From: Sanguibacter keddieii DSM 10542
GTDB lineage: Bacteria > Actinomycetota > Actinomycetes > Actinomycetales > Cellulomonadaceae
Assembly: GCF_000024925.1 (NCBI RefSeq)
Contig: NC_013521.1
Coordinates: 1,364,001 to 1,428,000 of the forward strand
Direction of reading: 5' to 3'
DNA length: 64,000 nucleotides
Made by a program: the position numbers and the translations under genes. This document shows positions 1-64,000 of the stretch, piece after piece; position 1 is the stretch's first letter, and each line of letters begins with the position of its first letter. The notes under the pieces were generated by a model. That model saw only the letters and a program-made list of their open reading frames with translations, was not told the origin of the DNA and did not search any database.

Positions 1-1870
1 GCTCGTCCGTGCCGGCGAACCAGCGGGGGTTGCGGGGCAGGAAGCCCTCGGCCTGCCCGAGGGCGAAGATCACGCGCGTCAGCTGGCTGGTGGCCTCGTA
101 GCAGAGCAGGCGCGGACGCCAGTCGGGCAGGTACTTCTCGTTGGACCGGTACAGCTGCTCGAGCTGCCAGTACCGGGACGCGAGGAGCAGCACGCGACGG
201 TTGAGGCGCTGGAACGGCGTGGCACCGATGCGCTCGCCGAGCTCGAAGGTCTCCCGGAACATCGCGAAGTTCATGGACACCTCCTCGACGCCGAGCTCGC
301 GGGAGGAGCCGACCAGGCCCGCGACCATGATCTCGGTGACTCCGGAGACCGCGTCGGGAGACCGGCGCATCACGTCGAGCGAGAGCCCCCGCCGTCCCCA
401 CGGGACGAAGGACAGCAGCCCCTGGCACGTCCCGTCGGCGTCGTGCGCGGTGACGACCACCTCGCGTGGGTCGACGGGCGACCCGAGCCGGTCGAGGGCC
501 ATGGAGTACCCGCGCTCGTCGCCGTGCCGCCACGTCTCGGCGAGCTCGACGAGCCCGGCGAGCTCGGCCGGGGCGACGGCAGACTGCCGGCGGACGCGCA
601 CCGTGTACCCGGCCGTCTTCCCACGCTCGACGCTGCGCCGGACCGGGCGCATCGCCGGGTTCGACAGGTCGAACCGGCGCGTCTCGACGACCGCCTCGTC
701 GCCCATGGGCAGCGGGTGCAGGCCGGCGTCGCGGTAGGTGCGTGCGCCGGCGGGCGTGGCCGAGGTGACGGCGGGGATCCACCCGTGCGCGCGGGTGTGG
801 TCGAGCCAGCGGGCCACGGCGTCGGGCCACGAGGCGGGGTCACCCACCGGGTCGCCGGCCGCGAGGCTCACGCCCGAGACCACCCGGTAGGACACGGCGG
901 CTTCGCCGTCGGCCGACAGGACCGCCGACCTGTCGTCACGCGTCGCGAAGTACTCGAGGGAGTCGGCCGACGGGTAGGTGAGGAGCAGGCGTCGCACGGC
1001 GAGCGCGTCGTCCGAGCGGCGTCGGGGGTCACCCGCGGCTGATCGGAGGAACACGGCGATGCCGAGCAGCAGCCCGGCGGCGGAGAACACGCTCGCCACG
1101 ACCGCGACCCACGCGGGGACGCTCGGGTCGGCGGGCGACGTCGCGACGTGGATGCCGACAGCGTTCGCGAGGCTCCACCGCAGGCGCTCCGCCGGTCCGC
1201 TGAGGGAGTGCGTGACGACCTGGAGGAGCGACATCGCGACGACCGTGCTCACGACCGCGCCGGTGAGCATCACCAGGACTGCGCCGCGCCACGCGCGCGG
1301 CCGCAGGCGGGCGGGGAAGGCCTCGCGGGAGAGCACCAGGACGGGGATGGCGACGAGGGCCACGACGCCCGCGACGAGGTCGACCGGCGGGACCTCGAGC
1401 TCGGCGAGCGTCGACTGCCGGGTCCCGACGACCAGCGCGGTGAGGACGGCGAGCAGCATCGGCGGCACCTGCCACGCGAGGATCACGAACCACAGCGCGG
1501 CACGGAGCCGGCGCAGCAGGCCCGAGGCCACGACCCCCACGAGGATCACCGTGAAGAAGCTCGGCTGGCTCGGGACGTTGAGGACCGACAGCCACCGGCC
1601 GACGTCGTGGACGACGCCCGGGGCGAAGGGCAGGAGCAGCAGCCCGACGAGCAGCCAGATCGCGACTGCCTGGACGACGCGCCCGGTGAGCCTGGCGACG
1701 GTGCGGGCCCAGGGACGTCCGGGCGTGACCGGCTCTGACGGGGCACGGGGAGCGGTGGGCGGCGCGGTGGTGGTCGACGTGCTCGGCGGCGTGGCCCCCA
1801 GCACGCTGCTCGCACCGTGCGCGACGGGCGCGGCCGGGTCGTCGGTCAGGTCGGTCGCCGGGTGTCTCAT
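1..1870 (-). CDS. lysX: LysX/MprF-type lysyl-phosphatidylglycerol synthase, 3' end outside window
   Basis: The frame opens at ATG 1868-1870 and runs off the left edge without a stop. About 60 Pro/Ala/Ser/Thr-rich residues are followed by five or six hydrophobic segments, then a soluble DUF2156 (tRNA-dependent lysyltransferase, GNAT-like) domain. Landmarks such as YFATRDDRSAV, AGDPVGD and SLDVMRRSP closely match mycobacterial LysX, as does the segment just before the edge (EGFLPRNPRW). Family role: transfers lysine from Lys-tRNA to membrane phosphatidylglycerol, lowering surface negative charge. In LysX this part is fused to a lysyl-tRNA synthetase; whether that half exists lies outside the window, so a stand-alone MprF-like protein is possible. 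Confidence 0.88.
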   Translation of the reverse strand, partial: MRHPATDLTDDPAAPVAHGASSVLGATPPSTSTTTAPPTAPRAPSEPVTPGRPWARTVARLTGRVVQAVAIWLLVGLLLLPFAPGVVHDVGRWLSVLNVPSQPSFFTVILVGVVASGLLRRLRAALWFVILAWQVPPMLLAVLTALVVGTRQSTLAELEVPPVDLVAGVVALVAIPVLVLSREAFPARLRPRAWRGAVLVMLTGAVVSTVVAMSLLQVVTHSLSGPAERLRWSLANAVGIHVATSPADPSVPAWVAVVASVFSAAGLLLGIAVFLRSAAGDPRRRSDDALAVRRLLLTYPSADSLEYFATRDDRSAVLSADGEAAVSYRVVSGVSLAAGDPVGDPASWPDAVARWLDHTRAHGWIPAVTSATPAGARTYRDAGLHPLPMGDEAVVETRRFDLSNPAMRPVRRSVERGKTAGYTVRVRRQSAVAPAELAGLVELAETWRHGDERGYSMALDRLGSPVDPREVVVTAHDADGTCQGLLSFVPWGRRGLSLDVMRRSPDAVSGVTEIMVAGLVGSSRELGVEEVSMNFAMFRETFELGERIGATPFQRLNRRVLLLASRYWQLEQLYRSNEKYLPDWRPRLLCYEATSQLTRVIFALGQAEGFLPRNPRWFAGTDE

Positions 1871-2122
1871 CGTGCCCCCCAAGAGCTCGGCAGGTGGCCT
1901 GCCCCGACGAGGCTCGGGCGCCGGCGTCCTGCACCACGCGGACGGCGGCCCGTCCCCGGTCCGCCGAGACCCAGTGTGGTCGGACCTCCCGTGCTCCGCA
2001 ATACCCGCCACCGTGCCCCCTCTGTCGCGACCGGTCGACGGCTGCCATGATGCAGACCTGGCGACGACCGAGGTGGGGGCCACGATGGTCACGAGGGGCG
2101 AGCAGCGCGGCACGGCACGGCG

Positions 2123-3541
2123 ATGACGGGGCAGACGACGGAGCGACCTGCGGCGACGACGCCGGTCGCAGTCGGCCGCTGGACGCTCGTCGCGCTCGTG
2201 GTGGGCTCGATGGTCGGGGCCGGGGTGTTCTCCCTGCCCGGAGAGTTCTCCCGGAGCACGGGGGTGGCCGGGTCGGGCATCGCGTGGGTGATCGCGGGCG
2301 CGGGGACCGCGACGCTGGCGCTGACCTTCCTGCGCCTGGCCAACCGGCGGCCCGACCTGGACGCGGGCGTCTACTCCTACGCCCGCGAGGGGTTCGGCCG
2401 CTACGCCGAGTTCTTGTCGGCCTTCGGGTACTACCTCACCGCGGTCGTCGGGAACGTCGCCTACTGGGTCCTCATCATGTCGACCGTCGGGGAGTGGCTG
2501 CCGGTCTTCGACGGCGGGTCGACGCCGGCGGCCGTCGCCGTCGCCTCGGTCGGCGTCTGGGTCTACCAGCTGCTGCTCTCCCGCGGGATCCACTCCGCGA
2601 ACGCGCTGAACCGGGTCGTCACCGTCGCCAAGCTCGTCCCGCTCGGGGTGTTCGTGGTCGTCGCGCTGGTCGCCTTCGACCCGGCCGTCTTCGTGGCGAA
2701 CATGAGCGTCAGCGGCGTCCCGCTCCCCTCGCAGGTGCGCTCGACGATGCTCCTCACCGTCTTCGTGTTCATCGGGATGGAGTGCGCGAGCGCGTACTCG
2801 CGCTACGCCCGGCGCCGGGCCGACGTCGGATGGGCCACCATGACGGGGTTCGGCGGGGTCTTCGTGCTGTTCGTGCTCGTGACCATGGTGTCCTTCGGTG
2901 TGATGCCCCGCGAGGAGATCGCCGCGCTCGACCAGCCCTCGATCGGCGGTGTCCTCGAGCACGTCCTCGGGCCGTGGGGCGGGGCGCTCGTCGGTGTCGG
3001 CCTGCTGATCTCCGTCCTCGGGGCCTACCTCGCGTGGACGCTGGTGAGCTGCGAGGTGGTGGTCCAGGCCGCCGAGCAGGGTGACATGCCCCGCTGGCTC
3101 GCCCGCGAGAACCGCCACCACGCGCCCGTCGCCGCGATCACCATGACCAGCGTCCTGGTCCAGCTCTTCCTGCTCACCGTCCTGGGCACCACCGACGCCT
3201 TCACGGTCGCGATCTCCCTGTGCTCCTCCCTGGTGCTCGTCCCGTACCTGCTCTCGGCCGGGCTGTCCCTGAGGCTCGCGTGGCCCGACCGGCGCACCGC
3301 CGCCCGCTGGGTCGTCCTCGCGGTGCTCGCGATCGGCTACGCGCTGTTCCTCGTGTGGGCCGGCGGGCTGAAGTACCTCCTGCTCACCTGTGTCGTCTAC
3401 GCGCCGGGGACGGTCGTGCACGCGTACGCACGCCGCGCCGCAGGTGGCCTCTCGCGGCGAGAGCTGTGCGCCGCGGCGGTCGTGGCGGCGCTGGGTGTGG
3501 TGGCCGTCGTCGGCCTGGCCCTGGGGCGTATCACCCTCTGA
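2123..3541 (+). CDS. APC-family amino acid permease, arginine/ornithine-antiporter-like
   Basis: A 472-residue polytopic protein with about 12 hydrophobic segments. The first begins after residue 20 with GSMVGAGVFSLP, the conserved glycine-rich TM1 loop of the APC superfamily. Similarity by eye is to ArcD/YdgI-type basic amino acid antiporters (for example YFLSAFGYYL-like and NVAYW motifs in TM3); substrate is inferred. It is divergent from the lysX-like gene (252 bp between starts), which suggests basic amino acid supply or balance next to a lysine-consuming lipid enzyme. No clear Shine-Dalgarno precedes ATG 2123, so the start is the least certain part. Confidence 0.85.
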   Translation: MTGQTTERPAATTPVAVGRWTLVALVVGSMVGAGVFSLPGEFSRSTGVAGSGIAWVIAGAGTATLALTFLRLANRRPDLDAGVYSYAREGFGRYAEFLSAFGYYLTAVVGNVAYWVLIMSTVGEWLPVFDGGSTPAAVAVASVGVWVYQLLLSRGIHSANALNRVVTVAKLVPLGVFVVVALVAFDPAVFVANMSVSGVPLPSQVRSTMLLTVFVFIGMECASAYSRYARRRADVGWATMTGFGGVFVLFVLVTMVSFGVMPREEIAALDQPSIGGVLEHVLGPWGGALVGVGLLISVLGAYLAWTLVSCEVVVQAAEQGDMPRWLARENRHHAPVAAITMTSVLVQLFLLTVLGTTDAFTVAISLCSSLVLVPYLLSAGLSLRLAWPDRRTAARWVVLAVLAIGYALFLVWAGGLKYLLLTCVVYAPGTVVHAYARRAAGGLSRRELCAAAVVAALGVVAVVGLALGRITL

Positions 3542-3640
3542 CGGCGGCGCTGCAGATCACGATCTGAGCACGGCGCCCGTGTCCCCGGAGGCGTGGAGCG
3601 CTCGGGCCTGTGACGATAGAGGTCTTCAAGAGGAGTACCC

Positions 3641-4114
3641 GTGACGCCGATCCCGCACGCCGAACCACCTGGGCACCCCGGCACCGTGACCACCTGGACG
3701 CTCGACTCGTACGACCAGCTCGGCCTCCTGCGAGGTGCTCTGACCGCCGCGGTGCAGCGCCAGGGCGCGGACGCGCCCCGCCAGGACCAGGTCGCGACGG
3801 GGCGACGCGCCGACGTCGCCGCCGGACTCGCGCTGGCTGCGAGCGAGCTGGCGACCAACGCGCTCAAGCACGCCGGCCCGCCGGCGACGGTCAGCCTCTG
3901 GACGGCACCGGAGGGGTACCTCCTCGACGTCGCCGACTGCACGCCCGCCGCAGCCCCGCAGCGTCCCGAGGGGCGAGGGCCGGGAGAGGGCGGCTTCGGC
4001 CTCGCGCTCGTGACGCGTGTCGCCGACAGCGTCGGCTGGTACGCCACCCAGGACGCCAAGCACGTCTGGGCGAGGTTCCCGGCCGACGAGACCGGTCTGC
4101 CGGGCTCGGGCTAG
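3641..4114 (+). CDS. RsbW-like anti-sigma regulatory serine/threonine kinase (HATPase_c)
   Basis: A 157-residue protein with a GTG start preceded by AGGAGT (3631-3636). It carries the GHKL ATPase boxes of the RsbW/SpoIIAB group: N box SELATNALKHA (about residues 69-79), a D-box-like DVADCTP, and the G2 box GGFGLALV near residue 125. Family members bind ATP and control anti-sigma-factor antagonists or act on small STAS proteins. No sigma or STAS gene is adjacent. The partner may be the converging PAS-SpoIIE phosphatase, whose stop codon overlaps this one inside CTAG at 4111-4114. Confidence 0.85.
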   Translation: MTPIPHAEPPGHPGTVTTWTLDSYDQLGLLRGALTAAVQRQGADAPRQDQVATGRRADVAAGLALAASELATNALKHAGPPATVSLWTAPEGYLLDVADCTPAAAPQRPEGRGPGEGGFGLALVTRVADSVGWYATQDAKHVWARFPADETGLPGSG

Positions 4115-5637
4115 GCGTCGCGCCGCACGAGGAGCAGGCACGCGTCGTCGCGGCGCAGGCCGGGCAAGAGACAGCGATCGAGGACGAGGTCGGCCAGCTC
4201 CTCGACCCCGAGGTCGGCGCCGGCGGAGAGCGCCTGGGCCAGGCGTGCGGCGCTCGCCGCCGGGCTCTCGCCGCGGCGCTCGACGAGACCGTCGGTGAAC
4301 AGCACGACGGTGTCGCCAGGGCGCAGCACCAGCTCGGCCGTCGTGAAGCGTGACCCGGGCAGCGCGCCGAGCATCGGCCCGGAGGCGCCGTCGAGCGTCC
4401 GGACGCTGCCGTCTGTGCTCACCACGAGGGGGTACGGGTGCCCTGCCCGTGCGAGGCAGACCTCGCCGGTGGCGGGGTCGACGCTCATCACGGCGGCTGT
4501 GGCCATCGACGTGCCGGTGCTGCCGAGCAGGGTGTCGAGGTGGCCGAGCGCGCGGTCGGGGGAGTGCCCCTCGCTGACGTAGGCGCGCAGGGACGAGCTG
4601 GCGCGTGCCATGTCGCCGATGGCCTCGACCCCGTGGCCGACGACGTCGCCGATGCTGGCCACGAGGTGGCCCTCGGCGGTGCGGACCACGTCGTACCAGT
4701 CGCCGCCGAGCCCGACCTCGGCGTCGGCGGGCAGGTGGCGGAAGGCCACCGAGTAGCCGTCCGCGCCGGGGAGCACGGCAGGCTGCAGGGTCTCCTGCAT
4801 CTCGTGGAGCGCCCGGCTCAGCCGCAGCGAGGTGGCGGCGAGCTCGTCCTGGAGGCTCCGCACGCGGGTGACGTCACGGGCGATCGCGGCCACGCCGAGG
4901 ACGGGCCCGTGCGCGGTGCGGACGGGGAAGAACGACTCGAGCCAGGTGTGGGTCACGCCGGGCTCGGCAGGGGTGGTCCCGACGATCTCCGCGTCGCGGA
5001 CCGGGATGCCACGGTCCAGCACGGCGCGCAGCAGGGGCTCGGCGCCCTCGCGCAGGTCGGGGAGCAGGTCGAAGACGCCTGCGCCGTCGTGCTCGGCGAC
5101 CGTGAAGCCGTTCATGGCGGCGAGCTCACGGTTGACCCGGACGAACCGCAGGTCTGGCCCGATGAAGGCGAAGCCGATCGGTGCGTCCTCGAGCAGGGTG
5201 GAGACGATCGCGGCCTCGGACCACGCGAGGTGCTTGAGCCGCTCGTCCCCCGAGAGGTCGACGACCACGGCGACCCACCGCAGGGGGCCGCGACCGGTCG
5301 CCGCCAGGATCGCGAGCGCCGGGACGCCCTCGCCGTCGGGGCGCACGAGCTCTTTGACGACCACGGAGCTGCCGTCGCGACGCAGGTGGTCGAAGGCCCG
5401 GGTGTCACGCTCGGCGTCGGCCGGGCGCCCGACGTCCATCCACGAGATCCCCTCGGCGAGGTCGGCTCTCGTCCTGCCGAGGATGCGCAGCATCTCGTCG
5501 TTGGCCTCGTGGACCCGGTCGACGGACCCGGTCGCCACGCCGACCGCGCGGGAGCCGAACAGGGCTGCCATCTGCTCGGCGCGTGCCGCGAGCGCCTCGG
5601 TGCCGGGGAGAGAGTCCACACCGGAAGGGTGGCACAC
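4111..5637 (-). CDS. PAS-PAS-SpoIIE (PP2C-type) serine phosphatase
   Basis: 508 residues: a PAS-like region (about 30-130), a second PAS domain (about 145-265, RFVRVNRELAAMNGF), a short helical linker, then a PP2C/SpoIIE domain (about 300-505). The phosphatase part shows GGDWYDVV, IGDVVGHG and LFTDGLVERR, which hold the metal-binding Asp residues of the family. The known role of such proteins is to dephosphorylate anti-anti-sigma factors in response to a signal sensed by PAS. GTG 5637 is the longest start; GTG 5619 is a reasonable alternative. It converges on the HATPase gene with a 4-bp overlap, an arrangement suggesting a kinase/phosphatase partner-switch pair. Confidence 0.88.
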   Translation of the reverse strand: MCHPSGVDSLPGTEALAARAEQMAALFGSRAVGVATGSVDRVHEANDEMLRILGRTRADLAEGISWMDVGRPADAERDTRAFDHLRRDGSSVVVKELVRPDGEGVPALAILAATGRGPLRWVAVVVDLSGDERLKHLAWSEAAIVSTLLEDAPIGFAFIGPDLRFVRVNRELAAMNGFTVAEHDGAGVFDLLPDLREGAEPLLRAVLDRGIPVRDAEIVGTTPAEPGVTHTWLESFFPVRTAHGPVLGVAAIARDVTRVRSLQDELAATSLRLSRALHEMQETLQPAVLPGADGYSVAFRHLPADAEVGLGGDWYDVVRTAEGHLVASIGDVVGHGVEAIGDMARASSSLRAYVSEGHSPDRALGHLDTLLGSTGTSMATAAVMSVDPATGEVCLARAGHPYPLVVSTDGSVRTLDGASGPMLGALPGSRFTTAELVLRPGDTVVLFTDGLVERRGESPAASAARLAQALSAGADLGVEELADLVLDRCLLPGLRRDDACLLLVRRDA

Positions 5638-5738
5638 CCGTGCCCGTGCGTGACACCCACGCTCCCGCGGCGCGCCGTCGGACGATGCTGCGCGGTGCCC
5701 CCCGGGCGTGTCCGGTACCTCGCGGTGGGTGCGGAGAC

Positions 5739-5780
5739 GACGACGTCCCGCGCACCGTGGCAGGTGAGCGGGACGTCGTC
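5739..5780 (-). terminator. GC-rich hairpin after the 5795-6904 gene
   Basis: GACGACGTCCCGC at 5739-5751 and GCGGGACGTCGTC at 5768-5780 form a perfect 13-bp stem with a 16-nt loop, starting 15 nt past the stop of the leftward gene. There is no T tract, as is common in actinobacteria. Confidence 0.6.
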
Positions 5781-5794
5781 TGCGGAGCGTGAGG

Positions 5795-6904
5795 TCAGCC
5801 CTGGCGGGTGACCCGGCCTGCGGAGTCCCGTCCGACGACGAGGCGCGAGCCGAGCAGCGCGGCGAACGCGGTCACGGCGAGCCCGAGGACCAGTGCGACG
5901 AACACCCAGCCGGCGGCGCGGGCGACGGAGTCCGAGATGTCGTCAGCGGTCTGACGCGCCTGGTCGATCTGCTCGGAGATGGTCTCCCGCGCGTCGGCGA
6001 GGGCTGAGGCCGCACCGTCGAGCATGTCCTGCGCGGACTGGCCGGCGGACTGCAGCCCCTGCTCGATCGTGCTGACGGCCTCCTCGGCCTCGGTGCCGGT
6101 GAGGTCGGTGTTCTCCGCGACAGACCGGGTGATCGCGTCGCGGTCGACCGCGTCGGTGATGGTCGTGACGCGGTCCTCGAGGGACGTGGTGAGGTCGTCG
6201 AGGATCGTGTCGGCGTCGTCCGGGTTGGTCAGCAGGTCGACTCCGGCGTCGCTGATCTCGGTGCCGGCGGCGTCGACCTGGTCCTGGAGGTACCCGGGCT
6301 GGAGCTCGGGGACGCCGGTGCCGACGAGGATGTCCTGGGTCTGCTGGTCGACCGAGGCCGCGTCGATGTCGCCGAGCTGGTCGGAGACGCCGTCGATGGC
6401 CTTGTTCACGCCGTCCCCGGCGAGGTCGGCCACGCTCGACGCCGCGCCCCCGACGGTCGAGGCGGCACCGCTGACGAGCGAGCCGATGGCGCCGAAGGCG
6501 GCCGAGGCGAGGAGGCCGAGGAGCACCACGAAGGCGATGACGCCGGTGGCCCAGGTGACCACTCCGTGCATGAAGCCTGCGCGGACCGCGAGGACCCCGG
6601 AGACGAAGCCGGCACCGGCGAGCGAGACGAGGAGCGTGAGGACGGCCCAGATGGTCAGACCGGTGCCGACGCCGTCGAGGGGGTTGTCGGAGGCCGGGTC
6701 GACCCCGCCGAGCCCGATGGCGGTGCCGATGAGGGAGAAGGTGACGACGAGCGCGAGGAAGGTGACGACCCCGGCGAGGACGGAGCCCCACGAGATGTTC
6801 GCCGAGCCGTCGCGGGTGTCCGACCCGAGGTACGTGGCGCGCCACGAGGGGGTCGTGGGGCGTGGGGTCCGCAGGTCGGTGTCGATGGCGTCTGGTCCAG
6901 GCAT
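5795..6904 (-). CDS. Integral membrane protein with long amphipathic helical insert
   Basis: 369 residues from ATG 6904; upstream in-frame codons lack coding character. Three N-terminal hydrophobic segments (about residues 40-65, 80-110, 120-145) are followed by roughly 170 residues rich in Asp, Thr, Ala and Gln that resemble an amphipathic helical or apolipophorin-like region, then a C-terminal membrane segment near 335-355. I do not recognise a characterised family. The layout resembles uncharacterised actinobacterial envelope proteins whose long helical region lies outside the membrane. It stands alone, with a hairpin after its stop. Confidence 0.8.
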   Translation of the reverse strand: MPGPDAIDTDLRTPRPTTPSWRATYLGSDTRDGSANISWGSVLAGVVTFLALVVTFSLIGTAIGLGGVDPASDNPLDGVGTGLTIWAVLTLLVSLAGAGFVSGVLAVRAGFMHGVVTWATGVIAFVVLLGLLASAAFGAIGSLVSGAASTVGGAASSVADLAGDGVNKAIDGVSDQLGDIDAASVDQQTQDILVGTGVPELQPGYLQDQVDAAGTEISDAGVDLLTNPDDADTILDDLTTSLEDRVTTITDAVDRDAITRSVAENTDLTGTEAEEAVSTIEQGLQSAGQSAQDMLDGAASALADARETISEQIDQARQTADDISDSVARAAGWVFVALVLGLAVTAFAALLGSRLVVGRDSAGRVTRQG

Positions 6905-7141
6905 GGGGTGTTCCGTTCGTCGTGCGTGCGGTCGAGCTCGCTGCTGTCGTGAGAGACCAACCTGAACAGATGTGCCAGTACCTCGCCATCGGGGGAGGGG
7001 GTGCGTGAGGACTGCCACACCGGGGCGACGGTGGGAGCGTGCGGCGTCGGCCTGTGGTCCGGAAGGTGTCGTCGCAGGTGACGGGTCCGCACGGCCGCAC
7101 CAGGGGCAGAGCGGGTGAGAGGTCGCTCGGCGGCGCGCGGT

Positions 7142-7612
7142 TCAGATCGCGGGGGCGGGCGTGGTGCTCGCGGGCACGTCGTGGCGGTCGTCGGGCGCTG
7201 GCTCGTAGGCGGGGACGTGGATCACGTCGGCGTCGTCGAGGCTGGCGACGAGTGACCGGGTGAGCTCGATCCAGTCCTCGAGGCGCACTCCGGTGAGGAG
7301 CGCGAGGAGGTCGGGCAGGGCGCCAGGTGCCAGGTCGTCACGGACCACGGGGCGCAGCGAGCCCTCGCAGTCCCAGGACGCGATGAGGCTCCCAGGCCGC
7401 GAGGCGCTCTTGACCAGGGCCGGGTGGATCGAGCTGCCGACGAACGTGCACCGGATGGCGGGGAGCTCCGAGGCGCGGTCCCACGTGGACCAGGCGCGCC
7501 GGAAGGCGTGCTTGACCTCGTCCCAGCCGGCGGTGATCTCGGTGATGCCCAGGGCTCGGCAGCTGACGGCGAGTCCTTGCTGCACGGCGTTCTGCTGGAT
7601 GGACTCGTTCAT
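7142..7612 (-). CDS. Conserved hypothetical protein, unknown function
   Basis: 156 residues; the start is supported by GGAGGT 8 nt upstream of ATG 7612. No signal peptide or membrane helix. The sequence looks like a compact cytosolic fold with several Trp (EDWIELTRSL, ITAGWDEVKHAF) and a disordered Pro/Ala/Asp-rich tail. It lies between the membrane-protein gene and the cmtR operon with no obvious operon partner. I do not recognise it. Confidence 0.7.
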   Translation of the reverse strand: MNESIQQNAVQQGLAVSCRALGITEITAGWDEVKHAFRRAWSTWDRASELPAIRCTFVGSSIHPALVKSASRPGSLIASWDCEGSLRPVVRDDLAPGALPDLLALLTGVRLEDWIELTRSLVASLDDADVIHVPAYEPAPDDRHDVPASTTPAPAI

Positions 7613-7844
7613 CGTGGGACCTCCGGGGGCGTCGGTGCTCGAGCCGCCTTCTAGACCCGCGGTCGACGCTACACGCCGCTACCGTCAGGCGCAGCGCGAT
7701 CACGGCGACGGCGGGAGGCGTGGCCCATCCGCGACGACCCTCGCCTCGAACCTGTCTTGAGGGCGGCTCCAGCAGACGGGGCACCCTGTACGGGGGGTCC
7801 GTCGTCGACGGGCCCCTCGCTCCACGTCCGTGAGCGGATGAAAT

Positions 7845-7880
7845 GGTCAGCCTTGGCTGTATAGTCAGCGCATGCTGACC
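7845..7880 (+). promoter_or_regulatory. cmtR promoter and operator over the start codon
   Basis: TATAGT at 7860-7865 is a good -10 ending 6 nt before ATG 7872, implying a leaderless mRNA. The inverted repeat GTCAGC-GCAT-GCTGAC (7864-7879) covers the transcription start and start codon; a third copy of the arm, GGTCAGC, lies at 7845-7851. A repressor here would block RNA polymerase directly. Confidence 0.65.
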
Positions 7881-8231
7881 ATCGCCTCGCGCCTCGACGT
7901 CATGAACCGGCTCGGTCGGGCGATGTCCGACCCCACGCGCTCGCGGATCCTCGTGCACCTGCTGTCCGAGCCCGGGTACCCCGCCACGCTGGCGCAGGAC
8001 CTCGGGCTGACCCGCACGAACGTGTCCAACCACCTCAGCTGCCTGCGGGGCTGCGGGATCGTCGTCGCGGTGCCGGAGGGGCGCCGCACGCGCTACGAGA
8101 TCGCCGACCCGCACCTCACGTCTGCGCTCGCCTCGCTCATCGACGTGGTGCTCGCCGTCGACGACGGCGAGGGGTGCTCCGACGAGCACTGCGACGTCCC
8201 GCTGTGCTGCGGCACGCAGGTGCAGCCGTGA
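7872..8231 (+). CDS. cmtR: CmtR-like ArsR-family Cd/Pb-sensing repressor
   Basis: 119 residues, winged helix. The DNA-recognition region reads LGLTRTNVSNHLSCLRGCG. Cysteines fall at 57, 61 and 102, the same positions as the metal ligands of Mycobacterium tuberculosis CmtR, and the overall sequence is close to it. Extra Cys residues at 107, 112 and 113 follow in the tail (CSDEHCDVPLCC), which CmtR lacks and which may add metal affinity. Known role: represses its operon until Cd(II) or Pb(II) binds. The stop overlaps the ctpG GTG start (GTGA at 8228-8231), so the two are translationally coupled. Confidence 0.92.
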   Translation: MLTIASRLDVMNRLGRAMSDPTRSRILVHLLSEPGYPATLAQDLGLTRTNVSNHLSCLRGCGIVVAVPEGRRTRYEIADPHLTSALASLIDVVLAVDDGEGCSDEHCDVPLCCGTQVQP

Positions 8232-10240
8232 GCCGGGAGTGCTGCGGCGGCGACGACACGCAGCCGTCGCCGGTGGCCTCTCCGCGGACCCTGCAGGGAG
8301 GAGAGTCGCAGGTGGTGGACCCCGGCGCGCTCGCAGCGCCCGTCCCCACCTCGCGGTGGTGGCGCGACCGCTCGATCCTGGTCCCGCTCGGCGCCGGCCT
8401 CCTCCTGGCGCTCGGCTACGCGCTCGAGTGGTCGGGGGCCGGCGCGGCAGCCGCGGTCGTCCTCGCCGCGAGCCTGCTGGTCGGTGCGTCGACCTTCGTG
8501 CCGGGCGCCGTGCGCCGGCTCGCCCGCGGTCGGCTCGGCGTCGGTCTCCTCATGACCGTCGCGGCGGTCGGGGCGGTCCTCCTCGGGCACGTCGGGGAGG
8601 CTGCCGCACTCGCCTTCCTGTTCTCGATCGCGGAGGCCCTCGAGGACCGCGCGATGGACCGTGCGAAGGCCGGCCTGCGCTCGCTGCTCTCCCTCGTCCC
8701 CGAGACGGCGACCGTCTCACGGCTGTCCGGCGACGAGGTCGTCCCGGTCGCCGAGGTCCGCGAGCTGGACCTGCTCGTGGTCCGCGCCGGTGAGCGCCTC
8801 GCGACCGACGGGGTGGTCGCCCAGGGGCGCAGCAGCATGGACGCGTCGGCCGTCACCGGGGAGTCGATCCCCGTCGAGGTCGCACCGGGCGACGCCGTCG
8901 CCGCCGGCTCGATCAACGGGTCGGGGACGCTGCTCGTCGAGGCGACGGCCAGCGGCACCGAGAACTCGCTCACCACGATCGTGCGGCTCGTCGAGCAGGC
9001 CCACCAGCGCAAGGGCGACCGTGCCCGTGTCGCCGACCGGATCGCCCGCCCGCTGGTGCCCGCGGTGCTCGTGGCCGCAGCGCTCGTGGCGCTCGGCGGC
9101 GCGTTCACCGACGACCCCGGCCTCTGGGTCGAGCGGGCCCTCGTGGTCCTGGTCGCGGCGTCGCCGTGCGCCCTGGCCATCGCCGTCCCGGTCACGGTGA
9201 TCTCCGCGATCGGGTCGGCGAGCCGCTTCGGGGTGGTCATCACCTCCGGGCAGGCCTTCGAGCGGCTGGGGGCGGTGTCCGTGGTGGCCTTCGACAAGAC
9301 CGGGACGCTCACGCAGAACCGCCCGACGGTGGTCGAGGTCGCGACCGCTGACGGCATCGACCGCGACGCGGTCCTCGAGGCCGCGGCAGCGCTCGAGGCC
9401 CGGAGCACCCACCCGCTGGCCTCCGCGGTCCTCGCCGCGCACCCGGCGCCGCCGGTCGTCGACGACGCCCACGAGCTCGCCGGTCAGGGGCTCACAGGGA
9501 CGGTCCACGGGGCAGCGGTGCGGGTCGGCAGCCCGCGCTGGGTGGATCCGGGGCTGCTCGAGGAGCGCTGCGCGAGGATGGAGGCCGACGGCATGACGGT
9601 CGTCGTCGTCGAGGTCGGCGGACGACCGGCGGGGCTCCTGGGGATCCGCGACGAGCTGCGCCCCGAGGCGGCGGCCGCGGTCGCCGGTCTGCACGCGCAG
9701 GGCATCGAGACCGTGATGCTCACCGGGGACAACCCCCGCACCGCGGCAGCGCTCGCCCGCACGGTCGGCATCGCCGACGTCCGTGCCCAGCAGCTCCCCA
9801 CCGACAAGGCCGCGGCCGTCGACGCCCTCGGTGCCCGCGGCGTGACCGCGATGGTCGGTGATGGCATCAACGACGCCCCGGCGCTCGCGACCGCCGGCGT
9901 CGGGATCGCCATGGGGGCCACCGGCTCCGCCGCCGCCGTCGAGTCGGCCGACGTCACCTTCACCGGGTCTGACCTGCGGCTGATCCCGCAGGCGCTGGCC
10001 CACGCGCGACGCGGCCACGTGATCATGACCCAGAACATCGTGCTCGCCCTGCTGGTCGTCGTGGTCCTCGTCCCGCTGGCCCTGACCGGTACCGTCGCTC
10101 TCGCCGGGGTGGTGCTGGTGCACGAGCTCGCCGAGGTCCTCATCATCGCCAACGGCGTCCGGGCCTCGCGCGGTCGCCCCGCCCTGCCGGGGCTCCCAGC
10201 AGCGGACGTCCCGGTACCGGCCACCGCGCTGACCCGCTGA
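8228..10240 (+). CDS. ctpG: CtpG-like P1B-type heavy-metal-exporting ATPase
   Basis: 670 residues from GTG 8228, which overlaps the cmtR stop. Motifs: transmembrane SPC (312-314), phosphorylation site DKTGT (356-360), HP locus STHPLASAV, TGDN, GDGIND (544-549), and a last helix pair with HELAEVLIIANGVRAS. The ordered matches and the HE...ANGVRA ending are characteristic of mycobacterial CtpG, although CtpG has APC where this protein has SPC. There is no HMA domain; the N terminus has only a short ECCGGDD metal-binding-like stretch, so it is shorter than M. tuberculosis CtpG. Predicted role: ATP-driven export of Cd, Pb or similar soft divalent cations under CmtR control. Confidence 0.92.
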   Translation: MSRECCGGDDTQPSPVASPRTLQGGESQVVDPGALAAPVPTSRWWRDRSILVPLGAGLLLALGYALEWSGAGAAAAVVLAASLLVGASTFVPGAVRRLARGRLGVGLLMTVAAVGAVLLGHVGEAAALAFLFSIAEALEDRAMDRAKAGLRSLLSLVPETATVSRLSGDEVVPVAEVRELDLLVVRAGERLATDGVVAQGRSSMDASAVTGESIPVEVAPGDAVAAGSINGSGTLLVEATASGTENSLTTIVRLVEQAHQRKGDRARVADRIARPLVPAVLVAAALVALGGAFTDDPGLWVERALVVLVAASPCALAIAVPVTVISAIGSASRFGVVITSGQAFERLGAVSVVAFDKTGTLTQNRPTVVEVATADGIDRDAVLEAAAALEARSTHPLASAVLAAHPAPPVVDDAHELAGQGLTGTVHGAAVRVGSPRWVDPGLLEERCARMEADGMTVVVVEVGGRPAGLLGIRDELRPEAAAAVAGLHAQGIETVMLTGDNPRTAAALARTVGIADVRAQQLPTDKAAAVDALGARGVTAMVGDGINDAPALATAGVGIAMGATGSAAAVESADVTFTGSDLRLIPQALAHARRGHVIMTQNIVLALLVVVVLVPLALTGTVALAGVVLVHELAEVLIIANGVRASRGRPALPGLPAADVPVPATALTR

Positions 10241-10302
10241 CCCTGCTGCTGCCCGCACCGTCGCACCGCCCGCCCCACCCGCACTGCTGACAAGGACACA
10301 CC

Positions 10303-10974
10303 GTGCCCGCTCGAAGCTCTCGTCTCGTCGCCTCCGTCGTCGCAGCCCTGGCTGCCGTCGTGCTCGGCGCGCTCGTCTACGTCGCAATCTCCTCCGGCTC
10401 GTCGTCGGCGGAGCGACCTGCCAGCGGCCCAGCCGCGCCGGCCCTCGCCGCGGACACCCGCCTGCTGTCTGACGCGGGCGAGGGGGCGGTGACGGTCGTG
10501 GAGTTCCTCGACTTCGAGTGCGAGGTGTGCGCCGCGGTCTACCCGGTGCTCGAGGACCTGCGCGCCGAGCACGAGGGGCAGGTGACCTTCGCGATCAGGT
10601 ACTTCCCGATGCCGGGCCACGCCAACTCCACCACCGCGGCCGTCGCCGTCGAGGCCGCCGCGAGGCAGGGGCGGCTCGAGGAGATGTACCACCGCATGTT
10701 CGACACGCAGGCGCAGTGGGGCGAGCAGCAGGTGTCGCAGGCCGACCTGTTCCGGACCTTCGCCGAGGACCTCGGACTGGACCTCGAGGTCTACGACCGC
10801 GACGTCGCCGACCCCGAGGTGCTCGACCGGGTCGCGTCGGACTTCGAGGCCGGGGTCGCGCTGGGCGTCCAGGGGACCCCGACGATCTTCGTCGACGACG
10901 TCCGGGTCGAGCTGCGCACCGAGGCGGACCTGCGGGCCGCGATCGACGCGGCGCTCCAGGCCCGGCAGGGCTGA
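10303..10974 (+). CDS. Membrane-anchored DsbA-family thiol-disulfide oxidoreductase
   Basis: 223 residues from GTG 10303 with AAGGA upstream. An N-terminal uncleaved anchor or signal (about residues 8-30) precedes a thioredoxin/DsbA fold with active site C73-E-V-C76 in DFECEVC and the cis-proline loop GTPTIF. It lies 62 nt after ctpG on the same strand, so it probably belongs to the metal operon. Inference: repairs or forms disulfides in exported proteins when thiophilic metals are pumped out. No VKOR partner is adjacent. Confidence 0.88.
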   Translation: MPARSSRLVASVVAALAAVVLGALVYVAISSGSSSAERPASGPAAPALAADTRLLSDAGEGAVTVVEFLDFECEVCAAVYPVLEDLRAEHEGQVTFAIRYFPMPGHANSTTAAVAVEAAARQGRLEEMYHRMFDTQAQWGEQQVSQADLFRTFAEDLGLDLEVYDRDVADPEVLDRVASDFEAGVALGVQGTPTIFVDDVRVELRTEADLRAAIDAALQARQG

Positions 10975-10990
10975 GGGCCCGGCTCCGGCG

Positions 10991-12448
10991 CTACGCGTCG
11001 GCCTGCTCGAGCGCAGCCTCCGCGCGCTCGGGACTGCCCTCGGCCAGGCCGCGGTCGATCGAGCGCCGGTAGCCGAACCACAGCGCGATCCCGACGACGA
11101 GCACGACGCCCTCGGACACGGTCAACGACCAGATGATGCCGGGCAGCCCGAACCACACGTGGCCGGCGAGGACGACGGGGACGAACAGCACCCCCTGCGC
11201 CGTCGACATGACGATCGCCGGGACGGTGCGGCCGGTCGCCTGGAAGTACGACGTGAGCAGCCCGGCGAACCCGTTGGCGACCATCGCGACGACCTGCGCC
11301 GTCAGCACGGTCACACCGACCGCGAGGACAGCGCGGTCTGCCGTGAACGCCGAGACCAGCTGCTCCCGGAGCACGACGGCCGTGGCCGCGGAGACCAGCA
11401 CGATGCTCCCCACCGTGATCGCCGAGACGCGCAGCGCCGACGCGAGGCGCTCACGGTCGCCCTTGCCGTAGGCGTAGGCGAAGAGCGGCAGGACACCGAG
11501 CGTCACGCCCATGACCAAGAACTCGGGGACCTGCGCGACGCGGACCGCGACCCCCATGGCAGCCAGCGCGGTGTCGCCGTAGGTGGCGGCGAGGTTGTTG
11601 AGCACGAGGGACGTGACCACCAGGAACGACGCCTGGAACAGCTCGCTCACCCCGACACCCAGGACGGGGCGCAGGACCGTGGACGAGAGCGTGAACCACC
11701 GGGGGGAGAGCCGGACGTGCTGGCTGCTGCGGTGGAGCCACCCGGCGAGGTAGACGACCGTGACGACGTTCGACAGGCCCATCGCGAGCGCGGCCCCGGC
11801 CACGCCCCGGTGCAGGACGAGGATGAAGAGGACGTCGAGCACCACGTTCGCGACCGTCGAGACGACGAGGGCAGTCATCACCTGGCGCGCGGCGCCCTCG
11901 GCCCGGACCAGCTGCTCGAGGCAGAACGCGGCGGCGAAGACCGGGACGAAGACGAGCAGCGTCCCGACGAAGGCACGGGTCGCAGGTGCCGCGGCGCTGT
12001 CTGCGCCCAGCAGGGACACGAGCGGGTCGAGCAGCACGAGCCCGACCACGCTGATCGCGGCTCCGGTCACGACGGAGCCCCAGAGCGCGAAGGACGAGAC
12101 GCGCCTGATCTGCCCGGCCTGCGTCGGGTCGTGCTCCGTCGCGCCGAGCAGGCGTGAGATCAGCGCACCACCCCCGACGCCGAACATGCCGCCGACCGCC
12201 ATGACGACGGCGAGCAGCGGGGCGCCGAGGGTGACCGCCGCGAGGAGCGCGCTGTCGTGCAGGGACCCGATGAACCCGGCGTTGACGACGTTGTAGACCG
12301 CGCTGACGACCATCGCGGCTGCCATCGGGACGCAGAGGTGCAGGAGGGCGCGCAGCATCGGCGCGCTCGAGAGGTACCAGCGGTTGGTGCCGACAGGTTC
12401 GGCGGTGCCGGCGCCGCCGGTGGGGTTGGTGGTGGCTGAGGTGCTCAT
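10991..12448 (-). CDS. MATE-family multidrug efflux transporter
   Basis: 485 residues with about 12 membrane segments arranged as two related halves. Conserved MATE features include VYNVVNAGFIGSL in TM1 and GGGALISRLLG in TM2. Family members export cationic drugs using Na+ or H+ gradients. The start is supported by GAAAGAGGA upstream of ATG 12448. It lies downstream of, and in the same direction as, the MarR gene ending at 12599 (150-bp gap), so it is the likely target of that regulator. Its 3' end converges on the DsbA-like gene with 16 bp between them. Confidence 0.92.
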   Translation of the reverse strand: MSTSATTNPTGGAGTAEPVGTNRWYLSSAPMLRALLHLCVPMAAAMVVSAVYNVVNAGFIGSLHDSALLAAVTLGAPLLAVVMAVGGMFGVGGGALISRLLGATEHDPTQAGQIRRVSSFALWGSVVTGAAISVVGLVLLDPLVSLLGADSAAAPATRAFVGTLLVFVPVFAAAFCLEQLVRAEGAARQVMTALVVSTVANVVLDVLFILVLHRGVAGAALAMGLSNVVTVVYLAGWLHRSSQHVRLSPRWFTLSSTVLRPVLGVGVSELFQASFLVVTSLVLNNLAATYGDTALAAMGVAVRVAQVPEFLVMGVTLGVLPLFAYAYGKGDRERLASALRVSAITVGSIVLVSAATAVVLREQLVSAFTADRAVLAVGVTVLTAQVVAMVANGFAGLLTSYFQATGRTVPAIVMSTAQGVLFVPVVLAGHVWFGLPGIIWSLTVSEGVVLVVGIALWFGYRRSIDRGLAEGSPERAEAALEQADA

Positions 12449-12598
12449 GGCGTCCTCTTTCTGGGCAGGCTCGAGCGCACGCCGGCGTTCGCGGGCGTGG
12501 TGGAGGGAGCTGTGGCGTGGGGGCTGTGGTGGGAAGAGCGGTGGTGTGAGCCGCAGACGTCAGGCCGGGCGGACGTCAGGCCAGGTGGCGGGCCGCGC

Positions 12599-13042
12599 TC
12601 ACCGAGACGGGGGAGGCAGGACTGCGGTGATCTTGCTGAGGAGGGCTTGCAGGGCGGCGCGCTCGTCGTCGTCCAGGGGGGCGAGGATCGTCTCGTCGGC
12701 GGCCTCCATCGCAGAGTCGAAGCCCGCGATGAGGTCGATACCGGCGTCGGTCGCGTAGACGCGCTTGCGGCGCTCGTCGCCGTCCTCGGAGCGGCGCTCG
12801 ACGAGCCCGCGGCGCTCGAGGCCCTGGAGCAGGCTCGAGACGCTCGCCGCACTGGTGCGGCTCAGGTCGGCCAGCTCGCGCTGGATCGCGCCGGGTGACC
12901 GTGCGAGGTGCCCGAGCACGAAGGCCTGCTGGTGGCTGAGGTCGCGCTCGCGGATCCAGTCCTCGCCGGCCTTGCGCTGCGCCCACCCGATCCAGCGGAC
13001 GAGCTCGAGGCTGCGGGGTGGGGTGGTGTCGTCGTGGTCCAT
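12599..13042 (-). CDS. MarR-family transcriptional regulator
   Basis: 147 residues; start chosen at ATG 13042 because a consensus promoter ends 7 nt upstream, leaving no room for an upstream start. Winged-helix MarR fold with recognition region LSRTSAASVSSLLQGLERRGLVERR and wing DGDERRKRVYATDAG. It likely represses itself and the downstream MATE gene through the palindrome embedded in its promoter; ligand unknown. Confidence 0.9.
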   Translation of the reverse strand: MDHDDTTPPRSLELVRWIGWAQRKAGEDWIRERDLSHQQAFVLGHLARSPGAIQRELADLSRTSAASVSSLLQGLERRGLVERRSEDGDERRKRVYATDAGIDLIAGFDSAMEAADETILAPLDDDERAALQALLSKITAVLPPPSR

Positions 13043-13049
13043 GCTCAGG

Positions 13050-13078
13050 AATCTAATGATTAGAAGTCTAACTGTCAA
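13050..13078 (-). promoter_or_regulatory. Consensus promoter of marR with embedded palindromic operator
   Basis: On the minus strand: -35 TTGACA (13073-13078), 17-bp spacer, -10 TAGATT (13050-13055), then 7 nt to ATG 13042, so a leaderless transcript. The palindrome TCTAAT-G-ATTAGA (13052-13064) covers the -10 and part of the spacer, the expected place for MarR autorepression. The AT-rich site stands out from the surrounding GC-rich sequence. Confidence 0.75.
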
Positions 13079-13670
13079 CCCTCGAAGATGAGCGGGTGTG
13101 CCCGAAGTGCGCGCGGTGCCGCGCCACCGCGTCCGTGTTGCCGCAGCGGGCGCTGCAGTACCGCTGGCGCCCGCCGCGCGAGGCGTCGACGAAGACGCGG
13201 TCGCACCGGGGGCGACCGCAGGTGCCCAGGCGCGTCCCGCCGGACCAGGCGAGGAAGAAGGCGAGGCCGCCGGCGGTCACGGACCGGACGCGGGCCGTGA
13301 CCTCCTGCTCGTCGGGGACGAGGTGCACGTGGGGAGGCGTCCCGTCGTGCGTCGAGAGGTACAGGGCTCCGGAGACCTCGGCGAGGAGCGTGTTGACGGC
13401 GGCGCACCGCGCCTCGACGTCGGAGGCGGCGAAGACCGTCCGGAGCCGCTCCGCCCAGCCGGTGATCTCGCGGGTGGCCGTCGCGGTGAGCGCCGGACGG
13501 CGGATGCCGTGCGCCTCGAGCAGGTCTTCGAGCGTGAGGACCTGGTGAGCCGACTGGGCGACGGCGCCGGGTGTGCGAGCCCCGTCCTGGGGTGGCGCGC
13601 TGCTCGCGGTCGAGTTCACGAGGGCGACCGCGAGGCGCGGTCCGACCTGGTGGTCGTGGTCGAATCCCAT
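13068..13670 (-). CDS. CGNR zinc-finger / ABATE-domain regulator
   Basis: 200 residues from ATG 13670, which follows a -10 TACAGT (13677-13682) by 6 nt. The N-terminal part resembles the stress-response ABATE region (LALVNSTAS near the start); the C-terminal part is a CGNR finger: CGRPRCDRVFVDASRGGRQRYCSARCGN, with four Cys for Zn. Probably a DNA-binding regulator of unknown target. Its last codons overlap the -35 region of the downstream marR promoter. Confidence 0.88.
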   Translation of the reverse strand: MGFDHDHQVGPRLAVALVNSTASSAPPQDGARTPGAVAQSAHQVLTLEDLLEAHGIRRPALTATATREITGWAERLRTVFAASDVEARCAAVNTLLAEVSGALYLSTHDGTPPHVHLVPDEQEVTARVRSVTAGGLAFFLAWSGGTRLGTCGRPRCDRVFVDASRGGRQRYCSARCGNTDAVARHRAHFGHTRSSSRVDS

Positions 13671-13722
13671 CCGGCCACTGTAATGGTTGAAAGGGCTCGA
13701 TCTGTTACGTGATGCTCGGGTC

Positions 13723-13914
13723 ATGCACACCCACGAGTGGTCCCGTCTGTCCTCCCACGCGACGAGCGAGGGGCAGGTCGTCTACGTCCGGTGCGACTGC
13801 GGGGCGCACAGCGTCGAGCTCGTCCCGCGCACCACGTCGTCTGCCGGGTGGACGGTGGCGGTCGTCGAGACAGGAGCTGGACGGCGGTGGTCCTCGCCGT
13901 CCGCACACGGGTGA
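13723..13914 (+). CDS. Small CxC protein, 63 residues, unknown function
   Basis: A short ORF starting MHTHEWSRLSSHATSEG with a central VRCDCGAHSVEL, typical of a small family seen in actinobacteria. The Cys pair and N-terminal His residues could bind a metal, but this is inference. The start at ATG 13723 fits a -10 GATGCT (13711-13716), 6 nt upstream, with TTGAAA (13687-13692) as a -35 at an 18-bp spacing. It is divergent from the CGNR regulator. Confidence 0.65.
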   Translation: MHTHEWSRLSSHATSEGQVVYVRCDCGAHSVELVPRTTSSAGWTVAVVETGAGRRWSSPSAHG

Positions 13915-13954
13915 CGTACCGAGCCGGCCTCGCGCCGAGGGCGCCGAGCCTGCG

Positions 13955-14641
13955 TCAGCGCACCTCGAGGGCGCGTGCCCGAGCCACCTCTCGGCCGCGA
14001 GGCGAGCCGGGGAACGTCGCGACGAGCTCCGCGAGCACGGCGGCCTCGACGTTCGCGCCGAAAGCCTCGGCGTGCGGCTGGAGCGAGATGCTGTCGTGCA
14101 GCGACCCGGCGTCCACGGTGTCGAAGCCGAGCGAGTCCACGAGGGTGGCGACCCGTGTGACGGCGGCCCGGTCGTCACCGGCGACGGCGATCGCCCGGCG
14201 ACCCGGGGCCCCGGCCGGGCGTGGTCCTTCGTCGAGGTCGTGGTAGCCCATGTGGTTGAGCGCCTTGACGACGACCGCGCCGCCGAGGTGCTCCTGGACG
14301 ACCTCGCTGGTCGACCGTAGGTCGTCAGTCAGGTCGGGGCGTGGTCCGTCGACCTCCCACCAGTAGTTCGTGGCGTCGACCACCGTCTGCCCTGCGAGCG
14401 CGGCGCCCGGCAGGGTGTCGAGCCGCCCGAGGGGCAGGGCGAGGACGACCACGTCGCTGGTGCGCGCGGCCTCCTCGCCCGTCACGGCGACGGCGCCAGG
14501 TGCGAGGACGTCGACGACCAGCCGGATGGACTCGGGCTCGCCAGAGCCGGCCACGAGGACGCGGTGCCCCGCGGCGACGGCCAGCCGTGCGACGACGGTC
14601 CCGAGCTTGCCCGCGCCGAAGATGCCGACGGTGGTGGTCAT
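13955..14641 (-). CDS. NADP-binding F420-dependent-type oxidoreductase (COG2085)
   Basis: 228 residues. The N-terminal Rossmann motif GIFGAGKLG (about residues 6-14) and internal signatures (VVLALPLGRL, VVDATNYWW, VKALNHMGYHDL) match the NADPH:F420 oxidoreductase-like family. Such enzymes pass hydride between NADP and F420 or a similar cofactor. Its start overlaps the end of the LLM oxidoreductase gene (ATGA, 14638-14641), so it is the last gene of the doxX / LLM / NADP operon. It may recycle reduced cofactor for the LLM enzyme. Confidence 0.87.
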   Translation of the reverse strand: MTTTVGIFGAGKLGTVVARLAVAAGHRVLVAGSGEPESIRLVVDVLAPGAVAVTGEEAARTSDVVVLALPLGRLDTLPGAALAGQTVVDATNYWWEVDGPRPDLTDDLRSTSEVVQEHLGGAVVVKALNHMGYHDLDEGPRPAGAPGRRAIAVAGDDRAAVTRVATLVDSLGFDTVDAGSLHDSISLQPHAEAFGANVEAAVLAELVATFPGSPRGREVARARALEVR

Positions 14642-15675
14642 GACGTGCTCGAGGTGAGGAGGTCGCGGACCATCGGGACCACACGCTCGCCGAAGAGCTC
14701 CACGGAGCGGGTCCGGGCGCTCGTCGGCTGGCCGCCCGAGGTGTAGATGAGGTCGAAGCGGCCGACGCCGGTCGCGGAGATCGCGCGGGCGACGCGGCGG
14801 GCGACGGTCTCGGGGGAGCCGACGTACATCGACCCGTCTCGGGTCTCCGCCTCGAACTCCTCACGGCGTACGGGCGGCCACCCGCGGAGTGCGCCGATGC
14901 GGTCGCGCACCACCTTGTAGTGGGGCCAGTAGACCTCCTTCGCCTCGTCGTCCGTGCGGGCGACGAACCCGGGGGAGTGCATGCCGACGGGCTGGGCCAC
15001 GGTGCCGAGCTGCTCGGACGCACGCCGGTAGAGGTCGATGTAGGGGGCGAACCGCTCCGGCTGGCCGCCGATGATCGCGAGCATGAGGGGAAACCCGTAC
15101 CGCGCCGTCCGGACCACCGACTGCGGAGAGCCTCCGACTCCGACCCAGGTCTTCAGGCCGCCCTCGGTCTTGGGGAAGACGTCCGCCTCGGTCAGGGCCG
15201 CACGCGTGGTGCCGCTCCAGGTGACGGGCTTCTCCTCGAGGAGCCGCGAGAACAGCTCGAGCTTCTCCTCGAACAGCACGTCGTAGTCGGCGAGGTCGTA
15301 GCCGAAGAGCGGGAAGGACTCGGTGAACGAGCCTCGTCCGAGGATCACCTCCGCACGCCCCTCGGACAGCGCGTCGAGCGTCGCGAAGCGCTGGAACACC
15401 CGGACCGGGTCGTCCGAGCTGAGCACGGTGACGCCGGACCCGAGGCGGATCCGAGAGGTGCGGGTCGCGATGCCGGCGAGCACGGTCTCCGGGGAGGACA
15501 CCGAGTACTCGGGGCGGTGGTGCTCGCCGAGGGCGAAGACGTCGACGCCCAGCTGGTCGGCCAGGACGGCCTCGTCGACCACCTGGCGGATCGAGCGCGC
15601 GTGGCTCACGGGCGCCCCGGTGTCGTCGGTGGGGACGTCGCCGAAGGTGTCGAGGCCGAAGATCACGTCGGTCAT
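14638..15675 (-). CDS. LLM-class flavin/F420-dependent oxidoreductase
   Basis: 345 residues in a luciferase-like TIM-barrel. Landmarks: FALGEHHRPEY, the substrate/cofactor loop LGSGVTVLSSDDPVRVFQRFATLD, and GRGSFTES. Members use FMN or F420 to oxidise varied small molecules; the substrate cannot be read from sequence. It follows doxX by 13 nt and overlaps the NADP oxidoreductase gene by 4 nt, giving a compact three-gene operon under the MarR site at 16077-16126. Confidence 0.9.
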   Translation of the reverse strand: MTDVIFGLDTFGDVPTDDTGAPVSHARSIRQVVDEAVLADQLGVDVFALGEHHRPEYSVSSPETVLAGIATRTSRIRLGSGVTVLSSDDPVRVFQRFATLDALSEGRAEVILGRGSFTESFPLFGYDLADYDVLFEEKLELFSRLLEEKPVTWSGTTRAALTEADVFPKTEGGLKTWVGVGGSPQSVVRTARYGFPLMLAIIGGQPERFAPYIDLYRRASEQLGTVAQPVGMHSPGFVARTDDEAKEVYWPHYKVVRDRIGALRGWPPVRREEFEAETRDGSMYVGSPETVARRVARAISATGVGRFDLIYTSGGQPTSARTRSVELFGERVVPMVRDLLTSSTS

Positions 15676-15688
15676 CGCGTGCCTCGTC

Positions 15689-16063
15689 TCAGAAGGCCCA
15701 GGAGCCGAGGCGACCCCAGGCGACGACGGCGGAGAGGAGGGCGAGCACCAGTGCCGGCACGGCGGCGGCGACGTCGTCTCCGCGGCGCAGGTGGACCACG
15801 GCGGCGCCGATCATCACGAGGGCGAGGCCGATCGCCGCGGTGGGGACGAGGGCGGGGGCGACGTCGAGAAGGGCAGGCAGGACGAGCCCCAGCGCACCGA
15901 GCACCTCGACGAGCCCGATGAGCCGGACGGCTCCCTGGGGGAAGTCCTCGACGTAGGGGGTCTTGGTGATCATCTGGTCGCGCGTGCCGACGATCTTGGA
16001 CAGGCCGGAGGCGAAGAACGCGACGGCGAGCAGCCCGGCGAGGATCCAGAGGGCGAGGTTCAT
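15689..16063 (-). CDS. DoxX-family membrane protein
   Basis: 124 residues with four hydrophobic segments. The N-terminal segment holds the DoxX-type FFASGLSKIVG, followed by RLIGLVEVLGALGLVLP. ATG 16063 is chosen because AAGGA lies 5 nt upstream; an upstream in-frame ATG would sit inside the operator. DoxX proteins are linked to redox homeostasis and often accompany oxidoreductases. First gene of the operon. Confidence 0.88.
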   Translation of the reverse strand: MNLALWILAGLLAVAFFASGLSKIVGTRDQMITKTPYVEDFPQGAVRLIGLVEVLGALGLVLPALLDVAPALVPTAAIGLALVMIGAAVVHLRRGDDVAAAVPALVLALLSAVVAWGRLGSWAF

Positions 16064-16076
16064 GATCTTCCTTACG

Positions 16077-16126
16077 TGAAGTTTCAACTGACGGTGCGAC
16101 TGTAGGCCTGCCGAGTTGAAACTTCA
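16077..16126. promoter_or_regulatory. Two-copy MarR operator between doxX and marR
   Basis: TGAAGTTTCAACT (16077-16089) and its exact reverse complement AGTTGAAACTTCA (16114-16126) face each other across 24 bp. Each copy is itself a near-palindrome of the form TTGAA-N2-TTCAA, so each can hold one MarR dimer: one over the doxX side and one in the marR promoter upstream of TAGGGT (16137-16142). Confidence 0.8.
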
Positions 16127-16148
16127 AGCGACCGGTTAGGGTGAGGGG

Positions 16149-16691
16149 ATGGACGACGAGAAGGCAGAGCGGGCCGACACCACCGGCGACGGCGGTCCCG
16201 TGCCCTGGCTGGCCCCGGACGAGGTCCGTGCCTGGCTCCTGCTCTCGGCGCTCATGGAGGCCCTGCCTCCCGCGATCAGCAGCGGGCTCAAGCGCGAGAG
16301 CGGCGTCAACGGCTTCGACTACATGGTCATGGCCGGCTTGTCCGAGGCCCCGGGACGGGCAGCGCTGATGAGCGACCTCGCGGCCTTCGTCGCGGGGTCG
16401 ATCTCCCGTCTGTCGCACGCGCTGACCCGCATGGAGGACCGCGGGTGGGTGGAGCGACGACCGTTCGCCGGCGACGGCCGCCAGACCGAGGTGGTGCTCA
16501 CCGACGCCGGGACGGCGCTCGTGGTCGCAGCAGCGCCCGGCCACGTGCGGACCGTCCGCGAGCTGGTCGTCGACCCCCTCGGGCCCGAGAAGATGGTGCA
16601 GCTCGGCGACCTCGTCGCACAGGTGCTCGAGGTCGTGAACCCCGAGATCCTCCGTGTGCTCGCGACGACCTACCCGCACGACGGATCCTGA
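16149..16691 (+). CDS. MarR-family transcriptional regulator of the doxX operon
   Basis: 180 residues. The winged-helix core (about residues 45-145) shows LAAFVAGSISRLSHALTRMEDRGWVERR and the wing GDGRQTEVVLTDAG. -10 TAGGGT (16137-16142) ends 6 nt before ATG 16149, so the mRNA is probably leaderless. Divergent from doxX with paired operator half-structures in the 85-bp gap; it likely represses both directions until an aromatic or redox ligand binds. Confidence 0.9.
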   Translation: MDDEKAERADTTGDGGPVPWLAPDEVRAWLLLSALMEALPPAISSGLKRESGVNGFDYMVMAGLSEAPGRAALMSDLAAFVAGSISRLSHALTRMEDRGWVERRPFAGDGRQTEVVLTDAGTALVVAAAPGHVRTVRELVVDPLGPEKMVQLGDLVAQVLEVVNPEILRVLATTYPHDGS

Positions 16692-16864
16692 TCGCTCAGC
16701 GACCGCTGCCTGGTGCGGAGACGTCCGCAGGAGTCCCGAGCCGGCTCCGACCTCCTCGGCTCGAGCGCTACAGTGTCGTCGTCCGCTCGACCGTCGGGAC
16801 GGCCGGCTCCCTGAGCCGGGGGCTCACCGCCCCGCACCGACGGTCCCTCCCCGAGGAGTCATCC

Positions 16865-17605
16865 ATGACCGGCCACAGCACCCCGCCGACGTCCGACCTC
16901 ACCGTCTCCGACCGCGTCGCCGACGCCGCCCGGCAGCTCGCGGACGAGCCGACGCTCGACCAGACGCTGCAGAGCATCGTGAACCTCGCGGTGGAGATGG
17001 TCGAGGGGTGCTCTGCCGCCGGGATCACACACGTGCTCGGTCGTGAGATCACGACGACCGCTGCCACCGACCCGGGTGTGCGGATCGGCGACCGGCTGCA
17101 GTACGAGCTCGACGAGGGGCCGTGCCTCGACGCGGTCCGGGCTCACGAGGTCGTCCACTCGTCCGACATCGTCTCCGACGAGCGCTGGCCGCGCTGGGCG
17201 CCTGCTGTCGACGCGAAGATCGGCGTCAAGAGCATGCTCGCGGTGCAGCTCTACACGAGCGAGACCACGCACGGTGCGCTGAACCTCTACTCCACGGACG
17301 TCGACGCCTTCACGCCGACCGACATCTCGCTCGCGGCGTCCTTCGCCGCGGTCGCCGCCGCCGCGATCCAGGCCGCGCAGACCGAGGAGCAGCTGACCTC
17401 TGCGGTGCTGAGCCGGACGGTGATCGGCCAGGCGCAGGGGATCGTCATGGAACGGTTCGGCCTCTCGGCGGAGAACGCCTTCTCGGTGCTGAGCCGGCTG
17501 TCCCAGGACTCCAACACCAAGCTGGTGCAGGTCGCGCAGGAGATCGTGTCGACCCGTCGGCTGCCCGGGACGTCGTCCGACGCAGGTTCGCCCGGGCGGG
17601 GCTGA
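16865..17605 (+). CDS. GAF-ANTAR domain RNA-binding antiterminator
   Basis: 246 residues; ATG 16865 has GAGGAG 7 nt upstream. A GAF sensor domain (about residues 25-175, with YELDEGPCLDAVR typical of this actinobacterial group) is followed by an ANTAR domain (about 185-235: LSRTVIGQAQGIVMERF...SRLSQDSNTKL). ANTAR proteins bind paired hairpins in mRNA leaders to suppress termination. The GAF ligand is unknown. A PAS-ANTAR gene lies 940 bp downstream on the other strand. Confidence 0.92.
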   Translation: MTGHSTPPTSDLTVSDRVADAARQLADEPTLDQTLQSIVNLAVEMVEGCSAAGITHVLGREITTTAATDPGVRIGDRLQYELDEGPCLDAVRAHEVVHSSDIVSDERWPRWAPAVDAKIGVKSMLAVQLYTSETTHGALNLYSTDVDAFTPTDISLAASFAAVAAAAIQAAQTEEQLTSAVLSRTVIGQAQGIVMERFGLSAENAFSVLSRLSQDSNTKLVQVAQEIVSTRRLPGTSSDAGSPGRG

Positions 17606-17771
17606 CCCGGGGGCGCGGGGCGTGGGAGGAGCGTGGCCGGCTGATCTCGGCCGATGACCGGGGCGAGCCTGTGACCAGGGCTTCTCCTCCGTTTGCCTGC
17701 TCTGCGTGCCGGATCTAGAGTCAAGTGCCGGTCAAGCATGGGCTGGAACTCGTCTCACGGATGGACTCCCC

Positions 17772-18500
17772 ATGCCCTCGCGCGTCGACACGCTGCCCGA
17801 CCCTGCCTCCTCCGAGCCCGACCGCACCGCCGAGTCTCGTGCGGCCGCGCAGGTGCTCGAGGTCCTCGGCCTCGGCCCGGAGGCTTCTCGTCACGTGGTG
17901 CAGCTGGTCGCCTCCGAGAGCGGGGTGCGCGCGGAGCGTCTCGGCGACTCGGTGACGACCGCTGACCCGTCCCCGGACATGCCTCGCGCGGCCTCTGCTG
18001 GTGGTCCGACGCGTCTGGTCCGGTACCGAGCCGTCGACCGCGAGGGTGCCGTGCTGTACCTCCCGACGCTCGACGTCCGCGAGATCGCGCTCGCGTGCGC
18101 CGGGGAGACCGGGGCCGTACCGCAGTCGACGGTCTCCGAGACCGACGAGGTCCCCGAGGACGCCTGGGTCGACGGGCTGGCCGGGTACGACGACGCGCGC
18201 CCGCTGCTCGAGCTCGCACCGGAGGTCCTCGAGACCGTCGGGCTGCTGGTGCTGGCCAACCCGCTCGCTGCGGCGGGCGGTCATGCCACGGTCCGTGTCC
18301 TGCTGCTCGACGCGCAGGGGAGCGCGGTCGCCCGTGGGAGCCTGCTCCGGGACCTCTTCGGCAGCCAGGACTTCCACGAGGCCGACGGCCTGGTGCGTGC
18401 CCTCGGCCTGCGCTGCGACGGCGGGTGGCTGGTCGCCGACACCGGGACGACCGAGATCTTCCGCGCAGCACGGCTGCGTCCGGCCGAGGTCTCCGTCTAG
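17772..18500 (+). CDS. Hypothetical protein between two ANTAR regulator genes
   Basis: 242 residues from ATG 17772; ATG 17706 is in frame but lies upstream of a possible -10 TAGAGT (17716-17721). No membrane segment. The acidic N-terminal 90 residues look partly disordered; the C-terminal half (ELAPEVLETVGLLVLANPLA..., GGWLVADTGTTEIF) alternates beta and alpha segments. I cannot assign a family. Location between GAF-ANTAR and PAS-ANTAR genes is suggestive only. Confidence 0.7.
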   Translation: MPSRVDTLPDPASSEPDRTAESRAAAQVLEVLGLGPEASRHVVQLVASESGVRAERLGDSVTTADPSPDMPRAASAGGPTRLVRYRAVDREGAVLYLPTLDVREIALACAGETGAVPQSTVSETDEVPEDAWVDGLAGYDDARPLLELAPEVLETVGLLVLANPLAAAGGHATVRVLLLDAQGSAVARGSLLRDLFGSQDFHEADGLVRALGLRCDGGWLVADTGTTEIFRAARLRPAEVSV

Positions 18501-18545
18501 AGCCCGTCAGGCACGACCTGGGCCAGCACGTGGCAGGCAGGCAGG

Positions 18546-19289
18546 TCAGCGGCCGGCGGCTCCGCCCGGCTCCTCGTCGGCGCCCTGGGAACCCGGCGCG
18601 ATCGCGGCGAGGTGCGTGCGCACGTCCCCGAGCAGGGCCCCGGACGGTGCCAGCTGCAGGCTGGCGACCAGCCGGGCGGCGACCACGCGGACCGGGGTGT
18701 TCGAGTCGTTCGAGAACTGGCGCAGCACGTCGAATGCTCGCTCGTCGGTGATCCCCAGGGCAGCGACGACGATGCCCTTCGCCTGCTCGATGGTCGCGCG
18801 GCTCAGCGACGAGGCGGCGATGGCCGCGGTGGCCTCACGGTCGACCGCAGCGCGGTAGCTGCCGGTGAGGTCGACCACGTACCCGTCGACCGCGCGGACG
18901 GCACCGGTGTCGCGCTGACCGCTCCCGACGATCGCGACGGTGCGCGTCTCCTCGGCCGCGTCGAGGGCCCGGTAGACGTGGCTGAACGCGGACCCGTCGC
19001 GCTGGGCCTCGTCCAGCACCTCCGCCAGACGCGGGGCGTCGTCAGGGTGGGCGTGGGAGAGCAGGAGCTTGGTCGACGGGACGACCTGACCCGGCTCGAA
19101 GCCGTGCACGAGGTAGACCTCGTCGGACCACGTCCAGCGGTCCGAGGGCACGTCGAGCCGGAAGGTCCCGACGACGGTGTCGCCGTCAGCGCGCGCGGCG
19201 GTCCCACGGGACGTCGAGCTGCGGGGGGTGGAGGGGGTCGATCGAGCGTCCGGCGTCGGGTGCGCGCTGCTGGTCGGACGGGCGTGCAT
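18546..19289 (-). CDS. PAS-ANTAR domain regulator
   Basis: 247 residues from ATG 19289, with AGGAG 9 nt upstream. The first 45 residues are low-complexity Ser/Thr/Pro. A PAS_3-like fold follows (FRLDVPSDRWTWSDEVYLVHGFEPGQ, then HPDDAPRL) to about residue 150. The C-terminal ANTAR domain (SRATIEQAKGIVVAALGITDERAFDVLRQFSNDSN) would bind leader RNA hairpins. Predicted antiterminator acting in response to a small ligand. Confidence 0.9.
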   Translation of the reverse strand: MHARPTSSAHPTPDARSTPSTPRSSTSRGTAARADGDTVVGTFRLDVPSDRWTWSDEVYLVHGFEPGQVVPSTKLLLSHAHPDDAPRLAEVLDEAQRDGSAFSHVYRALDAAEETRTVAIVGSGQRDTGAVRAVDGYVVDLTGSYRAAVDREATAAIAASSLSRATIEQAKGIVVAALGITDERAFDVLRQFSNDSNTPVRVVAARLVASLQLAPSGALLGDVRTHLAAIAPGSQGADEEPGGAAGR

Positions 19290-19622
19290 GGCAGTTCTCC
19301 TAGGAGTCTCCTGACGGATGGCCACTGCCTGACCGGTTGTCGATGATAGTCGAGGCCAGGAGGCACGAGGTAGCGCCGCCCGACCCTGCCGCGCGTGCGA
19401 CGGACAGCGGGCCTACTGTGAGGGCAGACCCTCCGACTCCCCGGCCTCGTGCCCGGGCGGCGGGCACACACTCGTCATGACGGCGGCGAGATCGCGACGA
19501 AGCGCCTCCCGTTCGCACAGGGCCACGCCCGGTACCACCCAGCCTCGGCTCCGCAGAGCCGCACGGCAGCGCCGTCGCGCCTCCAGGCCGTCGGCGCACC
19601 ACCGCACGACGAGAGGGACACC
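19290..19622. other. 333-bp divergent intergenic region
   Basis: Separates the PAS-ANTAR gene from the manganese catalase gene. Weak -10 candidates are TATCAT on the minus strand (19343-19348) and TACTGT on the plus strand (19414-19419), neither with a good -35. A leader of roughly 200 nt for the catalase mRNA would follow from the latter. I see no convincing gene, repeat or ANTAR double hairpin here. Confidence 0.4.
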
Positions 19623-20588
19623 ATGTACCTGCACGTGCAGCGCCTCATCCACGACATCGTCGCCGACGAGCCCGACCCCGCCGCGGCGAACGCCCTCCAG
19701 GAGGGGCTCGGCGGCCAGTTCGGCGAGATGCGGACGATGATGCAGTACCTGTTCCAGAGCATGAACTTCCGCGGCGCGGCAGCGAAGCCGTACCGCGACC
19801 TGCTCCAGGGGATCGGCACCGAGGAGATCAGCCACGTCGAGCTCATCGGCACGACGATCTCTCGCCTGCTCGACGGCTCGCCCCGGTACAACGGCAAGAA
19901 GACCGACCCGCTGGACACGCCGGGTGCCGGTGGCGACACGCCCCTGCGCCTCGCCCTCGACGAGGGCAACATCCACCACTACCTCGTCGCCGCCCAGGGC
20001 GCGCTGCCCGTCGACTCCGCGGGCAACCCGTGGAGCGGCAGCTACGTCTACAACTCGGGCAACCTCGTGCTCGACCTGCTCTACAACCTCATGCTCGAGT
20101 CGACCGGCCGCCTGCAGAAGTGCCGTATCTACGAGATGACCGAGAACAAGACCGCGCGGTCGACCATCTCGTACCTCATCGTCCGGGACCAGGCCCACGA
20201 GAACGCCTACGCCAAGGCCCTCGAGACCCTCGGCGTCGACTGGGGGAAGCTGCTGCCGATCCCCAAGACCAACGCGGAGAAGTTCCCCGAGGTGAAGAAG
20301 CTCGTGGACCTCGGGCTGCAGAGCAAGCAGTACACCTTCGACCTCACGGGGCTGTCCGAGGCCGGGAAGATCTTCCGCGGCATGTCGCCGTCGAACGACG
20401 GCACCGAGCTCGACGCCTCCGAGCAGGCCCCCGAGGGTGTCCCGTCGACCATCGCCGACGAGCGCTTCGAGGAGTTCGCCCCGGGCCTCGACCCCGAGCT
20501 GCTCTCGCTCATCCAGGCGACCGCCGACATCGAGATGGCCGAGGTCCAGCCCGTCTACGGGCCCGTCGAGCCCACCAAGGGCTCCTGA
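19623..20588 (+). CDS. Manganese (non-heme) catalase
   Basis: 321 residues. Ferritin-like four-helix fold with the manganese ligands recognisable: E35 (FGEMRTMMQ), E68 and H71 (TEEISHVE), and a later QAHENAYAKAL helix holding His and Glu. The length is slightly above the usual 270-300 because of a C-terminal extension rich in Glu and Pro. It disproportionates H2O2 to water and oxygen at a di-Mn centre in the cytosol. GAGAGGG lies upstream of ATG 19623. The small repeat-protein gene follows 49 nt later. Confidence 0.94.
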   Translation: MYLHVQRLIHDIVADEPDPAAANALQEGLGGQFGEMRTMMQYLFQSMNFRGAAAKPYRDLLQGIGTEEISHVELIGTTISRLLDGSPRYNGKKTDPLDTPGAGGDTPLRLALDEGNIHHYLVAAQGALPVDSAGNPWSGSYVYNSGNLVLDLLYNLMLESTGRLQKCRIYEMTENKTARSTISYLIVRDQAHENAYAKALETLGVDWGKLLPIPKTNAEKFPEVKKLVDLGLQSKQYTFDLTGLSEAGKIFRGMSPSNDGTELDASEQAPEGVPSTIADERFEEFAPGLDPELLSLIQATADIEMAEVQPVYGPVEPTKGS

Positions 20589-20637
20589 CCCTGCAGCACC
20601 ACGCGTCCCGCAGCACGACGACGAGAGAGGTACGACC

Positions 20638-20829
20638 ATGACCGACCCCGACGGCACCCCGCACCGCCGCACCGACCCGACCGAGCCCGGGACCTACGCG
20701 CCCGAGCCAGACCCCGAGCCCGAGCCCGGGACGTACGCACCCGAGCCCGAGGGCGAGACGGTCCCCGGGACGTACGCACCCGAGCCAGACCCCGCGCCTG
20801 CGCCCGGCACGTACGCGCCCGAGCCCTAG
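20638..20829 (+). CDS. Small PGTYAPEP-repeat protein
   Basis: 63 residues with GAGAGG before ATG 20638. After a short polar head (MTDPDGTPHRRTDPTE) the protein is four copies of PGTYAPEP separated by acidic Pro/Asp/Glu spacers. There is no signal peptide, membrane helix or Cys. It is extremely acidic and probably disordered. Co-transcription with manganese catalase is likely from the 49-bp spacing and shared strand. Function unknown; regularly spaced Tyr and carboxylates could chelate metal or act as a tail-binding motif, which is speculation. Confidence 0.75.
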   Translation: MTDPDGTPHRRTDPTEPGTYAPEPDPEPEPGTYAPEPEGETVPGTYAPEPDPAPAPGTYAPEP

Positions 20830-20884
20830 CCGGGTACCAGCGGACCCTCCCACCGTGGCGCGTCCCGGGCGTACCGTCGGTCTC

Positions 20885-21796
20885 ATGGACCTGAAGGCCG
20901 AGACCAGCGAGTTCCTCTCCACGCGCCGCGCCCGGATCACCCCGGACCGCGCCGGCCTGCCCGCCTACGGCGGCAACCGGCGCGTCCCCGGGCTGCGGCG
21001 CGAAGAGGTGGCCATGCTCGCGGGCGTCAGCGTCGACTACTACACGCGCCTCGAGCGCGGCAACCTCGGCGGGGCCTCGGACGAGGTCCTCGAGGCGCTC
21101 GCCGCGGCGCTGCAGCTCGACGAGGCCGAGCGCGGGCACCTGTTCGACCTGGCCCGCACGGCCAACGCCTCAGGGGCGGCGCGCTCGCGTGCCCGCAAGA
21201 CCCCTGCGGCGGTCCTGCGCCCGGCGACCCAGCGGATCCTCGACGCGATGGGCGGAGTGCCTGCGATCGTCCGTAACGGACGGCTCGACGTGCTCGGGAC
21301 GAACACGCTCGGCCGGGCCCTCTACGCCCCGATGTACGACTCGCCCACCTACGTCCCGGGCACGCCGGTGAACACGGCGCGCTTCCACTTCCTCGACCCT
21401 GTCGCCGCCGGCGCGTACTGGGGTGACAAGGCTGCCCGGGTGGCGCACGACGCCGTGGCGATCCTGCGGGCCGAGGCCGGCAAGAACCCGTACGACACGG
21501 GGCTGACGGCCCTCGTCGGCGAGCTGTCGACCCGCAGCGAGGACTTCCGGCAGATGTGGGCGTCGCACGACGTCCGCTACCACCGCAGCGGCACCAAGGT
21601 GTTCCACCACCCGGCCGTCGGGATGCTCGAGCTCGACTACGAGGCGCTGGTGCTCCCGGCCGACCCCGGGCTGCAGCTCAACGTCTACACGGCCGCCGCC
21701 GGGTCGCCGTCGGACGACGGGCTGAGGCTGCTGGCCTCGTGGGCGGCGACGGCCTCGGAGGACGCAGGCGTGGGCGACGAGTCGCTCCGTCGCTGA
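20885..21796 (+). CDS. XRE-family regulator with MmyB-like ligand-binding domain
   Basis: 303 residues from ATG 20885, following -10 TACCGT (20872-20877) by 7 nt. The N-terminal HTH carries the family signature RRVPGLRREEVAMLAGVSV and YYTRLERG. The C-terminal part (about 100-290) is the MmyB-like sensor region, with NGRLDVLGTN and LELDYEAL. Widespread in actinobacteria; often regulates a neighbouring oxidoreductase, none of which is obvious here. Confidence 0.9.
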   Translation: MDLKAETSEFLSTRRARITPDRAGLPAYGGNRRVPGLRREEVAMLAGVSVDYYTRLERGNLGGASDEVLEALAAALQLDEAERGHLFDLARTANASGAARSRARKTPAAVLRPATQRILDAMGGVPAIVRNGRLDVLGTNTLGRALYAPMYDSPTYVPGTPVNTARFHFLDPVAAGAYWGDKAARVAHDAVAILRAEAGKNPYDTGLTALVGELSTRSEDFRQMWASHDVRYHRSGTKVFHHPAVGMLELDYEALVLPADPGLQLNVYTAAAGSPSDDGLRLLASWAATASEDAGVGDESLRR

Positions 21797-21799
21797 GCT

Positions 21800-21822
21800 C
21801 AGGTCAGGTCAGGTCAGGTCAG
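21800..21822 (+). repeat. Pentanucleotide tandem repeat (AGGTC)4
   Basis: CAGGTC-AGGTC-AGGTC-AGGTC-AG lies between the XRE stop and the stop of the convergent polymerase gene. Probably a replication-slippage product; it also touches the last codon of the polymerase (TCAGAA). Confidence 0.7.
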
Positions 21823-22859
21823 AAGAGCGTCTGCTGCACCAGGCCCGCGGGCAGCAGGCCGGTCAGCGAGACGCGGACCGTCGCGACCTCGTCGGCCAGA
21901 GCCGTGGCCACGAGGTCGCGTGCGACGGGCAGCACGTCCTCCGGTGACGAGGTCGCCTCGGCGAGAGACCGCTTCACGACGACCGGCGAGCCTCCCTCGG
22001 CCCGCAGCGTGAGGACGAGCCCCGCCGCGACCAGCCCGGCACGCGCCGCGCGTCGGCAGGCCCGGACGGCGCACGACGCGACGAGGTCGGCGGTGCTCAG
22101 GTCTGCGCGGCCGTAGCCCGACGTCGCACCCTCGGCCGAGATCACGGACCGGGCCTCGACGGTCCGGACCGTGGCGTCGTCCGTCCCGTCGCGGATCCGC
22201 CACAGCCGACGTGCCATCGCGGTCCCGCAGGCCTGCTGCAGCAGGGCCCGTGGGACGTCGTCGAGGTCTCCGAGGCGCTGCACCCCGAGGTTCGCGAGGC
22301 GGTCGCGGGTGGCGGCCCCCACACCCCACACCTCGCCGAGCGGGAGGGCCGTGCGGAGCTCGGCCTCTCGCTCAGGTCCGATGACGTGCAGGCCGTCCGG
22401 TTTTGTCGCGCGCGACGCGAGCTTGGCCATGAGCTTGGTGCGGCCGACACCGACGCTCACCGGGAGGCCCAGCTCTGCGGCGGCCCTGCGACGGAGGTCG
22501 TGGCCTGCTGCGACGGCGGCGTCCCAGTCGGAGGCTCCCACGTCGAGGAAGGCCTCCTCGACGGACCCGGGCTCGACAGCGCGAGCGCACTCGTGGAAGA
22601 GGTCGAACAAGGCGTCCCCGGCCTCCTCGACCTCTGCCCGCGGGACGTCGACGAGCACCAGACCAGGGTGCTGGCGGAGAGCGTCGTCGGCGAGCATTCC
22701 GCCGGTGACGCCCAGGGCGCGGGCCGGGTAGTTCGCGCTCGCGACGAAGACGTGGGCGACCACCGCCATGGGCACAGCCACGAGCTCGGGCCGCGACCGC
22801 AGCACCACGGACGCGAAGAACGCGTCTGCGTCCGCGTGGAGGAGCGGTCCGACGGCCAT
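21819..22859 (-). CDS. dinB: Y-family DNA polymerase (DinB/Pol IV type)
   Basis: 346 residues. Palm/finger motif LLHADADAFFASV (D10, D12, steric-gate Phe) and SVGVGRTKLMAKLASRATKPDGL are diagnostic of translesion polymerases. The second catalytic box, normally S-D-E or D-E, reads S-V-E101-E102-A-F-L-D, so the usual first acidic Asp is Glu. The fingers are shortened relative to classical DinB. The protein ends in QQTLF, a canonical beta-clamp-binding pentapeptide. -10 TACGAT overlaps a LexA-type box, so expression should be SOS-induced. Leaderless start at ATG 22859. Confidence 0.92.
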   Translation of the reverse strand: MAVGPLLHADADAFFASVVLRSRPELVAVPMAVVAHVFVASANYPARALGVTGGMLADDALRQHPGLVLVDVPRAEVEEAGDALFDLFHECARAVEPGSVEEAFLDVGASDWDAAVAAGHDLRRRAAAELGLPVSVGVGRTKLMAKLASRATKPDGLHVIGPEREAELRTALPLGEVWGVGAATRDRLANLGVQRLGDLDDVPRALLQQACGTAMARRLWRIRDGTDDATVRTVEARSVISAEGATSGYGRADLSTADLVASCAVRACRRAARAGLVAAGLVLTLRAEGGSPVVVKRSLAEATSSPEDVLPVARDLVATALADEVATVRVSLTGLLPAGLVQQTLF

Positions 22860-22866
22860 GCGGCTG

Positions 22867-22895
22867 ATCGTACAGGTGTTCGAGTCGACCGTGAA
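22867..22895 (-). promoter_or_regulatory. dinB promoter with LexA (SOS) box
   Basis: Minus strand: CGAACACCTGTACG (22869-22882) matches the Gram-positive LexA consensus CGAAC-N4-GTTCG at 9 of 10 fixed positions. It overlaps -10 TACGAT (22867-22872); TTCACG (22890-22895) is a plausible -35 at 17 bp. The -10 ends 7 nt before the ATG. Confidence 0.75.
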
Positions 22896-22913
22896 GGTTC
22901 GTCGGGCTGGTGG

Positions 22914-23177
22914 TCAGCCCACGTTCGCTCGGGCCGTCCGGCGTGCGCGGATCGCGCGGGCGACCACGACGACGGCATGGACGGCCAGGCAGGCACCGAT
23001 GACTCCGAGCACCCACGGGAACACCGCGGGGAAGGCGATCGCCACCACGGCCAGGGCGACGTAGTAGAGAGCCCACCCGAGCGTGCCGGTCATCCGTCGA
23101 CGGACCGGCCGCGGGTCCTCGTCGGGACCGGTCCAGGTCTCGGCGGGGACGGGGTACGCCCGGGGCAGGTCGCTCAT
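22914..23177 (-). CDS. Small two-helix membrane protein
   Basis: 87 residues. A Pro/Asp-rich cytosolic head precedes two hydrophobic helices (about residues 35-50 and 52-75) and a basic tail RAIRARRTARANV. Its start overlaps the preceding gene's stop in ATGA (23174-23177), so the pair is translationally coupled. No known family recognised. Confidence 0.7.
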   Translation of the reverse strand: MSDLPRAYPVPAETWTGPDEDPRPVRRRMTGTLGWALYYVALAVVAIAFPAVFPWVLGVIGACLAVHAVVVVARAIRARRTARANVG

Positions 23178-23365
23178 CGGTCCTGGCCCTGCGTGCGGAG
23201 CAGCAGGAAGCGGCGGACGTGCCAGCCGGCGAACGCCAGGCCTGCGACGAGGCACACGACGCCCAGCGTCGCGGCGTCGTCGGCGAGCCGCTGGATGCCG
23301 ACGGCGACGAACCCGACGCCGATGAGCGCCCCGGTGACGTGCGTCGACCTGCTCGGACGATCCAT
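23174..23365 (-). CDS. Very small membrane protein
   Basis: 63 residues with two hydrophobic segments (GALIGVGFVAVGIQRL and ATLGVVCLVAGLAFAGW) and a basic C terminus. CAGGGGG lies upstream of ATG 23365. Coupled to the next membrane protein by a 4-bp overlap, suggesting a two-subunit complex. Function unknown. Confidence 0.65.
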   Translation of the reverse strand: MDRPSRSTHVTGALIGVGFVAVGIQRLADDAATLGVVCLVAGLAFAGWHVRRFLLLRTQGQDR

Positions 23366-23519
23366 GGTGCGGCCCCCTGACCTGCGCCTGCGCGGTCGCG
23401 CACGGCTGAGCGACGAGTCTACGCGGTGTGCGCGCTCGCCCGGCTCGGCTGGCGGGGCCACCGGTGGCGGGGGAGGGTGGAGAGCGCACCAGCCCCTAGA
23501 CCACCCCAGGAGCACCCCC

Positions 23520-24551
23520 ATGCAGTACCGCACCCTCGGCCGCAGCGGCGCAGTCGTGTCCACCCACTGTCTCGGGACGATGACGTTCGGGTCGGAGGCC
23601 GACGAGGAGACCTCGGGCCGCATCATGGAGACCTTCGTCGAGGCGGGCGGCACCTTCGTCGACACCGCCGACGTGTACAGCGGCGGGAGGTCCGAGGAGA
23701 TCATCGGACGCTGGCTGGCCGCGCACCCGACCGAGGCCTCCCAGGTGGTCCTCGCGACCAAGGGGCGCTTCCCCATGGGCGACGGACCCAACGACCTCGG
23801 CCTCTCTCGCCGCCACCTGCGCGCCGCCCTCGACGACTCGCTGCGGCGCCTCGGGGTCGACCACGTCGACCTGTACCAGATGCACGCGTGGGACGCGGTG
23901 ACGCCCCTCGACGAGACGCTGCGGTTCCTCGACGACGCCGTGACCGCCGGGAAGATCTCGTACTACGGGTTCTCCAACTACCTCGGCTGGCAGCTCACCA
24001 AGGCCGTCCACACGGCAGCCGCGAACGGCTGGGCGGCGCCCGTCACGCTCCAGCCCCAGTACAACCTGCTGGTCCGCGACATCGAGCACGAGGTGGTCCC
24101 CGCCTCTCTCGACGCCGGCATCGGCCTGCTCCCGTGGTCGCCGCTCGCGGGAGGCTGGCTCACCGGCAAGTACGAGCGTGACGTCTCGCCCACCGGGGCG
24201 ACCCGTCTCGGTGAGAACCCGCAGCGCGGCATGGAGGCGTGGCAGGCCCGCAACGACGACGAGCGCACGTGGCGCGTCGTCGACACCCTCCGCAACATCG
24301 CCTCCGCGCGCGACGTCTCGGCCTCGCAGGTCGCGCTCTCCTGGCTGGCCGACCGCCCGGCCGTCACCTCGGTGATCCTCGGCGCGCGCACCGTCGAGCA
24401 GCTGAGCGACAACCTCGCGGCCGCCGACCTCGTGCTCACCGAGGACGAGACCACCCGCCTGACGGAGGCCAGCGCACCCCACGTCGACGACTACCCGTAC
24501 GGGACCGCCGGCGTGGCACAGCGTGGTCGCAAGCTCACCGGAGGGCGCTGA
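23520..24551 (+). CDS. Aldo/keto reductase
   Basis: 343 residues, (beta/alpha)8 barrel. Catalytic tetrad in order: D (FVDTADVYSGGRSE), Y in the same motif, K (LATKGRF) and H (LYQMHAWD). The C-terminal NADPH-binding loop VILGARTVEQLSDNL is typical of the AKR11/12-like group. AGGAG precedes ATG 23520. Reduces aldehydes or ketones with NADPH; native substrate unknown. Confidence 0.92.
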   Translation: MQYRTLGRSGAVVSTHCLGTMTFGSEADEETSGRIMETFVEAGGTFVDTADVYSGGRSEEIIGRWLAAHPTEASQVVLATKGRFPMGDGPNDLGLSRRHLRAALDDSLRRLGVDHVDLYQMHAWDAVTPLDETLRFLDDAVTAGKISYYGFSNYLGWQLTKAVHTAAANGWAAPVTLQPQYNLLVRDIEHEVVPASLDAGIGLLPWSPLAGGWLTGKYERDVSPTGATRLGENPQRGMEAWQARNDDERTWRVVDTLRNIASARDVSASQVALSWLADRPAVTSVILGARTVEQLSDNLAAADLVLTEDETTRLTEASAPHVDDYPYGTAGVAQRGRKLTGGR

Positions 24552-24564
24552 GCGACCGCTCGTG

Positions 24565-24930
24565 TCAGGCCTTCGGCTCCTCGGCGACGTCGACGTCGAT
24601 GTGGAAGCTCGTCCCGTCGACCTCCGACAGGGTCACGGCCGTGTCGTACCGTGACCCTGTCGTGGGGTCGGTGAGCTCGCAGGCGACGACCGTCCCGTCG
24701 AGGAGGTCGACCTGCTCGTCGCCGCAGTCGACCTCGGGGCGCGACCCCACCACTTTCTCGAGGGCGTCCTCGGCCTCGGTGGCGACCTTCCCCGGCGAGA
24801 CGGTGAGGTTCGCGGAGGCAGAGACGCTGCAGGCGCTGAGCATGACGATCCCGAGGAACGTGGCAGCGGCGGCCACGCCACGGGCTCGGGTCCTCGTCAG
24901 GCGGGCGGGTGTGCGGGGGCTCGTGGTCAT
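24565..24930 (-). CDS. DUF4333 lipoprotein
   Basis: 121 residues. A signal peptide ends in a lipobox LSAC with the lipidated Cys at residue 34. The mature part is a DUF4333 domain: VATEAEDALEKVVGSRPEVDCG, then VVACELTDPTTGSRYD, with a conserved Cys pair. Anchored outside the cytoplasmic membrane; function of the family is not known. Converges on the aldo/keto reductase gene. Confidence 0.85.
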   Translation of the reverse strand: MTTSPRTPARLTRTRARGVAAAATFLGIVMLSACSVSASANLTVSPGKVATEAEDALEKVVGSRPEVDCGDEQVDLLDGTVVACELTDPTTGSRYDTAVTLSEVDGTSFHIDVDVAEEPKA

Positions 24931-25013
24931 GGCCTCATCCTCTGCCACGCGGCGTCGTGCCGGGGTGGCAGAGGATGGGGACAGGTCCCCGAGGGCAGAG
25001 GTCCCCAGGGGCT

Positions 25014-25044
25014 GCCGAGATCTCGGCCGAGGCTCAGACCTCGG
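25014..25044. terminator. Paired palindromes after the acetyltransferase gene
   Basis: GCCGAGA-TCTCGGC (25014-25027) is a perfect 14-bp palindrome, directly followed by CCGAGG-CTCAGA-CCTCGG (25027-25044), which overlaps the stop of the leftward acetyltransferase gene. Together they could fold into a terminator hairpin for that transcript. Confidence 0.45.
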
Positions 25045-25615
25045 CGTCGTCCTCGATGCTGCGCACCACGCGCGCGGGGGAGCCGACCGCGATCGTCCGG
25101 GCCGGGACGTCCTTGGTGACCACGGACCCGGCGCCGATCACGGCGTCGTCGCCGATGGTGACCCCGGGCAGCACGGTGACGTTGGCGCCGAGCCAGACGT
25201 TGCGGCCGATCACGACGGGCGACGGGATGAGGTTGCTGCGGCGCGACGGGACGATGTCGTGCTGGAGCGTCGCGATGACGGCGTTGTGGCCGATGAGGCA
25301 GTCGTCGCCGATGGTGATGCCGCCCTGGTCCTGGAACCGGCACCCGGCGTTGATGAAGACCCTCTTGCCGAGGTGGATGTTCTTGCCGAAGTCCGACGTG
25401 AACGGCGGGAACAGGGTGACCGACTCGTCGACGGGCCTGCCGGTGAGTCGCGCGAGCAGCTCTCGCACGTCTGCGGGCTCGTGGTAGCCGGAGTTGAGCT
25501 CTCCGGTGATCCGCAGCGCCTCCTGGCTCGTCGCGTGCATGACCTCGTGAGCGGGCGAGGCGCCGGTAATGGTCTCGCCCGCGTCGAGCGTGGCGAGCAG
25601 GTCGTCGAGGGTCAT
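25034..25615 (-). CDS. Left-handed beta-helix sugar O-acetyltransferase (Maa/NodL-like)
   Basis: 193 residues with GGAGGA upstream of ATG 25615. The N-terminal helical cap is followed by hexapeptide repeats (GITIGDDCLIGHNAVI, VIGRNVWLGANVTVLPG, VTIGDDAVIGAGSVV) that build the left-handed beta helix and bind acetyl-CoA between trimer subunits. The active-site His is likely within GHNAV. Substrate probably maltose, galactoside or a related sugar. Confidence 0.9.
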   Translation of the reverse strand: MTLDDLLATLDAGETITGASPAHEVMHATSQEALRITGELNSGYHEPADVRELLARLTGRPVDESVTLFPPFTSDFGKNIHLGKRVFINAGCRFQDQGGITIGDDCLIGHNAVIATLQHDIVPSRRSNLIPSPVVIGRNVWLGANVTVLPGVTIGDDAVIGAGSVVTKDVPARTIAVGSPARVVRSIEDDAEV

Positions 25616-25730
25616 CGGTGTCCTCCGGGGCGTGGGGTCGCAGATCTGTGTTTCTGCGGACCACCCTAGGTCCGCCGCCCGGGGTGTGGGATGCCCTGCT
25701 GGTACCCCCTCGCTCTCCTAGGATCACGGG

Positions 25731-26561
25731 ATGGGTGCGACGACGCAGCAGGTCCAGACCGACGACGGCACGACCGTCTCCTGCACCGTGATCGAGGGTG
25801 ACGAGCCCGCCGTGGTGCTGCTGCACGGCCTCGCCGGGAGCAGCCGCGAGCTCCTGCCGACGGCGCGGGCGCTCGGCGGACGTCGTGTCGTCCTGGTCGA
25901 CCAGCGCGGGCACGGGCTGAGCACCACGCGTCCGGCGGACACCTCGCGGGAGGCCTTCGTCGCGGACGTCGTGCAGGTCCTCACCACGCTCACCTCGCAG
26001 CCGGTCGTGCTCGTCGGTCAGTCGATGGGTGCGCACACCGCGATGCTCGTGGCAGCGGCGCGGCCCGACCTGGTCTCCAGGCTCGTGATGCTCGAGGGGA
26101 ACCAGGGCGGCGGCTCGGAGGCCGACCACCAGGCGCTCGGCGACTTCTTCCGGTCGTGGGACGTCCCCTTCGTCAGCCGCGCCGCTGCCGTGGAGGCCCT
26201 CGGTGACGGTCCGCTCCAGCGCGCCTGGGTCGAGGACCTCGAGCGGCGGGCGGACGGGTGGTACCCACGCTTCGACGCCGACGTCGTGCAGGCCGTCATC
26301 ACCGCGGTAGGGGAGGAGCGGTGGGCCGAGTGGGAGAGCGTCGAGGTGCCCGTGGTCGCGGTCTTCGCCGACGGCGGGATGTTCACCGAGCAGCAGAAGG
26401 CCGAGCTCGTCGCTCGCGGGCGCGACGTCCGACGGGTCGACCTCGCGGGTGCCTCGCACGACGCCCACCTCGACTGCTTCGACGCGTGGGTCGCCGCGTT
26501 GCGGGACGCGCTGCCGGATGCTGCTCGTCAGCTGGAGGGGAAGCGGGGGTCGAGGGCGTAG
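25731..26561 (+). CDS. Alpha/beta-hydrolase
   Basis: 276 residues. Oxyanion region LLHGLAGSSRE, nucleophile elbow VGQSMGAH (Ser), and catalytic His in GASHDAHLD near the C terminus; the acid is probably in VFADGGMF. -10 TAGGAT (25719-25724) ends 6 nt before ATG 25731, so leaderless. Esterase or related hydrolase; substrate unknown. The 3' end overlaps the convergent SDR gene by 34 bp. Confidence 0.88.
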   Translation: MGATTQQVQTDDGTTVSCTVIEGDEPAVVLLHGLAGSSRELLPTARALGGRRVVLVDQRGHGLSTTRPADTSREAFVADVVQVLTTLTSQPVVLVGQSMGAHTAMLVAAARPDLVSRLVMLEGNQGGGSEADHQALGDFFRSWDVPFVSRAAAVEALGDGPLQRAWVEDLERRADGWYPRFDADVVQAVITAVGEERWAEWESVEVPVVAVFADGGMFTEQQKAELVARGRDVRRVDLAGASHDAHLDCFDAWVAALRDALPDAARQLEGKRGSRA

Positions 26562-27349
26562 TCCGCGAGGCGGAGGTCGAGAGCCGCACGGACCTGCGCG
26601 GGGGAATCGTCCCCGACGAGCACGCGGAGGCGACGGTCGTCCTGGGCTGCGACGCGCGCGAGGATCGCGTCTGCGACCTCCCCGGGCGCTGTCCCGCTGC
26701 TCGTCTCGACCGGGGGCCATGGGACCTCCGCGGTGCCGAACATCTCCGAGCGCAGGCCGTCGTAGGGCCCCAGGGGCGCGCTGAAGGCCATGCTGCTGCC
26801 CGCCCAGTCGGTGTCGAGCTCCCCGGGTTCGACGAGGGACACACGGATGCCGAAGCGTGAGACCTCCCCGGCCATCGCCTCGCTGAGCGCCTCGAGGCCC
26901 CACTTGGTCGCGTTGTAGAGACCGAGCATGGGCATCGTGCCGACCGCTCCCACGGTCGAGACCTGGACGATGTGCCCGTGCCCCTGCTCGCGCATGACCG
27001 GGATGACGGCCTGGCTCAGCCACAGCGGTCCGAGCAGGTTCGTGTCGACGATCGAGCGAGCGTCCTCCTCCGACGCCTCCTCGACCGCACCGATCAGGCC
27101 GTAACCGGCGTTGTTCACCAGGACGTCGATGCGTCCTAGGTGATCGACCGCCGACGCCACGGTCCGGTGGGCCTGCGCGTGGTCGCGGACGTCCAGGGTC
27201 AGGACCGTCAGGCGCTCGTGCGCGGGGAGCGTGTGCTCACCTCGAGCTGTCGCCACCACGGCGTGCCCCGCGTCCAGAGCGGCCAGGGTGAGCGATCGCC
27301 CCAGGCCTCGGTTACCGCCCGTGATCATCCAGGTCTGCGGATTCGTCAT
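26528..27349 (-). CDS. Short-chain dehydrogenase/reductase
   Basis: 273 residues. NAD(P)-binding TGGNRGLG, NNAG (VLVNNAGYG), the catalytic Ser near VSTVG and the YNATK (YxxxK) pair are all present. The form resembles classical SDRs used for ketone reduction. -10 TAGGCT (27356-27361) lies 6 nt before ATG 27349. Divergent from a TetR gene that likely represses it. Confidence 0.9.
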   Translation of the reverse strand: MTNPQTWMITGGNRGLGRSLTLAALDAGHAVVATARGEHTLPAHERLTVLTLDVRDHAQAHRTVASAVDHLGRIDVLVNNAGYGLIGAVEEASEEDARSIVDTNLLGPLWLSQAVIPVMREQGHGHIVQVSTVGAVGTMPMLGLYNATKWGLEALSEAMAGEVSRFGIRVSLVEPGELDTDWAGSSMAFSAPLGPYDGLRSEMFGTAEVPWPPVETSSGTAPGEVADAILARVAAQDDRRLRVLVGDDSPAQVRAALDLRLADYALDPRFPSS

Positions 27350-27355
27350 GACGGC

Positions 27356-27401
27356 AGCCTATCGATAACTGGACGCTGCGTCTCGTTTGGTCGACTAGGC
27401 T
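27356..27401. promoter_or_regulatory. Back-to-back leaderless promoters with central palindrome
   Basis: Both divergent genes use the same -10, TAGGCT (minus strand 27356-27361, plus strand 27396-27401), each 6 nt before its ATG. The palindrome GACGC-T-GCGTC (27372-27382) lies midway, overlapping both -35 zones, and is a likely TetR operator. Confidence 0.65.
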
Positions 27402-27407
27402 TGTCGC

Positions 27408-27956
27408 ATGGCACGCCAGAGAACTCGCGACACGGTCCACCGGGCAGTCCTGTCGCTCGCGGGCGAGGGGCGCGTCGGTGCGATCACCATGGAGGGCATC
27501 GCCGCTCGCGCCGGTGTCAGCAAGCAGACGCTCTACCGGTCGTGGGCCTCGACCGGGGCGATCCTCTTCGACGCGCTGCTCGCGCGCAGTCTCGACGACG
27601 ACGGCAGCGTCGTCCTGCCCGACTCGGGAGACCTCGCGCACGACCTCGAGGAGCTCGCGACAGGGATGGTCGCAGAGCTCTCCGACCCGACCCACGGCCC
27701 GCTGCTGCGGGCGGTGACAGCGGAGATGCAGTCCGACGACGCGCTCGCGGAGGAGTTCCGCAGGCTGCTCCTCGGTCCGCAGATGAAGGCCGTCTCGGAC
27801 CGCCTGCGTCGAGGTGGTGTCGCTGAAGCAGACGATGTCGCCGAGCTGTTCGTCGGGCCGGTGCTTCATCGATGGCTGCTCCGCAGCCGCCCGTTCGACA
27901 CGGGCTGGGTGTCGGCACACGTCGCCCGGACGATGCGAGCTGCGGGTGTCGTCTGA
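27408..27956 (+). CDS. TetR-family repressor, likely controlling the divergent SDR
   Basis: 182 residues. N-terminal HTH ITMEGIAARAGVSKQTLYRSW, then an all-helical ligand domain. Leaderless start after TAGGCT. The short intergenic region and central palindrome suggest autorepression and control of the SDR gene. Ligand unknown. Confidence 0.9.
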   Translation: MARQRTRDTVHRAVLSLAGEGRVGAITMEGIAARAGVSKQTLYRSWASTGAILFDALLARSLDDDGSVVLPDSGDLAHDLEELATGMVAELSDPTHGPLLRAVTAEMQSDDALAEEFRRLLLGPQMKAVSDRLRRGGVAEADDVAELFVGPVLHRWLLRSRPFDTGWVSAHVARTMRAAGVV

Positions 27957-28042
27957 CGGCGGCGGGGGACGGACGTGCCGCTGGCGAGAGGAGTGCCGTG
28001 GTCCCGCGGCTGGTGGCGGGCCGCGGTCCGTCGACGCCAGCC

Positions 28043-28333
28043 CTACCCGGTGATCTGCCGCAGGGCGCTGACGTGCGACGAGAGCCGGTCGCGACCGTGC
28101 GGGGTCAGGGTCAGCCAGGTGCGTGCGTAGCGCCCGGACTTCTTCTTCGAGACCACCAGGTACCCCGCCGTCTCGAGCCGGGAGACCTGGCGCGAGAGCT
28201 CGGCGTCGTTGGTCTCGACGGCGTCCCGCACGGCGGCGAACTCGGCCTCTTCGACGGCGGCGAGCGCTGCGGCGATCGAGAGTCTCAGGGGCGCGGTGAG
28301 CTCCTTGTCGAGCGCGGCGCGCGGGTGCGTCAC
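28043..28333 (-). CDS. Winged-helix transcriptional regulator (HTH_34-like)
   Basis: 96 residues. Small single-domain regulator: LRLSIAAALAAVEEAEFAAVRDAV, then DAELSRQVSRLETAGYLVVSKKKSGRYARTWLTLT, typical of the PadR/MarR-like HTH_34 family that acts with a neighbouring membrane protein. The start ATGA overlaps the stop of the upstream membrane-protein gene (28330-28333). Confidence 0.87.
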   Translation of the reverse strand: MTHPRAALDKELTAPLRLSIAAALAAVEEAEFAAVRDAVETNDAELSRQVSRLETAGYLVVSKKKSGRYARTWLTLTPHGRDRLSSHVSALRQITG

Positions 28334-28749
28334 GACTGTGCTCGCTCAGCGAGGGAGAACCACAGGCCGGGGACGACGCTCGCGACTGCGCCCAAGGCCC
28401 AGAACGCCACGGAGCCGGGGAAGGCGAGCAGACCCACGAGCAGGACGGCGGCGTAGACGGCCGTCCAGACGGCGATCGTGATGGCGTAGCGCCGCCGGAA
28501 ACCTGCCGGGAGCGCGGAGGACGCGGCACCAGTCGCCCCCAGCGCACCCCCGGCGCCCGCGATGAGGACCGTTCCGAAGATGATGCCGAAGGGGCGAGGT
28601 CCGACGCCGACGAGGAGCAGCCCGGCGGCGGTCGCGGCAGAGAAGGCGAGCATCGTCCACCGCAGCCCACGGGTGCGTCGCACGATGAGCGTCGAGCTGC
28701 GCTCGGCGGCGTCGAGGGCGGAGCGGGCTGAGGCGCTGTCGGTGGTCAC
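28330..28749 (-). CDS. Four-helix membrane protein partnered with HTH_34 regulator
   Basis: 139 residues from GTG 28749; ATG 28785 is also in frame but its 12 extra codons lack coding character. Four hydrophobic segments, arranged two and two (about residues 33-75 and 90-130). Overlapping its regulator by 4 bp, this two-gene unit is a recurrent actinobacterial layout. Role unknown. Confidence 0.75.
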   Translation of the reverse strand: MTTDSASARSALDAAERSSTLIVRRTRGLRWTMLAFSAATAAGLLLVGVGPRPFGIIFGTVLIAGAGGALGATGAASSALPAGFRRRYAITIAVWTAVYAAVLLVGLLAFPGSVAFWALGAVASVVPGLWFSLAERAQS

Positions 28750-28762
28750 GACCGATACTCTC

Positions 28763-28789
28763 GCAAGTAGTTGGCAAACATGCAAGTAG
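28763..28789. repeat. Direct repeat GCAAGTAG x2 upstream of the membrane-protein operon
   Basis: GCAAGTAG at 28763-28770 and 28782-28789, 19 bp apart (about two helical turns), just upstream of GTG 28749. This spacing suits side-by-side binding of the winged-helix regulator. Confidence 0.5.
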
Positions 28790-28865
28790 ATGAGTCCTGT
28801 CGTGGATCCCGGAGTTCCCGGCCGTCCCGGTGGGATCCGCAGGGCGTCGTAGGCATGATGGACGG

Positions 28866-29213
28866 GTGCCGACCAACCGCCAGAAGAAGCGCGTCCTCAA
28901 ACTTGCGTCCAACCGTCTGGGTGATCGCGCGGGCGACAGCCCTGCCTGGCCGTACGACGTCGACCTGATCCTGGGAGATGACGGCGGGTGGACCGTCGGC
29001 TTCAGCGAGGGCGTGGGGCACGGGGCTGCCGGCTGCGTCGTCAGCGTCGACGAGGCACTGGGGCCCCGGTGGTCGGCGCACCTCGTCAAGGCCGACGGCG
29101 AGTGGTTGCTGCCATTCCTGCGCGACCTCCGCGACGGCGGTCAGGTGTCCGAGGACGAGCTCGTCGAGGAGTACACGAGCCATCACGGTCGCGCCCCGCA
29201 GATCTTCGCCTGA
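28866..29213 (+). CDS. Hypothetical protein, 115 residues
   Basis: GTG 28866 follows -10 CATGAT (28854-28859) by 6 nt. A basic start (PTNRQKKRVLKLASNR) leads to a region rich in Gly, Asp and Trp (DVDLILGDDGGWTVGFSEGVGHGAAG). No membrane segments. Family unknown to me. First of three orphan genes that end at 30359. Confidence 0.65.
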   Translation: MPTNRQKKRVLKLASNRLGDRAGDSPAWPYDVDLILGDDGGWTVGFSEGVGHGAAGCVVSVDEALGPRWSAHLVKADGEWLLPFLRDLRDGGQVSEDELVEEYTSHHGRAPQIFA

Positions 29214-29347
29214 CACGCGCTCGCAGGAGCTGCTGCTGATCGCTCTTGCCGGTTCGATCACCGCGGGCCCGTCCGAGCCGCTCCGGTGCGCCGTCTCGAC
29301 CTCGGGCGATGTCCTTCAGCCGGAGCCGGCATGGGATGATCGCCGCC

Positions 29348-29845
29348 ATGGCTGATGAGGTGCGCACGGCGATGCAGGAGCTGACCGACCCCACCGTCGA
29401 GGGCCCGATGTTCTTCATCGCGGCAGTCCCGTGGACCCGGGGCGTCGAGCCGGGTGAGGGCAAGATCCTGCTGGAGCACACGACGCAGACGCTCGCGGAC
29501 TACGCCACGTTCGGCCAGATGTACGACTTCGTCAGCCAGGGGTACAACTCCCTGCTGATCGGTCAGCGGATCGGGTTGATGCGAGCGGGCGAGGTCACCA
29601 GCGCGTGGCCCGTCGACAACACCGGATGGCCGTGGACGGGCACTCCTGACGAGGATGACGCCTGGACGTTCCGCGAGGACCCCAGCCCGGGGTACCGGAG
29701 ACGCCCGACCTCCAGCAGGGGCTTCATCTGGTCGCACGGAAGGCTGAAGGACGTGATCGAGGCCGTGAGCTCGGCGTCGGCTTCAGACCCCGGGGAGACG
29801 TTCGTCATCGCCCGGCAGTGCTCCTTCCAGCCCCACTGGCACTGA
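29348..29845 (+). CDS. Hypothetical protein, 165 residues
   Basis: ATG 29348 follows GATGAT (29335-29340) by 7 nt. Soluble, with a Trp/Pro-rich segment (TGWPWTGTPDEDDAWTF) and a C terminus ending SFQPHWH. No recognised motif, signal peptide or membrane segment. Neighbours are also orphans. Confidence 0.65.
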   Translation: MADEVRTAMQELTDPTVEGPMFFIAAVPWTRGVEPGEGKILLEHTTQTLADYATFGQMYDFVSQGYNSLLIGQRIGLMRAGEVTSAWPVDNTGWPWTGTPDEDDAWTFREDPSPGYRRRPTSSRGFIWSHGRLKDVIEAVSSASASDPGETFVIARQCSFQPHWH

Positions 29846-29888
29846 GGCTGAGCGGGGTCGGTCTCTGGGGCGCGAGAGCTATGGTCGA

Positions 29889-30359
29889 TCAGTGCCGCAG
29901 GTCCAGCGCACGCAGCGTGCACTGCGCGGGAACCGCGTCGGTCAGGAAGTAGGCGACGAACACGTCTCCGGCCTCGGCTGCCGTGAACACCTCGTGCGGG
30001 TGCACCGTGGTCCTGTGCTTCCCGTCGTCCCACTGGATCACCTCGGTCGGTGGTCCGCTCGGCACCTCGGCCGGCTTGCCGACCACCCACTGGTGGGGGA
30101 CGCCGTCCTCGTCGAGCTGTCGCAGCTCGATCGTGAGCGCCTCGGCTGACCCGGCGCACTGCAGGTAGGACTCCGACAGCGGGATGTCGTCGGACAGGTC
30201 AGACCCTTCGGGTGCACGCCAGAGGCTGTAGGCCCAGGACGTCGTGCCGTTCATCCGGCCGAGTGAGAAGCGGAGCTGGTCCTGGTAGGGGCGGATCGAG
30301 TCGACCAGCGGTCCACGGCTGAAGCCGTTGGACTGCCTCACATGAGTGTCCTGCGCCAT
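29889..30359 (-). CDS. Hypothetical protein, 156 residues
   Basis: AGAGGA lies 10 nt upstream of ATG 30359. Predicted mostly beta (RFSLGRMNGTTSWAYSLWRAP; VIQWDDGKHRTTVHPHEVFTAAEAGDVFVAYF). Cys pair at the middle and C terminus. No family recognised. Converges on the 29348 gene. Confidence 0.65.
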   Translation of the reverse strand: MAQDTHVRQSNGFSRGPLVDSIRPYQDQLRFSLGRMNGTTSWAYSLWRAPEGSDLSDDIPLSESYLQCAGSAEALTIELRQLDEDGVPHQWVVGKPAEVPSGPPTEVIQWDDGKHRTTVHPHEVFTAAEAGDVFVAYFLTDAVPAQCTLRALDLRH

Positions 30360-30481
30360 CGCGTGCTCGTCCTCTCAGTCGATGCTCGAGCTTGACGGTT
30401 CAGTCGAAGCGTATCGGGACGGAGAGCGCTTCGGTGGTCCTCCCGGCGAGGTCAGCGAGGGAGCTGGGTCCGCGTCTCTGC

Positions 30482-30964
30482 TCAGTCAGCCAGGTTCCGC
30501 TCGTACAGGACGAGAGACCCGCGGTGACCTGTCTCGACCAGGCCAGACTTCGTCAGCACGCGACGGGACGCGCTGTTGGTGACCTCGGTGTCGGCAGCTG
30601 CGCGACGCGCGCCCCACAGCCGGGCGTGCTCGAGGGCGAGCACGACTGCTGCGGTGGCAAGCCCTCGACCGCGAGCGGACGGGACGAGGCCGTAGCCGAG
30701 CTCCACGGTCCCCTCCTGATCGGGTGGTCCGAAGAACCCGAACCCGCCGACTGCCAGTCCGTCTGACGGCCGGCGGATCACGTACATCGTGAAGTGTGAG
30801 CCGGTCGGAGGGGACGACGCCAGCGATCTCAGCGGGGCGAGCTCGTCGGCGAAGGGGTACTCCGCGTGCCACCTGTCACCGGGGCGTTCCTGACGATCCA
30901 GGATGCGACGGGCGGTCGACGAGGTGATCGACTCGAGGCTGACCTGATCGTTCCTGAGCAGCAT
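30482..30964 (-). CDS. GNAT N-acetyltransferase (RimJ/RimL-like)
   Basis: 160 residues. Core motif A ELGYGLVPSARGRGLATAAV binds acetyl-CoA; motif B follows as SASRRVLTKSGLVETG. The N-terminal LESITSSTARRIL and GGFGFF strand fit the RimJ/RimL subgroup. Acetylates an amine, perhaps a peptide N terminus or a drug; substrate unknown. Confidence 0.88.
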   Translation of the reverse strand: MLLRNDQVSLESITSSTARRILDRQERPGDRWHAEYPFADELAPLRSLASSPPTGSHFTMYVIRRPSDGLAVGGFGFFGPPDQEGTVELGYGLVPSARGRGLATAAVVLALEHARLWGARRAAADTEVTNSASRRVLTKSGLVETGHRGSLVLYERNLAD

Positions 30965-31050
30965 CGGGCGATCCTCGCACGGGTCCTCGCTCGGCTACGA
31001 CCTTTTTCAGGGGCGCCTGGATGGTCGAGGGGCTTGGTGCTGATCGACCG

Positions 31051-32259
31051 TCACCGAGCAAGGGCTGACCGGCGCGGCAGCGCGACCAGCGCCAGCAGTG
31101 CCGTCAGCGTGGACGAGCCCAGGACGATCCACGCCACCGCTGACGTACCTTCGGCTCCGACGATGGCGCCCGACACGAGCGTGCCGCCGCCGATCCCCAG
31201 TGTCATGGCGCTGACCACCCACCCGTTCGCCTCGGTGAGGGCGTCGGGCGGGCTGAGCTGGCCGATGCGCTCGAAGACCTGGCCGAGCGTCGGCGGGAGC
31301 ATCAGCCCGGAGACACCCGCGGCGACGAGGTAGGCCGTGGTGGGGAGCCCCGTGAGGGCGAGCGGTAGGTACCCGACGGCGAGCAGGACGCCGCACAGGG
31401 TGAGCAGGCGTTCTGGCGTCGATCCCAGCGGTCGGATGCCGACGGCCGTCGCACCGATCAGCGCCCCGACCGCGTTGACGGCGAGGATCCACCCGGCGAG
31501 GCCTGCGTCGGCCCGTGCCGTCTCGGTGGCGGTCGCCACGATGGTGAGCGTCCCGACGGGGAAGCCGATGCCGAAGGTGAGTGCGGCGACCCGTGCGACC
31601 GCGGGGATGCGGATGGGCGACCGGACGCTGCTGCGTGCGGTGGTGTCTCTGCGTCGATCGGTCGAGGCGGCGCGCGGTGCCGGGTTGAGGACGAAGGCGA
31701 GCGCCCCGACCAGACCGAGCCCGCCGGCGAAGAGCAGGTTGCCGACCGGCCCGAAGACGGCGATGCCGGCGACGGTCAGCAGGGGGCCGACGATGAAGAT
31801 GATCTCCTGGGCACCGGCGTCGAGGCTGTAGGCCGCCTTCAGCTGGGGTCCCGGGGTCACCAGCCGCGGCCACAGCGCACGGAGCGCCGGCTCGAGCGGC
31901 GGCGTGGAGACTCCTGCGGCTGCCGCGAGCCCGACGGCGACCCACGGCGCCGGCTCGACGGTGAGTGCCATGCCGGTGAACGACAGGAAGCTCAGGATGC
32001 CGCTCACGGCGAGGACGGCGACCTGCCCGAGCCGGTCGACGAGCCTGCTGAGGAGGGGCTGGCCCACGGCTCCCGCGACGACGAAGGTCGCGGTGATCAG
32101 CCCGGCGAAGGTGAAGTCGCCGCTCGTCGACCGGACGAGCTGCACGATCGCCAGAGCCGCCATCGCACCCGGGAGCCGGCCGAGGAGGGAGGTGAGCAGC
32201 AGGTATCCGGTGTGCCGGGTCCGGAGCACGGAGACCACCGGGTAGGACGAGGTTGTCAT
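31051..32259 (-). CDS. MFS transporter
   Basis: 402 residues with 12 hydrophobic segments in two six-helix halves. The loop between TM2 and TM3 (SRLVDRLGQVAVL) matches the MFS D-R-x-G signature. It resembles efflux MFS proteins of actinobacteria. Leaderless start from CATACT (32267-32272), 7 nt before ATG 32259. The start codon lies within an inverted repeat shared with the divergent GntR gene. Confidence 0.9.
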   Translation of the reverse strand: MTTSSYPVVSVLRTRHTGYLLLTSLLGRLPGAMAALAIVQLVRSTSGDFTFAGLITATFVVAGAVGQPLLSRLVDRLGQVAVLAVSGILSFLSFTGMALTVEPAPWVAVGLAAAAGVSTPPLEPALRALWPRLVTPGPQLKAAYSLDAGAQEIIFIVGPLLTVAGIAVFGPVGNLLFAGGLGLVGALAFVLNPAPRAASTDRRRDTTARSSVRSPIRIPAVARVAALTFGIGFPVGTLTIVATATETARADAGLAGWILAVNAVGALIGATAVGIRPLGSTPERLLTLCGVLLAVGYLPLALTGLPTTAYLVAAGVSGLMLPPTLGQVFERIGQLSPPDALTEANGWVVSAMTLGIGGGTLVSGAIVGAEGTSAVAWIVLGSSTLTALLALVALPRRSALAR

Positions 32260-32275
32260 ACAAGCCAGTATGACA
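32254..32275. promoter_or_regulatory. Perfect inverted repeat over the MFS start codon (GntR operator)
   Basis: TGTCATAC-N6-GTATGACA, perfect 8-bp arms, spans the MFS -10 and ATG. Binding of the divergent GntR protein would block MFS transcription and lies about 25-45 bp upstream of the gntR start, so autoregulation is also possible. Confidence 0.75.
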
Positions 32276-32298
32276 GAGCCATATGATGTGATGAGCAG

Positions 32299-33087
32299 GT
32301 GACAGCTCTCAGAGGTCCGATCGCTCCCCGCCCCGGAGTCCCGCTGCGGGTCGAGGTCTACGACCGCATCGCGAGCGCCGTCCGCACCGGCGCCCTGCCG
32401 CCGGAGTCGTTGCTCCCCAGCGAGAGCGAGATCGGCGAGGCGATGGAGGTCAGCCGCACCGTCGTCCGAGAGGCGCTGCTGCTGCTCGAGGAGGACGGGC
32501 TGCTCCGGTCACGCCGGGGGATCGGCCGTGTCGTCTGCGCCGCCCAGCCACCCGCAGGTTTCGAGCGGCTGCGCCCGATGGAGCAGGTCCTCTCCGACCG
32601 GTTCCCCGACCTGTCGCTCAGCCGCACCGAGGTGACGCTGCAGCACGAGTCGGCGTCGTTCATCGCCGAGGGCCTCGGCATCGCACCGACGTCGCCGAGC
32701 CTGTTCGTCGAGTCCCTGCTGTCCAGCGACGGCGAACCCGTCGCGCTGGTCCAGGAGCACCTCCCGGCGGGGGAGCGCCTCCATACCTTCGGCGCGCAGG
32801 TGCAGCGCCTCGTCGAAGACCTCGACCCCGACCGCACATGCCTCGGTGTCCTGACGGCTGACCTCGGGCCAGCCCTCGGCAGCGGGCGGTCGGAGCTGAC
32901 GGCCGGCACGCCGGGGGCTGTCCGCGCGAAGCTGCTCGCCGTCCGCCCCACCTCGCCCGTGCTGATCGTCACGCAGACGGTCCACCTCGGCGCCCGGCCG
33001 CTCTACCTGGCCAAGGTGGTCCTCCGCCCCGAGGCGGGACCGCTCGAGATCAGCCACCCCGCGGGACGAGGGCACCTGCCCGCCTGA
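32299..33087 (+). CDS. GntR/HutC-family transcriptional regulator
   Basis: 262 residues from GTG 32299. N-terminal winged HTH LPSESEIGEAMEVSRTVVREALLLLEEDGLL with RGIGRVV wing; C-terminal UTRA-like ligand domain (about 95-255). Likely represses the MFS gene and is released by that transporter's substrate. TATGAT (32282-32287) is a possible -10. Confidence 0.9.
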   Translation: MTALRGPIAPRPGVPLRVEVYDRIASAVRTGALPPESLLPSESEIGEAMEVSRTVVREALLLLEEDGLLRSRRGIGRVVCAAQPPAGFERLRPMEQVLSDRFPDLSLSRTEVTLQHESASFIAEGLGIAPTSPSLFVESLLSSDGEPVALVQEHLPAGERLHTFGAQVQRLVEDLDPDRTCLGVLTADLGPALGSGRSELTAGTPGAVRAKLLAVRPTSPVLIVTQTVHLGARPLYLAKVVLRPEAGPLEISHPAGRGHLPA

Positions 33088-33164
33088 CGACGGGACGCCG
33101 ACACGGCCTCGGCCGCCGGAGCCGCCGGTCAGCAGCAGCTCGACTTGCTGCGGGAGGCGCGTCG

Positions 33165-33677
33165 CTAGGGCGCGGCCCGTTGGTAGAGGCTCGACCCGAG
33201 GACACGGGTGCTCCCCGGGGCTGTCACGGTCGTGTCCTTCACGTGCTGGAACCCCTGAGACTCGTAGAAGCGCCGCAGGCCGTGGTTGTCGTCGGCGCAG
33301 TCCAGCCGGACGAAGGCCTTGTGCCGGGCCGCGGCGCGAGTGGACGTCCAGCCCAGCAGTGCTTGCCCCAGGCCCTGACCGCGGCTCGCCTGTGCTATAG
33401 CGAGGCGATGGACGTAGAGGGCCGGGGTGCCGTCGGCGCCCCAGGTCTCCGCGTCGTGGTCGGTGATGGTGGCGATCGCCTCCAGTCCGCGGCGGCCGCG
33501 GACGACGAAGAGCTCTCCGCGTTCCGCGTCTGCCAGGACGACCTCGGCCGAGATCGCGTGTCGCCACTGGTCGATCGAACGGTCGCGCAGCCAGCGCCTC
33601 GCTCCGTCGAGGAGCTCGACCGCCTCGGCGACATCATCGGGCGTGCCCTGCTCGACGTCGAGACCACCGGAGACCAT
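33165..33677 (-). CDS. GNAT N-acetyltransferase
   Basis: 170 residues from ATG 33677, which follows -10 TATCGT (33684-33689) by 6 nt. Acetyl-CoA motif LAIAQASRGQGLGQALLGW and C-terminal DDNHGLRRFYESQGFQHV are standard. Substrate unknown; it lies just past the ABC ATPase gene's 3' end and is transcribed independently. Confidence 0.88.
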   Translation of the reverse strand: MVSGGLDVEQGTPDDVAEAVELLDGARRWLRDRSIDQWRHAISAEVVLADAERGELFVVRGRRGLEAIATITDHDAETWGADGTPALYVHRLAIAQASRGQGLGQALLGWTSTRAAARHKAFVRLDCADDNHGLRRFYESQGFQHVKDTTVTAPGSTRVLGSSLYQRAAP

Positions 33678-33718
33678 GCCGCCACGATATCCGTCGCAGA
33701 CGACGAGACCACGGTCCG

Positions 33719-35269
33719 TCACGCCCCGCGTCGCGCCCCCAGCAGCTCCCGGGTGAACGGGTCTTGCGGTCGCGCGAAGACCTCCTCGACCGGGCCGTGC
33801 TCGACGACCTTGCCGTCGCGCATCACGAGCACCGTGTCGCAGACCTGCCGGACCACCGCGAGGTCGTGCGACACGAAGACGATCGACAGCCCGCGGCTGC
33901 GCTGGAGGTCCAGCACCAGGTCGAGGATCTCCGCCTGCACGGTGACGTCGAGCGCCGACACCGGCTCGTCGCAGACCAGGACGTCGGGCTCGAGGGCGAG
34001 CGCCCGGGCGATGGCGAGACGCTGACGCTGGCCTCCGGAGAGGCTGCGTGGACGACGCCCGAGCACCTCGGGCGGGAGGCGCACCGCCTCGAGCAGCTCG
34101 ACCGGCGTCGCGGTCGACCGCCCGCGGGAGAGCGCCTCACGGAGGATGCGCCCTGCGGTGTACCGGGGGTCGAAGGACCCGAGCGGGTCTTGCGGGACCA
34201 GCTGGACGCGGTGCCGGCGGGACTGGCGCTCGCGGTGCCCGGCGGCGCTCCACGGCTCACCGTCGAGGGTCACCACCCCGGCGTCGGGCGCCTCGGCCGC
34301 GAGCAGCAGCCGGGCGAGGGTCGTCTTGCCCGACCCGGACTCGCCGACGATCCCGAGGGCCTCGCCACGGTGGAGCTCGACGTCGACGCCGTCCACGGCG
34401 CGCACGTGGCCACCGCCAGGCGTCGAGAACGTCCGCGACAGGCCGCGACCGGACAGGACCACCGGTCCGATGTCGGGCGCGGTTCCGGGCTTGGCACCGC
34501 GGGGGACGGCGGCCGCGAGCCGCTGGGTCTCCGGGTGCTGCGGCGAGGACAGCACCTGCGCCGTGGGCCCCTCCTCGACGACCTCGCCGTGGCTCAGCAC
34601 GACGACACGGTCGGCGACCTGCGCGACGGCGGCCAGGTCGTGGCTCACCAGCAGCAGCGCGGTCCCGGAGTCGCGAAGCTCGGCGAGGGTGTCGAGCACG
34701 CGTGCGGCGACGGTCGCGTCGAGCGCGGTCGTCGGTTCGTCGAGCACCAGGAGCGGTGGCTCGGCGACGAGGGCGGAGGCGATGAGCGCGCGCTGGCGCA
34801 TGCCGCCGGACAGCTGGCCAGGCCGCTGCGCGAAACGCAGCTCGGGGGAGTCGAGCCCGGCTGCGGCGAGTGCACGCAGCGTCCGCTCGCGGCGCTGGGC
34901 GCGCGGCAGCTTGCGCAGGGCGAGCGTCTCGCCGATCTCGGCGCCGACGGTCCGCAGGGGGTCGAGGGACTGCAGGGCGTCCTGGAGCACGAGGCCCACC
35001 TGGGAGCCGCGCACCGACCGCCACCCGCGCTCCGAGAGGCGGCGGACGTCTCGGCCGGCGACGGTGAAGGTCGCGGCCGTGACCGTCGCGGTCGACCCGC
35101 CTTCCGAGGCGAGGCCGAGCACCGAGCGGACCAGGACGGACTTGCCCGACCCCGACTCCCCGACGACGGCGACGCACTCGCCGGGCGCGACGGAGAGGTC
35201 GACGCCGCGCAGCACGCTCCCGACGCCGGGGAACGACACGTCGAGCCCGCGGATCTCGAGCGCGCTCAT
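33719..35269 (-). CDS. Dipeptide/oligopeptide/nickel ABC importer, fused dual ATPase
   Basis: 516 residues from ATG 35269: two ABC domains in one chain, like a DppD-DppF fusion. Walker A: GESGSGKSVL (first) and GESGSGKTTL (second). ABC signatures: LSGGMRQRA and LSGGQRQRLA, each followed by its Walker B (LLVLDEPTTALD, VLVCDEPVSALD). Last gene of the importer operon; its start overlaps the permease stop by 4 bp. Energises uptake of peptides, nickel chelates or similar. Confidence 0.93.
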   Translation of the reverse strand: MSALEIRGLDVSFPGVGSVLRGVDLSVAPGECVAVVGESGSGKSVLVRSVLGLASEGGSTATVTAATFTVAGRDVRRLSERGWRSVRGSQVGLVLQDALQSLDPLRTVGAEIGETLALRKLPRAQRRERTLRALAAAGLDSPELRFAQRPGQLSGGMRQRALIASALVAEPPLLVLDEPTTALDATVAARVLDTLAELRDSGTALLLVSHDLAAVAQVADRVVVLSHGEVVEEGPTAQVLSSPQHPETQRLAAAVPRGAKPGTAPDIGPVVLSGRGLSRTFSTPGGGHVRAVDGVDVELHRGEALGIVGESGSGKTTLARLLLAAEAPDAGVVTLDGEPWSAAGHRERQSRRHRVQLVPQDPLGSFDPRYTAGRILREALSRGRSTATPVELLEAVRLPPEVLGRRPRSLSGGQRQRLAIARALALEPDVLVCDEPVSALDVTVQAEILDLVLDLQRSRGLSIVFVSHDLAVVRQVCDTVLVMRDGKVVEHGPVEEVFARPQDPFTRELLGARRGA

Positions 35270-36135
35270 GCTGCCCCCACCCGTCCGAGGCGTCGTCCGA
35301 GGAGGGTCAGGGCCGCGGCCGTCAGCGTGATCGCGAGCCCCGGCGCCAGCGTGAGCCACCATGCGCGCACCAGGTACACGCGACCGCCGTTGACCATCGC
35401 ACCCCACTCCGGCGACGGGGGCAGGGCGCCGAGGCCGAGGAAGCTCAGCGCGGAGACCCACACGATCGCCTGGCCGACGCCGAGCGTCGCGACGGCTACG
35501 AGGGGCCAGAGCGTGTTCGGGGCGATGTGCTTGGCGAACACGAGCAGCGTCGGCTGGCCTTCGAGGCGCGCGGCCTCGACGTAGGAGCTCGCCGCGACGG
35601 ACCGCACCTGGGAGCGCAGGATGCGCGCGTACCCGGGGGCGGTCGCGAGGCCGACGGCGATGAGCGTCGGGGTGACTCCGGCGCCCATCACGGCGACCAG
35701 CAGCAGCGCGAGGACGAGCGAGGGGAGCGCGAAGAGCACCTCGATGACACGGCTGAGCGCACCGTCGAGACGGCGCGGGCCGAGACCGGCGAGCAGCCCG
35801 ATGACCAGCCCGATGCCGACGCCGATCCCTGTCGCCGCGGCACCGATGCCGAGGGACTGCCGGGTGCCGTGGACCACGCGCGTGAAGACGTCACGACCGG
35901 ACTCGTCGGTCCCGAACCAGTGCGCCAGGCTCGGTGCGGCGAAGGCGTCGCGCGGGGCGATGGCGTCGGGGTCGCCCGGCGCCAGCAGCCCCGGCCACAC
36001 CGTGGCGACCGCCATGAGCAGCACGACGCCCAGCGCGAGCACCCCGGCGACGCCGAACACCCCCAGCCGGGCGCGACGGCGCAGCGTGCTGACCGAGAGC
36101 GTCCTGGGCGTCTGGGGACTCTTCAGGGTGCTCAT
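35266..36135 (-). CDS. ABC importer permease, DppC-like
   Basis: 289 residues. An N-terminal helix followed by the DppC-type HWFGTDESGRDVFTRVVHGTRQSLGIG and five helices; the EAA loop is YVEAARLEGQPTLLVFAKHIAPN, which docks to the ATPase. Translationally coupled on both sides (4-bp overlaps). Confidence 0.92.
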   Translation of the reverse strand: MSTLKSPQTPRTLSVSTLRRRARLGVFGVAGVLALGVVLLMAVATVWPGLLAPGDPDAIAPRDAFAAPSLAHWFGTDESGRDVFTRVVHGTRQSLGIGAAATGIGVGIGLVIGLLAGLGPRRLDGALSRVIEVLFALPSLVLALLLVAVMGAGVTPTLIAVGLATAPGYARILRSQVRSVAASSYVEAARLEGQPTLLVFAKHIAPNTLWPLVAVATLGVGQAIVWVSALSFLGLGALPPSPEWGAMVNGGRVYLVRAWWLTLAPGLAITLTAAALTLLGRRLGRVGAA

Positions 36136-37124
36136 ACGATCGCCTTCTCGGGCTCGGCTGACCGGTCGGCGGTGCGGGCGGTCCCGCGCGGGCGGGGGTC
36201 GACGAGGCGCTCGACGCCGTCGGCGACGGTCATGACGACGGTGTAGGTGAGGGCGATGACGAGCACCGTGCCGACCACCACGGGGACGTCCCGGGAGGAC
36301 GTCGCGTCGAGGAGAAGGCGCCCGAGGCCCGGGCGCCCGAACAGCGACTCGACGACGACCGCGCCGCTGAGCAGCGAGCCGAAGGCCCACCCGGACAGCG
36401 AGATCGCCGGCAACGCGGCGTGGCGCAGCGTGTGGCGCCAGAGGACCCGCGACTCGGAGGCACCGCGGGCGCGGGCCGTCGTGGCGAAGGGCGACGCCGC
36501 GGCCTCGTCGAGGCCGTCACGCATGAGCTGTCCGAGGAACCCGGCCGTCGGGATCGCGAGGGTCACGACGGGCAGCACGAGACCGGCGGGGGAGGCGCCG
36601 ACGCTCGTGGCCGGGAACCAGCCGAGGGTCGACGAGAAGACGAGGATGAGCACCGCGCCGAGCCAGAAGTGCGGGACCACCGTGGCGACGATCTCGCCGG
36701 CCTGGGCGACACCGGAGGCCGCGCGCCCGAGCGGCCCGCGCGAGCGGGTCGAGAGCGTCGCGACTGCGAGGGCGATCACCCAGGCGAGGGTGAGGGCGAG
36801 CACCGCGAGCAGGATGGTCGACGGCAGCTGGGCGCCGACGAGGTCGGCGACCGGCTGCCGTCGGGCGTAGGAGTCGCCGAGCTGGAAGGTGACGATCCGC
36901 TGCATCTGCACCAGGTACTGGACGATCAGCGGCCGGTCGAGGCCGTAGTCGGCCCGCGCCTGCGCGACGGCCTCCTCCCCGGCCTGCGAGCCGGGGCCGC
37001 CGAGGATCGCCTCGGTCGGGTCGCCGCCGGCCGCCCGGAGGGCGAAGAACACGACGGTGGTGACGACCCAGGCGACGAGGGCGGCAGCCCCGACCCGACC
37101 GAGGGCCCAGCGGAGAACGCTCAT
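36132..37124 (-). CDS. ABC importer permease, DppB-like
   Basis: 330 residues with six helices. N-terminal DPTEAILGGPGS region and DYGLDRPLIVQYLVQM are DppB hallmarks; the EAA loop is FATTARARGASESRVLWRHTLRHAALP. Starts 16 nt after the binding-protein gene. Confidence 0.92.
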   Translation of the reverse strand: MSVLRWALGRVGAAALVAWVVTTVVFFALRAAGGDPTEAILGGPGSQAGEEAVAQARADYGLDRPLIVQYLVQMQRIVTFQLGDSYARRQPVADLVGAQLPSTILLAVLALTLAWVIALAVATLSTRSRGPLGRAASGVAQAGEIVATVVPHFWLGAVLILVFSSTLGWFPATSVGASPAGLVLPVVTLAIPTAGFLGQLMRDGLDEAAASPFATTARARGASESRVLWRHTLRHAALPAISLSGWAFGSLLSGAVVVESLFGRPGLGRLLLDATSSRDVPVVVGTVLVIALTYTVVMTVADGVERLVDPRPRGTARTADRSAEPEKAIV

Positions 37125-37140
37125 GGCGACGAGTGTGCCC

Positions 37141-38793
37141 CTAGGACGCGAGACGCGTGTCGAGGAACGTCGGCGTGCCGACCGTGTGCAGCGTCCGGAT
37201 GCCGTCCACGCCTCGCGTGAGGAAGTGGTTCTGCTGGTCGTACAGCGGCAGGATGAAGAAGCCGTCGAGGACGGTCTGCTGCGCCTCGGCGTAGAGCTCG
37301 GCGCGCTCGGCCTGGTCGGTCGTCTCGGCCGCGCTGTCGAGCGTGGCGTCGAGGACCGGGTCGGAGACCTGCGCGTGGTTGGCGAAGTACCCGCTCGGCG
37401 CCGGGACGATGCCGCTCGAGTGGTAGAGGATCCGCAGGACGTCCGGACCGACCTTGGTGTACGGGGCGGAGACGATCTCGTACTCGTTCGCACCGAGGGC
37501 CGTGTACCAGCCGCTGAGGTCGAGCGGCGTGATGACGACCTCGAAGCCGACGGCCTTGGTGTTGGCCTGGATCTGCTCGAACAGCGACTGCTCGGCCGCG
37601 ACCGACTGGTTGGTGCTCACCGGGAAGCGGAGGGTGAGGCGCTCGCCGTCCTTGGTGCGGTAGCCGTCGGCGTCGCGCTCGGTCCAGCCGGCCTCGTCGA
37701 GGAGGGTGTTCGCGGCGTCGACGTCGGTGCCGAACAGCGAGTCGTCGGAGACGGCCATGGGCTCGCTGCTCGACAGCGGCGAGTACGAGCGCGTGACGGT
37801 CCCGGCGTAGAGGCTCTCGATGCCGGGGTCGACGTCGGCGGACCGGATGAACGCCTCGCGGACGCGGACGTCGTCGAAGGGCGCCTGGCCGGAGTTGAGC
37901 TCGATACGGTTGACCGAGCCGGGGCGCGGGGCGTCGACGTCGGTGATGTCGCCGCCGGCCTGGGCCGTGGCGATCGCGTCGGGCTGCGGGTTGTCGATGA
38001 CCTGGACCTCGCCGGACTGCAGCGCGGCGTAGCGGGTCGCGGCGTCGGGGATGAACCGCCACACGATGCGGTCGAGGTGCGCGGGGCCGTCGTTCTCGGC
38101 CTCGGGGGCGACGGTCGAGTAGTCGTCGTTGCGGACCAGGTCCACCTGCTGCTGGGGCGTCCAGCTCTCGACGACGAACGGCCCGGTGCCCACGGGGGCG
38201 GCGCAGTTGGCCTCCATGCCGCGGGCGATGCCTGTCGGGGACTCGATGGCGAGCCACGGCTGGCTGAGCGACTCGGCGAGGGCGGAGTCCGGCTCGGACA
38301 GGTGGAAGCGGGCGTGGTTCGCCTCGACGACCTCGACCTCGGAGACCTTGGCGAGCGCGAGGTACCCGGTCGACGACTGCGTCTCAGGGTCCTGGAGGTG
38401 CTCGACGTTGACCTTGACGGCCTCGGCGTCGAAGGGCATGCCGTCGGTGAAGGTGATGTCCTCGGCGAGTGTGAAGTCCCAGGTGAGCCCGTCCTCGCTG
38501 ACCTCCCAGGCGGTCGCGAGCCACGGCAGGATCTCGCCCTCGGCGTCGCGGCCGACGAGCGGCTCGAGCACCTGCGTGGTGAGGAGAGCCTGCGGGTAGT
38601 TGCCGCCGACGTGCGGGTCGAGGCAGGTGGGCTCGGCGTCGCCGGTCGCGTAGACGAGGGTGCCACCGTCCTGCGGCTCGGCGGACGACGAGGAGTCGTC
38701 GGTGCCGCAGGAGGAGAGGACGAGTGCGGCGGCGGGGACGAGGGCGGCCAGGGCGGCTCCGCGCCGGGTGAGGGCGCGTCGGGCGGCGAGCAT
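37141..38793 (-). CDS. ABC importer family-5 substrate-binding lipoprotein
   Basis: 550 residues from ATG 38793. Signal peptide with lipobox LSSC (Cys 29) and a Ser/Asp linker; then the SBP_bac_5 fold with GGTLVYATGDAEPTCLDPH and TWDFTLAEDITFTDG. Binds peptides, opines or metal chelates outside the membrane and delivers them to the permeases. It is the first gene of a four-gene operon, with a 137-bp leader to the TetR gene. Confidence 0.92.
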   Translation of the reverse strand: MLAARRALTRRGAALAALVPAAALVLSSCGTDDSSSSAEPQDGGTLVYATGDAEPTCLDPHVGGNYPQALLTTQVLEPLVGRDAEGEILPWLATAWEVSEDGLTWDFTLAEDITFTDGMPFDAEAVKVNVEHLQDPETQSSTGYLALAKVSEVEVVEANHARFHLSEPDSALAESLSQPWLAIESPTGIARGMEANCAAPVGTGPFVVESWTPQQQVDLVRNDDYSTVAPEAENDGPAHLDRIVWRFIPDAATRYAALQSGEVQVIDNPQPDAIATAQAGGDITDVDAPRPGSVNRIELNSGQAPFDDVRVREAFIRSADVDPGIESLYAGTVTRSYSPLSSSEPMAVSDDSLFGTDVDAANTLLDEAGWTERDADGYRTKDGERLTLRFPVSTNQSVAAEQSLFEQIQANTKAVGFEVVITPLDLSGWYTALGANEYEIVSAPYTKVGPDVLRILYHSSGIVPAPSGYFANHAQVSDPVLDATLDSAAETTDQAERAELYAEAQQTVLDGFFILPLYDQQNHFLTRGVDGIRTLHTVGTPTFLDTRLAS

Positions 38794-38885
38794 GGTTCTC
38801 CAGGGAGTGGGCAGCGGACCGGGCACGGCTGTGCGTCGGTGCACGGGTGCGGTCGAGCATCGCCGCACGAGTTCTTGGACTGCGT

Positions 38886-38923
38886 CCCACAATAGGTCAC
38901 CTGTGTGGGGCGGTCGCTACGAT
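38886..38923. promoter_or_regulatory. TetR operator candidate in the divergent ABC/tetR region
   Basis: CCCACA-N12-TGTGGG (38886-38909) overlaps the minus-strand -10 candidate TATTGT (38889-38894) for the binding-protein gene. The plus-strand -10 TACGAT (38918-38923) is next to it, 6 nt before the tetR ATG. Confidence 0.6.
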
Positions 38924-38929
38924 CAGGGC

Positions 38930-39529
38930 ATGAGCCCCGTCACTCCCGCCACCCGTCCCGCGGGCCGTCCGCGCGCGTCCTCCCGCGCGATGCTGGAAGA
39001 GGCGGCCGGCGAGCTGTTCCTCGAGCGCGGGTACTCCGCCACCTCCGTCGCCGACATCACCGCCCGGGCAGGCGTGAGCCGCAACACCTTCTTCAACTAC
39101 TTCGGCGCCAAGAGCGACCTCCTGTGGTCCACCTTCGACGCGACGGTCGCCGGGCTGGGCGAGGCGCTGGCCGACCCGCGGCTCGACGACGGCACCCCTC
39201 GCGGCACCGCGCGGGCAGCGCTCATGGAGGTCGCCGGGGCGCTGCGTCCCGACAACGTGTCCCTCGCCTTCACCCACGCCGACACCATGGGTCTGGCCGA
39301 CGAGCTCCGCCGTGCCGCCGCCCTCCGGGCGAGCGACGTCGCCGTCGTGCTCACGGCCTTCGCCGTCGCCCGCGGGGTCGAGCCGCTGCGCGCCGAGGTG
39401 GCGGGAGCCGCCTACGCCGGGGCGCTCGTCGCCGCCGTCGGGGAGTGGTCACGCTCCGGAGCGGTCCGCACCTCGCTGTCCGACGTGCTGGCGAGGGCCC
39501 TCGAGCCGGTCGAGGGCGCGCTGCCCTGA
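38930..39529 (+). CDS. TetR-family regulator of the ABC importer
   Basis: 199 residues; ATG 38930 follows TACGAT by 6 nt. HTH: YSATSVADITARAGVSRNTFFNYFGAKSDLL. The C-terminal domain lacks an assignable ligand. Divergent from the importer operon with an inverted repeat over the shared promoter, so control of that operon is the simplest role. Confidence 0.9.
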   Translation: MSPVTPATRPAGRPRASSRAMLEEAAGELFLERGYSATSVADITARAGVSRNTFFNYFGAKSDLLWSTFDATVAGLGEALADPRLDDGTPRGTARAALMEVAGALRPDNVSLAFTHADTMGLADELRRAAALRASDVAVVLTAFAVARGVEPLRAEVAGAAYAGALVAAVGEWSRSGAVRTSLSDVLARALEPVEGALP

Positions 39530-39577
39530 CGCTGCTCTCACATGTGCCTCTCGCTACTCCGTGCTCGTCACGCCACG

Positions 39578-39961
39578 TCACGGTCGAGTCGAGTCGGGGC
39601 GGTCGTGGTCGTGGTCGTGGTCGACATCAGGGTGGCGACCGAGTCTGAGCGCGGCCAGGTGGTATGCGTCAAGGTCTGCCCGCACACCGACGGCGACCAC
39701 CTCCGCAGAGAGCACCTCGACTGTCTCGTCGACCACCAAGTACACGAGTCGAAATCGCGGCTTGTGCCCCGCGTCGACGATGTCGAAGTACACCTTCCGG
39801 CAGTCGCGTAGGTCGCCGGTGCCGGCTCGGTAGTCCAGCGGAGCTCCAACGCGGACACCTCTCCGGATGTCTGCGATCGTCTGGATCGCTGCGTGGCGTG
39901 CGAGGTCGTCTGGCAGCGCACGGATGTCGTCGACCACATCCCGATGGAGAGTCAGATCCAT
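39578..39961 (-). CDS. RelE/ParE-family toxin
   Basis: 127 residues; ATG 39961 lies 4 nt after the antitoxin stop. The fold signature DLRDCRKVYFD...RFRLVYLVVDETVEVLSAEVVAVG and HLAALRLG is typical of a RelE/ParE subgroup. Predicted ribosome-dependent mRNA cleavage or gyrase poisoning; which cannot be told. The C-terminal tail DVDHDHDHDR is encoded by a GGTCGT hexamer repeat (39601-39623, minus-strand reading), a possible metal-binding or slippage-prone tail. Confidence 0.82.
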   Translation of the reverse strand: MDLTLHRDVVDDIRALPDDLARHAAIQTIADIRRGVRVGAPLDYRAGTGDLRDCRKVYFDIVDAGHKPRFRLVYLVVDETVEVLSAEVVAVGVRADLDAYHLAALRLGRHPDVDHDHDHDRPDSTRP

Positions 39962-39965
39962 CGAG

Positions 39966-40265
39966 TCAGTCGAGGTCGAAGTCTCGGTGCGACAGCCCCA
40001 GCTCGCCGATGACCTCGTCGAGAGATTTCCGAGGGGTGTCGTCGGCGATGCGCTCACGGAGCAGTGGTGCGATCTGCGCGTCCTCGATTGCCGGGAGGAT
40101 CGCCTCGAAGAGCTCGAAGGGAATCACCACGCCCTCGGGGCGCCGATGACTCCCGAACACCAGTGGCTCAGCGTTGACGCCGTCACGTCGGAAGAGCTTG
40201 AGTGCTGATGAGAGGTGGGTGCGAGCGTCGCTCGTCGACTGCACCTGGAAGTGAGTCATCGTCAT
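39966..40265 (-). CDS. Phd/YefM-type antitoxin
   Basis: 99 residues. HFQVQSTSDARTHLSSALKLF resembles the Phd/YefM DNA-binding region; VVIPFELFEAI is the usual beta strand, and the acidic C-terminal region (IADDTPRKSLDEVIGELGL) should wrap the toxin. ATG 40265 is favoured over 40259 because -10 GACACT ends 6 nt upstream. Antitoxin first, toxin second, the normal order for this family. Confidence 0.82.
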   Translation of the reverse strand: MTMTHFQVQSTSDARTHLSSALKLFRRDGVNAEPLVFGSHRRPEGVVIPFELFEAILPAIEDAQIAPLLRERIADDTPRKSLDEVIGELGLSHRDFDLD

Positions 40266-40271
40266 TGACCA

Positions 40272-40300
40272 AGTGTCCAGCGCCGAACCGATCGTGTCAA
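40272..40300 (-). promoter_or_regulatory. Promoter of the toxin-antitoxin operon
   Basis: TTGACA (40295-40300), 17-bp spacer, GACACT (40272-40277), then 6 nt to ATG 40265. A consensus -35 in an otherwise less GC-rich stretch. Confidence 0.6.
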
Positions 40301-40432
40301 CAATGATGACGGAAAGATGTACGTCTTTCCGTACGGCTTGCCCTGTCGAGCGTGCGGTGGCACGGAACTCACCTCGTCCCCGAAGACCTTGTCGGCGAGC
40401 GTCGGTGGGCCGGTCACCGGCATGATGGTCTG

Positions 40433-40981
40433 GTGAGTACCAGTCAGACACCGGTCGGCGACGAGCCGGTCGCCGCAGAGATCCGGGCGGTCGTCTCCCG
40501 GGCCGTCGAGCGGCTCGCTGCTGCCAGGGCCCGCGACGAGGCGCTCGCGGAGTACGTGGAGCCGCGCAAGGTGCTCCTCTTCACCCGGGAGGCTGTGCTG
40601 CGTCCCGTCGGGCGGGCCTGGCGCCTCGGTGCACTCATGGTCGACCAGGAGGGCACGCTCTACGCGACCGGTGCGATCGTGCGTGCACGCGAGGCGGGCG
40701 TCCGGAACTACCAGTCGCAGTCCGGCGAGGACCGCCGCGACCTGCGCGCCGCGGCGCTGCGCGGCAAGTTCCCGGCGGGGGAGCCGGTCAACCACGGCTG
40801 GAAGGTCGTCGCGCTGGACCCGCAGAGCCTGCGCTCCGGCGACAGCCCCGTGTTCGTCGCACCTGACGGGTCCGTCAAGGTCCGGTGGAACGCGGCGCTG
40901 GGCGACGGTGCCGCGCGCGACCTCGCCGCCTACGTCGACGAGCGCGTGGGGCTGCTCGTCGACCCGCTCGACATCCCCTGA
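40433..40981 (+). CDS. Conserved hypothetical protein, 182 residues
   Basis: GTG 40433 follows CATGAT (40421-40426) by 6 nt, the same CATGAT-GGNNNG-GTG layout as the gene at 28866. Soluble, rich in Ala/Arg helices early on (VSRAVERLAAARARDEALAEYVE), then a beta-rich half with VNHGWKVVALDPQSLRSGDSPVFVAPDG. I do not recognise the family. Confidence 0.7.
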   Translation: MSTSQTPVGDEPVAAEIRAVVSRAVERLAAARARDEALAEYVEPRKVLLFTREAVLRPVGRAWRLGALMVDQEGTLYATGAIVRAREAGVRNYQSQSGEDRRDLRAAALRGKFPAGEPVNHGWKVVALDPQSLRSGDSPVFVAPDGSVKVRWNAALGDGAARDLAAYVDERVGLLVDPLDIP

Positions 40982-41018
40982 GACCTGGTCCCTGGCGACA
41001 GCCGGTGCCGCGCCTGGG

Positions 41019-41789
41019 TCATCCCGTCCGGACGCGGTCCGGGCGGACCGACCACCAGAGGACCGTGAGGATCGCGACGGCGCCGCCAGCGCCGAGGCCG
41101 GCACCGATCACGGCGTCCGACAGGAGGTGCTCGAGGCCACCGTCCCCGTCGCGCTGGAGGAGGACCAGGGTCCCGGCGCCGACGGCTGCCGCAACGGCCA
41201 CGACGGTCAGCACGCGCACCGACCGCGTGCGACGGGTCGGGTCGGCGGTGACGAGCCAGCTCTGACGATGCCGCCACGCGTAGACCACGAGCGCCACCAG
41301 GCCGACGGCGGTGCTCAGGTGCTGGAGCAGACGGGCCCAGGTCAGCGAGCCGACCGCCTCGGTCCGCAGCGCGTCGACGTGCGTCACGACCCACCCGTCG
41401 CTGTGGGTGAAGGAGTCCCACAGCACGTGGGTGAGCACACCGAGCGCGAGGGACACCACCACCCACACCACCCAGAGGTCACCCCGACCGTCCCGCGTGC
41501 CCCGACCGACCGAGGCAGTGGGCAGCGCCCAGCGCGCCGGACGCCCGCAGGAAGCCAGCGCGAGGTAGAGGACGAGGGCGAGCGGCAGCGCCACGGTCAC
41601 CAGACCGGGCCACGAGTGCGTCGTGGTCGCGTTGAGGAACGGCTCCCACCACGACTGCGCGCTGACAGGGATGCGCAGAGCCCGCAGGAAGTACGGCACG
41701 TCGGGTGCGAGCGCGCCTGCCACGAGGGCAGCAGGGACGAGGGGGCCACGCATCAGCGGCAGGACTGCTGCAGGGTGGACGAAGGTCAT
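41019..41789 (-). CDS. DUF4184-family integral membrane protein
   Basis: 256 residues from ATG 41789. The N terminus TFVHPAAVLPLMRG and GALAPDVPYFLR are DUF4184 hallmarks, as are HSWPGLVTVALPLALVLYL and THVLWDSFTH. Six or seven helices. The His/Asp residues may coordinate metal; the family is uncharacterised, with some members near metal-dependent hydrolases. Confidence 0.85.
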   Translation of the reverse strand: MTFVHPAAVLPLMRGPLVPAALVAGALAPDVPYFLRALRIPVSAQSWWEPFLNATTTHSWPGLVTVALPLALVLYLALASCGRPARWALPTASVGRGTRDGRGDLWVVWVVVSLALGVLTHVLWDSFTHSDGWVVTHVDALRTEAVGSLTWARLLQHLSTAVGLVALVVYAWRHRQSWLVTADPTRRTRSVRVLTVVAVAAAVGAGTLVLLQRDGDGGLEHLLSDAVIGAGLGAGGAVAILTVLWWSVRPDRVRTG

Positions 41790-41816
41790 CGGCACGGGGA
41801 CTCGCTCGGGTGAGGA

Positions 41817-41891
41817 CCGGCACGGGCAGACCGTGCCGGGGCAGGGGAGGGCGGCGCGGGGAGGCCGCCCGAGCAAGGGTAAGAGGCGGCC
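41817..41891 (-). terminator. Two strong hairpins after the methyltransferase gene
   Basis: GGCCGCC (41863-41869) pairs with GGCGGCC (41885-41891), and CCGGCACGG-GCAGA-CCGTGCCGG (41817-41839) is a 9-bp stem with a 5-nt loop. Both lie past the leftward methyltransferase stop; the second could instead be in the leader of the DUF4184 gene. Confidence 0.55.
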
Positions 41892-41921
41892 CGCGCCGCT
41901 CGCGTCCACCCGCAGGCTGAC

Positions 41922-42632
41922 CTACGCCGCGGGTTTCTCCGCCACGACGAAGAGGAAGCAGAAGAAGGCGCTGCGCTCGCCGCTGGCGATCCTCGGGGGC
42001 AGGAGGTCGGCCGGGGTGTCGGCTGAGGGGGCAGGCTCGTCGATCACACGGACGCTGAGGCCCGCGTCGGTCACCGCCCGGACGACCTCGCGCAGGGGAC
42101 GGTGCCAGAAGGTCAGGACGGTGGGCTTCCCGGCGAGCTCGACGTCCTCGTCGTAGAGCCGGGTGGCGAAGTAGTCCTCGGTCGGGGCGTTGAGCACCTG
42201 GGCGAACGGGTGGTTCACGGAGGCGATGAGCCGCCCGCCGGGCTTGAGCACCCGGCGGATCTCGGCCAGCGGGGCGTCCCAGTCCTCCAGGTAGTGCAGC
42301 ACGAGCGAGGCGACGACGTCATCGAAGGTCTCGTCGTCGTAGGGCAGCGGCTCGGTGAGGTCGTGGACGGTCAGCGGGACGGCCTCGCCGAGGCGGCGAC
42401 GTGCGAGGTCGATCATCGCGGGGCTGCCGTCGAAGCCCACGACGTCGGCGCCGCGTGTGACGAGCTCGGCGGCCAGCGGCCCGGACCCGCAGCCGGCGTC
42501 GAGGATCGTGCGGCCGCGCACGTCACCGGCGAGGTCCAGCACCGCCGGCCGTTCGTAGTAGGCGTTGAGCAGGCTCGAGGCGTTCTCCGCCTCGTAGTCG
42601 TCGGCGAAGCGGTCGTAGTCGTCAGCGCTCAT
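41922..42632 (-). CDS. Class I SAM-dependent methyltransferase
   Basis: 236 residues from ATG 42632 with AGGGGA upstream. Motif I LDAGCGSGPLAAELV, motif II VVGFDGSPAMIDLARRRL, motif III FDDVVASLVLHYLEDW, then RRVLKPGGRLIAS. UbiE/BioC-like small-molecule methyltransferase; acceptor unknown. Confidence 0.9.
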   Translation of the reverse strand: MSADDYDRFADDYEAENASSLLNAYYERPAVLDLAGDVRGRTILDAGCGSGPLAAELVTRGADVVGFDGSPAMIDLARRRLGEAVPLTVHDLTEPLPYDDETFDDVVASLVLHYLEDWDAPLAEIRRVLKPGGRLIASVNHPFAQVLNAPTEDYFATRLYDEDVELAGKPTVLTFWHRPLREVVRAVTDAGLSVRVIDEPAPSADTPADLLPPRIASGERSAFFCFLFVVAEKPAA

Positions 42633-42807
42633 GGTGTCCCCTGGAGAGTCGGTGCTGGTCAGCCGCGTCGGTGACCCGGTGCCAATCATGGGCGGTGTCG
42701 ACGGGTGGTGGACCCCGTTCCGCACGACCGGCGCAGGACCACCACAGCACCGACGCAGCGTGGCGGTCCTGACGACCGGCACCGCGGCACGGTGGGACCA
42801 TGGTGCC

Positions 42808-43374
42808 GTGAGCACCGAACGCGCCCCGCGCCGCCCTGACGTCACCACCCTCGAGCTGGTCGGAGGTGTCGAGGCCCTGCACGTCGACCTCCACGACTAC
42901 GACGAGCGGTGGCCTGTGCTCTACCGCGAGCACGAGCAGCGGATCCGGGCGGCGCTCGCCGGGCACGACGTCGGCGTCGAGCACATCGGGTCGACGTCGG
43001 TCCCCGGCCTGGCCGCCAAGCCGATCATCGACGTCGTGGTGACCGTCGACGACATCACCGCCGAGGAGGACTACCTCGACGCGCTCCTCGCCGCCGGGTA
43101 CCAGCTGCGCACGCGCGAGCCCGGCCACCGCCTGGTGCGGACCCCGGAGCGGGACGCCCACGTCCACGTCTACGAGCGCGGCGCTGCCGCGGTGCACGAG
43201 TACCTGCTGCTCCGAGACCACCTACGGACCGACGCGGCCGACCGTGACCTGTACGCGGAGACCAAGCGCGCGCTGATGACGGCGCAGTGGGACGACATGA
43301 ACGCCTACGCCGACGCCAAGACCGACGTGATCGTCGCGATCAAGGCGCGCGCCCGGGCTGCCCGCGAGCTCTGA
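42808..43374 (+). CDS. GrpB-family nucleotidyltransferase-fold protein
   Basis: 188 residues. Signature EHIGSTSVPGLAAKPIIDVVVTV holds the GS and DxD motif of the nucleotidyltransferase fold used by GrpB/DUF157 proteins. GTG 42808 follows GACCAT (42796-42801) by 6 nt. Some family members are fused to dephospho-CoA kinase. Role unclear. Confidence 0.9.
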   Translation: MSTERAPRRPDVTTLELVGGVEALHVDLHDYDERWPVLYREHEQRIRAALAGHDVGVEHIGSTSVPGLAAKPIIDVVVTVDDITAEEDYLDALLAAGYQLRTREPGHRLVRTPERDAHVHVYERGAAAVHEYLLLRDHLRTDAADRDLYAETKRALMTAQWDDMNAYADAKTDVIVAIKARARAAREL

Positions 43375-43411
43375 GACCGAGGCGTCCAGGGCGGAGATCT
43401 GCTGGTGAGCC

Positions 43412-44317
43412 CTACGACGGCTCGTCGGCCGCCGCGCGGTGCAGCCGGTCGATGCGGGAGCGGGCGGCGTCCTCGGAGGTCGACGACTTCCCGAGGATCA
43501 GCCCGACGCCCCAGAGCACGGCCCGGTTGGCGGTGATGGCCGGCCACCACGGGCGGCGGAGCCCGAGCATCCGACGCTGGTCTGCCGGGATGGACGCCAC
43601 GGCCCCGGCGAACAGCACCCGGTAGGCGGGCATCATCGACCGGCGCAGCGGTGGGTTGCGGATGAAGCGGACGGCCTCGGCGACGCGCTCGTCGCTCTTC
43701 ATCGCGGGACGGAACGCGGCGAACGCTGCGGTGAGCTCGGCCTGCGACCGCGGCGGGTCCTCGACGCCCACGAGCTCGCCGGCGGTCGCCCACTCGCGGA
43801 CGTACTGGTCCGCGCCGCCGGGGATGTCCCCGCCCCAGATCTGGTCGCAGGTGAGGAAGGCGTCGGTGAACACGACGTGCACCCACGCGAGCAGCTCGGG
43901 GTCGCCCGCGGTGTACGGGCGCTCGGTGCCGGTCGCGTCGACGTAGGTGCCGACCACCCGGTGGTGGTAGCGGCCGACACGGTTGGACTCGGTCCGTGCC
44001 TGCGTGGTGTCGCCGAAGGTCACGGTGAGCAGCCAGCGGATGGTCCCGGACAGGCGTCCGAGCGGGTCTTCCTGGTACCGCGACCAGTCGTGCACGCCGG
44101 CCATCGCCCCGGGGTGGAGGGTCTGGAGCAGGAGCGCGCGGATCCCGGCGATGAGTGTCGCCGTGCCCCCGTGCACCGCCCAGGCCGCGGACCCGGGCCC
44201 GAAGTACCCGGCGTCGTCGCCCTCGGCCATCTTCTCGACCCATGCCGGCTTGCCCGCGTCGTCCCCGGAGAAGGTCGTGAGGAGGTGGGAGCGCCAGGTG
44301 TCCGTCATCCGTCCCAT
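43412..44317 (-). CDS. MpaB-like oxygenase (DUF2236)
   Basis: 301 residues from ATG 44317, 6 nt after TACGTT (44324-44329). Conserved DUF2236 region LLLQTLHPGAMAGVHDWSRY followed by GRLSGTIRWLLTVTFGD, then AWVHVVFTDAFL. Homologues bind heme b and cleave rubber or oxidise diverse substrates; His in LHPGAM and in WVHVV are ligand candidates. Substrate unknown. Confidence 0.88.
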   Translation of the reverse strand: MGRMTDTWRSHLLTTFSGDDAGKPAWVEKMAEGDDAGYFGPGSAAWAVHGGTATLIAGIRALLLQTLHPGAMAGVHDWSRYQEDPLGRLSGTIRWLLTVTFGDTTQARTESNRVGRYHHRVVGTYVDATGTERPYTAGDPELLAWVHVVFTDAFLTCDQIWGGDIPGGADQYVREWATAGELVGVEDPPRSQAELTAAFAAFRPAMKSDERVAEAVRFIRNPPLRRSMMPAYRVLFAGAVASIPADQRRMLGLRRPWWPAITANRAVLWGVGLILGKSSTSEDAARSRIDRLHRAAADEPS

Positions 44318-44380
44318 GGGGCGAACGTACCCGCGGTCTGCCGGGTGGGCATCTGGCCGGGCGGACGCCGACGCGCGCCG

Positions 44381-44953
44381 TCAGCCGGCGTTCTCGGACT
44401 CCTCCACCTCCTGGACCGCCGCCGCGACCGTGTCGGCCCCGACGACCGCGACGATCGCCTCCTCGACGTCGTCGGCGGCACCCTCTCCGCCGCAGGTGCC
44501 GCCTCGCGTCTGGACCGCCTTGCCGTCGACCTCGACGTCGATCTGAGCCTGCGCCCCGCCGCCGCACCCGGCGGTGTCGTCGTCACCCTCGAGCAGCCCG
44601 GAGGCGTCGAGGATCTCGAGAGCGCCCTCGTGGTCGAGGGGCGTGCCTGTGGTCCGGCCCACCTCGTCGCCGTAGCCGGACCACGAGAACGTGTACTCGT
44701 CGGCGGTGAGGTCGAGGGTCAGCTCGTAGTGGTACGGGGGAGGGACCGACCCGAGCTGGTACCGGAGCGTGCCGGTGAGGTCGACCGGTCCTCCGGCCGG
44801 GCTCGTCACCGTGTCCTCGCTCGGTCCCGTCGGGTCGTCGACCGAGTCCCAGGTCCACGTCTCGGGTGACGGCGCGGAGGACGTGCAGGCCGAGAGCGTG
44901 ACGACCGCCGCTGCGACGACGGCGCAGGTGCGGAGCGAGAGGCGAGCGGTCAC
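44381..44953 (-). CDS. Hypothetical lipoprotein
   Basis: 190 residues from GTG 44953 (GGAAGG upstream). Lipobox LSAC, Cys 23. The mature region is acidic with beta strands (YHYELTLDLTADEYTFSW) and four further Cys. No known domain. Confidence 0.8.
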   Translation of the reverse strand: MTARLSLRTCAVVAAAVVTLSACTSSAPSPETWTWDSVDDPTGPSEDTVTSPAGGPVDLTGTLRYQLGSVPPPYHYELTLDLTADEYTFSWSGYGDEVGRTTGTPLDHEGALEILDASGLLEGDDDTAGCGGGAQAQIDVEVDGKAVQTRGGTCGGEGAADDVEEAIVAVVGADTVAAAVQEVEESENAG

Positions 44954-45075
44954 GAGGTGCCTTCCGGTCGGCGGTGGGTGACCCGGCCGACGCTAGCCGG
45001 GCGCGAGCGCGGTGGCGATGGGCCGACCTGCCCGTGGAGAGGTCCCCTACCTGCCAGGGAGTGACGGTGCCGCGG

Positions 45076-46059
45076 TCACGGCGACGGTGGCGGGGCGCTC
45101 TCAGGGACGAGGCGCGGGACGAGCCGCACCAGCACGACCATCGCGACGAGCTCCACGAGCGTCTGCGTCACCACGGCCAGCGGTGCGATCGCCAGCTCTG
45201 GCGGGAGCGCAAGAGCGAGCGGGAGCACGACGAGGGAGTTGCGGGTCACCGTCGAGAACATCACGGCGCGGGTGGCCGGGACGTCGAGGCGGGCAACCCG
45301 GCTGGCCACCCGGCCGAGGAGCAGCGCGACGACGACGAAGCCGACGTAGAGCGGCACCACGCGGACGAGCGTGGCGGCCTCGGAGCCCACTGCCGCGACC
45401 TGCGACCCGACGACCACGGCGAGCGTCGCCATCATGAGCGGGACCATCGCGCCGGCCGTCACCGTCTCGACCACGCGGCCCGACCGGTGCCGTCGGGCGA
45501 GCGCCTGGACCGCCGCAGCCGCAGCGAGGGGCAGCAGCACGAGCACGAGGAACGCCTCGACGAAGGGGCCGACGTCGACGGCGTCGACGACGTCCGGGCC
45601 CGCCATGACCAGCAGGTAGACGGGCAGCAGGAGCATCTGGACGACCATGAGCAGCGGCGCTGCGGCCAGCAGCCGGGCGCGGGCACCGCCGGCGAGGCCC
45701 GTGAACACGATGACGTAGTCGATGCACGGCGTGAGCAGCACCAGGAGGACGCCGATCAGCAGGCCACGGTCGTCGGCCACGAACCGCGAGAGTCCGAAGA
45801 CGAGGACCGGGGCCGCGACGAAGTTGGCGGCCAGCACGGTCACGAGAAACCGTGCGTCACGCAACCCTCGCCCGACCTCGACCAGCGGGACGCCGAGGAA
45901 CGTCGCGAAGAGCAGCAGGCCGAGCACCGGGGTGATCGAGTGCTCGAGGGTCGGGGCGACCTGAGGAGCGGCCAGCCCGACGACCGCGCCGAGCGCGATG
46001 GCCGCGAGGTACAGGGGGACCTGCACCCGGTCCCACCACGCGACTGCGTGGCGCATCAC
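45076..46059 (-). CDS. ACR3/BASS-type arsenite or organic-anion transporter
   Basis: 327 residues, 10 helices. LLVLLTPCIDYVIVFTGLAGG holds the Cys-bearing helix break typical of ACR3-like arsenic resistance proteins. FSTVTRNSLVVLPLALALP is the second conserved break region. GTG 46059 or the adjacent ATG 46056 is the start. No ars regulator lies next to it, so arsenite export is likely but unproved. Confidence 0.85.
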   Translation of the reverse strand: MMRHAVAWWDRVQVPLYLAAIALGAVVGLAAPQVAPTLEHSITPVLGLLLFATFLGVPLVEVGRGLRDARFLVTVLAANFVAAPVLVFGLSRFVADDRGLLIGVLLVLLTPCIDYVIVFTGLAGGARARLLAAAPLLMVVQMLLLPVYLLVMAGPDVVDAVDVGPFVEAFLVLVLLPLAAAAAVQALARRHRSGRVVETVTAGAMVPLMMATLAVVVGSQVAAVGSEAATLVRVVPLYVGFVVVALLLGRVASRVARLDVPATRAVMFSTVTRNSLVVLPLALALPPELAIAPLAVVTQTLVELVAMVVLVRLVPRLVPESAPPPSP

Positions 46060-46200
46060 GAGGCGGCGACCGTCGCGTCAGCCGCGAGGTCCGTCGCGGG
46101 GCCGGTGCTCCGCACGGTTTTCCCTCTCGATGGCTCGTCTCGGTAGTCCGGAATCATCGTAGGGCAGCATCCGTGCCAGAGGTGCGCCGCCCGGGCTCGC

Positions 46201-47037
46201 TCAGACGCCCAGGTCGCCCAGCCACTGCGCGACGGTCCGCGGCCGCAGGCCGAGCAGCAGCTGGGCGCTCGTCGCCTCCTCGACCACCTCGTCGCTCTGG
46301 GTGGCCCGCCACCGGTAGGAGTCGGCGACCGACGTCGCCGCAGGTCCGAACATCGGCGTGAGGAGCTCTTCGAAGTCGTCCGGGCTCATGCTCTCGAAGG
46401 TGACCGGGCGGCCCAGGTGGTCTGCGAACCCCTGCGCCAGGTCGGCTCCGAGCAGGCCGGGCAGCGCCCCGACGCCGACGGTCCCGGTGACGGTCGGGTC
46501 CTGCAGCAGCCGGACCACGACGTCCGCGACGTCGAGGTGCGAGCTCCACGACACCGCGTAGTCCTCGCGCACCGGGTAGGCGAGCACCCCGTCCTGCTGG
46601 ACCGGGCCGACGACCATGGGCAGCAGGAGGTTCTCGAGGTACAGGCGCGGCTGGACGACGGCCGTCGAGACGCCCGACGCGGCGAGCCTGGTAGCCAGGA
46701 CGGCCACCGCGCTCGCGGTGTCGTCGAGGGTGTAGCCGCTCGTCGACATCACGACGCGACCTGGGCGGGCGGCGTCGACGGCGTCCGCGATGACGAGCGC
46801 CTGGGCGAGCTGCTGCTCGGGCGATCCGATCGGCAGGTGGACGAACACGCCCTCGGCGCCGCGGTAGGCGTCGACGAGGGACGCGGGGGAGGCGAGGTCG
46901 ACCGCGACGGCCGACCCGGGACCGGAGTAGGTGCTGGGGGTGCGGACTGCTGCGGTCACGTGGTGACCGGACGAGGTGAGTGCGGCGGCGACGGGGGTTC
47001 CCTGGGCGCCGGTGGCGCCGTGGACGATGTAGGTCAT
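46201..47037 (-). CDS. NmrA-like NAD(P)-binding protein
   Basis: 278 residues from ATG 47037; ATG 47046 adds MAP. VHGATGAQGTPVAAAL is the atypical SDR nucleotide site; no YxxxK follows in the usual place, typical of NmrA-like redox sensors and QorB-type quinone reductases. Divergent from an HxlR gene that likely represses it. Confidence 0.88.
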   Translation of the reverse strand: MTYIVHGATGAQGTPVAAALTSSGHHVTAAVRTPSTYSGPGSAVAVDLASPASLVDAYRGAEGVFVHLPIGSPEQQLAQALVIADAVDAARPGRVVMSTSGYTLDDTASAVAVLATRLAASGVSTAVVQPRLYLENLLLPMVVGPVQQDGVLAYPVREDYAVSWSSHLDVADVVVRLLQDPTVTGTVGVGALPGLLGADLAQGFADHLGRPVTFESMSPDDFEELLTPMFGPAATSVADSYRWRATQSDEVVEEATSAQLLLGLRPRTVAQWLGDLGV

Positions 47038-47057
47038 GGGAGCCATTAGTGCATGCG

Positions 47058-47082
47058 GTGCATCAGTTACGTCAACTGCACC
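47058..47082. promoter_or_regulatory. HxlR operator between nmrA-like and hxlR genes
   Basis: CAGTT-ACGTC-AACTG (47064-47078), flanked by GGTGCA (47058-47063) and TGCACC (47077-47082), forms a nested inverted repeat. It lies over the minus-strand -35 TTGACG (47070-47075) and upstream of the plus-strand -10 TACGAT (47092-47097). Confidence 0.65.
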
Positions 47083-47104
47083 AAGGGTGGCTACGATGAC
47101 TCTC

Positions 47105-47473
47105 GTGAGAGCTGCTGACGAGTCCCCAGAGTGCGGCGTGGCCCGGTTCCTCGTGCTGCTCGACGGCCCGTGGGCCACGCTCATCGTGCGCGAGCTCCTC
47201 CACGGCCCGCTCCGGTTCACGCAGATCAAGGACCGTCTGCCCGGCATCAGCGCCCACACCCTCACCAACCGCCTGCGCCGATTCGAGGAGAACGGGATCG
47301 TGACGCGCACGTCGTACCCGGAGATCCCGCCGCGCGTGGTCTACGAGCTCACCGAGGTCGGAGAGCGCCTGCGCACCGTCCTCGACGCCATGAACAGCTG
47401 GGCTCTCACCGTCCCGAGGGTCCCGACAGATGAGGGCACCGAAGCCCTCGACGACGAAGGAGTCACCGTATGA
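47105..47473 (+). CDS. HxlR-family transcriptional regulator
   Basis: 122 residues from GTG 47105, 7 nt after TACGAT. N-terminal Cys in DESPECGVARFLVLL (redox-sensing Cys is common in this family), HTH LLHGPLRFTQIKDRLPGISAHTLTNRLRRFEENG, wing IPPRVVYELTEVG. Probably senses electrophiles or oxidants and controls the divergent nmrA-like gene and its own operon. Confidence 0.9.
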   Translation: MRAADESPECGVARFLVLLDGPWATLIVRELLHGPLRFTQIKDRLPGISAHTLTNRLRRFEENGIVTRTSYPEIPPRVVYELTEVGERLRTVLDAMNSWALTVPRVPTDEGTEALDDEGVTV

Positions 47474-47964
47474 GCCACGACGACGCCCGCACCGACCTGC
47501 TCCGAGCAGAGCAGCTCCAGGCCGAGGTGCGCGAGCTGGACCTCGAGCGTTTCGGGCACGCAGAGGCCTGGGACCTCGGGCAGCGCGTCGTCGCCCTCGC
47601 CACCGAGCGCGACCTCGGCGTCACGGTCGCGATCTGGCTCGGCGAGCAACGTGTCTTCCAGGCTGCTCGGCCCGGGACGAGCGCCGACAACGACAGCTGG
47701 ATGGATCGCAAGTGCGCCGTCGTGCGCCGCTACGACGACCCGTCGATGGCCGTCATGCTCCGGTGGCGCGGGCACGGCGTCACGCAGGCCGAGCCGCGCC
47801 TCGGGCTGGACCCGGCGGTTCACGCCCTCGCCGGCGGTGGCGTCCCGCTCCGGGTCCGCGGTGCGCTCGTCGGCGTCGCCGTCGTCTCCGGGCTCACCGA
47901 CGAGGAGGACCACGTCCTCATGGTCGAGGCCCTCACCGCCCACCGCGACGCGCACCGGGGCTGA
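47470..47964 (+). CDS. UPF0303 / heme-degrading-domain protein
   Basis: 164 residues, start overlapping the hxlR stop (ATGA, 47470-47473). Conserved DNDSWMDRKCAVVRRY region and GGGVPLRVRGALVGVAVVSGL strand of the HbpS/GlcG-type fold. Members are octameric and some bind heme or corrinoids. Coupling to HxlR suggests a redox-stress role. Confidence 0.88.
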   Translation: MSHDDARTDLLRAEQLQAEVRELDLERFGHAEAWDLGQRVVALATERDLGVTVAIWLGEQRVFQAARPGTSADNDSWMDRKCAVVRRYDDPSMAVMLRWRGHGVTQAEPRLGLDPAVHALAGGGVPLRVRGALVGVAVVSGLTDEEDHVLMVEALTAHRDAHRG

Positions 47965-48031
47965 CGTGCAGACCGACCGGACGCCCGGGTCGCTCCCGCC
48001 CCGCACATCACCCGTCGCTATGCTCTGACGC

Positions 48032-48442
48032 GTGTCGAACGAGGAGAACGTGCTCATCCGGGTCAGTGCCGTCGTCCTGAGGGACTCGGCGGGCGCCGTG
48101 CTCACGGTCCGGAAGACCGAGACGAGCCGGTTCATGCTCCCCGGCGGTAAGCCTGAGGTGGGCGAGTCCACCGAGCAGGCCGCCGTCCGCGAGTGCGTCG
48201 AGGAGCTGGGTGTAGTCCTCGACCCGACCGCTCTCCGCCTGCTCGGGACCTTCCGCGCGGCAGCGGCGAACGAGGTGGGCGCCGACGTGGAGGCCACGGT
48301 GTTCGAGCACCCCGATGTTCTCGTCGGAGACCCTGCGGCGGAGATCGCAGAGCTGCGGTGGATGGACATCGCGACAGAGTCCTTGCCGCACGACCTCGCG
48401 CCGCTGCTCGCCACTCACGTCGTCCCGGCGCTCCGGGGCTGA
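48032..48442 (+). CDS. Nudix hydrolase
   Basis: 136 residues. Nudix box GGKPEVGESTEQAAVRECVEELGV fits G-x5-E-x7-REUXEEXGU apart from conservative changes. TATGCT (48019-48024) lies 7 nt before GTG 48032. Substrate unknown; (d)NTP house-cleaning is typical. Confidence 0.92.
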   Translation: MSNEENVLIRVSAVVLRDSAGAVLTVRKTETSRFMLPGGKPEVGESTEQAAVRECVEELGVVLDPTALRLLGTFRAAAANEVGADVEATVFEHPDVLVGDPAAEIAELRWMDIATESLPHDLAPLLATHVVPALRG

Positions 48443-48515
48443 TCGCGGCGGGGCTCCCGCCTGACTCCGGTGGACGCCCCAGGCCGGCGGTGACGCGCAG
48501 CGGTACCGTGAGGCC

Positions 48516-49268
48516 GTGCCACCCCCGCCCGCCGACCCGTCCTCCCCGTCGGGAGACCACCCGCACCCGGTCCGGCCCTTCCCGGCAGCGGTCCGCGACA
48601 CCATCTCCGTGGGGGTCGCGCTCGTGCCGCTCGGGATCGCCTTCGGGCTGCTCGTCGTCGAGGCTGGGCTCTCGTGGTGGTGGGCGCCGCTGTTCTCGAC
48701 GTTCATCTACGCCGGGTCGCTCGAGTTCCTCGCGATCGGGCTCGTCATGGCGGCGACGCCGTTGGCGAGCATCGCGCTGTCGACCGTGCTGGTGAACTTC
48801 CGGCACGTGTTCTACGCGCTGTCCTTCCCACTGCACTCCGTCCGCGGACCCGTCGCCAAGACCTACAGCATGTACGCCCTCACCGACGAGGCCTACGCGC
48901 TCGCCCACCACATCCCCGAGGCCGAGCGGACCACCGCTCGCATCGTGTGGATGCAGGTGCTCTGCCAGTCCTACTGGGTGGTCGGCGGGGTCGCCGGGGC
49001 GCTCCTCGGCAGCGCCCTGCCCCAGGTCCCGCAGGGGATGTGGTTCGCCCTGACCGCGCTCTTCACCGTGCTCGCCCTCGACGCCTTCCGTCAGAACCGG
49101 GACGTGACCTCACCGGTGCTGGCCATCGGGTCGGCGCTCGTCGCGCTCCTCGTCGCGCACGACGAGATGCTCGTGGTCGGCATGGTGCTGTTCCTCGTGG
49201 CGCTCACCGTGAGGTTCTTCGTGCGGCGCGATCGTGGGACCGGCGAGGCAGGTGACGCCCGTGCCTAG
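48516..49268 (+). CDS. azlC: AzlC-family branched-chain amino acid exporter subunit
   Basis: 250 residues. VGVALVPLGIAFGLLVVEAGLSWWW, STFIYAGSLEFLAIGLV and LVNFRHVFYALSF are AzlC signatures. GTG 48516 follows TACCGT (48504-48509) by 6 nt. Forms a two-component exporter with the overlapping azlD. Confidence 0.92.
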   Translation: MPPPPADPSSPSGDHPHPVRPFPAAVRDTISVGVALVPLGIAFGLLVVEAGLSWWWAPLFSTFIYAGSLEFLAIGLVMAATPLASIALSTVLVNFRHVFYALSFPLHSVRGPVAKTYSMYALTDEAYALAHHIPEAERTTARIVWMQVLCQSYWVVGGVAGALLGSALPQVPQGMWFALTALFTVLALDAFRQNRDVTSPVLAIGSALVALLVAHDEMLVVGMVLFLVALTVRFFVRRDRGTGEAGDARA

Positions 49269-49596
49269 CGACGGCTACGTCCTCGCCGCCCTCGCGACCA
49301 TCCTCGTCGTGACCTTCGCGCTGCGCGCCCTGCCGTTCCTGGTGATCGGCCAGCTGCGGGAGTCGGCCTTCGTGCAGTTCCTCGGCCGGTACATGCCTGT
49401 GGGGATCATGGTGATCCTGGTCGTCTACACGCTCAAGGACGTCTCGCTCAGCTCCGGGTGGCGCGGCCTGCCGGAGCTCGTCGGCCTCGGTGCCACGGTC
49501 GGTCTGCACCTGTGGCGGCACAACGCGCTGCTGTCGATCCTTGGCGGGACGGCCGTGTACGTGGTGCTGGTCAGCACGGTGCTCTCGGTCGGCTGA
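49261..49596 (+). CDS. azlD: AzlD-family exporter subunit
   Basis: 111 residues with four helices; ALRALPFLVIGQL is the AzlD start and RYMPVGIMVILVVYTLKD the central motif. GTG 49261 overlaps the azlC stop by 8 bp; GTG 49252 is an in-frame alternative. Partner of AzlC for branched-chain amino acid (or azaleucine) export. Confidence 0.9.
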   Translation: MPSDGYVLAALATILVVTFALRALPFLVIGQLRESAFVQFLGRYMPVGIMVILVVYTLKDVSLSSGWRGLPELVGLGATVGLHLWRHNALLSILGGTAVYVVLVSTVLSVG

Positions 49597-49600
49597 CGAC

Positions 49601-49637
49601 GACGGGGCGCGGCGCACCAGGTGTGCCACGCCCCGTC
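49601..49637. terminator. Bidirectional hairpin between azlD and the oxidoreductase pseudogene
   Basis: GACGGGGCG (49601-49609) pairs with CGCCCCGTC (49629-49637); after one C/A mismatch the stem continues with GGC/GCC and a CACC-A-GGTG tip. A long hairpin between convergent genes, without a T run. Confidence 0.65.
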
Positions 49638-49659
49638 TCGGTGCTCAGGTGTGAGGGTG

Positions 49660-50686
49660 CTACACGAGCGTCTCGTCGCTGACCCGGATCAGCACCTTGC
49701 CGGTCGCGCCGCCCTCGACGGCGTCGTGCGCCGCGGCGGTCTCCTCGAGCGGGAACCAGGTGAGCGGGAGCCCGGCGTCCTCGCCGACGGGCAGCGCACC
49801 GTCGCGCAGCGCAGCGGTGATGTCCTCCGCGGCAGCGTTCAGGGCGTCGGGGCCGACCGTGTAGAGGAGCAGGCCCTGCCAGCGGGCGTTCTTGATGAAG
49901 CTGGGGACGATCGGGACCGAGAAGTCGTCGCCGTTGTTGTTCGCGTAGTACGCGATGCTGCCGTGGTTGGCGAGCACCTCGACGTCGAGCGCGGCGTTCT
50001 GGGCCGGTGCCACCTCGACCACGTGGTCCACGCCGTCGGGGGCGATCTCGCGGATGCGGTCGGCGAGGGCGTCGTCGGGGTACTGGACCACGTGGTGCGC
50101 GCCGGCAGCACGGGCCAGGTCGGCCTTCGCGTCGCTGCTGACCGTCGTGATGACGGTCGCGCCCGCCCACACACCCAGCTGGATCGCCGCGTGACCGACC
50201 GCCCCGGCGCCCCCCCTGGACGAGGACGACACGGCCTGACAGCGCGCCCGGTGCGAGGCGCGCAGGTCCGTGCTCGTGGACGGTGAGCGCACGGTGCGCC
50301 GTCATCGCGGGCACGCCCATGCTCGCCGCGACGTCGAGGTCGATGCCGTCCGGCACCGGCACCACGCGGTCGACGGGGAGCACGGTGAGCTCCTGGGCGG
50401 TGCCGGTCGGACGACGGTGCGCCGCGAGGTACAGCCACACACGGTCGCCCACGGCGAGCCCGGTGACACCCTCGCCGAGGGCGTCGACCACGCCGGCACC
50501 GTCCTGGTTCGGGACGACCTCGGGGAAGGCCAGGTCGCCCTCGGCGCGCGCCTTCCAGTCGGTCGGGTTCACCCCGGACACGACGACGCGCACGCGCACC
50601 TCGCCGGGGCCGGGATCGGCGACCTCACGGTCGACGAGCTGCAGGACGGACGAGGGGCCGGTGCTGGAGTACGCGATTGCCTTCAT
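49660..50686 (-). pseudogene. Zinc-type NADPH:quinone oxidoreductase, frameshifted
   Basis: Minus-strand gene from ATG 50686. The first frame encodes the MDR catalytic half (NPTDWKARAEGDLAFPEVVPNQDGAG) as far as GRVVLVQGG. The second frame resumes with GGAGAVGHAAIQLGVWAGATV (nucleotide-binding GxGxxG) and runs to the stop at 49660. The break is at seven C residues, 50210-50216; deleting one C restores one ORF of about 341 residues with no other lesion. Either a recent frameshift mutation, phase variation at the tract, or a sequencing error. Confidence 0.85.
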
Positions 50687-50873
50687 GCTGGCGACAAGGA
50701 GCGACGGCGGCGTCGTATTCCCTCGGGTCGCAATGGACGCCAGCCTGACGTCGCGGAGGGTGGCTGAAGAGTGTGCTGAAGGCGGGGCGACGTGGGTGAT
50801 CTGCCCGAGGTGCTGCCGCCAAGGTGCCGTCCGGTGGCCTGCGGCTGACGCCAGCCGTTGCAAACTCGAGTTG

Positions 50874-52079
50874 TCACTCGTCAGATAGCACGTCGGCGAG
50901 GCCCTCCGACCAAGTTCGGTACTGATCGCGCCAGTCAGACCCATCTGCGTCGAGCGTGGCGCGCACTTTACCCCAAGCCCCTCGCCTCTCGAGTCCTTCC
51001 TGGCCAAGCAAAATGACGGCCGTTCGCGGGTGAAGTTGAGCACGACTTGCGATCCGATCAGCCACGTGGTCGACAAGTTGGTCCACTGCGCAAATTGCGT
51101 CATGAACTTCAGGCGCGCTTGGGCGGTAGCCATTGTGAATGACGCGGTTTCGGAGTTTGGCCACATAGAGCCGCCATGCGCCCACCGGTTGGTGATTGTG
51201 CTGTGACGACCATCCTCCTCTTAGTGCCGGGCTTAGAACACTGGCTATGAGTTCGCTTGGGCGCATCGAGAGCGCCGCCTGGCCTTTTGATGACCAACTG
51301 GACCGAAGTTGTGGTTGGTGCTCGATCTGCTCCCAGATAAGTAGACCAGCGGTGGTCTTGATGAGAATCTCGGATGCGGCCGCGGTCTTGAGGGCTGCTC
51401 CCGCGTAGTCGCCGATAACCCTGGCGTCGTTTCTTGCGGCGAGCATCCAGTACCGGATGTTCTCTACTGGATCATCGTTGGCTCCAGCGACGAAATACTC
51501 TTCGGCAGATCTCAACTGCGCTGGAGTTGCAGCGTCCGAGCGCTCGAGCAGTGACCCGTGCTCGCTGATAGCAATGTTTTTTACCTCGACTTTACCATCT
51601 TCATCGCAGTCGAGCTCGATGTAGATCGGATAGATTCGTTCAATTGTGAGGGGTGGAATGCTAGCGTTGGTTGCGATTCTTAGTGCGTCGATCACTCTTG
51701 TCAGGACGTCGAATGCTATGTCAAATGGGTCTAAAGTTTCGTTCTGGTCTCCTCTCTCTTCATAAATGCTCGAGATTGGAACTCTTACTATTCCATACGA
51801 GGATAGACCCGGAATTTCAATGCCGCTAAACTTGCCTAGGGTGACGCCGGGAGAGCCGAGCATCTCTTCGACTATTTCTGAAATCCCGCTGACGGCTTGA
51901 GTGTGATCGATGCCTTCTGTGCGAGATTTCTGAATGATTCGAGCGACAGTGCCTGCGCATCGACTGCCGTCGACGCAAGGCTTAGGGCAGAGATCGTTAT
52001 GTAGATGAACGCTCCATCCATTTTCATCTAGCGGCATGCGGTCCCGGAGGGCGAGGGTGAAGATTCGGTGTCGAGGCAC
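50874..52079 (-). CDS. Low-GC orphan protein with C-terminal HEPN-like RNxxxH motif
   Basis: 401 residues from GTG 52079 (TATCCT at 52088-52093, 8 nt upstream); ATG 52037 would lose conserved-looking N-terminal codons. Residues 25-41 hold HLHND, CPKPC and a further Cys, a possible zinc site. The C-terminal helical part (about 230-345) contains RNRVIH (residues 310-315; 51135-51152), the R-N-x3-H form of the HEPN ribonuclease signature, within KLRNRVIHNGYRP. Base use is AT-rich: 25 of 60 and 27 of 60 G+C at 51721-51780 and 51781-51840, against about 70 percent elsewhere. Probably horizontally acquired; a toxin, RNase or phage-defence role is inference. No partner gene or transposase is adjacent. 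Confidence 0.75.
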   Translation of the reverse strand: MPRHRIFTLALRDRMPLDENGWSVHLHNDLCPKPCVDGSRCAGTVARIIQKSRTEGIDHTQAVSGISEIVEEMLGSPGVTLGKFSGIEIPGLSSYGIVRVPISSIYEERGDQNETLDPFDIAFDVLTRVIDALRIATNASIPPLTIERIYPIYIELDCDEDGKVEVKNIAISEHGSLLERSDAATPAQLRSAEEYFVAGANDDPVENIRYWMLAARNDARVIGDYAGAALKTAAASEILIKTTAGLLIWEQIEHQPQLRSSWSSKGQAALSMRPSELIASVLSPALRGGWSSQHNHQPVGAWRLYVAKLRNRVIHNGYRPSAPEVHDAICAVDQLVDHVADRIASRAQLHPRTAVILLGQEGLERRGAWGKVRATLDADGSDWRDQYRTWSEGLADVLSDE

Positions 52080-52314
52080 GAGTGTCAGGATACGGTCTCG
52101 AGTGCGGTCTTGGGTTAGGGGCGTTAGTCGCTGCGTAGCTACTGGCAATCGAGGCTGTTGTGGTCCGACTAGGCTGGACGACACAGCGCCCAAGGTGTGA
52201 GTGGCTCTGAGCAACGGATCACTCGAAGTGTTGGCTTACGCTTCGCATCGGTCTGGTCTACTGGGGAGCGCTCTCCATCGTCCTCTCCGCGTCAGCCGGG
52301 TAACGTCCGGCGGT

Positions 52315-53130
52315 ATGACCTTCTCGCCCGCTCCTCACGCGCCCGTCCCTCCTGCTCCGGGCGCACCGGCTCCGCGCCGGAGCCCGTTACCGTGGATCCT
52401 CGTCGCGGTGCTGGCCGTCGTGGCTCTCGTGCTCGGTGTGCTGCTCGTCGTCGGCGGTGGCGGCTCGGACGACTCGGAGCAGCAGGGCTTCGCGACGCCG
52501 GAGGAGGCGATCGAGTTCTCGACCGAGAAGATTGCCGACGGTGACGCCGCGGCGGCACTGACGGCGTGGGCCGGTGACGCGCAGGCCGAGAACCTCGACC
52601 TCGTCGGCACGCTCGAGCGCTTCCGGGCGCTCTCACCCGTCGACACCTCGTCGGTGCCCTCCGACGACGAGTTCTTCGTCGAGCTGGGACGGACCACCCG
52701 TGCCGGGACCGCTGCTGACCAGTACCGCCGGATGGCGTTCAGCCTGCTCCTGCCCGAGGTCCGCTACGACACCACCACCCGCCTCGACGGCGGTGACCTC
52801 AGTGCCCAGGACGTCGCCGACGGGCTCGACTCCGAGCGGCTCTCCAGCCTGAAGGCGCAGCAGGTCGATCTCGTCGTCGGCCCTGAGCAGTACGACGAGA
52901 CCCTCGCCCAGGCGGCCGCCCTCGTCGGCGCCGACGAGCGCCGCGAGTACGTCGTCCTCTACGAGTGGGACGGCGACACGTACCTCGGCGGCGTCGGTGT
53001 CCTGCGCTACGGCGACGACTGGCAGATCGACACCCTCGCCGCGTCGCTCGCCAACACCCCGAACGGCGCGCTCGAGCCGACCACCGCCGACGAGTACGAC
53101 GCCGTGGTCGAGGGATTCCCGGGGAGCTGA
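52315..53130 (+). CDS. Membrane-anchored protein with extracytoplasmic domain
   Basis: 271 residues from ATG 52315. A Pro-rich cytosolic head (about 25 residues), one transmembrane helix (residues 28-48), then an extracytoplasmic domain of about 220 residues with FATPEEAIEFSTEKIADGDAAAALTAWA, reminiscent of DUF4878/NTF2-like lumicin domains. TAACGT (52301-52306) is 8 nt upstream of the start. Function unknown. Confidence 0.78.
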   Translation: MTFSPAPHAPVPPAPGAPAPRRSPLPWILVAVLAVVALVLGVLLVVGGGGSDDSEQQGFATPEEAIEFSTEKIADGDAAAALTAWAGDAQAENLDLVGTLERFRALSPVDTSSVPSDDEFFVELGRTTRAGTAADQYRRMAFSLLLPEVRYDTTTRLDGGDLSAQDVADGLDSERLSSLKAQQVDLVVGPEQYDETLAQAAALVGADERREYVVLYEWDGDTYLGGVGVLRYGDDWQIDTLAASLANTPNGALEPTTADEYDAVVEGFPGS

Positions 53131-53157
53131 CGGGCGAAGCGCCGATCGGGGCGTCCC

Positions 53158-53520
53158 TCAGTCGTCCAAGGGCCAGAGCCACTCGGCCTCGAGCTCGCCT
53201 TCGACGAGATCAGCGATCTTGCCGAAGTAGCTCTGCATGTGGGGCTGCTGGACGTGGCGCGCGATGTCGGGGCCCGTGGACCAGCGCTCGTAGAACGCGA
53301 ACGCTCCCGGCTGCTCCTTCGTGGTGTGCACCGAGTACTGCTCGTAGCCCCGCTCGGCGCGGACCGTCGGGATGATCGCCCGGATCGCGTCTTCGAGCTC
53401 TTGCTCCTTGCCGGCCTTAGCCCTGGCGAAGCCGTAGACGGCGACAGGTGTTGACGATGCCAGGACGTCAGCGGGCATGAGGCCGTCTGGGACGGTGTCT
53501 TCGGTCGTGCTCACGGTCAT
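53158..53520 (-). CDS. Antibiotic-biosynthesis-monooxygenase (ABM) domain protein
   Basis: 120 residues with CGAGGAGAG before ATG 53520. ABM ferredoxin-like fold: VAVYGFARAKAGKEQELEDAIRAIIPTVRAERGYEQYSVHT, then FAFYERWSTGPDIARHVQQPHMQSYF. Similar small proteins (YgiN type) act as quinol monooxygenases. Divergent from an AraC regulator. Confidence 0.88.
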   Translation of the reverse strand: MTVSTTEDTVPDGLMPADVLASSTPVAVYGFARAKAGKEQELEDAIRAIIPTVRAERGYEQYSVHTTKEQPGAFAFYERWSTGPDIARHVQQPHMQSYFGKIADLVEGELEAEWLWPLDD

Positions 53521-53684
53521 CTCTCCTCGGGTGGTGCGGTCTCGGAGCGTGTGCCCCGACTGCTGACAACGTTATGGATGACCAGTGGGCGGCTCAATGC
53601 CAGAAGATCTCAGTTTCATACCTGATGTGACCACTCAGGAACTGTTCTTGGTGACCTGGGCGGATCACGTCGTACCGTTGTCGC

Positions 53685-54608
53685 ATGGACGTGCTCTCCG
53701 AGGTGCTCGACATCTCCGGGGTCCGAGGGAGTGCCGGCGCTCGCATCGCTGCGGCCGGGGACTGGGGCGTCGAGTGGGAGGGCGACCGAGACGCCGTCCT
53801 CTACGTCGTCACGACCGGCATCGCCTACCTGACCGTCGAGGCCGATGCGCCGCTGCTCCTGACGACCGGGGACGTCGTGATCCTGGCCAGCGGCGCCGCC
53901 CACACGCTCGCCAGCGGTCTGGGAGTCGAGATCCACTCCTGCGACGTAGCCGCCGCGCGCGAGGCTCGACGCCTGGGCGAGACTCTCCGTCTGGGGGAGG
54001 GCGAGGTGCGGACGCAGATCCTGGGCGCCTCCTACTCGCACGACCCAGCGGGACCCGCGCCCGTCTTCTCCCTCCTGCCGCCCGTGGTCCACCTCCGGGC
54101 CCAGCAGCTCGAGTCCATCCTCCTCGACGTCGTCCGACTCCTCGGGCGCGAGCTCGCCCGACCCGGGCTCGCGACCGACCTGGTCCTCGACCGCCTCGTC
54201 GACATCCTGCTCGTCGAGATCTTGCGCGCCTGGCTCGCTGGTGCACCACAGGCCGACAGGTCGTGGTGGGGTGTCCTCCGCGACCCGCTCCTGCTGCAGG
54301 CTGTCACCAAGATCCACGAGGCGCCGGGCTACCCGTGGACCACAGAGAGCCTGGCACGCGAGGTCGCGACGTCACGGCAGACCCTCGTCCGACGTTTTGC
54401 GACCTTCGCGGGCACCACACCCAGCGAGTACCTGACCCACTGGCGGATGAGTCTTGCCGCCCATCGGCTCCGCGACTCGGACGACACCCTCGAGACGATC
54501 GCCTCCGACGTCGGCTACACCTCCGTCTACGCCTTCAGCCGTGCCTTCCGTCGCGAGCGCGCCCTCCCGCCCGGGCGCTACAGGAGCGCTTCGCGCTCGA
54601 AGGGCTGA
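53685..54608 (+). CDS. AraC-family regulator with cupin sensor
   Basis: 307 residues, ATG 53685 6 nt after TACCGT (53673-53678). N-terminal cupin-like ligand domain (Cupin_6 type; VLYVVTTGIAYLTVEADAPLLLTTGDVV), C-terminal double HTH (SLAREVATSRQTLVRRFATFAGTTPSEYLTHWRMSLAAHRL...IASDVGYTSVYAFSRAFRRE). Likely regulates the divergent ABM gene. Confidence 0.92.
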   Translation: MDVLSEVLDISGVRGSAGARIAAAGDWGVEWEGDRDAVLYVVTTGIAYLTVEADAPLLLTTGDVVILASGAAHTLASGLGVEIHSCDVAAAREARRLGETLRLGEGEVRTQILGASYSHDPAGPAPVFSLLPPVVHLRAQQLESILLDVVRLLGRELARPGLATDLVLDRLVDILLVEILRAWLAGAPQADRSWWGVLRDPLLLQAVTKIHEAPGYPWTTESLAREVATSRQTLVRRFATFAGTTPSEYLTHWRMSLAAHRLRDSDDTLETIASDVGYTSVYAFSRAFRRERALPPGRYRSASRSKG

Positions 54609-54693
54609 GGTCGAGATGCGATCGTCGACATCCGGGGCAGCGTGGCCGGTGACGGCGTCCGGGCTCGGCTGCGGACCGCACTACGGTGGTCCG

Positions 54694-55779
54694 ATGACTC
54701 ACGACGTCGCCCTCGGGCCGATCCTCGACGACCTGCGCACCCTCGTGGAGGTCGAGTCGCCGTCCGGTGACCCCGTCGCGCTCGCCGCGTCGGCCGACGT
54801 GGTCGCCGACCTCCTGGAGCGGCGCCTCGGTGGCCTGGCCGTCCTCGTGGACGGTCCGGCCGGTCCGCACGTCCACTGGTCGGGTGGCGGCGAGCCGCGG
54901 GTGCTGGTGCTCGGGCACCACGACACGGTGTTCCCGGCCGGCACGCTCGCCCGACGGCCCTTCGCCGTCGCAGAAGGCAAGATCACCGGCCCGGGCGTCT
55001 TCGACATGCTCGGCGGCCTGGTCCAGGCGATCCACGCGGTCGCGCTGCTCGACGACAGGTCTGGCGTCGAGATCCTCGTGACGGCCGACGAGGAGAACGG
55101 CAGCGTCACCTCACGAGCGCTGCTCGAAGAGCGGGCGCTGGCCTGCGGCACGGTCCTCGTGATGGAGGGCGCCGCAGACGGCGGCGACCTCAAGGTCGGC
55201 CGCAAGGGCTGTGGCACCTTCGAGGTCACGGTCACCGGCCGCGCGGCGCACGCCGGCCTCGAGCCCGAGGCGGGCGTCAACGCCCTCGTCGAGGCTGCGC
55301 ACCAGGTGCTCGCCATCGCCGCGTTGAACCGTCCCGAGGTGGGGACGACGGTCACCCCGACCGTCCTGCACTCAGGTGGTCAGAGCAACGTGGTGCCCGA
55401 CGCGGCGACCGTCGTCGTCGACGTCCGTGTCGAGACGGCTGACGAGAAGGACCGTGTCGAGGCAGCCTTCGCGGCGCTCGTCCCGCTGCACCCGGAGGCT
55501 GCGCTGACGGTCGCGGGCTCCGTGAACCGCCCGCCGATGACCCCCGAGACGTCGACAGACCTCTTCGCGCTCGCGGCCTCGCTCGAGCCCGGGATCCGCG
55601 GTGTCTCGGTCGGCGGAGGCAGCGACGGCAACTTCACCGCCGCCCTCGGCGTCCCCACCCTCGACGGGCTCGGCGCCGTCGGCGGGGGCGCGCACGCCGA
55701 CACCGAGCACGTGCTGGTCGACACCGTGGTCGGACGTGTCCGACTGGTGGCAGGGCTCGTGCGGGCGATCGTCGGCTGA
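54694..55779 (+). CDS. M20-family metallopeptidase/amidohydrolase
   Basis: 361 residues. Metal and catalytic motifs: VLGHHDTVFPAGT (His, Asp), FDMLGG (bridging Asp), ADEENGS (Glu-Glu), and a C-terminal HAD. GRAAHAGLEPEAGVNA is the dimerisation-domain loop. Leaderless after TACGGT (54682-54687). Probable carboxypeptidase G2-like hydrolase of glutamate-conjugated or dipeptide substrates. Confidence 0.9.
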   Translation: MTHDVALGPILDDLRTLVEVESPSGDPVALAASADVVADLLERRLGGLAVLVDGPAGPHVHWSGGGEPRVLVLGHHDTVFPAGTLARRPFAVAEGKITGPGVFDMLGGLVQAIHAVALLDDRSGVEILVTADEENGSVTSRALLEERALACGTVLVMEGAADGGDLKVGRKGCGTFEVTVTGRAAHAGLEPEAGVNALVEAAHQVLAIAALNRPEVGTTVTPTVLHSGGQSNVVPDAATVVVDVRVETADEKDRVEAAFAALVPLHPEAALTVAGSVNRPPMTPETSTDLFALAASLEPGIRGVSVGGGSDGNFTAALGVPTLDGLGAVGGGAHADTEHVLVDTVVGRVRLVAGLVRAIVG

Positions 55780-55793
55780 GTCCTGACGCGAGG

Positions 55794-56420
55794 TCAGGTG
55801 GGGGTCCCCGCAGAGCCCGCGAGGGAGCCGAGTGCCTGCGCCGCGACGCCGAGCGCAGCCTCGGCCTGTGCGTCGTCGCGGTCGGCGAGCCAGGTTCCCG
55901 TGACTCCGGCGCCGACGGCGACGAGGAACGACGCGACGTGCGCGAGAGGCACGGACCAGACCAGACCGTGCTCGGCAGACCACGCCTCGAGCCCGGCCTG
56001 CGCGCGGGAGCGGTACTGCTCCTGCTCCCACACGGCGAGCGGTGGACCGTCCGGGGTGCGCAGCACGGTGAGCGAGAGCTCGGCCATCGCGAGGTAGTAC
56101 GTGGGTCCTGAGCGCACGAGGTCCAGCTGGGCTTCCAGGGCGGCACGGATGCCGCGGTCGACGTCGGAGAAGCGGCGGAGTGCGCCGCTCGTCCGGTCGG
56201 AGGACCGGGTGATCTCTCGTTCGAAGAGTGCGGTGACGAGCTCGTCCCGGGAGCGGAAGCAGTAGTGGAAGACGCCCTGGGGGACCCCCGCCTCCTCGGC
56301 GATGGCACGGGTGGTCGCGGCGGCGACGCCGCGTGCGCTCATGACGACGACGGCGGCGTCCATGAGGTCCTCGCGTCGCTCCTCGGCGGACCGTCGGCGG
56401 TTCTTCGTGTCGTCGGGCAT
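55794..56420 (-). CDS. TetR-family regulator of the GNAT-SMR cluster
   Basis: 208 residues from ATG 56420, 7 nt after GAGAAT (56428-56433). HTH: VAAATTRAIAEEAGVPQGVFHYCFRSRDELV. A perfect 20-bp inverted repeat lies in the divergent promoter, so the likely target is the acetyltransferase/SMR operon; ligand probably a cationic drug. Confidence 0.9.
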   Translation of the reverse strand: MPDDTKNRRRSAEERREDLMDAAVVVMSARGVAAATTRAIAEEAGVPQGVFHYCFRSRDELVTALFEREITRSSDRTSGALRRFSDVDRGIRAALEAQLDLVRSGPTYYLAMAELSLTVLRTPDGPPLAVWEQEQYRSRAQAGLEAWSAEHGLVWSVPLAHVASFLVAVGAGVTGTWLADRDDAQAEAALGVAAQALGSLAGSAGTPT

Positions 56421-56497
56421 GCCCGCCATTCTCCCGTCTGGTCGTGGTCTGCGACGGATCGGTCCGTCGTGAGTCGTGGAGACCCTGTGTCGGTCAC

Positions 56498-56526
56498 TTG
56501 ACTTGGTCGCTTGACCAAGTTTAGGT
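56498..56526 (+). promoter_or_regulatory. Promoter and TetR operator of the GNAT-SMR-SMR operon
   Basis: -35 TTGACT (56498-56503), 17-bp spacer, -10 TTAGGT (56521-56526). The perfect inverted repeat ACTTGGTC-GCTT-GACCAAGT (56501-56520) fills the spacer, so repressor binding would exclude RNA polymerase. Confidence 0.8.
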
Positions 56527-56555
56527 AGTGCCACCCCGCTGACGCAAGGAGCACC

Positions 56556-57224
56556 ATGCCCACGATCACCCCGGCGTCCCACGCCGACGTCCCCGCAGCG
56601 GCCTCCGTGCTCGCCCAGGCCTTCGCCGGCGACCCGGTCCTGGCCGCCGTGACCGGACGCCCCGCACCGACCGCCGAGCTCCTCGCCCGGCTCTTCGCCC
56701 CGCTGCTCCGCAGCGGCGCCCTGCCGCTCGGCGGCGTCGACCTCGCGCGCCGCGACGACGGCGAGATCGTCGGCGTCGCCGTGTGGGAGCCGCCGGGTTC
56801 ACGCACGCACCTGCTCCGCCAAGTCGCGGAGCTCCCGGGCTTCGTCCGGGCGCTCGGGCTGCGCGGGCTCCGGCACGCGACCCGCGTCCAGGCGGTCTTC
56901 GCGCGGTGCCGTCCGGCCGAGGGGCACTGGTACCTCGCGCAGATCGGCGCGGTCGCCTCGGCCCGGGGGACCGGCGTCGGCTCGGCGCTGCTCGCCTCTC
57001 GGCTCGCGCGCATCGACGCCGAGGGCGCGCCCGCCTACCTCGAGTCCTCCAACGAGCGGAACCGGCGGCTCTACGCTCGCGAGGGGTTCCAGGAGGTCGC
57101 GCCGATCGACGGGGTCCCGGGCGCACGCCCGATGGCCATGTGGCGCCCGGCGGCGCTCCCGGGGACCGCGGTGCTGTCCTCGGGGAACCCGTCCTCTGGG
57201 CGGATCGACGGAGGACTCCGGTGA
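56556..57224 (+). CDS. GNAT N-acetyltransferase, efflux-linked
   Basis: 222 residues; AAGGAG precedes ATG 56556. Acetyl-CoA loop LAQIGAVASARGTGVGSALLASRLARID and YLESSNERNRRLYAREGFQEV are standard. First gene of an operon with two SMR transporters; its stop overlaps the SMR start in GTGA (57221-57224). It may acetylate the drug the pumps export. Confidence 0.9.
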   Translation: MPTITPASHADVPAAASVLAQAFAGDPVLAAVTGRPAPTAELLARLFAPLLRSGALPLGGVDLARRDDGEIVGVAVWEPPGSRTHLLRQVAELPGFVRALGLRGLRHATRVQAVFARCRPAEGHWYLAQIGAVASARGTGVGSALLASRLARIDAEGAPAYLESSNERNRRLYAREGFQEVAPIDGVPGARPMAMWRPAALPGTAVLSSGNPSSGRIDGGLR

Positions 57225-57604
57225 AGAAGGCGATGTGGGCGGTCCTGGTCGCCGCGATCGCTGCAGAGGTCGTCGCGACGCTCTCGCTGCGTGCCGCCCT
57301 CGACGCCCCGGGCTGGTACGCCCTCACTGCCGTGGGGTACGTGACGGCCTTCGTGCTGCTCGCGATCCTGCTCCGCATGGGGGCTAAGATCGGCTCGGTC
57401 TACGGCATCTGGGCTGCCTCGGGTGTGGCGCTGACGGCGCTCCTCGCCGCGGCCTTGTTCGGCGAGGCGCTGAGCTGGCCGATGGTCCTCGGGATCGCCG
57501 TCGTGATGGTCGGGGTCGTCCTCGTCGAGACCGGCCACGAGAAGACTCCTGTGGAGACCTCCCCGGTCGCGGAGTCCGAGACCCGGACGGAGGTCGGCGC
57601 ATGA
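57221..57604 (+). CDS. SMR multidrug efflux subunit, longer
   Basis: 127 residues; four helices with the conserved membrane Glu in IAAEVVATLSLRAAL (residue about 16) and VYGIWAASGVALT in TM3. A hydrophilic C-terminal tail of about 25 residues is the usual mark of the asymmetric partner in paired SMR pumps (EbrB/YkkC type). Overlaps the next gene by 4 bp. Confidence 0.9.
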   Translation: MKKAMWAVLVAAIAAEVVATLSLRAALDAPGWYALTAVGYVTAFVLLAILLRMGAKIGSVYGIWAASGVALTALLAAALFGEALSWPMVLGIAVVMVGVVLVETGHEKTPVETSPVAESETRTEVGA

Positions 57605-57924
57605 TGTGGCTCGCGCTCGTCGGCGCGATCCTCTCCGAGGTGACCGCGACCCTCAGCCTCCGTGCGTCCGAGGGGCTCCGCAAGAAGCCCTGGGTCGTGC
57701 CGCTCGCGGTCTTCTACCCGCTGGCCTTCGTGCTGCTCACCGTGTCTCTCGACGCAGGTATGGCCATCGGTGTCGCCTACGGGATCTGGGCGGCCTCCGG
57801 CGTTGCGCTGACCGCGGTCGGCGCTCGGGTCGCCTTCGGAGACCCGCTGACGCGCCGCATGATGCTGGGCATCGCGTGCATCGGCGTCGGGGTGATCCTC
57901 ATCGAGCTCGGGGCGACGCACTGA
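57601..57924 (+). CDS. SMR multidrug efflux subunit, shorter
   Basis: 107 residues with four helices, membrane Glu in ILSEVTATLSLRASEG, and VAYGIWAASGVALTAVG in TM3. Paired with the preceding subunit, most likely as a heterodimer in antiparallel orientation. Confidence 0.9.
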   Translation: MMWLALVGAILSEVTATLSLRASEGLRKKPWVVPLAVFYPLAFVLLTVSLDAGMAIGVAYGIWAASGVALTAVGARVAFGDPLTRRMMLGIACIGVGVILIELGATH

Positions 57925-57940
57925 CGGCGCGGTGCCGTCA
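57922..57940. terminator. Bidirectional hairpin sharing both stop codons
   Basis: TGACGGC-GCGGT-GCCGTCA: 7-bp stem, 5-nt loop. The left TGA is the stop of the SMR gene and the right TCA is the stop (TGA) of the converging 57938 gene. Confidence 0.65.
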
Positions 57941-58207
57941 CCTCACGAGGTAGGTGAAGTAGCTGCCGAGCCGGTTCACGGCCGTCTCCGACAGCTCGGG
58001 GTGCCGTCGTCGCAGCTCGTCGCGGACCTCCTGCCCGATCTCGGGGAGCGTCTTGTTTCCCCACTCGACGGGGATCTGCCGCGTCTCGTCGAGGAGGGCC
58101 TGGACGGCGGCACGGGTGGTCTCGTCGTCGACCGCGGCGAGGTACTTCTCACCGTCGTGGCGGGGAAAGCCCGCGAGGAACAGCACGACGGCGTCGCTGA
58201 GGTTCAC
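57938..58207 (-). CDS. Hypothetical protein coupled to MarR
   Basis: 89 residues from GTG 58207, which overlaps the marR stop by 4 bp. Helical (DAVVLFLAGFPRHDGEKYLAAVDDETTRAAVQALLDETRQIP; LRRRHPELSETAVNRLGSYFTYLVR). No family recognised. Co-translation with MarR suggests a partner or modulator. Confidence 0.65.
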   Translation of the reverse strand: MNLSDAVVLFLAGFPRHDGEKYLAAVDDETTRAAVQALLDETRQIPVEWGNKTLPEIGQEVRDELRRRHPELSETAVNRLGSYFTYLVR

Positions 58208-58689
58208 CGAGGCTCCCACGGTGCGGTCGGGTCGATGGCCACGGAGATGCGCCTGCTGATGGCTGCGAGCTCTCGCACCTGCTCCTCGGAGAGGGGGGCG
58301 AAGACGAGCTCCTCGACGAGGGCGTGGTGCGCGGGGGAGGAGCGGGTGACGAGGTCGTGCCCGACGTCGGTGAGGACCGCCAGGGTGAAACGGCCGTCGG
58401 TCGGGTCCGTGGCTCGTCGGACGCAGTCCTTCTTCTCGAGCCGGGAGATCGCCCGGGAGAGCCTGGACAGGGTGCTGCTGGCGTAGCCGGCGAGGGTGCT
58501 CATCCGGAGCGAGCGGTCGTCTGCGCTGTCCAGGGCGGTCAGCAGCCCGTGCTCGTAGTGGCTCAGGTCGTGGTCGCGTCGCAGCTGGGCGTCGAGCGCC
58601 GCCGGCAGGCGCTCGAGCATGGTCGCGACAGAGACCCACGCGGCGAGGCGGTCGCCGCTGAGCCCGGGCGTGGGGGACGGGGCTGGCAT
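58204..58689 (-). CDS. MarR-family transcriptional regulator
   Basis: 161 residues; leaderless after TACACT (58696-58701), 6 nt before ATG 58689. Recognition helix region YASSTLSRLSRAISRLEKKDCVRR and wing DPTDGRFTLAVLTDVG. Perfect palindrome adjoining its -10 indicates autorepression, and the divergent SDR gene is the likely second target. Confidence 0.9.
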   Translation of the reverse strand: MPAPSPTPGLSGDRLAAWVSVATMLERLPAALDAQLRRDHDLSHYEHGLLTALDSADDRSLRMSTLAGYASSTLSRLSRAISRLEKKDCVRRATDPTDGRFTLAVLTDVGHDLVTRSSPAHHALVEELVFAPLSEEQVRELAAISRRISVAIDPTAPWEPR

Positions 58690-58695
58690 GGAGCC

Positions 58696-58761
58696 AGTGT
58701 AGTGACTTGCTCAAGCAAGTCACGAGACGTACGCTCACTTTCCTAGGCAAGTCATAGGGGC
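58696..58761. promoter_or_regulatory. MarR operator region with perfect 22-bp palindrome
   Basis: GTGACTTGCT-CA-AGCAAGTCAC (58702-58723) abuts the minus-strand -10 TACACT (58696-58701). A second half-site, GGCAAGTCAT, lies at 58746-58755 upstream of the SDR gene. Two spaced sites fit control of both divergent genes. Confidence 0.78.
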
Positions 58762-58790
58762 TTGCGCTCTCGACCGGAAGGGGACAGCAC

Positions 58791-59582
58791 GTGGACCTCC
58801 AGCTACGTGGCAAGACAGCGTTCGTCAGCGGTTCGACGCAGGGGATCGGGCGCGCGGTGGCGTCGAGGCTCGCCGCAGAGGGGGCGAGGGTCGTCGTGAA
58901 CGGTCGCGACCCCGAGACGGTCGACGCGGTCACGACCGAGCTGCGGCGCGCCCATCCCGGTGCAGATCACTCTGGGATCGCCGCAGACTTCGCCGACCCG
59001 ACCTCCGTCGAGACGCTCGTCGCCGAGCTCGGTGACGTGGACATCCTCGTCAACAACGTCGGGCTCTTCGGTCTCGGCAGCTTCGAGTCGACCACCGACG
59101 AGGAGTGGGACCACTACCTCGAGGTCAACCTCATGAGCGGGGTCCGCCTCTCCCGCCACGTCCTGCCCGGGATGCTCGAGCGAGGCTGGGGTCGAGTCCT
59201 CTTCGTCAGCAGCGAGTCCGGCGTGAACGTCCCCGCCGACATGATCCCCTACGGGGTCACCAAGGCCGCGATGATCGCCCTCGGCAACGGTCTGGCCAAG
59301 CGCACCCGTGGCACGGCGGTGACGGTCAACACGGTGCTCGGCGGCCCGACGTACTCGGACGGCGTGGCGTCCGCGGTCGAGGCGGTCGCAGCCGCTCAGT
59401 CCGCGCCGGCGGAGGCGGTCAAGGCCTCGATCATCGGCCAGAACCGGACCACGCTGCTCGAGCGGTTCATCGAGCCGGACGAGGTCGCGTCGCTGGTGGT
59501 CTACCTGGCGAGCCCGCTCGCGTCGGCGACGAACGGGGCAGCAGTGCGAGGGGACGGCGGGGTGCTCACCGGGATGCTCTGA
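58791..59582 (+). CDS. Short-chain dehydrogenase/reductase
   Basis: 263 residues from GTG 58791 (AAGGGGA upstream). SGSTQGIGRAVA (TGxxxGxG-type site with Ser), VNNVG, SSESG catalytic Ser, YGVTK catalytic Tyr-Lys. Reduces a carbonyl with NAD(P)H; under the divergent MarR. Confidence 0.9.
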   Translation: MDLQLRGKTAFVSGSTQGIGRAVASRLAAEGARVVVNGRDPETVDAVTTELRRAHPGADHSGIAADFADPTSVETLVAELGDVDILVNNVGLFGLGSFESTTDEEWDHYLEVNLMSGVRLSRHVLPGMLERGWGRVLFVSSESGVNVPADMIPYGVTKAAMIALGNGLAKRTRGTAVTVNTVLGGPTYSDGVASAVEAVAAAQSAPAEAVKASIIGQNRTTLLERFIEPDEVASLVVYLASPLASATNGAAVRGDGGVLTGML

Positions 59583-59695
59583 GCCGGTCGCGGCGCGTGA
59601 CCGAGAGCGGCTCAGCAGCGACGTCGTCGCGGCCGGTGTCAGGGGCAGGGCATACCGTGACCGGGACACGATCGACGCGAGGGAGATGGGGCGGG

Positions 59696-60079
59696 GTGCG
59701 AGGCAAGACGTTGCAGAGGCGTGCTGCCGAGCGCGCGCTCGAGCTGCCAGGGTCAGAGCTGACGCACCCCTTCGGGGAGGACTGGGACGTGTACAAGGTC
59801 CGCGGCAAGATCTTCATGCTGCAGACCGCGGTGACTGCCGAGCCGATCGTCGTCCTCAAGGCGGCCCCCGCCGACAGCCGGAGCCTCCGTGAGGCCCACG
59901 ACGACATCACCCCGGGTTACCACATGAACAAGAAGCACTGGATCACCCTGCACCCCGACGGCGACCTCGGTGCCGCGATGGTCGACGACCTCGTCACCGA
60001 GTCGTACCTGCTGGTCGTCGAGCGGCTGCCGAAGAAGGTCCAGCCCGTCGACCCGACGACCTTCGGGTCTGGCTCGTGA
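59696..60079 (+). CDS. YjbR/MmcQ-family protein, copy 1
   Basis: 127 residues from GTG 59696. CyaY-like/YjbR fold: AAERALELPGSELTHPFGEDWDVYKVRGKIFMLQ, then HMNKKHWITLHPDGDL. Function unsettled, sometimes called DNA-binding. Followed by a divergent second copy overlapping by 4 bp. Confidence 0.85.
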   Translation: MRGKTLQRRAAERALELPGSELTHPFGEDWDVYKVRGKIFMLQTAVTAEPIVVLKAAPADSRSLREAHDDITPGYHMNKKHWITLHPDGDLGAAMVDDLVTESYLLVVERLPKKVQPVDPTTFGSGS

Positions 60080-60474
60080 GCCTCGACGGCGCAGGCCTCG
60101 AGGAGGTCGCCAACCGGACAGCACGAGCCCTGGACGGGGTCTCCGAGGGCTACCCGTTCACCGACAGCCTGCTCGTCCACAAGGTGTGCGGGCGCATCTT
60201 CGTCGTCGTGAACGAGAACCCGGACGACCTGCTCGTGACCGTCAAGGTCGACCCCGAGGACGCCGACGCCCTCGTACGTCAGCACGAGAGCATCGGGCGC
60301 GCCCGCTACTTCGACAAGCGGCACTGGGTGTCGGTCACCCCGGGCCCCGGGATCACCGACTCCCTGGTCGAAGACCTCGTCCACGACTCCTACGACACCG
60401 TGGTCGCCCGCCTCCCGCGCCGCGAACGCGACGGCCTGGACCGGGTGTGCGACGGTCGGGGCTCGACGGGCTGA
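60076..60474 (+). CDS. YjbR/MmcQ-family protein, copy 2
   Basis: 132 residues from GTG 60076, overlapping copy 1. Same fold and landmarks (RALDGVSEGYPFTDSLLVHKVCGRIFVVV; YFDKRHWVSVTPGPGI) but low identity, so an old duplication. Tandem copies probably form a heteromer. Confidence 0.85.
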   Translation: MSLDGAGLEEVANRTARALDGVSEGYPFTDSLLVHKVCGRIFVVVNENPDDLLVTVKVDPEDADALVRQHESIGRARYFDKRHWVSVTPGPGITDSLVEDLVHDSYDTVVARLPRRERDGLDRVCDGRGSTG

Positions 60475-60500
60475 GGTCGACCGGGCCGTGGACCCTGCGC

Positions 60501-61160
60501 TCAGGCCACCCACCCGGGCTCGAGGAGCAGCCCTTGGACGGTCTCGAGGAGCCGTGCTGCGTGGAAGCCGTCCGCTGCGGCGTGGTGCACCTGCAGTGCG
60601 ACGGGCAGGCGGAGAGAGCCCTCCCGCTCGACGTACCGACCGAGCGTGAAGATCGGTGCCAGGTGGTCGAACCCTGGCTGGACCGCGAGCGAGAACCCGG
60701 TGAAAGACGTCCAGGGGAGACTCGAGACGTCGAAGGAGTTCGCCGGCGGTGGGCCCTGCGGGAACATCTCGGTCGCCGTGCGGTGCTCGGTCAGCAGGGC
60801 CGCCGCCGTGTCGTGGAACGCGGCAAAGCTCGGGTCGTAGGGAGCCCACACGCTCGCGAAGGTCTCCCGAGCCGCGTTGAAGACCGTGAACGACGGGTGG
60901 ACCACGGGCCAGGTGGCCGGGGCGCCGTCGGGCGTGAGGCACATGCGGAACTCGTCATGCTGGTTCACGGCTGTCGCCAGGGCCCAGATTTGCGCGATGT
61001 AGGTCTTCCGGGTGGAGTCGCGGAGGGCCTCCACGAATGCTGTGGCGTCCAGATCGACGGTGAGCGCGTAGGTGCACGGGACGGCCGAGCGGTAGTGCTC
61101 GAAGTGCTGTCGCCTCGGCCAGGTCGAGAGGTCGATCGGGGTCGCAGAGGGAGAGGTCAT
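60501..61160 (-). CDS. Chloramphenicol acetyltransferase-like (type A CAT) protein
   Basis: 219 residues, the normal CAT length, from ATG 61160. Active-site HHAAADGFHAARL matches the CAT signature HHxxxDGFH with catalytic His. N-terminal RRQHFEHYRSAVPCTYALTVDLD and the SLPWTSFTGFSL substrate region fit too. Could acetylate chloramphenicol or a related native substrate; resistance is inference. Confidence 0.88.
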   Translation of the reverse strand: MTSPSATPIDLSTWPRRQHFEHYRSAVPCTYALTVDLDATAFVEALRDSTRKTYIAQIWALATAVNQHDEFRMCLTPDGAPATWPVVHPSFTVFNAARETFASVWAPYDPSFAAFHDTAAALLTEHRTATEMFPQGPPPANSFDVSSLPWTSFTGFSLAVQPGFDHLAPIFTLGRYVEREGSLRLPVALQVHHAAADGFHAARLLETVQGLLLEPGWVA

Positions 61161-61338
61161 CTTCCCATCCTGTCCGCCGACCGGGAGAGGGTCGAGGTGT
61201 TTCTCGGCAGGCAGGAGCGCTCGGGCTGCCCGGGGCTCCGGTCTCCGTCTGCACCGGACAGCGGTCCGAGCCCCTTGTAGCGTGGAGGAGGACCGTAGCG
61301 ATCGACGACGACGTCGACGACAGGACAGGGGACCACTC

Positions 61339-62934
61339 ATGGCGACCAGCAGCACCACGACCACCGGGCAGCGCCGCACGCTCGACGCGCACGACACCGA
61401 CGGGCTCGTGGTGCGCACCGTCGCCGGGCAGGTGGAGGGCCGCACCCAACCGGTGCGGGAGGGCGAGTGCCGCGTCTGGTTCGGGGTGCCCTTCGGTGAT
61501 CTCCCGCCCGACAGCACCCGTTTCCGGGCAGCGAGCGAGCCGCAGCGGTGGACGGGCGTCCGCGACTGCGTGACCTCGGGGCCGCGCGCACCACAGGCCG
61601 ACCGCCCCGGTGACGTCAGAGCGGCCAGTCACCCGCAGAGCGAGCGAGACTGCCTCACCGTCAACGTCTGGGCGCCGCCGGCCTCGCGTGGCGGCGGGCA
61701 CCCGGTGCTCGTGTGGTTCCACGGGGGCGGTTTCACTGGCGGGTCGACGGCGGACCCGTCCGCCGCGGGCGACGTGCTCGCCGCCGAGCACGACGTCGTG
61801 GTCGTGCACGCCGCCTACCGCCTGGGTGTGCTCGGCGCGCTCACGCTCGACCACCTGCTCGGAGACGCCTTCGCGCGCTCGGGCAGCGCGGGGCTGGGCG
61901 ACCAGGTCCAGGCGCTGCGGTGGGTCCGGGAGAACATCGAGGAGTTCGGCGGCGACCCGGGCTCGGTGACGATCGCGGGGGAGTCGGCTGGCGGGAGCTC
62001 GGTCTCGACGCTTCTCGGCACGCCGGCCGCGCTCCCGCTCGTGCACCGCGGCATCGTCCAGAGCGGACCGCACCGCGCCGTCTCCCGCGAGCAGGGGATC
62101 GAGACCACCGACCGGGTGCTCGACGCTCTCGGGCTCCGACGCGCGGACGCCGGCACGCTGCTCGGCGCGCCGGTCCGCGACCTGCTCCGGGCGCAGGGTG
62201 CCGTGCTGGCAGACCTGGCGCGGAGCGCACCGAGCGAGCGGGTCGTGCCGTTCGTGCCGGTGATCGGCAGCGACCTCCTCCCCGCCGACCCGGCCGGAGA
62301 CGGCACCCACTTCGCCGACGGCATCGACCTGCTCGCCGGGACGGCCCTCGACGAGGCAGCGCTCTTCCTCTTCGGAGCACGAGGGCGATCCGGCGAGGAC
62401 AACCAACGGACCCTCGACGACCTGCTCGCCCGTCAGCCTGCCCCGGACGCCGCGGTCACCTGGGCGGCAGCCTTCGAGGCGGACACCAGGACCGCTGCGA
62501 CCGGATACCCCGCGCTCGAGGCGTACCTCACCGACCTGTACTACAGGGCCGGTACGGACCGTCTGCTCGACTCCCGGGTGTCGGCGCAGGGGTCGACGTC
62601 GGCGTACCTGTTCACCTGGCGCAGCGACGCCGTGCCGGAGCTGGGTGCCGCGCACTCGATCGAGACGCCGTTCGTCTTCGGCCACCTCGACCGCGGCACC
62701 ACCCGGGACCTCGTCGGTCCGGACGCCCCGCGTGACCTCTCGCAGGCGATGACGGAGGCGTGGGCGACCTTCGTGCACACCGGGCGGCCCGCCGCCGCAG
62801 GCCTCCCGGACTGGCCCGAGCACGACCCACGGCGACGCGCGACGATGCTGCTCGGCAGCGAGAGCACGGTCGTCGACGACCCCCGACCGCACCTGCGCCG
62901 GTGGTGGCGGGAGGCGGAGGTGCCGCGGGTCTGA
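61339..62934 (+). CDS. Type-B carboxylesterase/lipase
   Basis: 531 residues from ATG 61339 (AGGGGA upstream). Oxyanion HGGGFTGGS, nucleophile GESAGGSSV, acidic residue probably within ALDEAALF, and His in HSIETPFVFGHLD. Cytosolic esterase of the para-nitrobenzyl esterase type. Confidence 0.9.
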   Translation: MATSSTTTTGQRRTLDAHDTDGLVVRTVAGQVEGRTQPVREGECRVWFGVPFGDLPPDSTRFRAASEPQRWTGVRDCVTSGPRAPQADRPGDVRAASHPQSERDCLTVNVWAPPASRGGGHPVLVWFHGGGFTGGSTADPSAAGDVLAAEHDVVVVHAAYRLGVLGALTLDHLLGDAFARSGSAGLGDQVQALRWVRENIEEFGGDPGSVTIAGESAGGSSVSTLLGTPAALPLVHRGIVQSGPHRAVSREQGIETTDRVLDALGLRRADAGTLLGAPVRDLLRAQGAVLADLARSAPSERVVPFVPVIGSDLLPADPAGDGTHFADGIDLLAGTALDEAALFLFGARGRSGEDNQRTLDDLLARQPAPDAAVTWAAAFEADTRTAATGYPALEAYLTDLYYRAGTDRLLDSRVSAQGSTSAYLFTWRSDAVPELGAAHSIETPFVFGHLDRGTTRDLVGPDAPRDLSQAMTEAWATFVHTGRPAAAGLPDWPEHDPRRRATMLLGSESTVVDDPRPHLRRWWREAEVPRV

Positions 62935-62946
62935 CCGGTCCGGGCC

Positions 62947-63954
62947 CTAGGCGGTGACGCTCGCGTGCGCGTCGGCGAGCAGCTCGACCGATCGCAGCCG
63001 GGCCGGCGTCGCGAGCGAGGCGTGCGCGACGATGACCTCGTCGGCGCCCACGCTCTCGCCGAAGCGGGCGACGTACTCGGCGACCTCGGGCCCCGTGCCG
63101 ACACCGGTGTAGGTCATCATGCTCGCGACCTGCGCACCGGCGGGGGAGTCGAGGAGCATGTCGAGCTCGTCGTCGCTGAACGTCTGGGTCACCGGGATCT
63201 GGCGGCTCTGGCGCAGCATCATGAGCAGACGTGCGCGCCGCGAGAGCAGCAGCTGCTGGGCGGCGTCGTCGTGGTCGTCAGCCGCGATCGCGTTGACACC
63301 GGCGATCACGTACGGCTGGTCGAGCTGCTTCGAGGGCCGGAACTCGGAGCGGTACGCGGCGACCGCGGCGTGCAGTGCGTCCGGGGCGAAGTGCGAGGCG
63401 AAGGCGTACGGCAGCCCGAGCGCAGCAGCGAGGTGCGCGCCGAACAGCGACGACCCGAGGATGTAGAGCGGCACTCGCGACCCGGCACCCGGGGTGGCAC
63501 CGACACCTGGCACGCGGGACTCGCCGGCCAGGAAGGCCTGGAGCTCGACGACGTCCTGCGGGAACTGGTCCGAGGCCGCAGGATCACGTCGCAGCGCGCG
63601 GAAGGTCGCCTGGTCGCCGCCCGGCGCTCGGCCGAGACCCAGGTCGATGCGCCCGGGGTGCAGGGCCTCGAGGGTCCCGAACTGCTCCGCGATGGTCAGC
63701 GGCGAGTGGTTGGGCAGCATCACGCCGCCTGCGCCGAGCCGGATGGTCGACGTCTGGCTCGCCACGTGCGCGATGAGCACCGACGTGGCGCTCGACGCGA
63801 TCGACGCCATGTTGTGGTGCTCGGCGTACCAGACACGGCGATAACCGCTCTTCTCCGCCTGCTGGGCGAGCGCGACGGAGGCCGCGAAGCTGTCGCTCGC
63901 CGTCTCTCCGGGGGCGATCGGGGCGAGGTCGAGGATCGAGAGTGGGAGCGTCAT
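62947..63954 (-). CDS. LLM-class flavin-dependent oxidoreductase
   Basis: 335 residues. [39 protein letters not shown] and [40 protein letters not shown] are marks of the MsnO8 / alkanal-monooxygenase-like LLM subgroup. Uses reduced flavin; substrate unknown. It converges on the esterase gene. Confidence 0.9.
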
Positions 63955-64000
63955 GCTCTGGACAACAGCCTGCGTGCAGGCACTGTTCCCGCCCGCGCCG

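Follow-up and report, generated by a model that had tools for sequence, protein, structure and literature searches.

The locus raises the question of what is encoded by a single gene of unusually low G+C content in the 64-kb window, that is, the whole stretch of DNA analysed. In the initial annotation the gene was assigned, from the motif RNRVIH, to the HEPN RNases, and it was suggested that its product could be a stand-alone, undescribed defence or toxin protein. The evidence from its sequence and its relatives points to a real and open gene, probably an active member of an uncatalogued HEPN family.

Gene and Protein Architecture

The open frame on the minus strand, counted from TTG, extends over positions 50874–52214, and the length of 401 aa applies to the GTG codon at 52079 (Table 1). 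Translation could alternatively begin at the TTG (52214) or at an ATG (52037). In the closest relative, L049, the segment RKYLVALRDGLPVPDEGW is aligned to HRIFTLALRDRMPLDENGW of the window protein; because L049 carries this matching segment, a start farther upstream than that ATG is favoured, and the alignment fits a true start in that part of the frame.

Table 1. Features of the HEPN gene and its product, in window coordinates.
Feature	Position	Strand	Basis
Stand-alone HEPN gene, 401 aa	50874..52079	-	GTG start; stop codon 50874-50876
Proposed sensor: N-terminal region (residues 1-203) of weak conservation	51471..52079	-	Alignment; PDB profile search
HEPN domain, about residues 200-355	51015..51482	-	hhalign to HEPN-T and DUF4145
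E237 codon (acidic and conserved; upstream of RNRVIH in the protein)	51369..51371	-	25/25
Predicted RNase active site RNRVIH (codons of R310-H315)	51135..51152	-	R and H 25/25
Tail following the HEPN domain (residues 356-401); W390 well conserved	50877..51014	-	Alignment

The motif RNRVIH is located, as originally noticed, in the C-terminal half of the protein (residues 310–315 of 401). The N terminus had been described as Cys-rich with CPKPC; CPKPC is present, but Cys31, Cys35 and Cys41 are Cys in none of the 39 relatives, so that a conserved Cys cluster was rejected and the Cys-rich N terminus appears to carry no family signal.

Members of the family are composed of an N-terminal region of 134–319 residues (with the starts as called), the HEPN domain and the tail with W390. 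A further 59–127 C-terminal residues are present in 15 of the 40 members, two of these being cut by contig ends. An extra C-terminal stretch of 105–127 residues, absent from the window protein, was observed in L037, L035, L006, L004, L007, L048, L039, L042, L044, L084, L086 and L090. A profile of the N-terminal region found nothing better than E 1.4 in the PDB; in an insensitive test for its occurrence on other effectors, the same region matched the window's own gene alone in 118 genomes.

Library Searches and Distribution of Relatives

No match to the window protein was found in Pfam (DUF4145, PF13643, included), NCBIfam, PADLOC or PHROGs at E values up to 10, and among the papers listed on HEPN, toxins and phage defence no title or abstract opening concerned this family, mention in supplementary tables being possible. 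The description of the protein as undescribed is thereby supported at the level of these libraries and paper titles. Among its relatives, weak matches to DUF4145 were obtained for one of 11 members (E 0.11) and for two of 20 (best E 0.02), while weak matches of relatives to baeRF_family10, TetR_C_22, DUF6665 and DUF7083 (E 0.11–0.2) were taken as chance.

In whole-genome searches, each of which counted the window's own genome, the window's family gave matches for 3 of 221 genomes. With weak matches included, the counts were 8 of 396 genomes for the order, 12 of 394 for the class and 7 of 396 for the phylum; the phylum and class counts each include three weak matches, and the order and class searches used alignment A1. 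Six weak genome matches (L012, L013, L014, L030, L031 and L032) were left out of the family set. L013 looks like a wrong-frame chance match, and L012 (1441–2409) and L014 (937–1881), both weak matches to the window protein, begin with a zinc-ribbon-like CxxC segment and are weakly similar to PF05168 at the C terminus (E 0.029 and 0.0015, respectively).

One family member was found on each of five plasmid records, from Corynebacterium, Rhodococcus, Gordonia, Arthrobacter and Kocuria. The phage records and viral contigs searched contained no family match, and a phage origin of the gene was rejected on this ground. Genome contigs were also scanned with a pattern that includes the motif, and 34 candidates gave 22 loci. 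Of these records, 19 are titled Actinomycetota and one each Dehalococcoidia, Spirochaetia and Prevotellaceae, the last three being metagenome bins in which contamination is possible. Four of the 22 loci are repeats of known loci, L091 is distant, and L074 and L078, with split or short frames, were left out of the 40-row alignment, which comprises the window protein and 39 relatives. The remaining 15 were found with a pattern containing the motif, and motif counts are accordingly based on the other 25 rows. In alignment A3 the window protein is 17–29% identical to its relatives. In one genome, two divergently oriented family copies adjoin each other (L048, 7927–11296). Overall, the spread of the family is patchy and sporadic, as in accessory immunity.

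HEPN Domain and Catalytic Residues

The assignment to the HEPN superfamily was examined by comparison of profiles with accepted families and by conservation of the predicted catalytic residues. In hhalign, the family domain scored 88.9% against an 18-row profile of HEPN-T (PF05168) over about 100 columns, and 93.4% against a 6-row profile of DUF4145 (PF13643) over 46 columns including the motif. The HEPN-T profile was built from 20 of 30 fetched loci, two of which were empty and 18 used, and the DUF4145 profile from six of eight loci. Reversed-profile controls gave 0.2% for both comparisons and at most 0.3% over all runs, and 11 unrelated protein clusters taken as controls gave at most 0.4%. 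With the motif masked (25 rows), the score for HEPN-T held at 80.5% and that for DUF4145 dropped to 23.9%. When the comparison was confined to the first part of the domain, the scores were 74.5% against HEPN-T and 1.8% against DUF4145. The similarity to DUF4145 depends largely on the motif. For HEPN of the ApeA type the score was 1.1%, obtained with a profile of two sequences and saying little; no match to HEPN_Apea (PF18739) was found in the window's own genome, and membership in ApeA is not supported by these two results, which together form a weak test. A PDB search with the family profile gave no good match, the best being a periplasmic binding protein (E 0.32).

In the HEPN survey by Anantharaman and colleagues, the superfamily motif is given as Rx4-6H, in which the R is followed by a polar residue (in most cases N, D or H), and a conserved acidic residue is described as often located in helix 2 (PMC3710099). 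The set used for comparison contains the window protein and 24 relatives from whole-protein searches, which were not selected by motif. R310, H315 and, upstream of them, the acidic residue E237 are invariant in all 25 proteins, and residue 311 is N in 15 and H in 10 of them. Homologues lacking R and H at these positions, which had been named beforehand as evidence against the assignment, were looked for, and both residues were kept throughout the set. E237 probably lies in helix 2. The acidic motif of the form Ex3[KR] is present in the window protein as E237..K241 and is not general across the family, since the column of residue 241 contains D in 25 and K in three of the 40 rows.

The other called proteins of the window and of the fetched loci contain 68 instances of R[NDH]xxxH in 250,505 aa, a chance rate of about 0.11 per 400 aa; because of this rate a single match is weak alone, and it is the invariance in relatives that counts. 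The pattern of E237, R310, residue 311 and H315 is, at the level of sequence, the published HEPN signature as worded in the survey (PMC3710099). The HEPN reading of the initial annotation is supported by the profile comparisons, including that with HEPN-T after masking of the motif, and by the invariance of R and H. Judged by its sequence, the domain is a HEPN domain, and of the three families compared its nearest are HEPN-T and DUF4145.

Base Composition, Flanks and Origin of the Gene

The G+C content of the HEPN gene is 55.5% (56.7% at third codon positions) versus 72.0% for the window, and windows of 1206 bases outside the gene area have a mean G+C content of 72.4% (SD 1.9 points) with a minimum of 66.3%. 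The two AT-rich 60-bp rows that had drawn attention to the gene were recovered at 51721 (41.7%) and 51781 (45.0%), and they are the sole two of 1066 rows at or below 45%.

On the left the gene is flanked by a quinone-reductase-like gene (49660–50686, minus strand) and on the other side by an apparent small membrane-protein gene, both named by eye. The report of a frameshifted flanking gene proved correct: the quinone-reductase-like gene spans two frames here, and its counterparts in both congeners having it (L068 and L069) each consist of one open frame. The split represents either real decay or a sequencing error.

The first of these flanks was found in two of the five congeners searched and both flanks in one. 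In the congener with both flanks (G205), homology ends at 50727 and restarts at 52390, with other DNA between; the place of the HEPN gene is taken there by an apparent nucleoside (uridine)-kinase-like frame, recognised by eye (L068, 7084–8103). In the congener G203 homology ends at 50726, the left edge agreeing with that in G205. In the tree, the window protein pairs with L049 (support 99/97), which comes from a different family within the class, and the two relatives from the window's own family are placed elsewhere; the branch leading to L049 is long, and resolution is lacking at 11 of the 37 inner branches. Horizontal acquisition of the HEPN gene appears to be the best explanation of its foreign G+C content, the other DNA at the site in G205, the shared left edge in G203 and the tree.

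Flanking direct repeats were considered as insertion ends and rejected, merely short imperfect ones being present at the HEPN gene. Promoter-like and terminator-like sites numbered one and two, respectively, versus 0.4 and 1.2 in shuffled sequences, and none was useful.

Gene Neighbourhood of the Relatives

The neighbourhood survey included 227 genes at 41 loci, with up to three genes on each side and own gene calls. Outside the annotated plasmids the genes were called by a simple caller, which recovered 39 of 39 annotated plasmid genes checked, these being its training genes. No group of homologous neighbours was present at more than five of the 41 loci, which agrees with the characterisation of the gene as stand-alone; the two groups reaching five are of the helix-turn-helix and GntR types by eye. 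Close same-strand neighbours gave 10 rows, and with L090 removed as a two-copy artefact 9 of 79 remain. A loose nucleotidyltransferase pattern matched two of the 227 neighbour genes, neither convincingly. An adjacent nucleotidyltransferase, as in HEPN-MNT systems, was not recognised at the 41 loci or among the window neighbours, the latter judged by eye. An antitoxin or cognate nucleotidyltransferase beside the gene was rejected, given the absence of a recurring neighbour at the 41 loci and the unconvincing pattern matches.

Beside the window copy, no defence gene was recognised among neighbours judged by eye, and no small gene was called except for a low-scoring frame opposite the quinone-reductase-like gene. 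In the related loci L079 (7243–7767) and L047 (10192–10707), a small gene that apparently encodes a membrane segment lies directly upstream of the family gene, overlapping it or about 17 bases off; the small gene of L079 had no match in Pfam. L048 (11331–12778) and L089 (5864–7292) share, near the family gene, a regulator of the GntR type and a gene of one family with about 218 codons.

Genes of defence type were found within two genes of single relatives: a Pycsar pair (L085), SIR2 (L041), a type IIG restriction enzyme (L071), KAP/PifA-like NTPases (L048 and L081), PDC-S21/DUF4917 (L084) and a TIR protein (L050). Three of the five plasmids have a DNA methylase annotated in the vicinity of the gene, together with a helicase in one case and a TIR protein in another. 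The defence-type neighbours were chosen by eye for scanning and represent examples, not a rate. When 10 chosen genes were scanned with PADLOC, eight matched at E ≤ 1e-6, one weakly (L037); two genes of L045 that had been thought to belong to defence matched nothing in PADLOC. Many relatives are surrounded by ordinary neighbours.

At E ≤ 1e-8, 46 PADLOC families were found among 120 neighbour genes from 15 loci versus 12 among 120 control genes of the same 15 genomes, the tallies being of families and not of genes, with several families representing models of one system. Among the 25 of the 46 families that were listed, an IS21 ATPase was falsely called as DrmD, so that at least one of the 46 is not defence. 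Control genes match defence models too, for example AbiEi and PDC-S48. The commonest Pfam families in the 120 neighbour genes are a transposase family (5) and a phage-integrase family (4), and part of the neighbour signal is accordingly attributable to mobile DNA in general.

Proposed Function and Alternative Explanations

A defence or toxic function is suggested by the neighbourhood of the relatives and by analogy. It is fairly probable that the gene encodes a horizontally acquired, one-protein abortive-infection RNase with a sensor-like N-terminal region, for which we infer RNase activity, dimerisation, N-terminal sensing and a phage trigger. The prediction is that the C-terminal HEPN domain forms a dimer and cuts RNA without metal, by catalysis through H315 and R310 aided by N311 and E237. 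The N-terminal 200 residues would keep the RNase inactive or sense infection; on meeting a phage trigger the RNase would be freed, and growth would stop or the cell would die before the phage matures.

The main rival explanation, which is rather unlikely, is that the HEPN RNase acts not in phage defence but on behalf of mobile elements or in the stress physiology of the host (maintenance of plasmids, competition among elements or turnover of RNA). It agrees with the copies on five plasmid records, with transposase and phage-integrase families heading the Pfam list of the neighbour genes, and with the phage and viral records being free of the gene, but known or candidate defence genes adjoin several relatives and the patchy spread resembles that of accessory immunity. 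A toxin of a toxin–antitoxin pair, with an antitoxin that is either not linked to it, or an RNA, or a protein that differs from genome to genome, is a less likely alternative, and its probability is low. HEPN toxins are known in such pairs (PMC3710099), and small genes lie directly upstream in L047, L079, L039 and L051; against this, the neighbour groups are confined to at most five of the 41 loci, with both top groups of helix-turn-helix or GntR type by eye, and the only small frame beside the window copy is the low-scoring one. That the protein is a relic, catalytically dead or in decay, or that the motif arose by chance, is very improbable: identity to relatives is low and a neighbouring gene is split, but the frame is open over the family length with all invariant residues present, and R[NDH]xxxH is expected by chance only about 0.11 times per 400 aa.

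For the abortive-infection RNase a more far-reaching reading, somewhat less probable than not, may be offered, in which the family is a new, rare and widely scattered actinobacterial immune family. Its fast-evolving N-terminal region would directly read a phage trigger and switch the C-terminal HEPN RNase without an antitoxin, nucleotide messenger or partner, and in a subgroup the extra C-terminal domain of about 110 residues would be a second sensing or regulatory part.

Defence systems have been worked out less fully in the actinobacterial phylum than in E. coli. The gene described here represents a HEPN family open to testing, whose member in the window is missed by Pfam, NCBIfam, PADLOC and PHROGs. 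As a single gene it can readily be transferred to laboratory strains, so that a direct search for its trigger and RNA target is feasible, and defence annotation could be extended with a profile of the family.

Comparison with Known HEPN Systems

The protein is a promising addition to a known general kind, the HEPN RNases, from a family uncatalogued in the libraries searched. With HEPN-T it shares the profile match, which persists after masking of the motif. Stand-alone and MNT-fused versions of HEPN-T are listed in the survey (PMC3710099), whereas here the domain ends a protein of about 400 aa and no adjacent nucleotidyltransferase was recognised. The match to DUF4145 is high with the motif included, but the window protein has no Pfam match and the score falls on masking; BxaP, which contains DUF4145, is described as a phage defence protein (PMC10799925).

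ApeA and AbiJ are alike in having an N-terminal domain of their own together with HEPN (PMC3710099), AbiJ being likened by description; for ApeA, the profile of two HEPN domains scored 1.1% against the family. DS-11 of DefensePredictor (CBS-HEPN) is similarly presented as a one-protein HEPN defence (PMC13092281), but contains a CBS domain, whereas the window protein is without any Pfam match. Csx1/Csm6 (CARF-HEPN) is approached by one of 11 members of the family, with a PADLOC match at E 0.0025; the window protein has no such match, nor was a CARF domain identified.

Tha-1 and Tha-2 of S. aureus prophages are similar by description, each being a single protein with no discernible N-terminal domain and a C-terminal HEPN. 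Unlike the window gene, they are prophage genes, and they are described as activated by tail proteins (PMC11087260). By analogy, Tha-1 may be regarded as the nearest worked example: a single protein with C-terminal HEPN and the motif R265NSIMH270, it is reported to defend as an RNase and to lose defence with H270A (PMC11087260).
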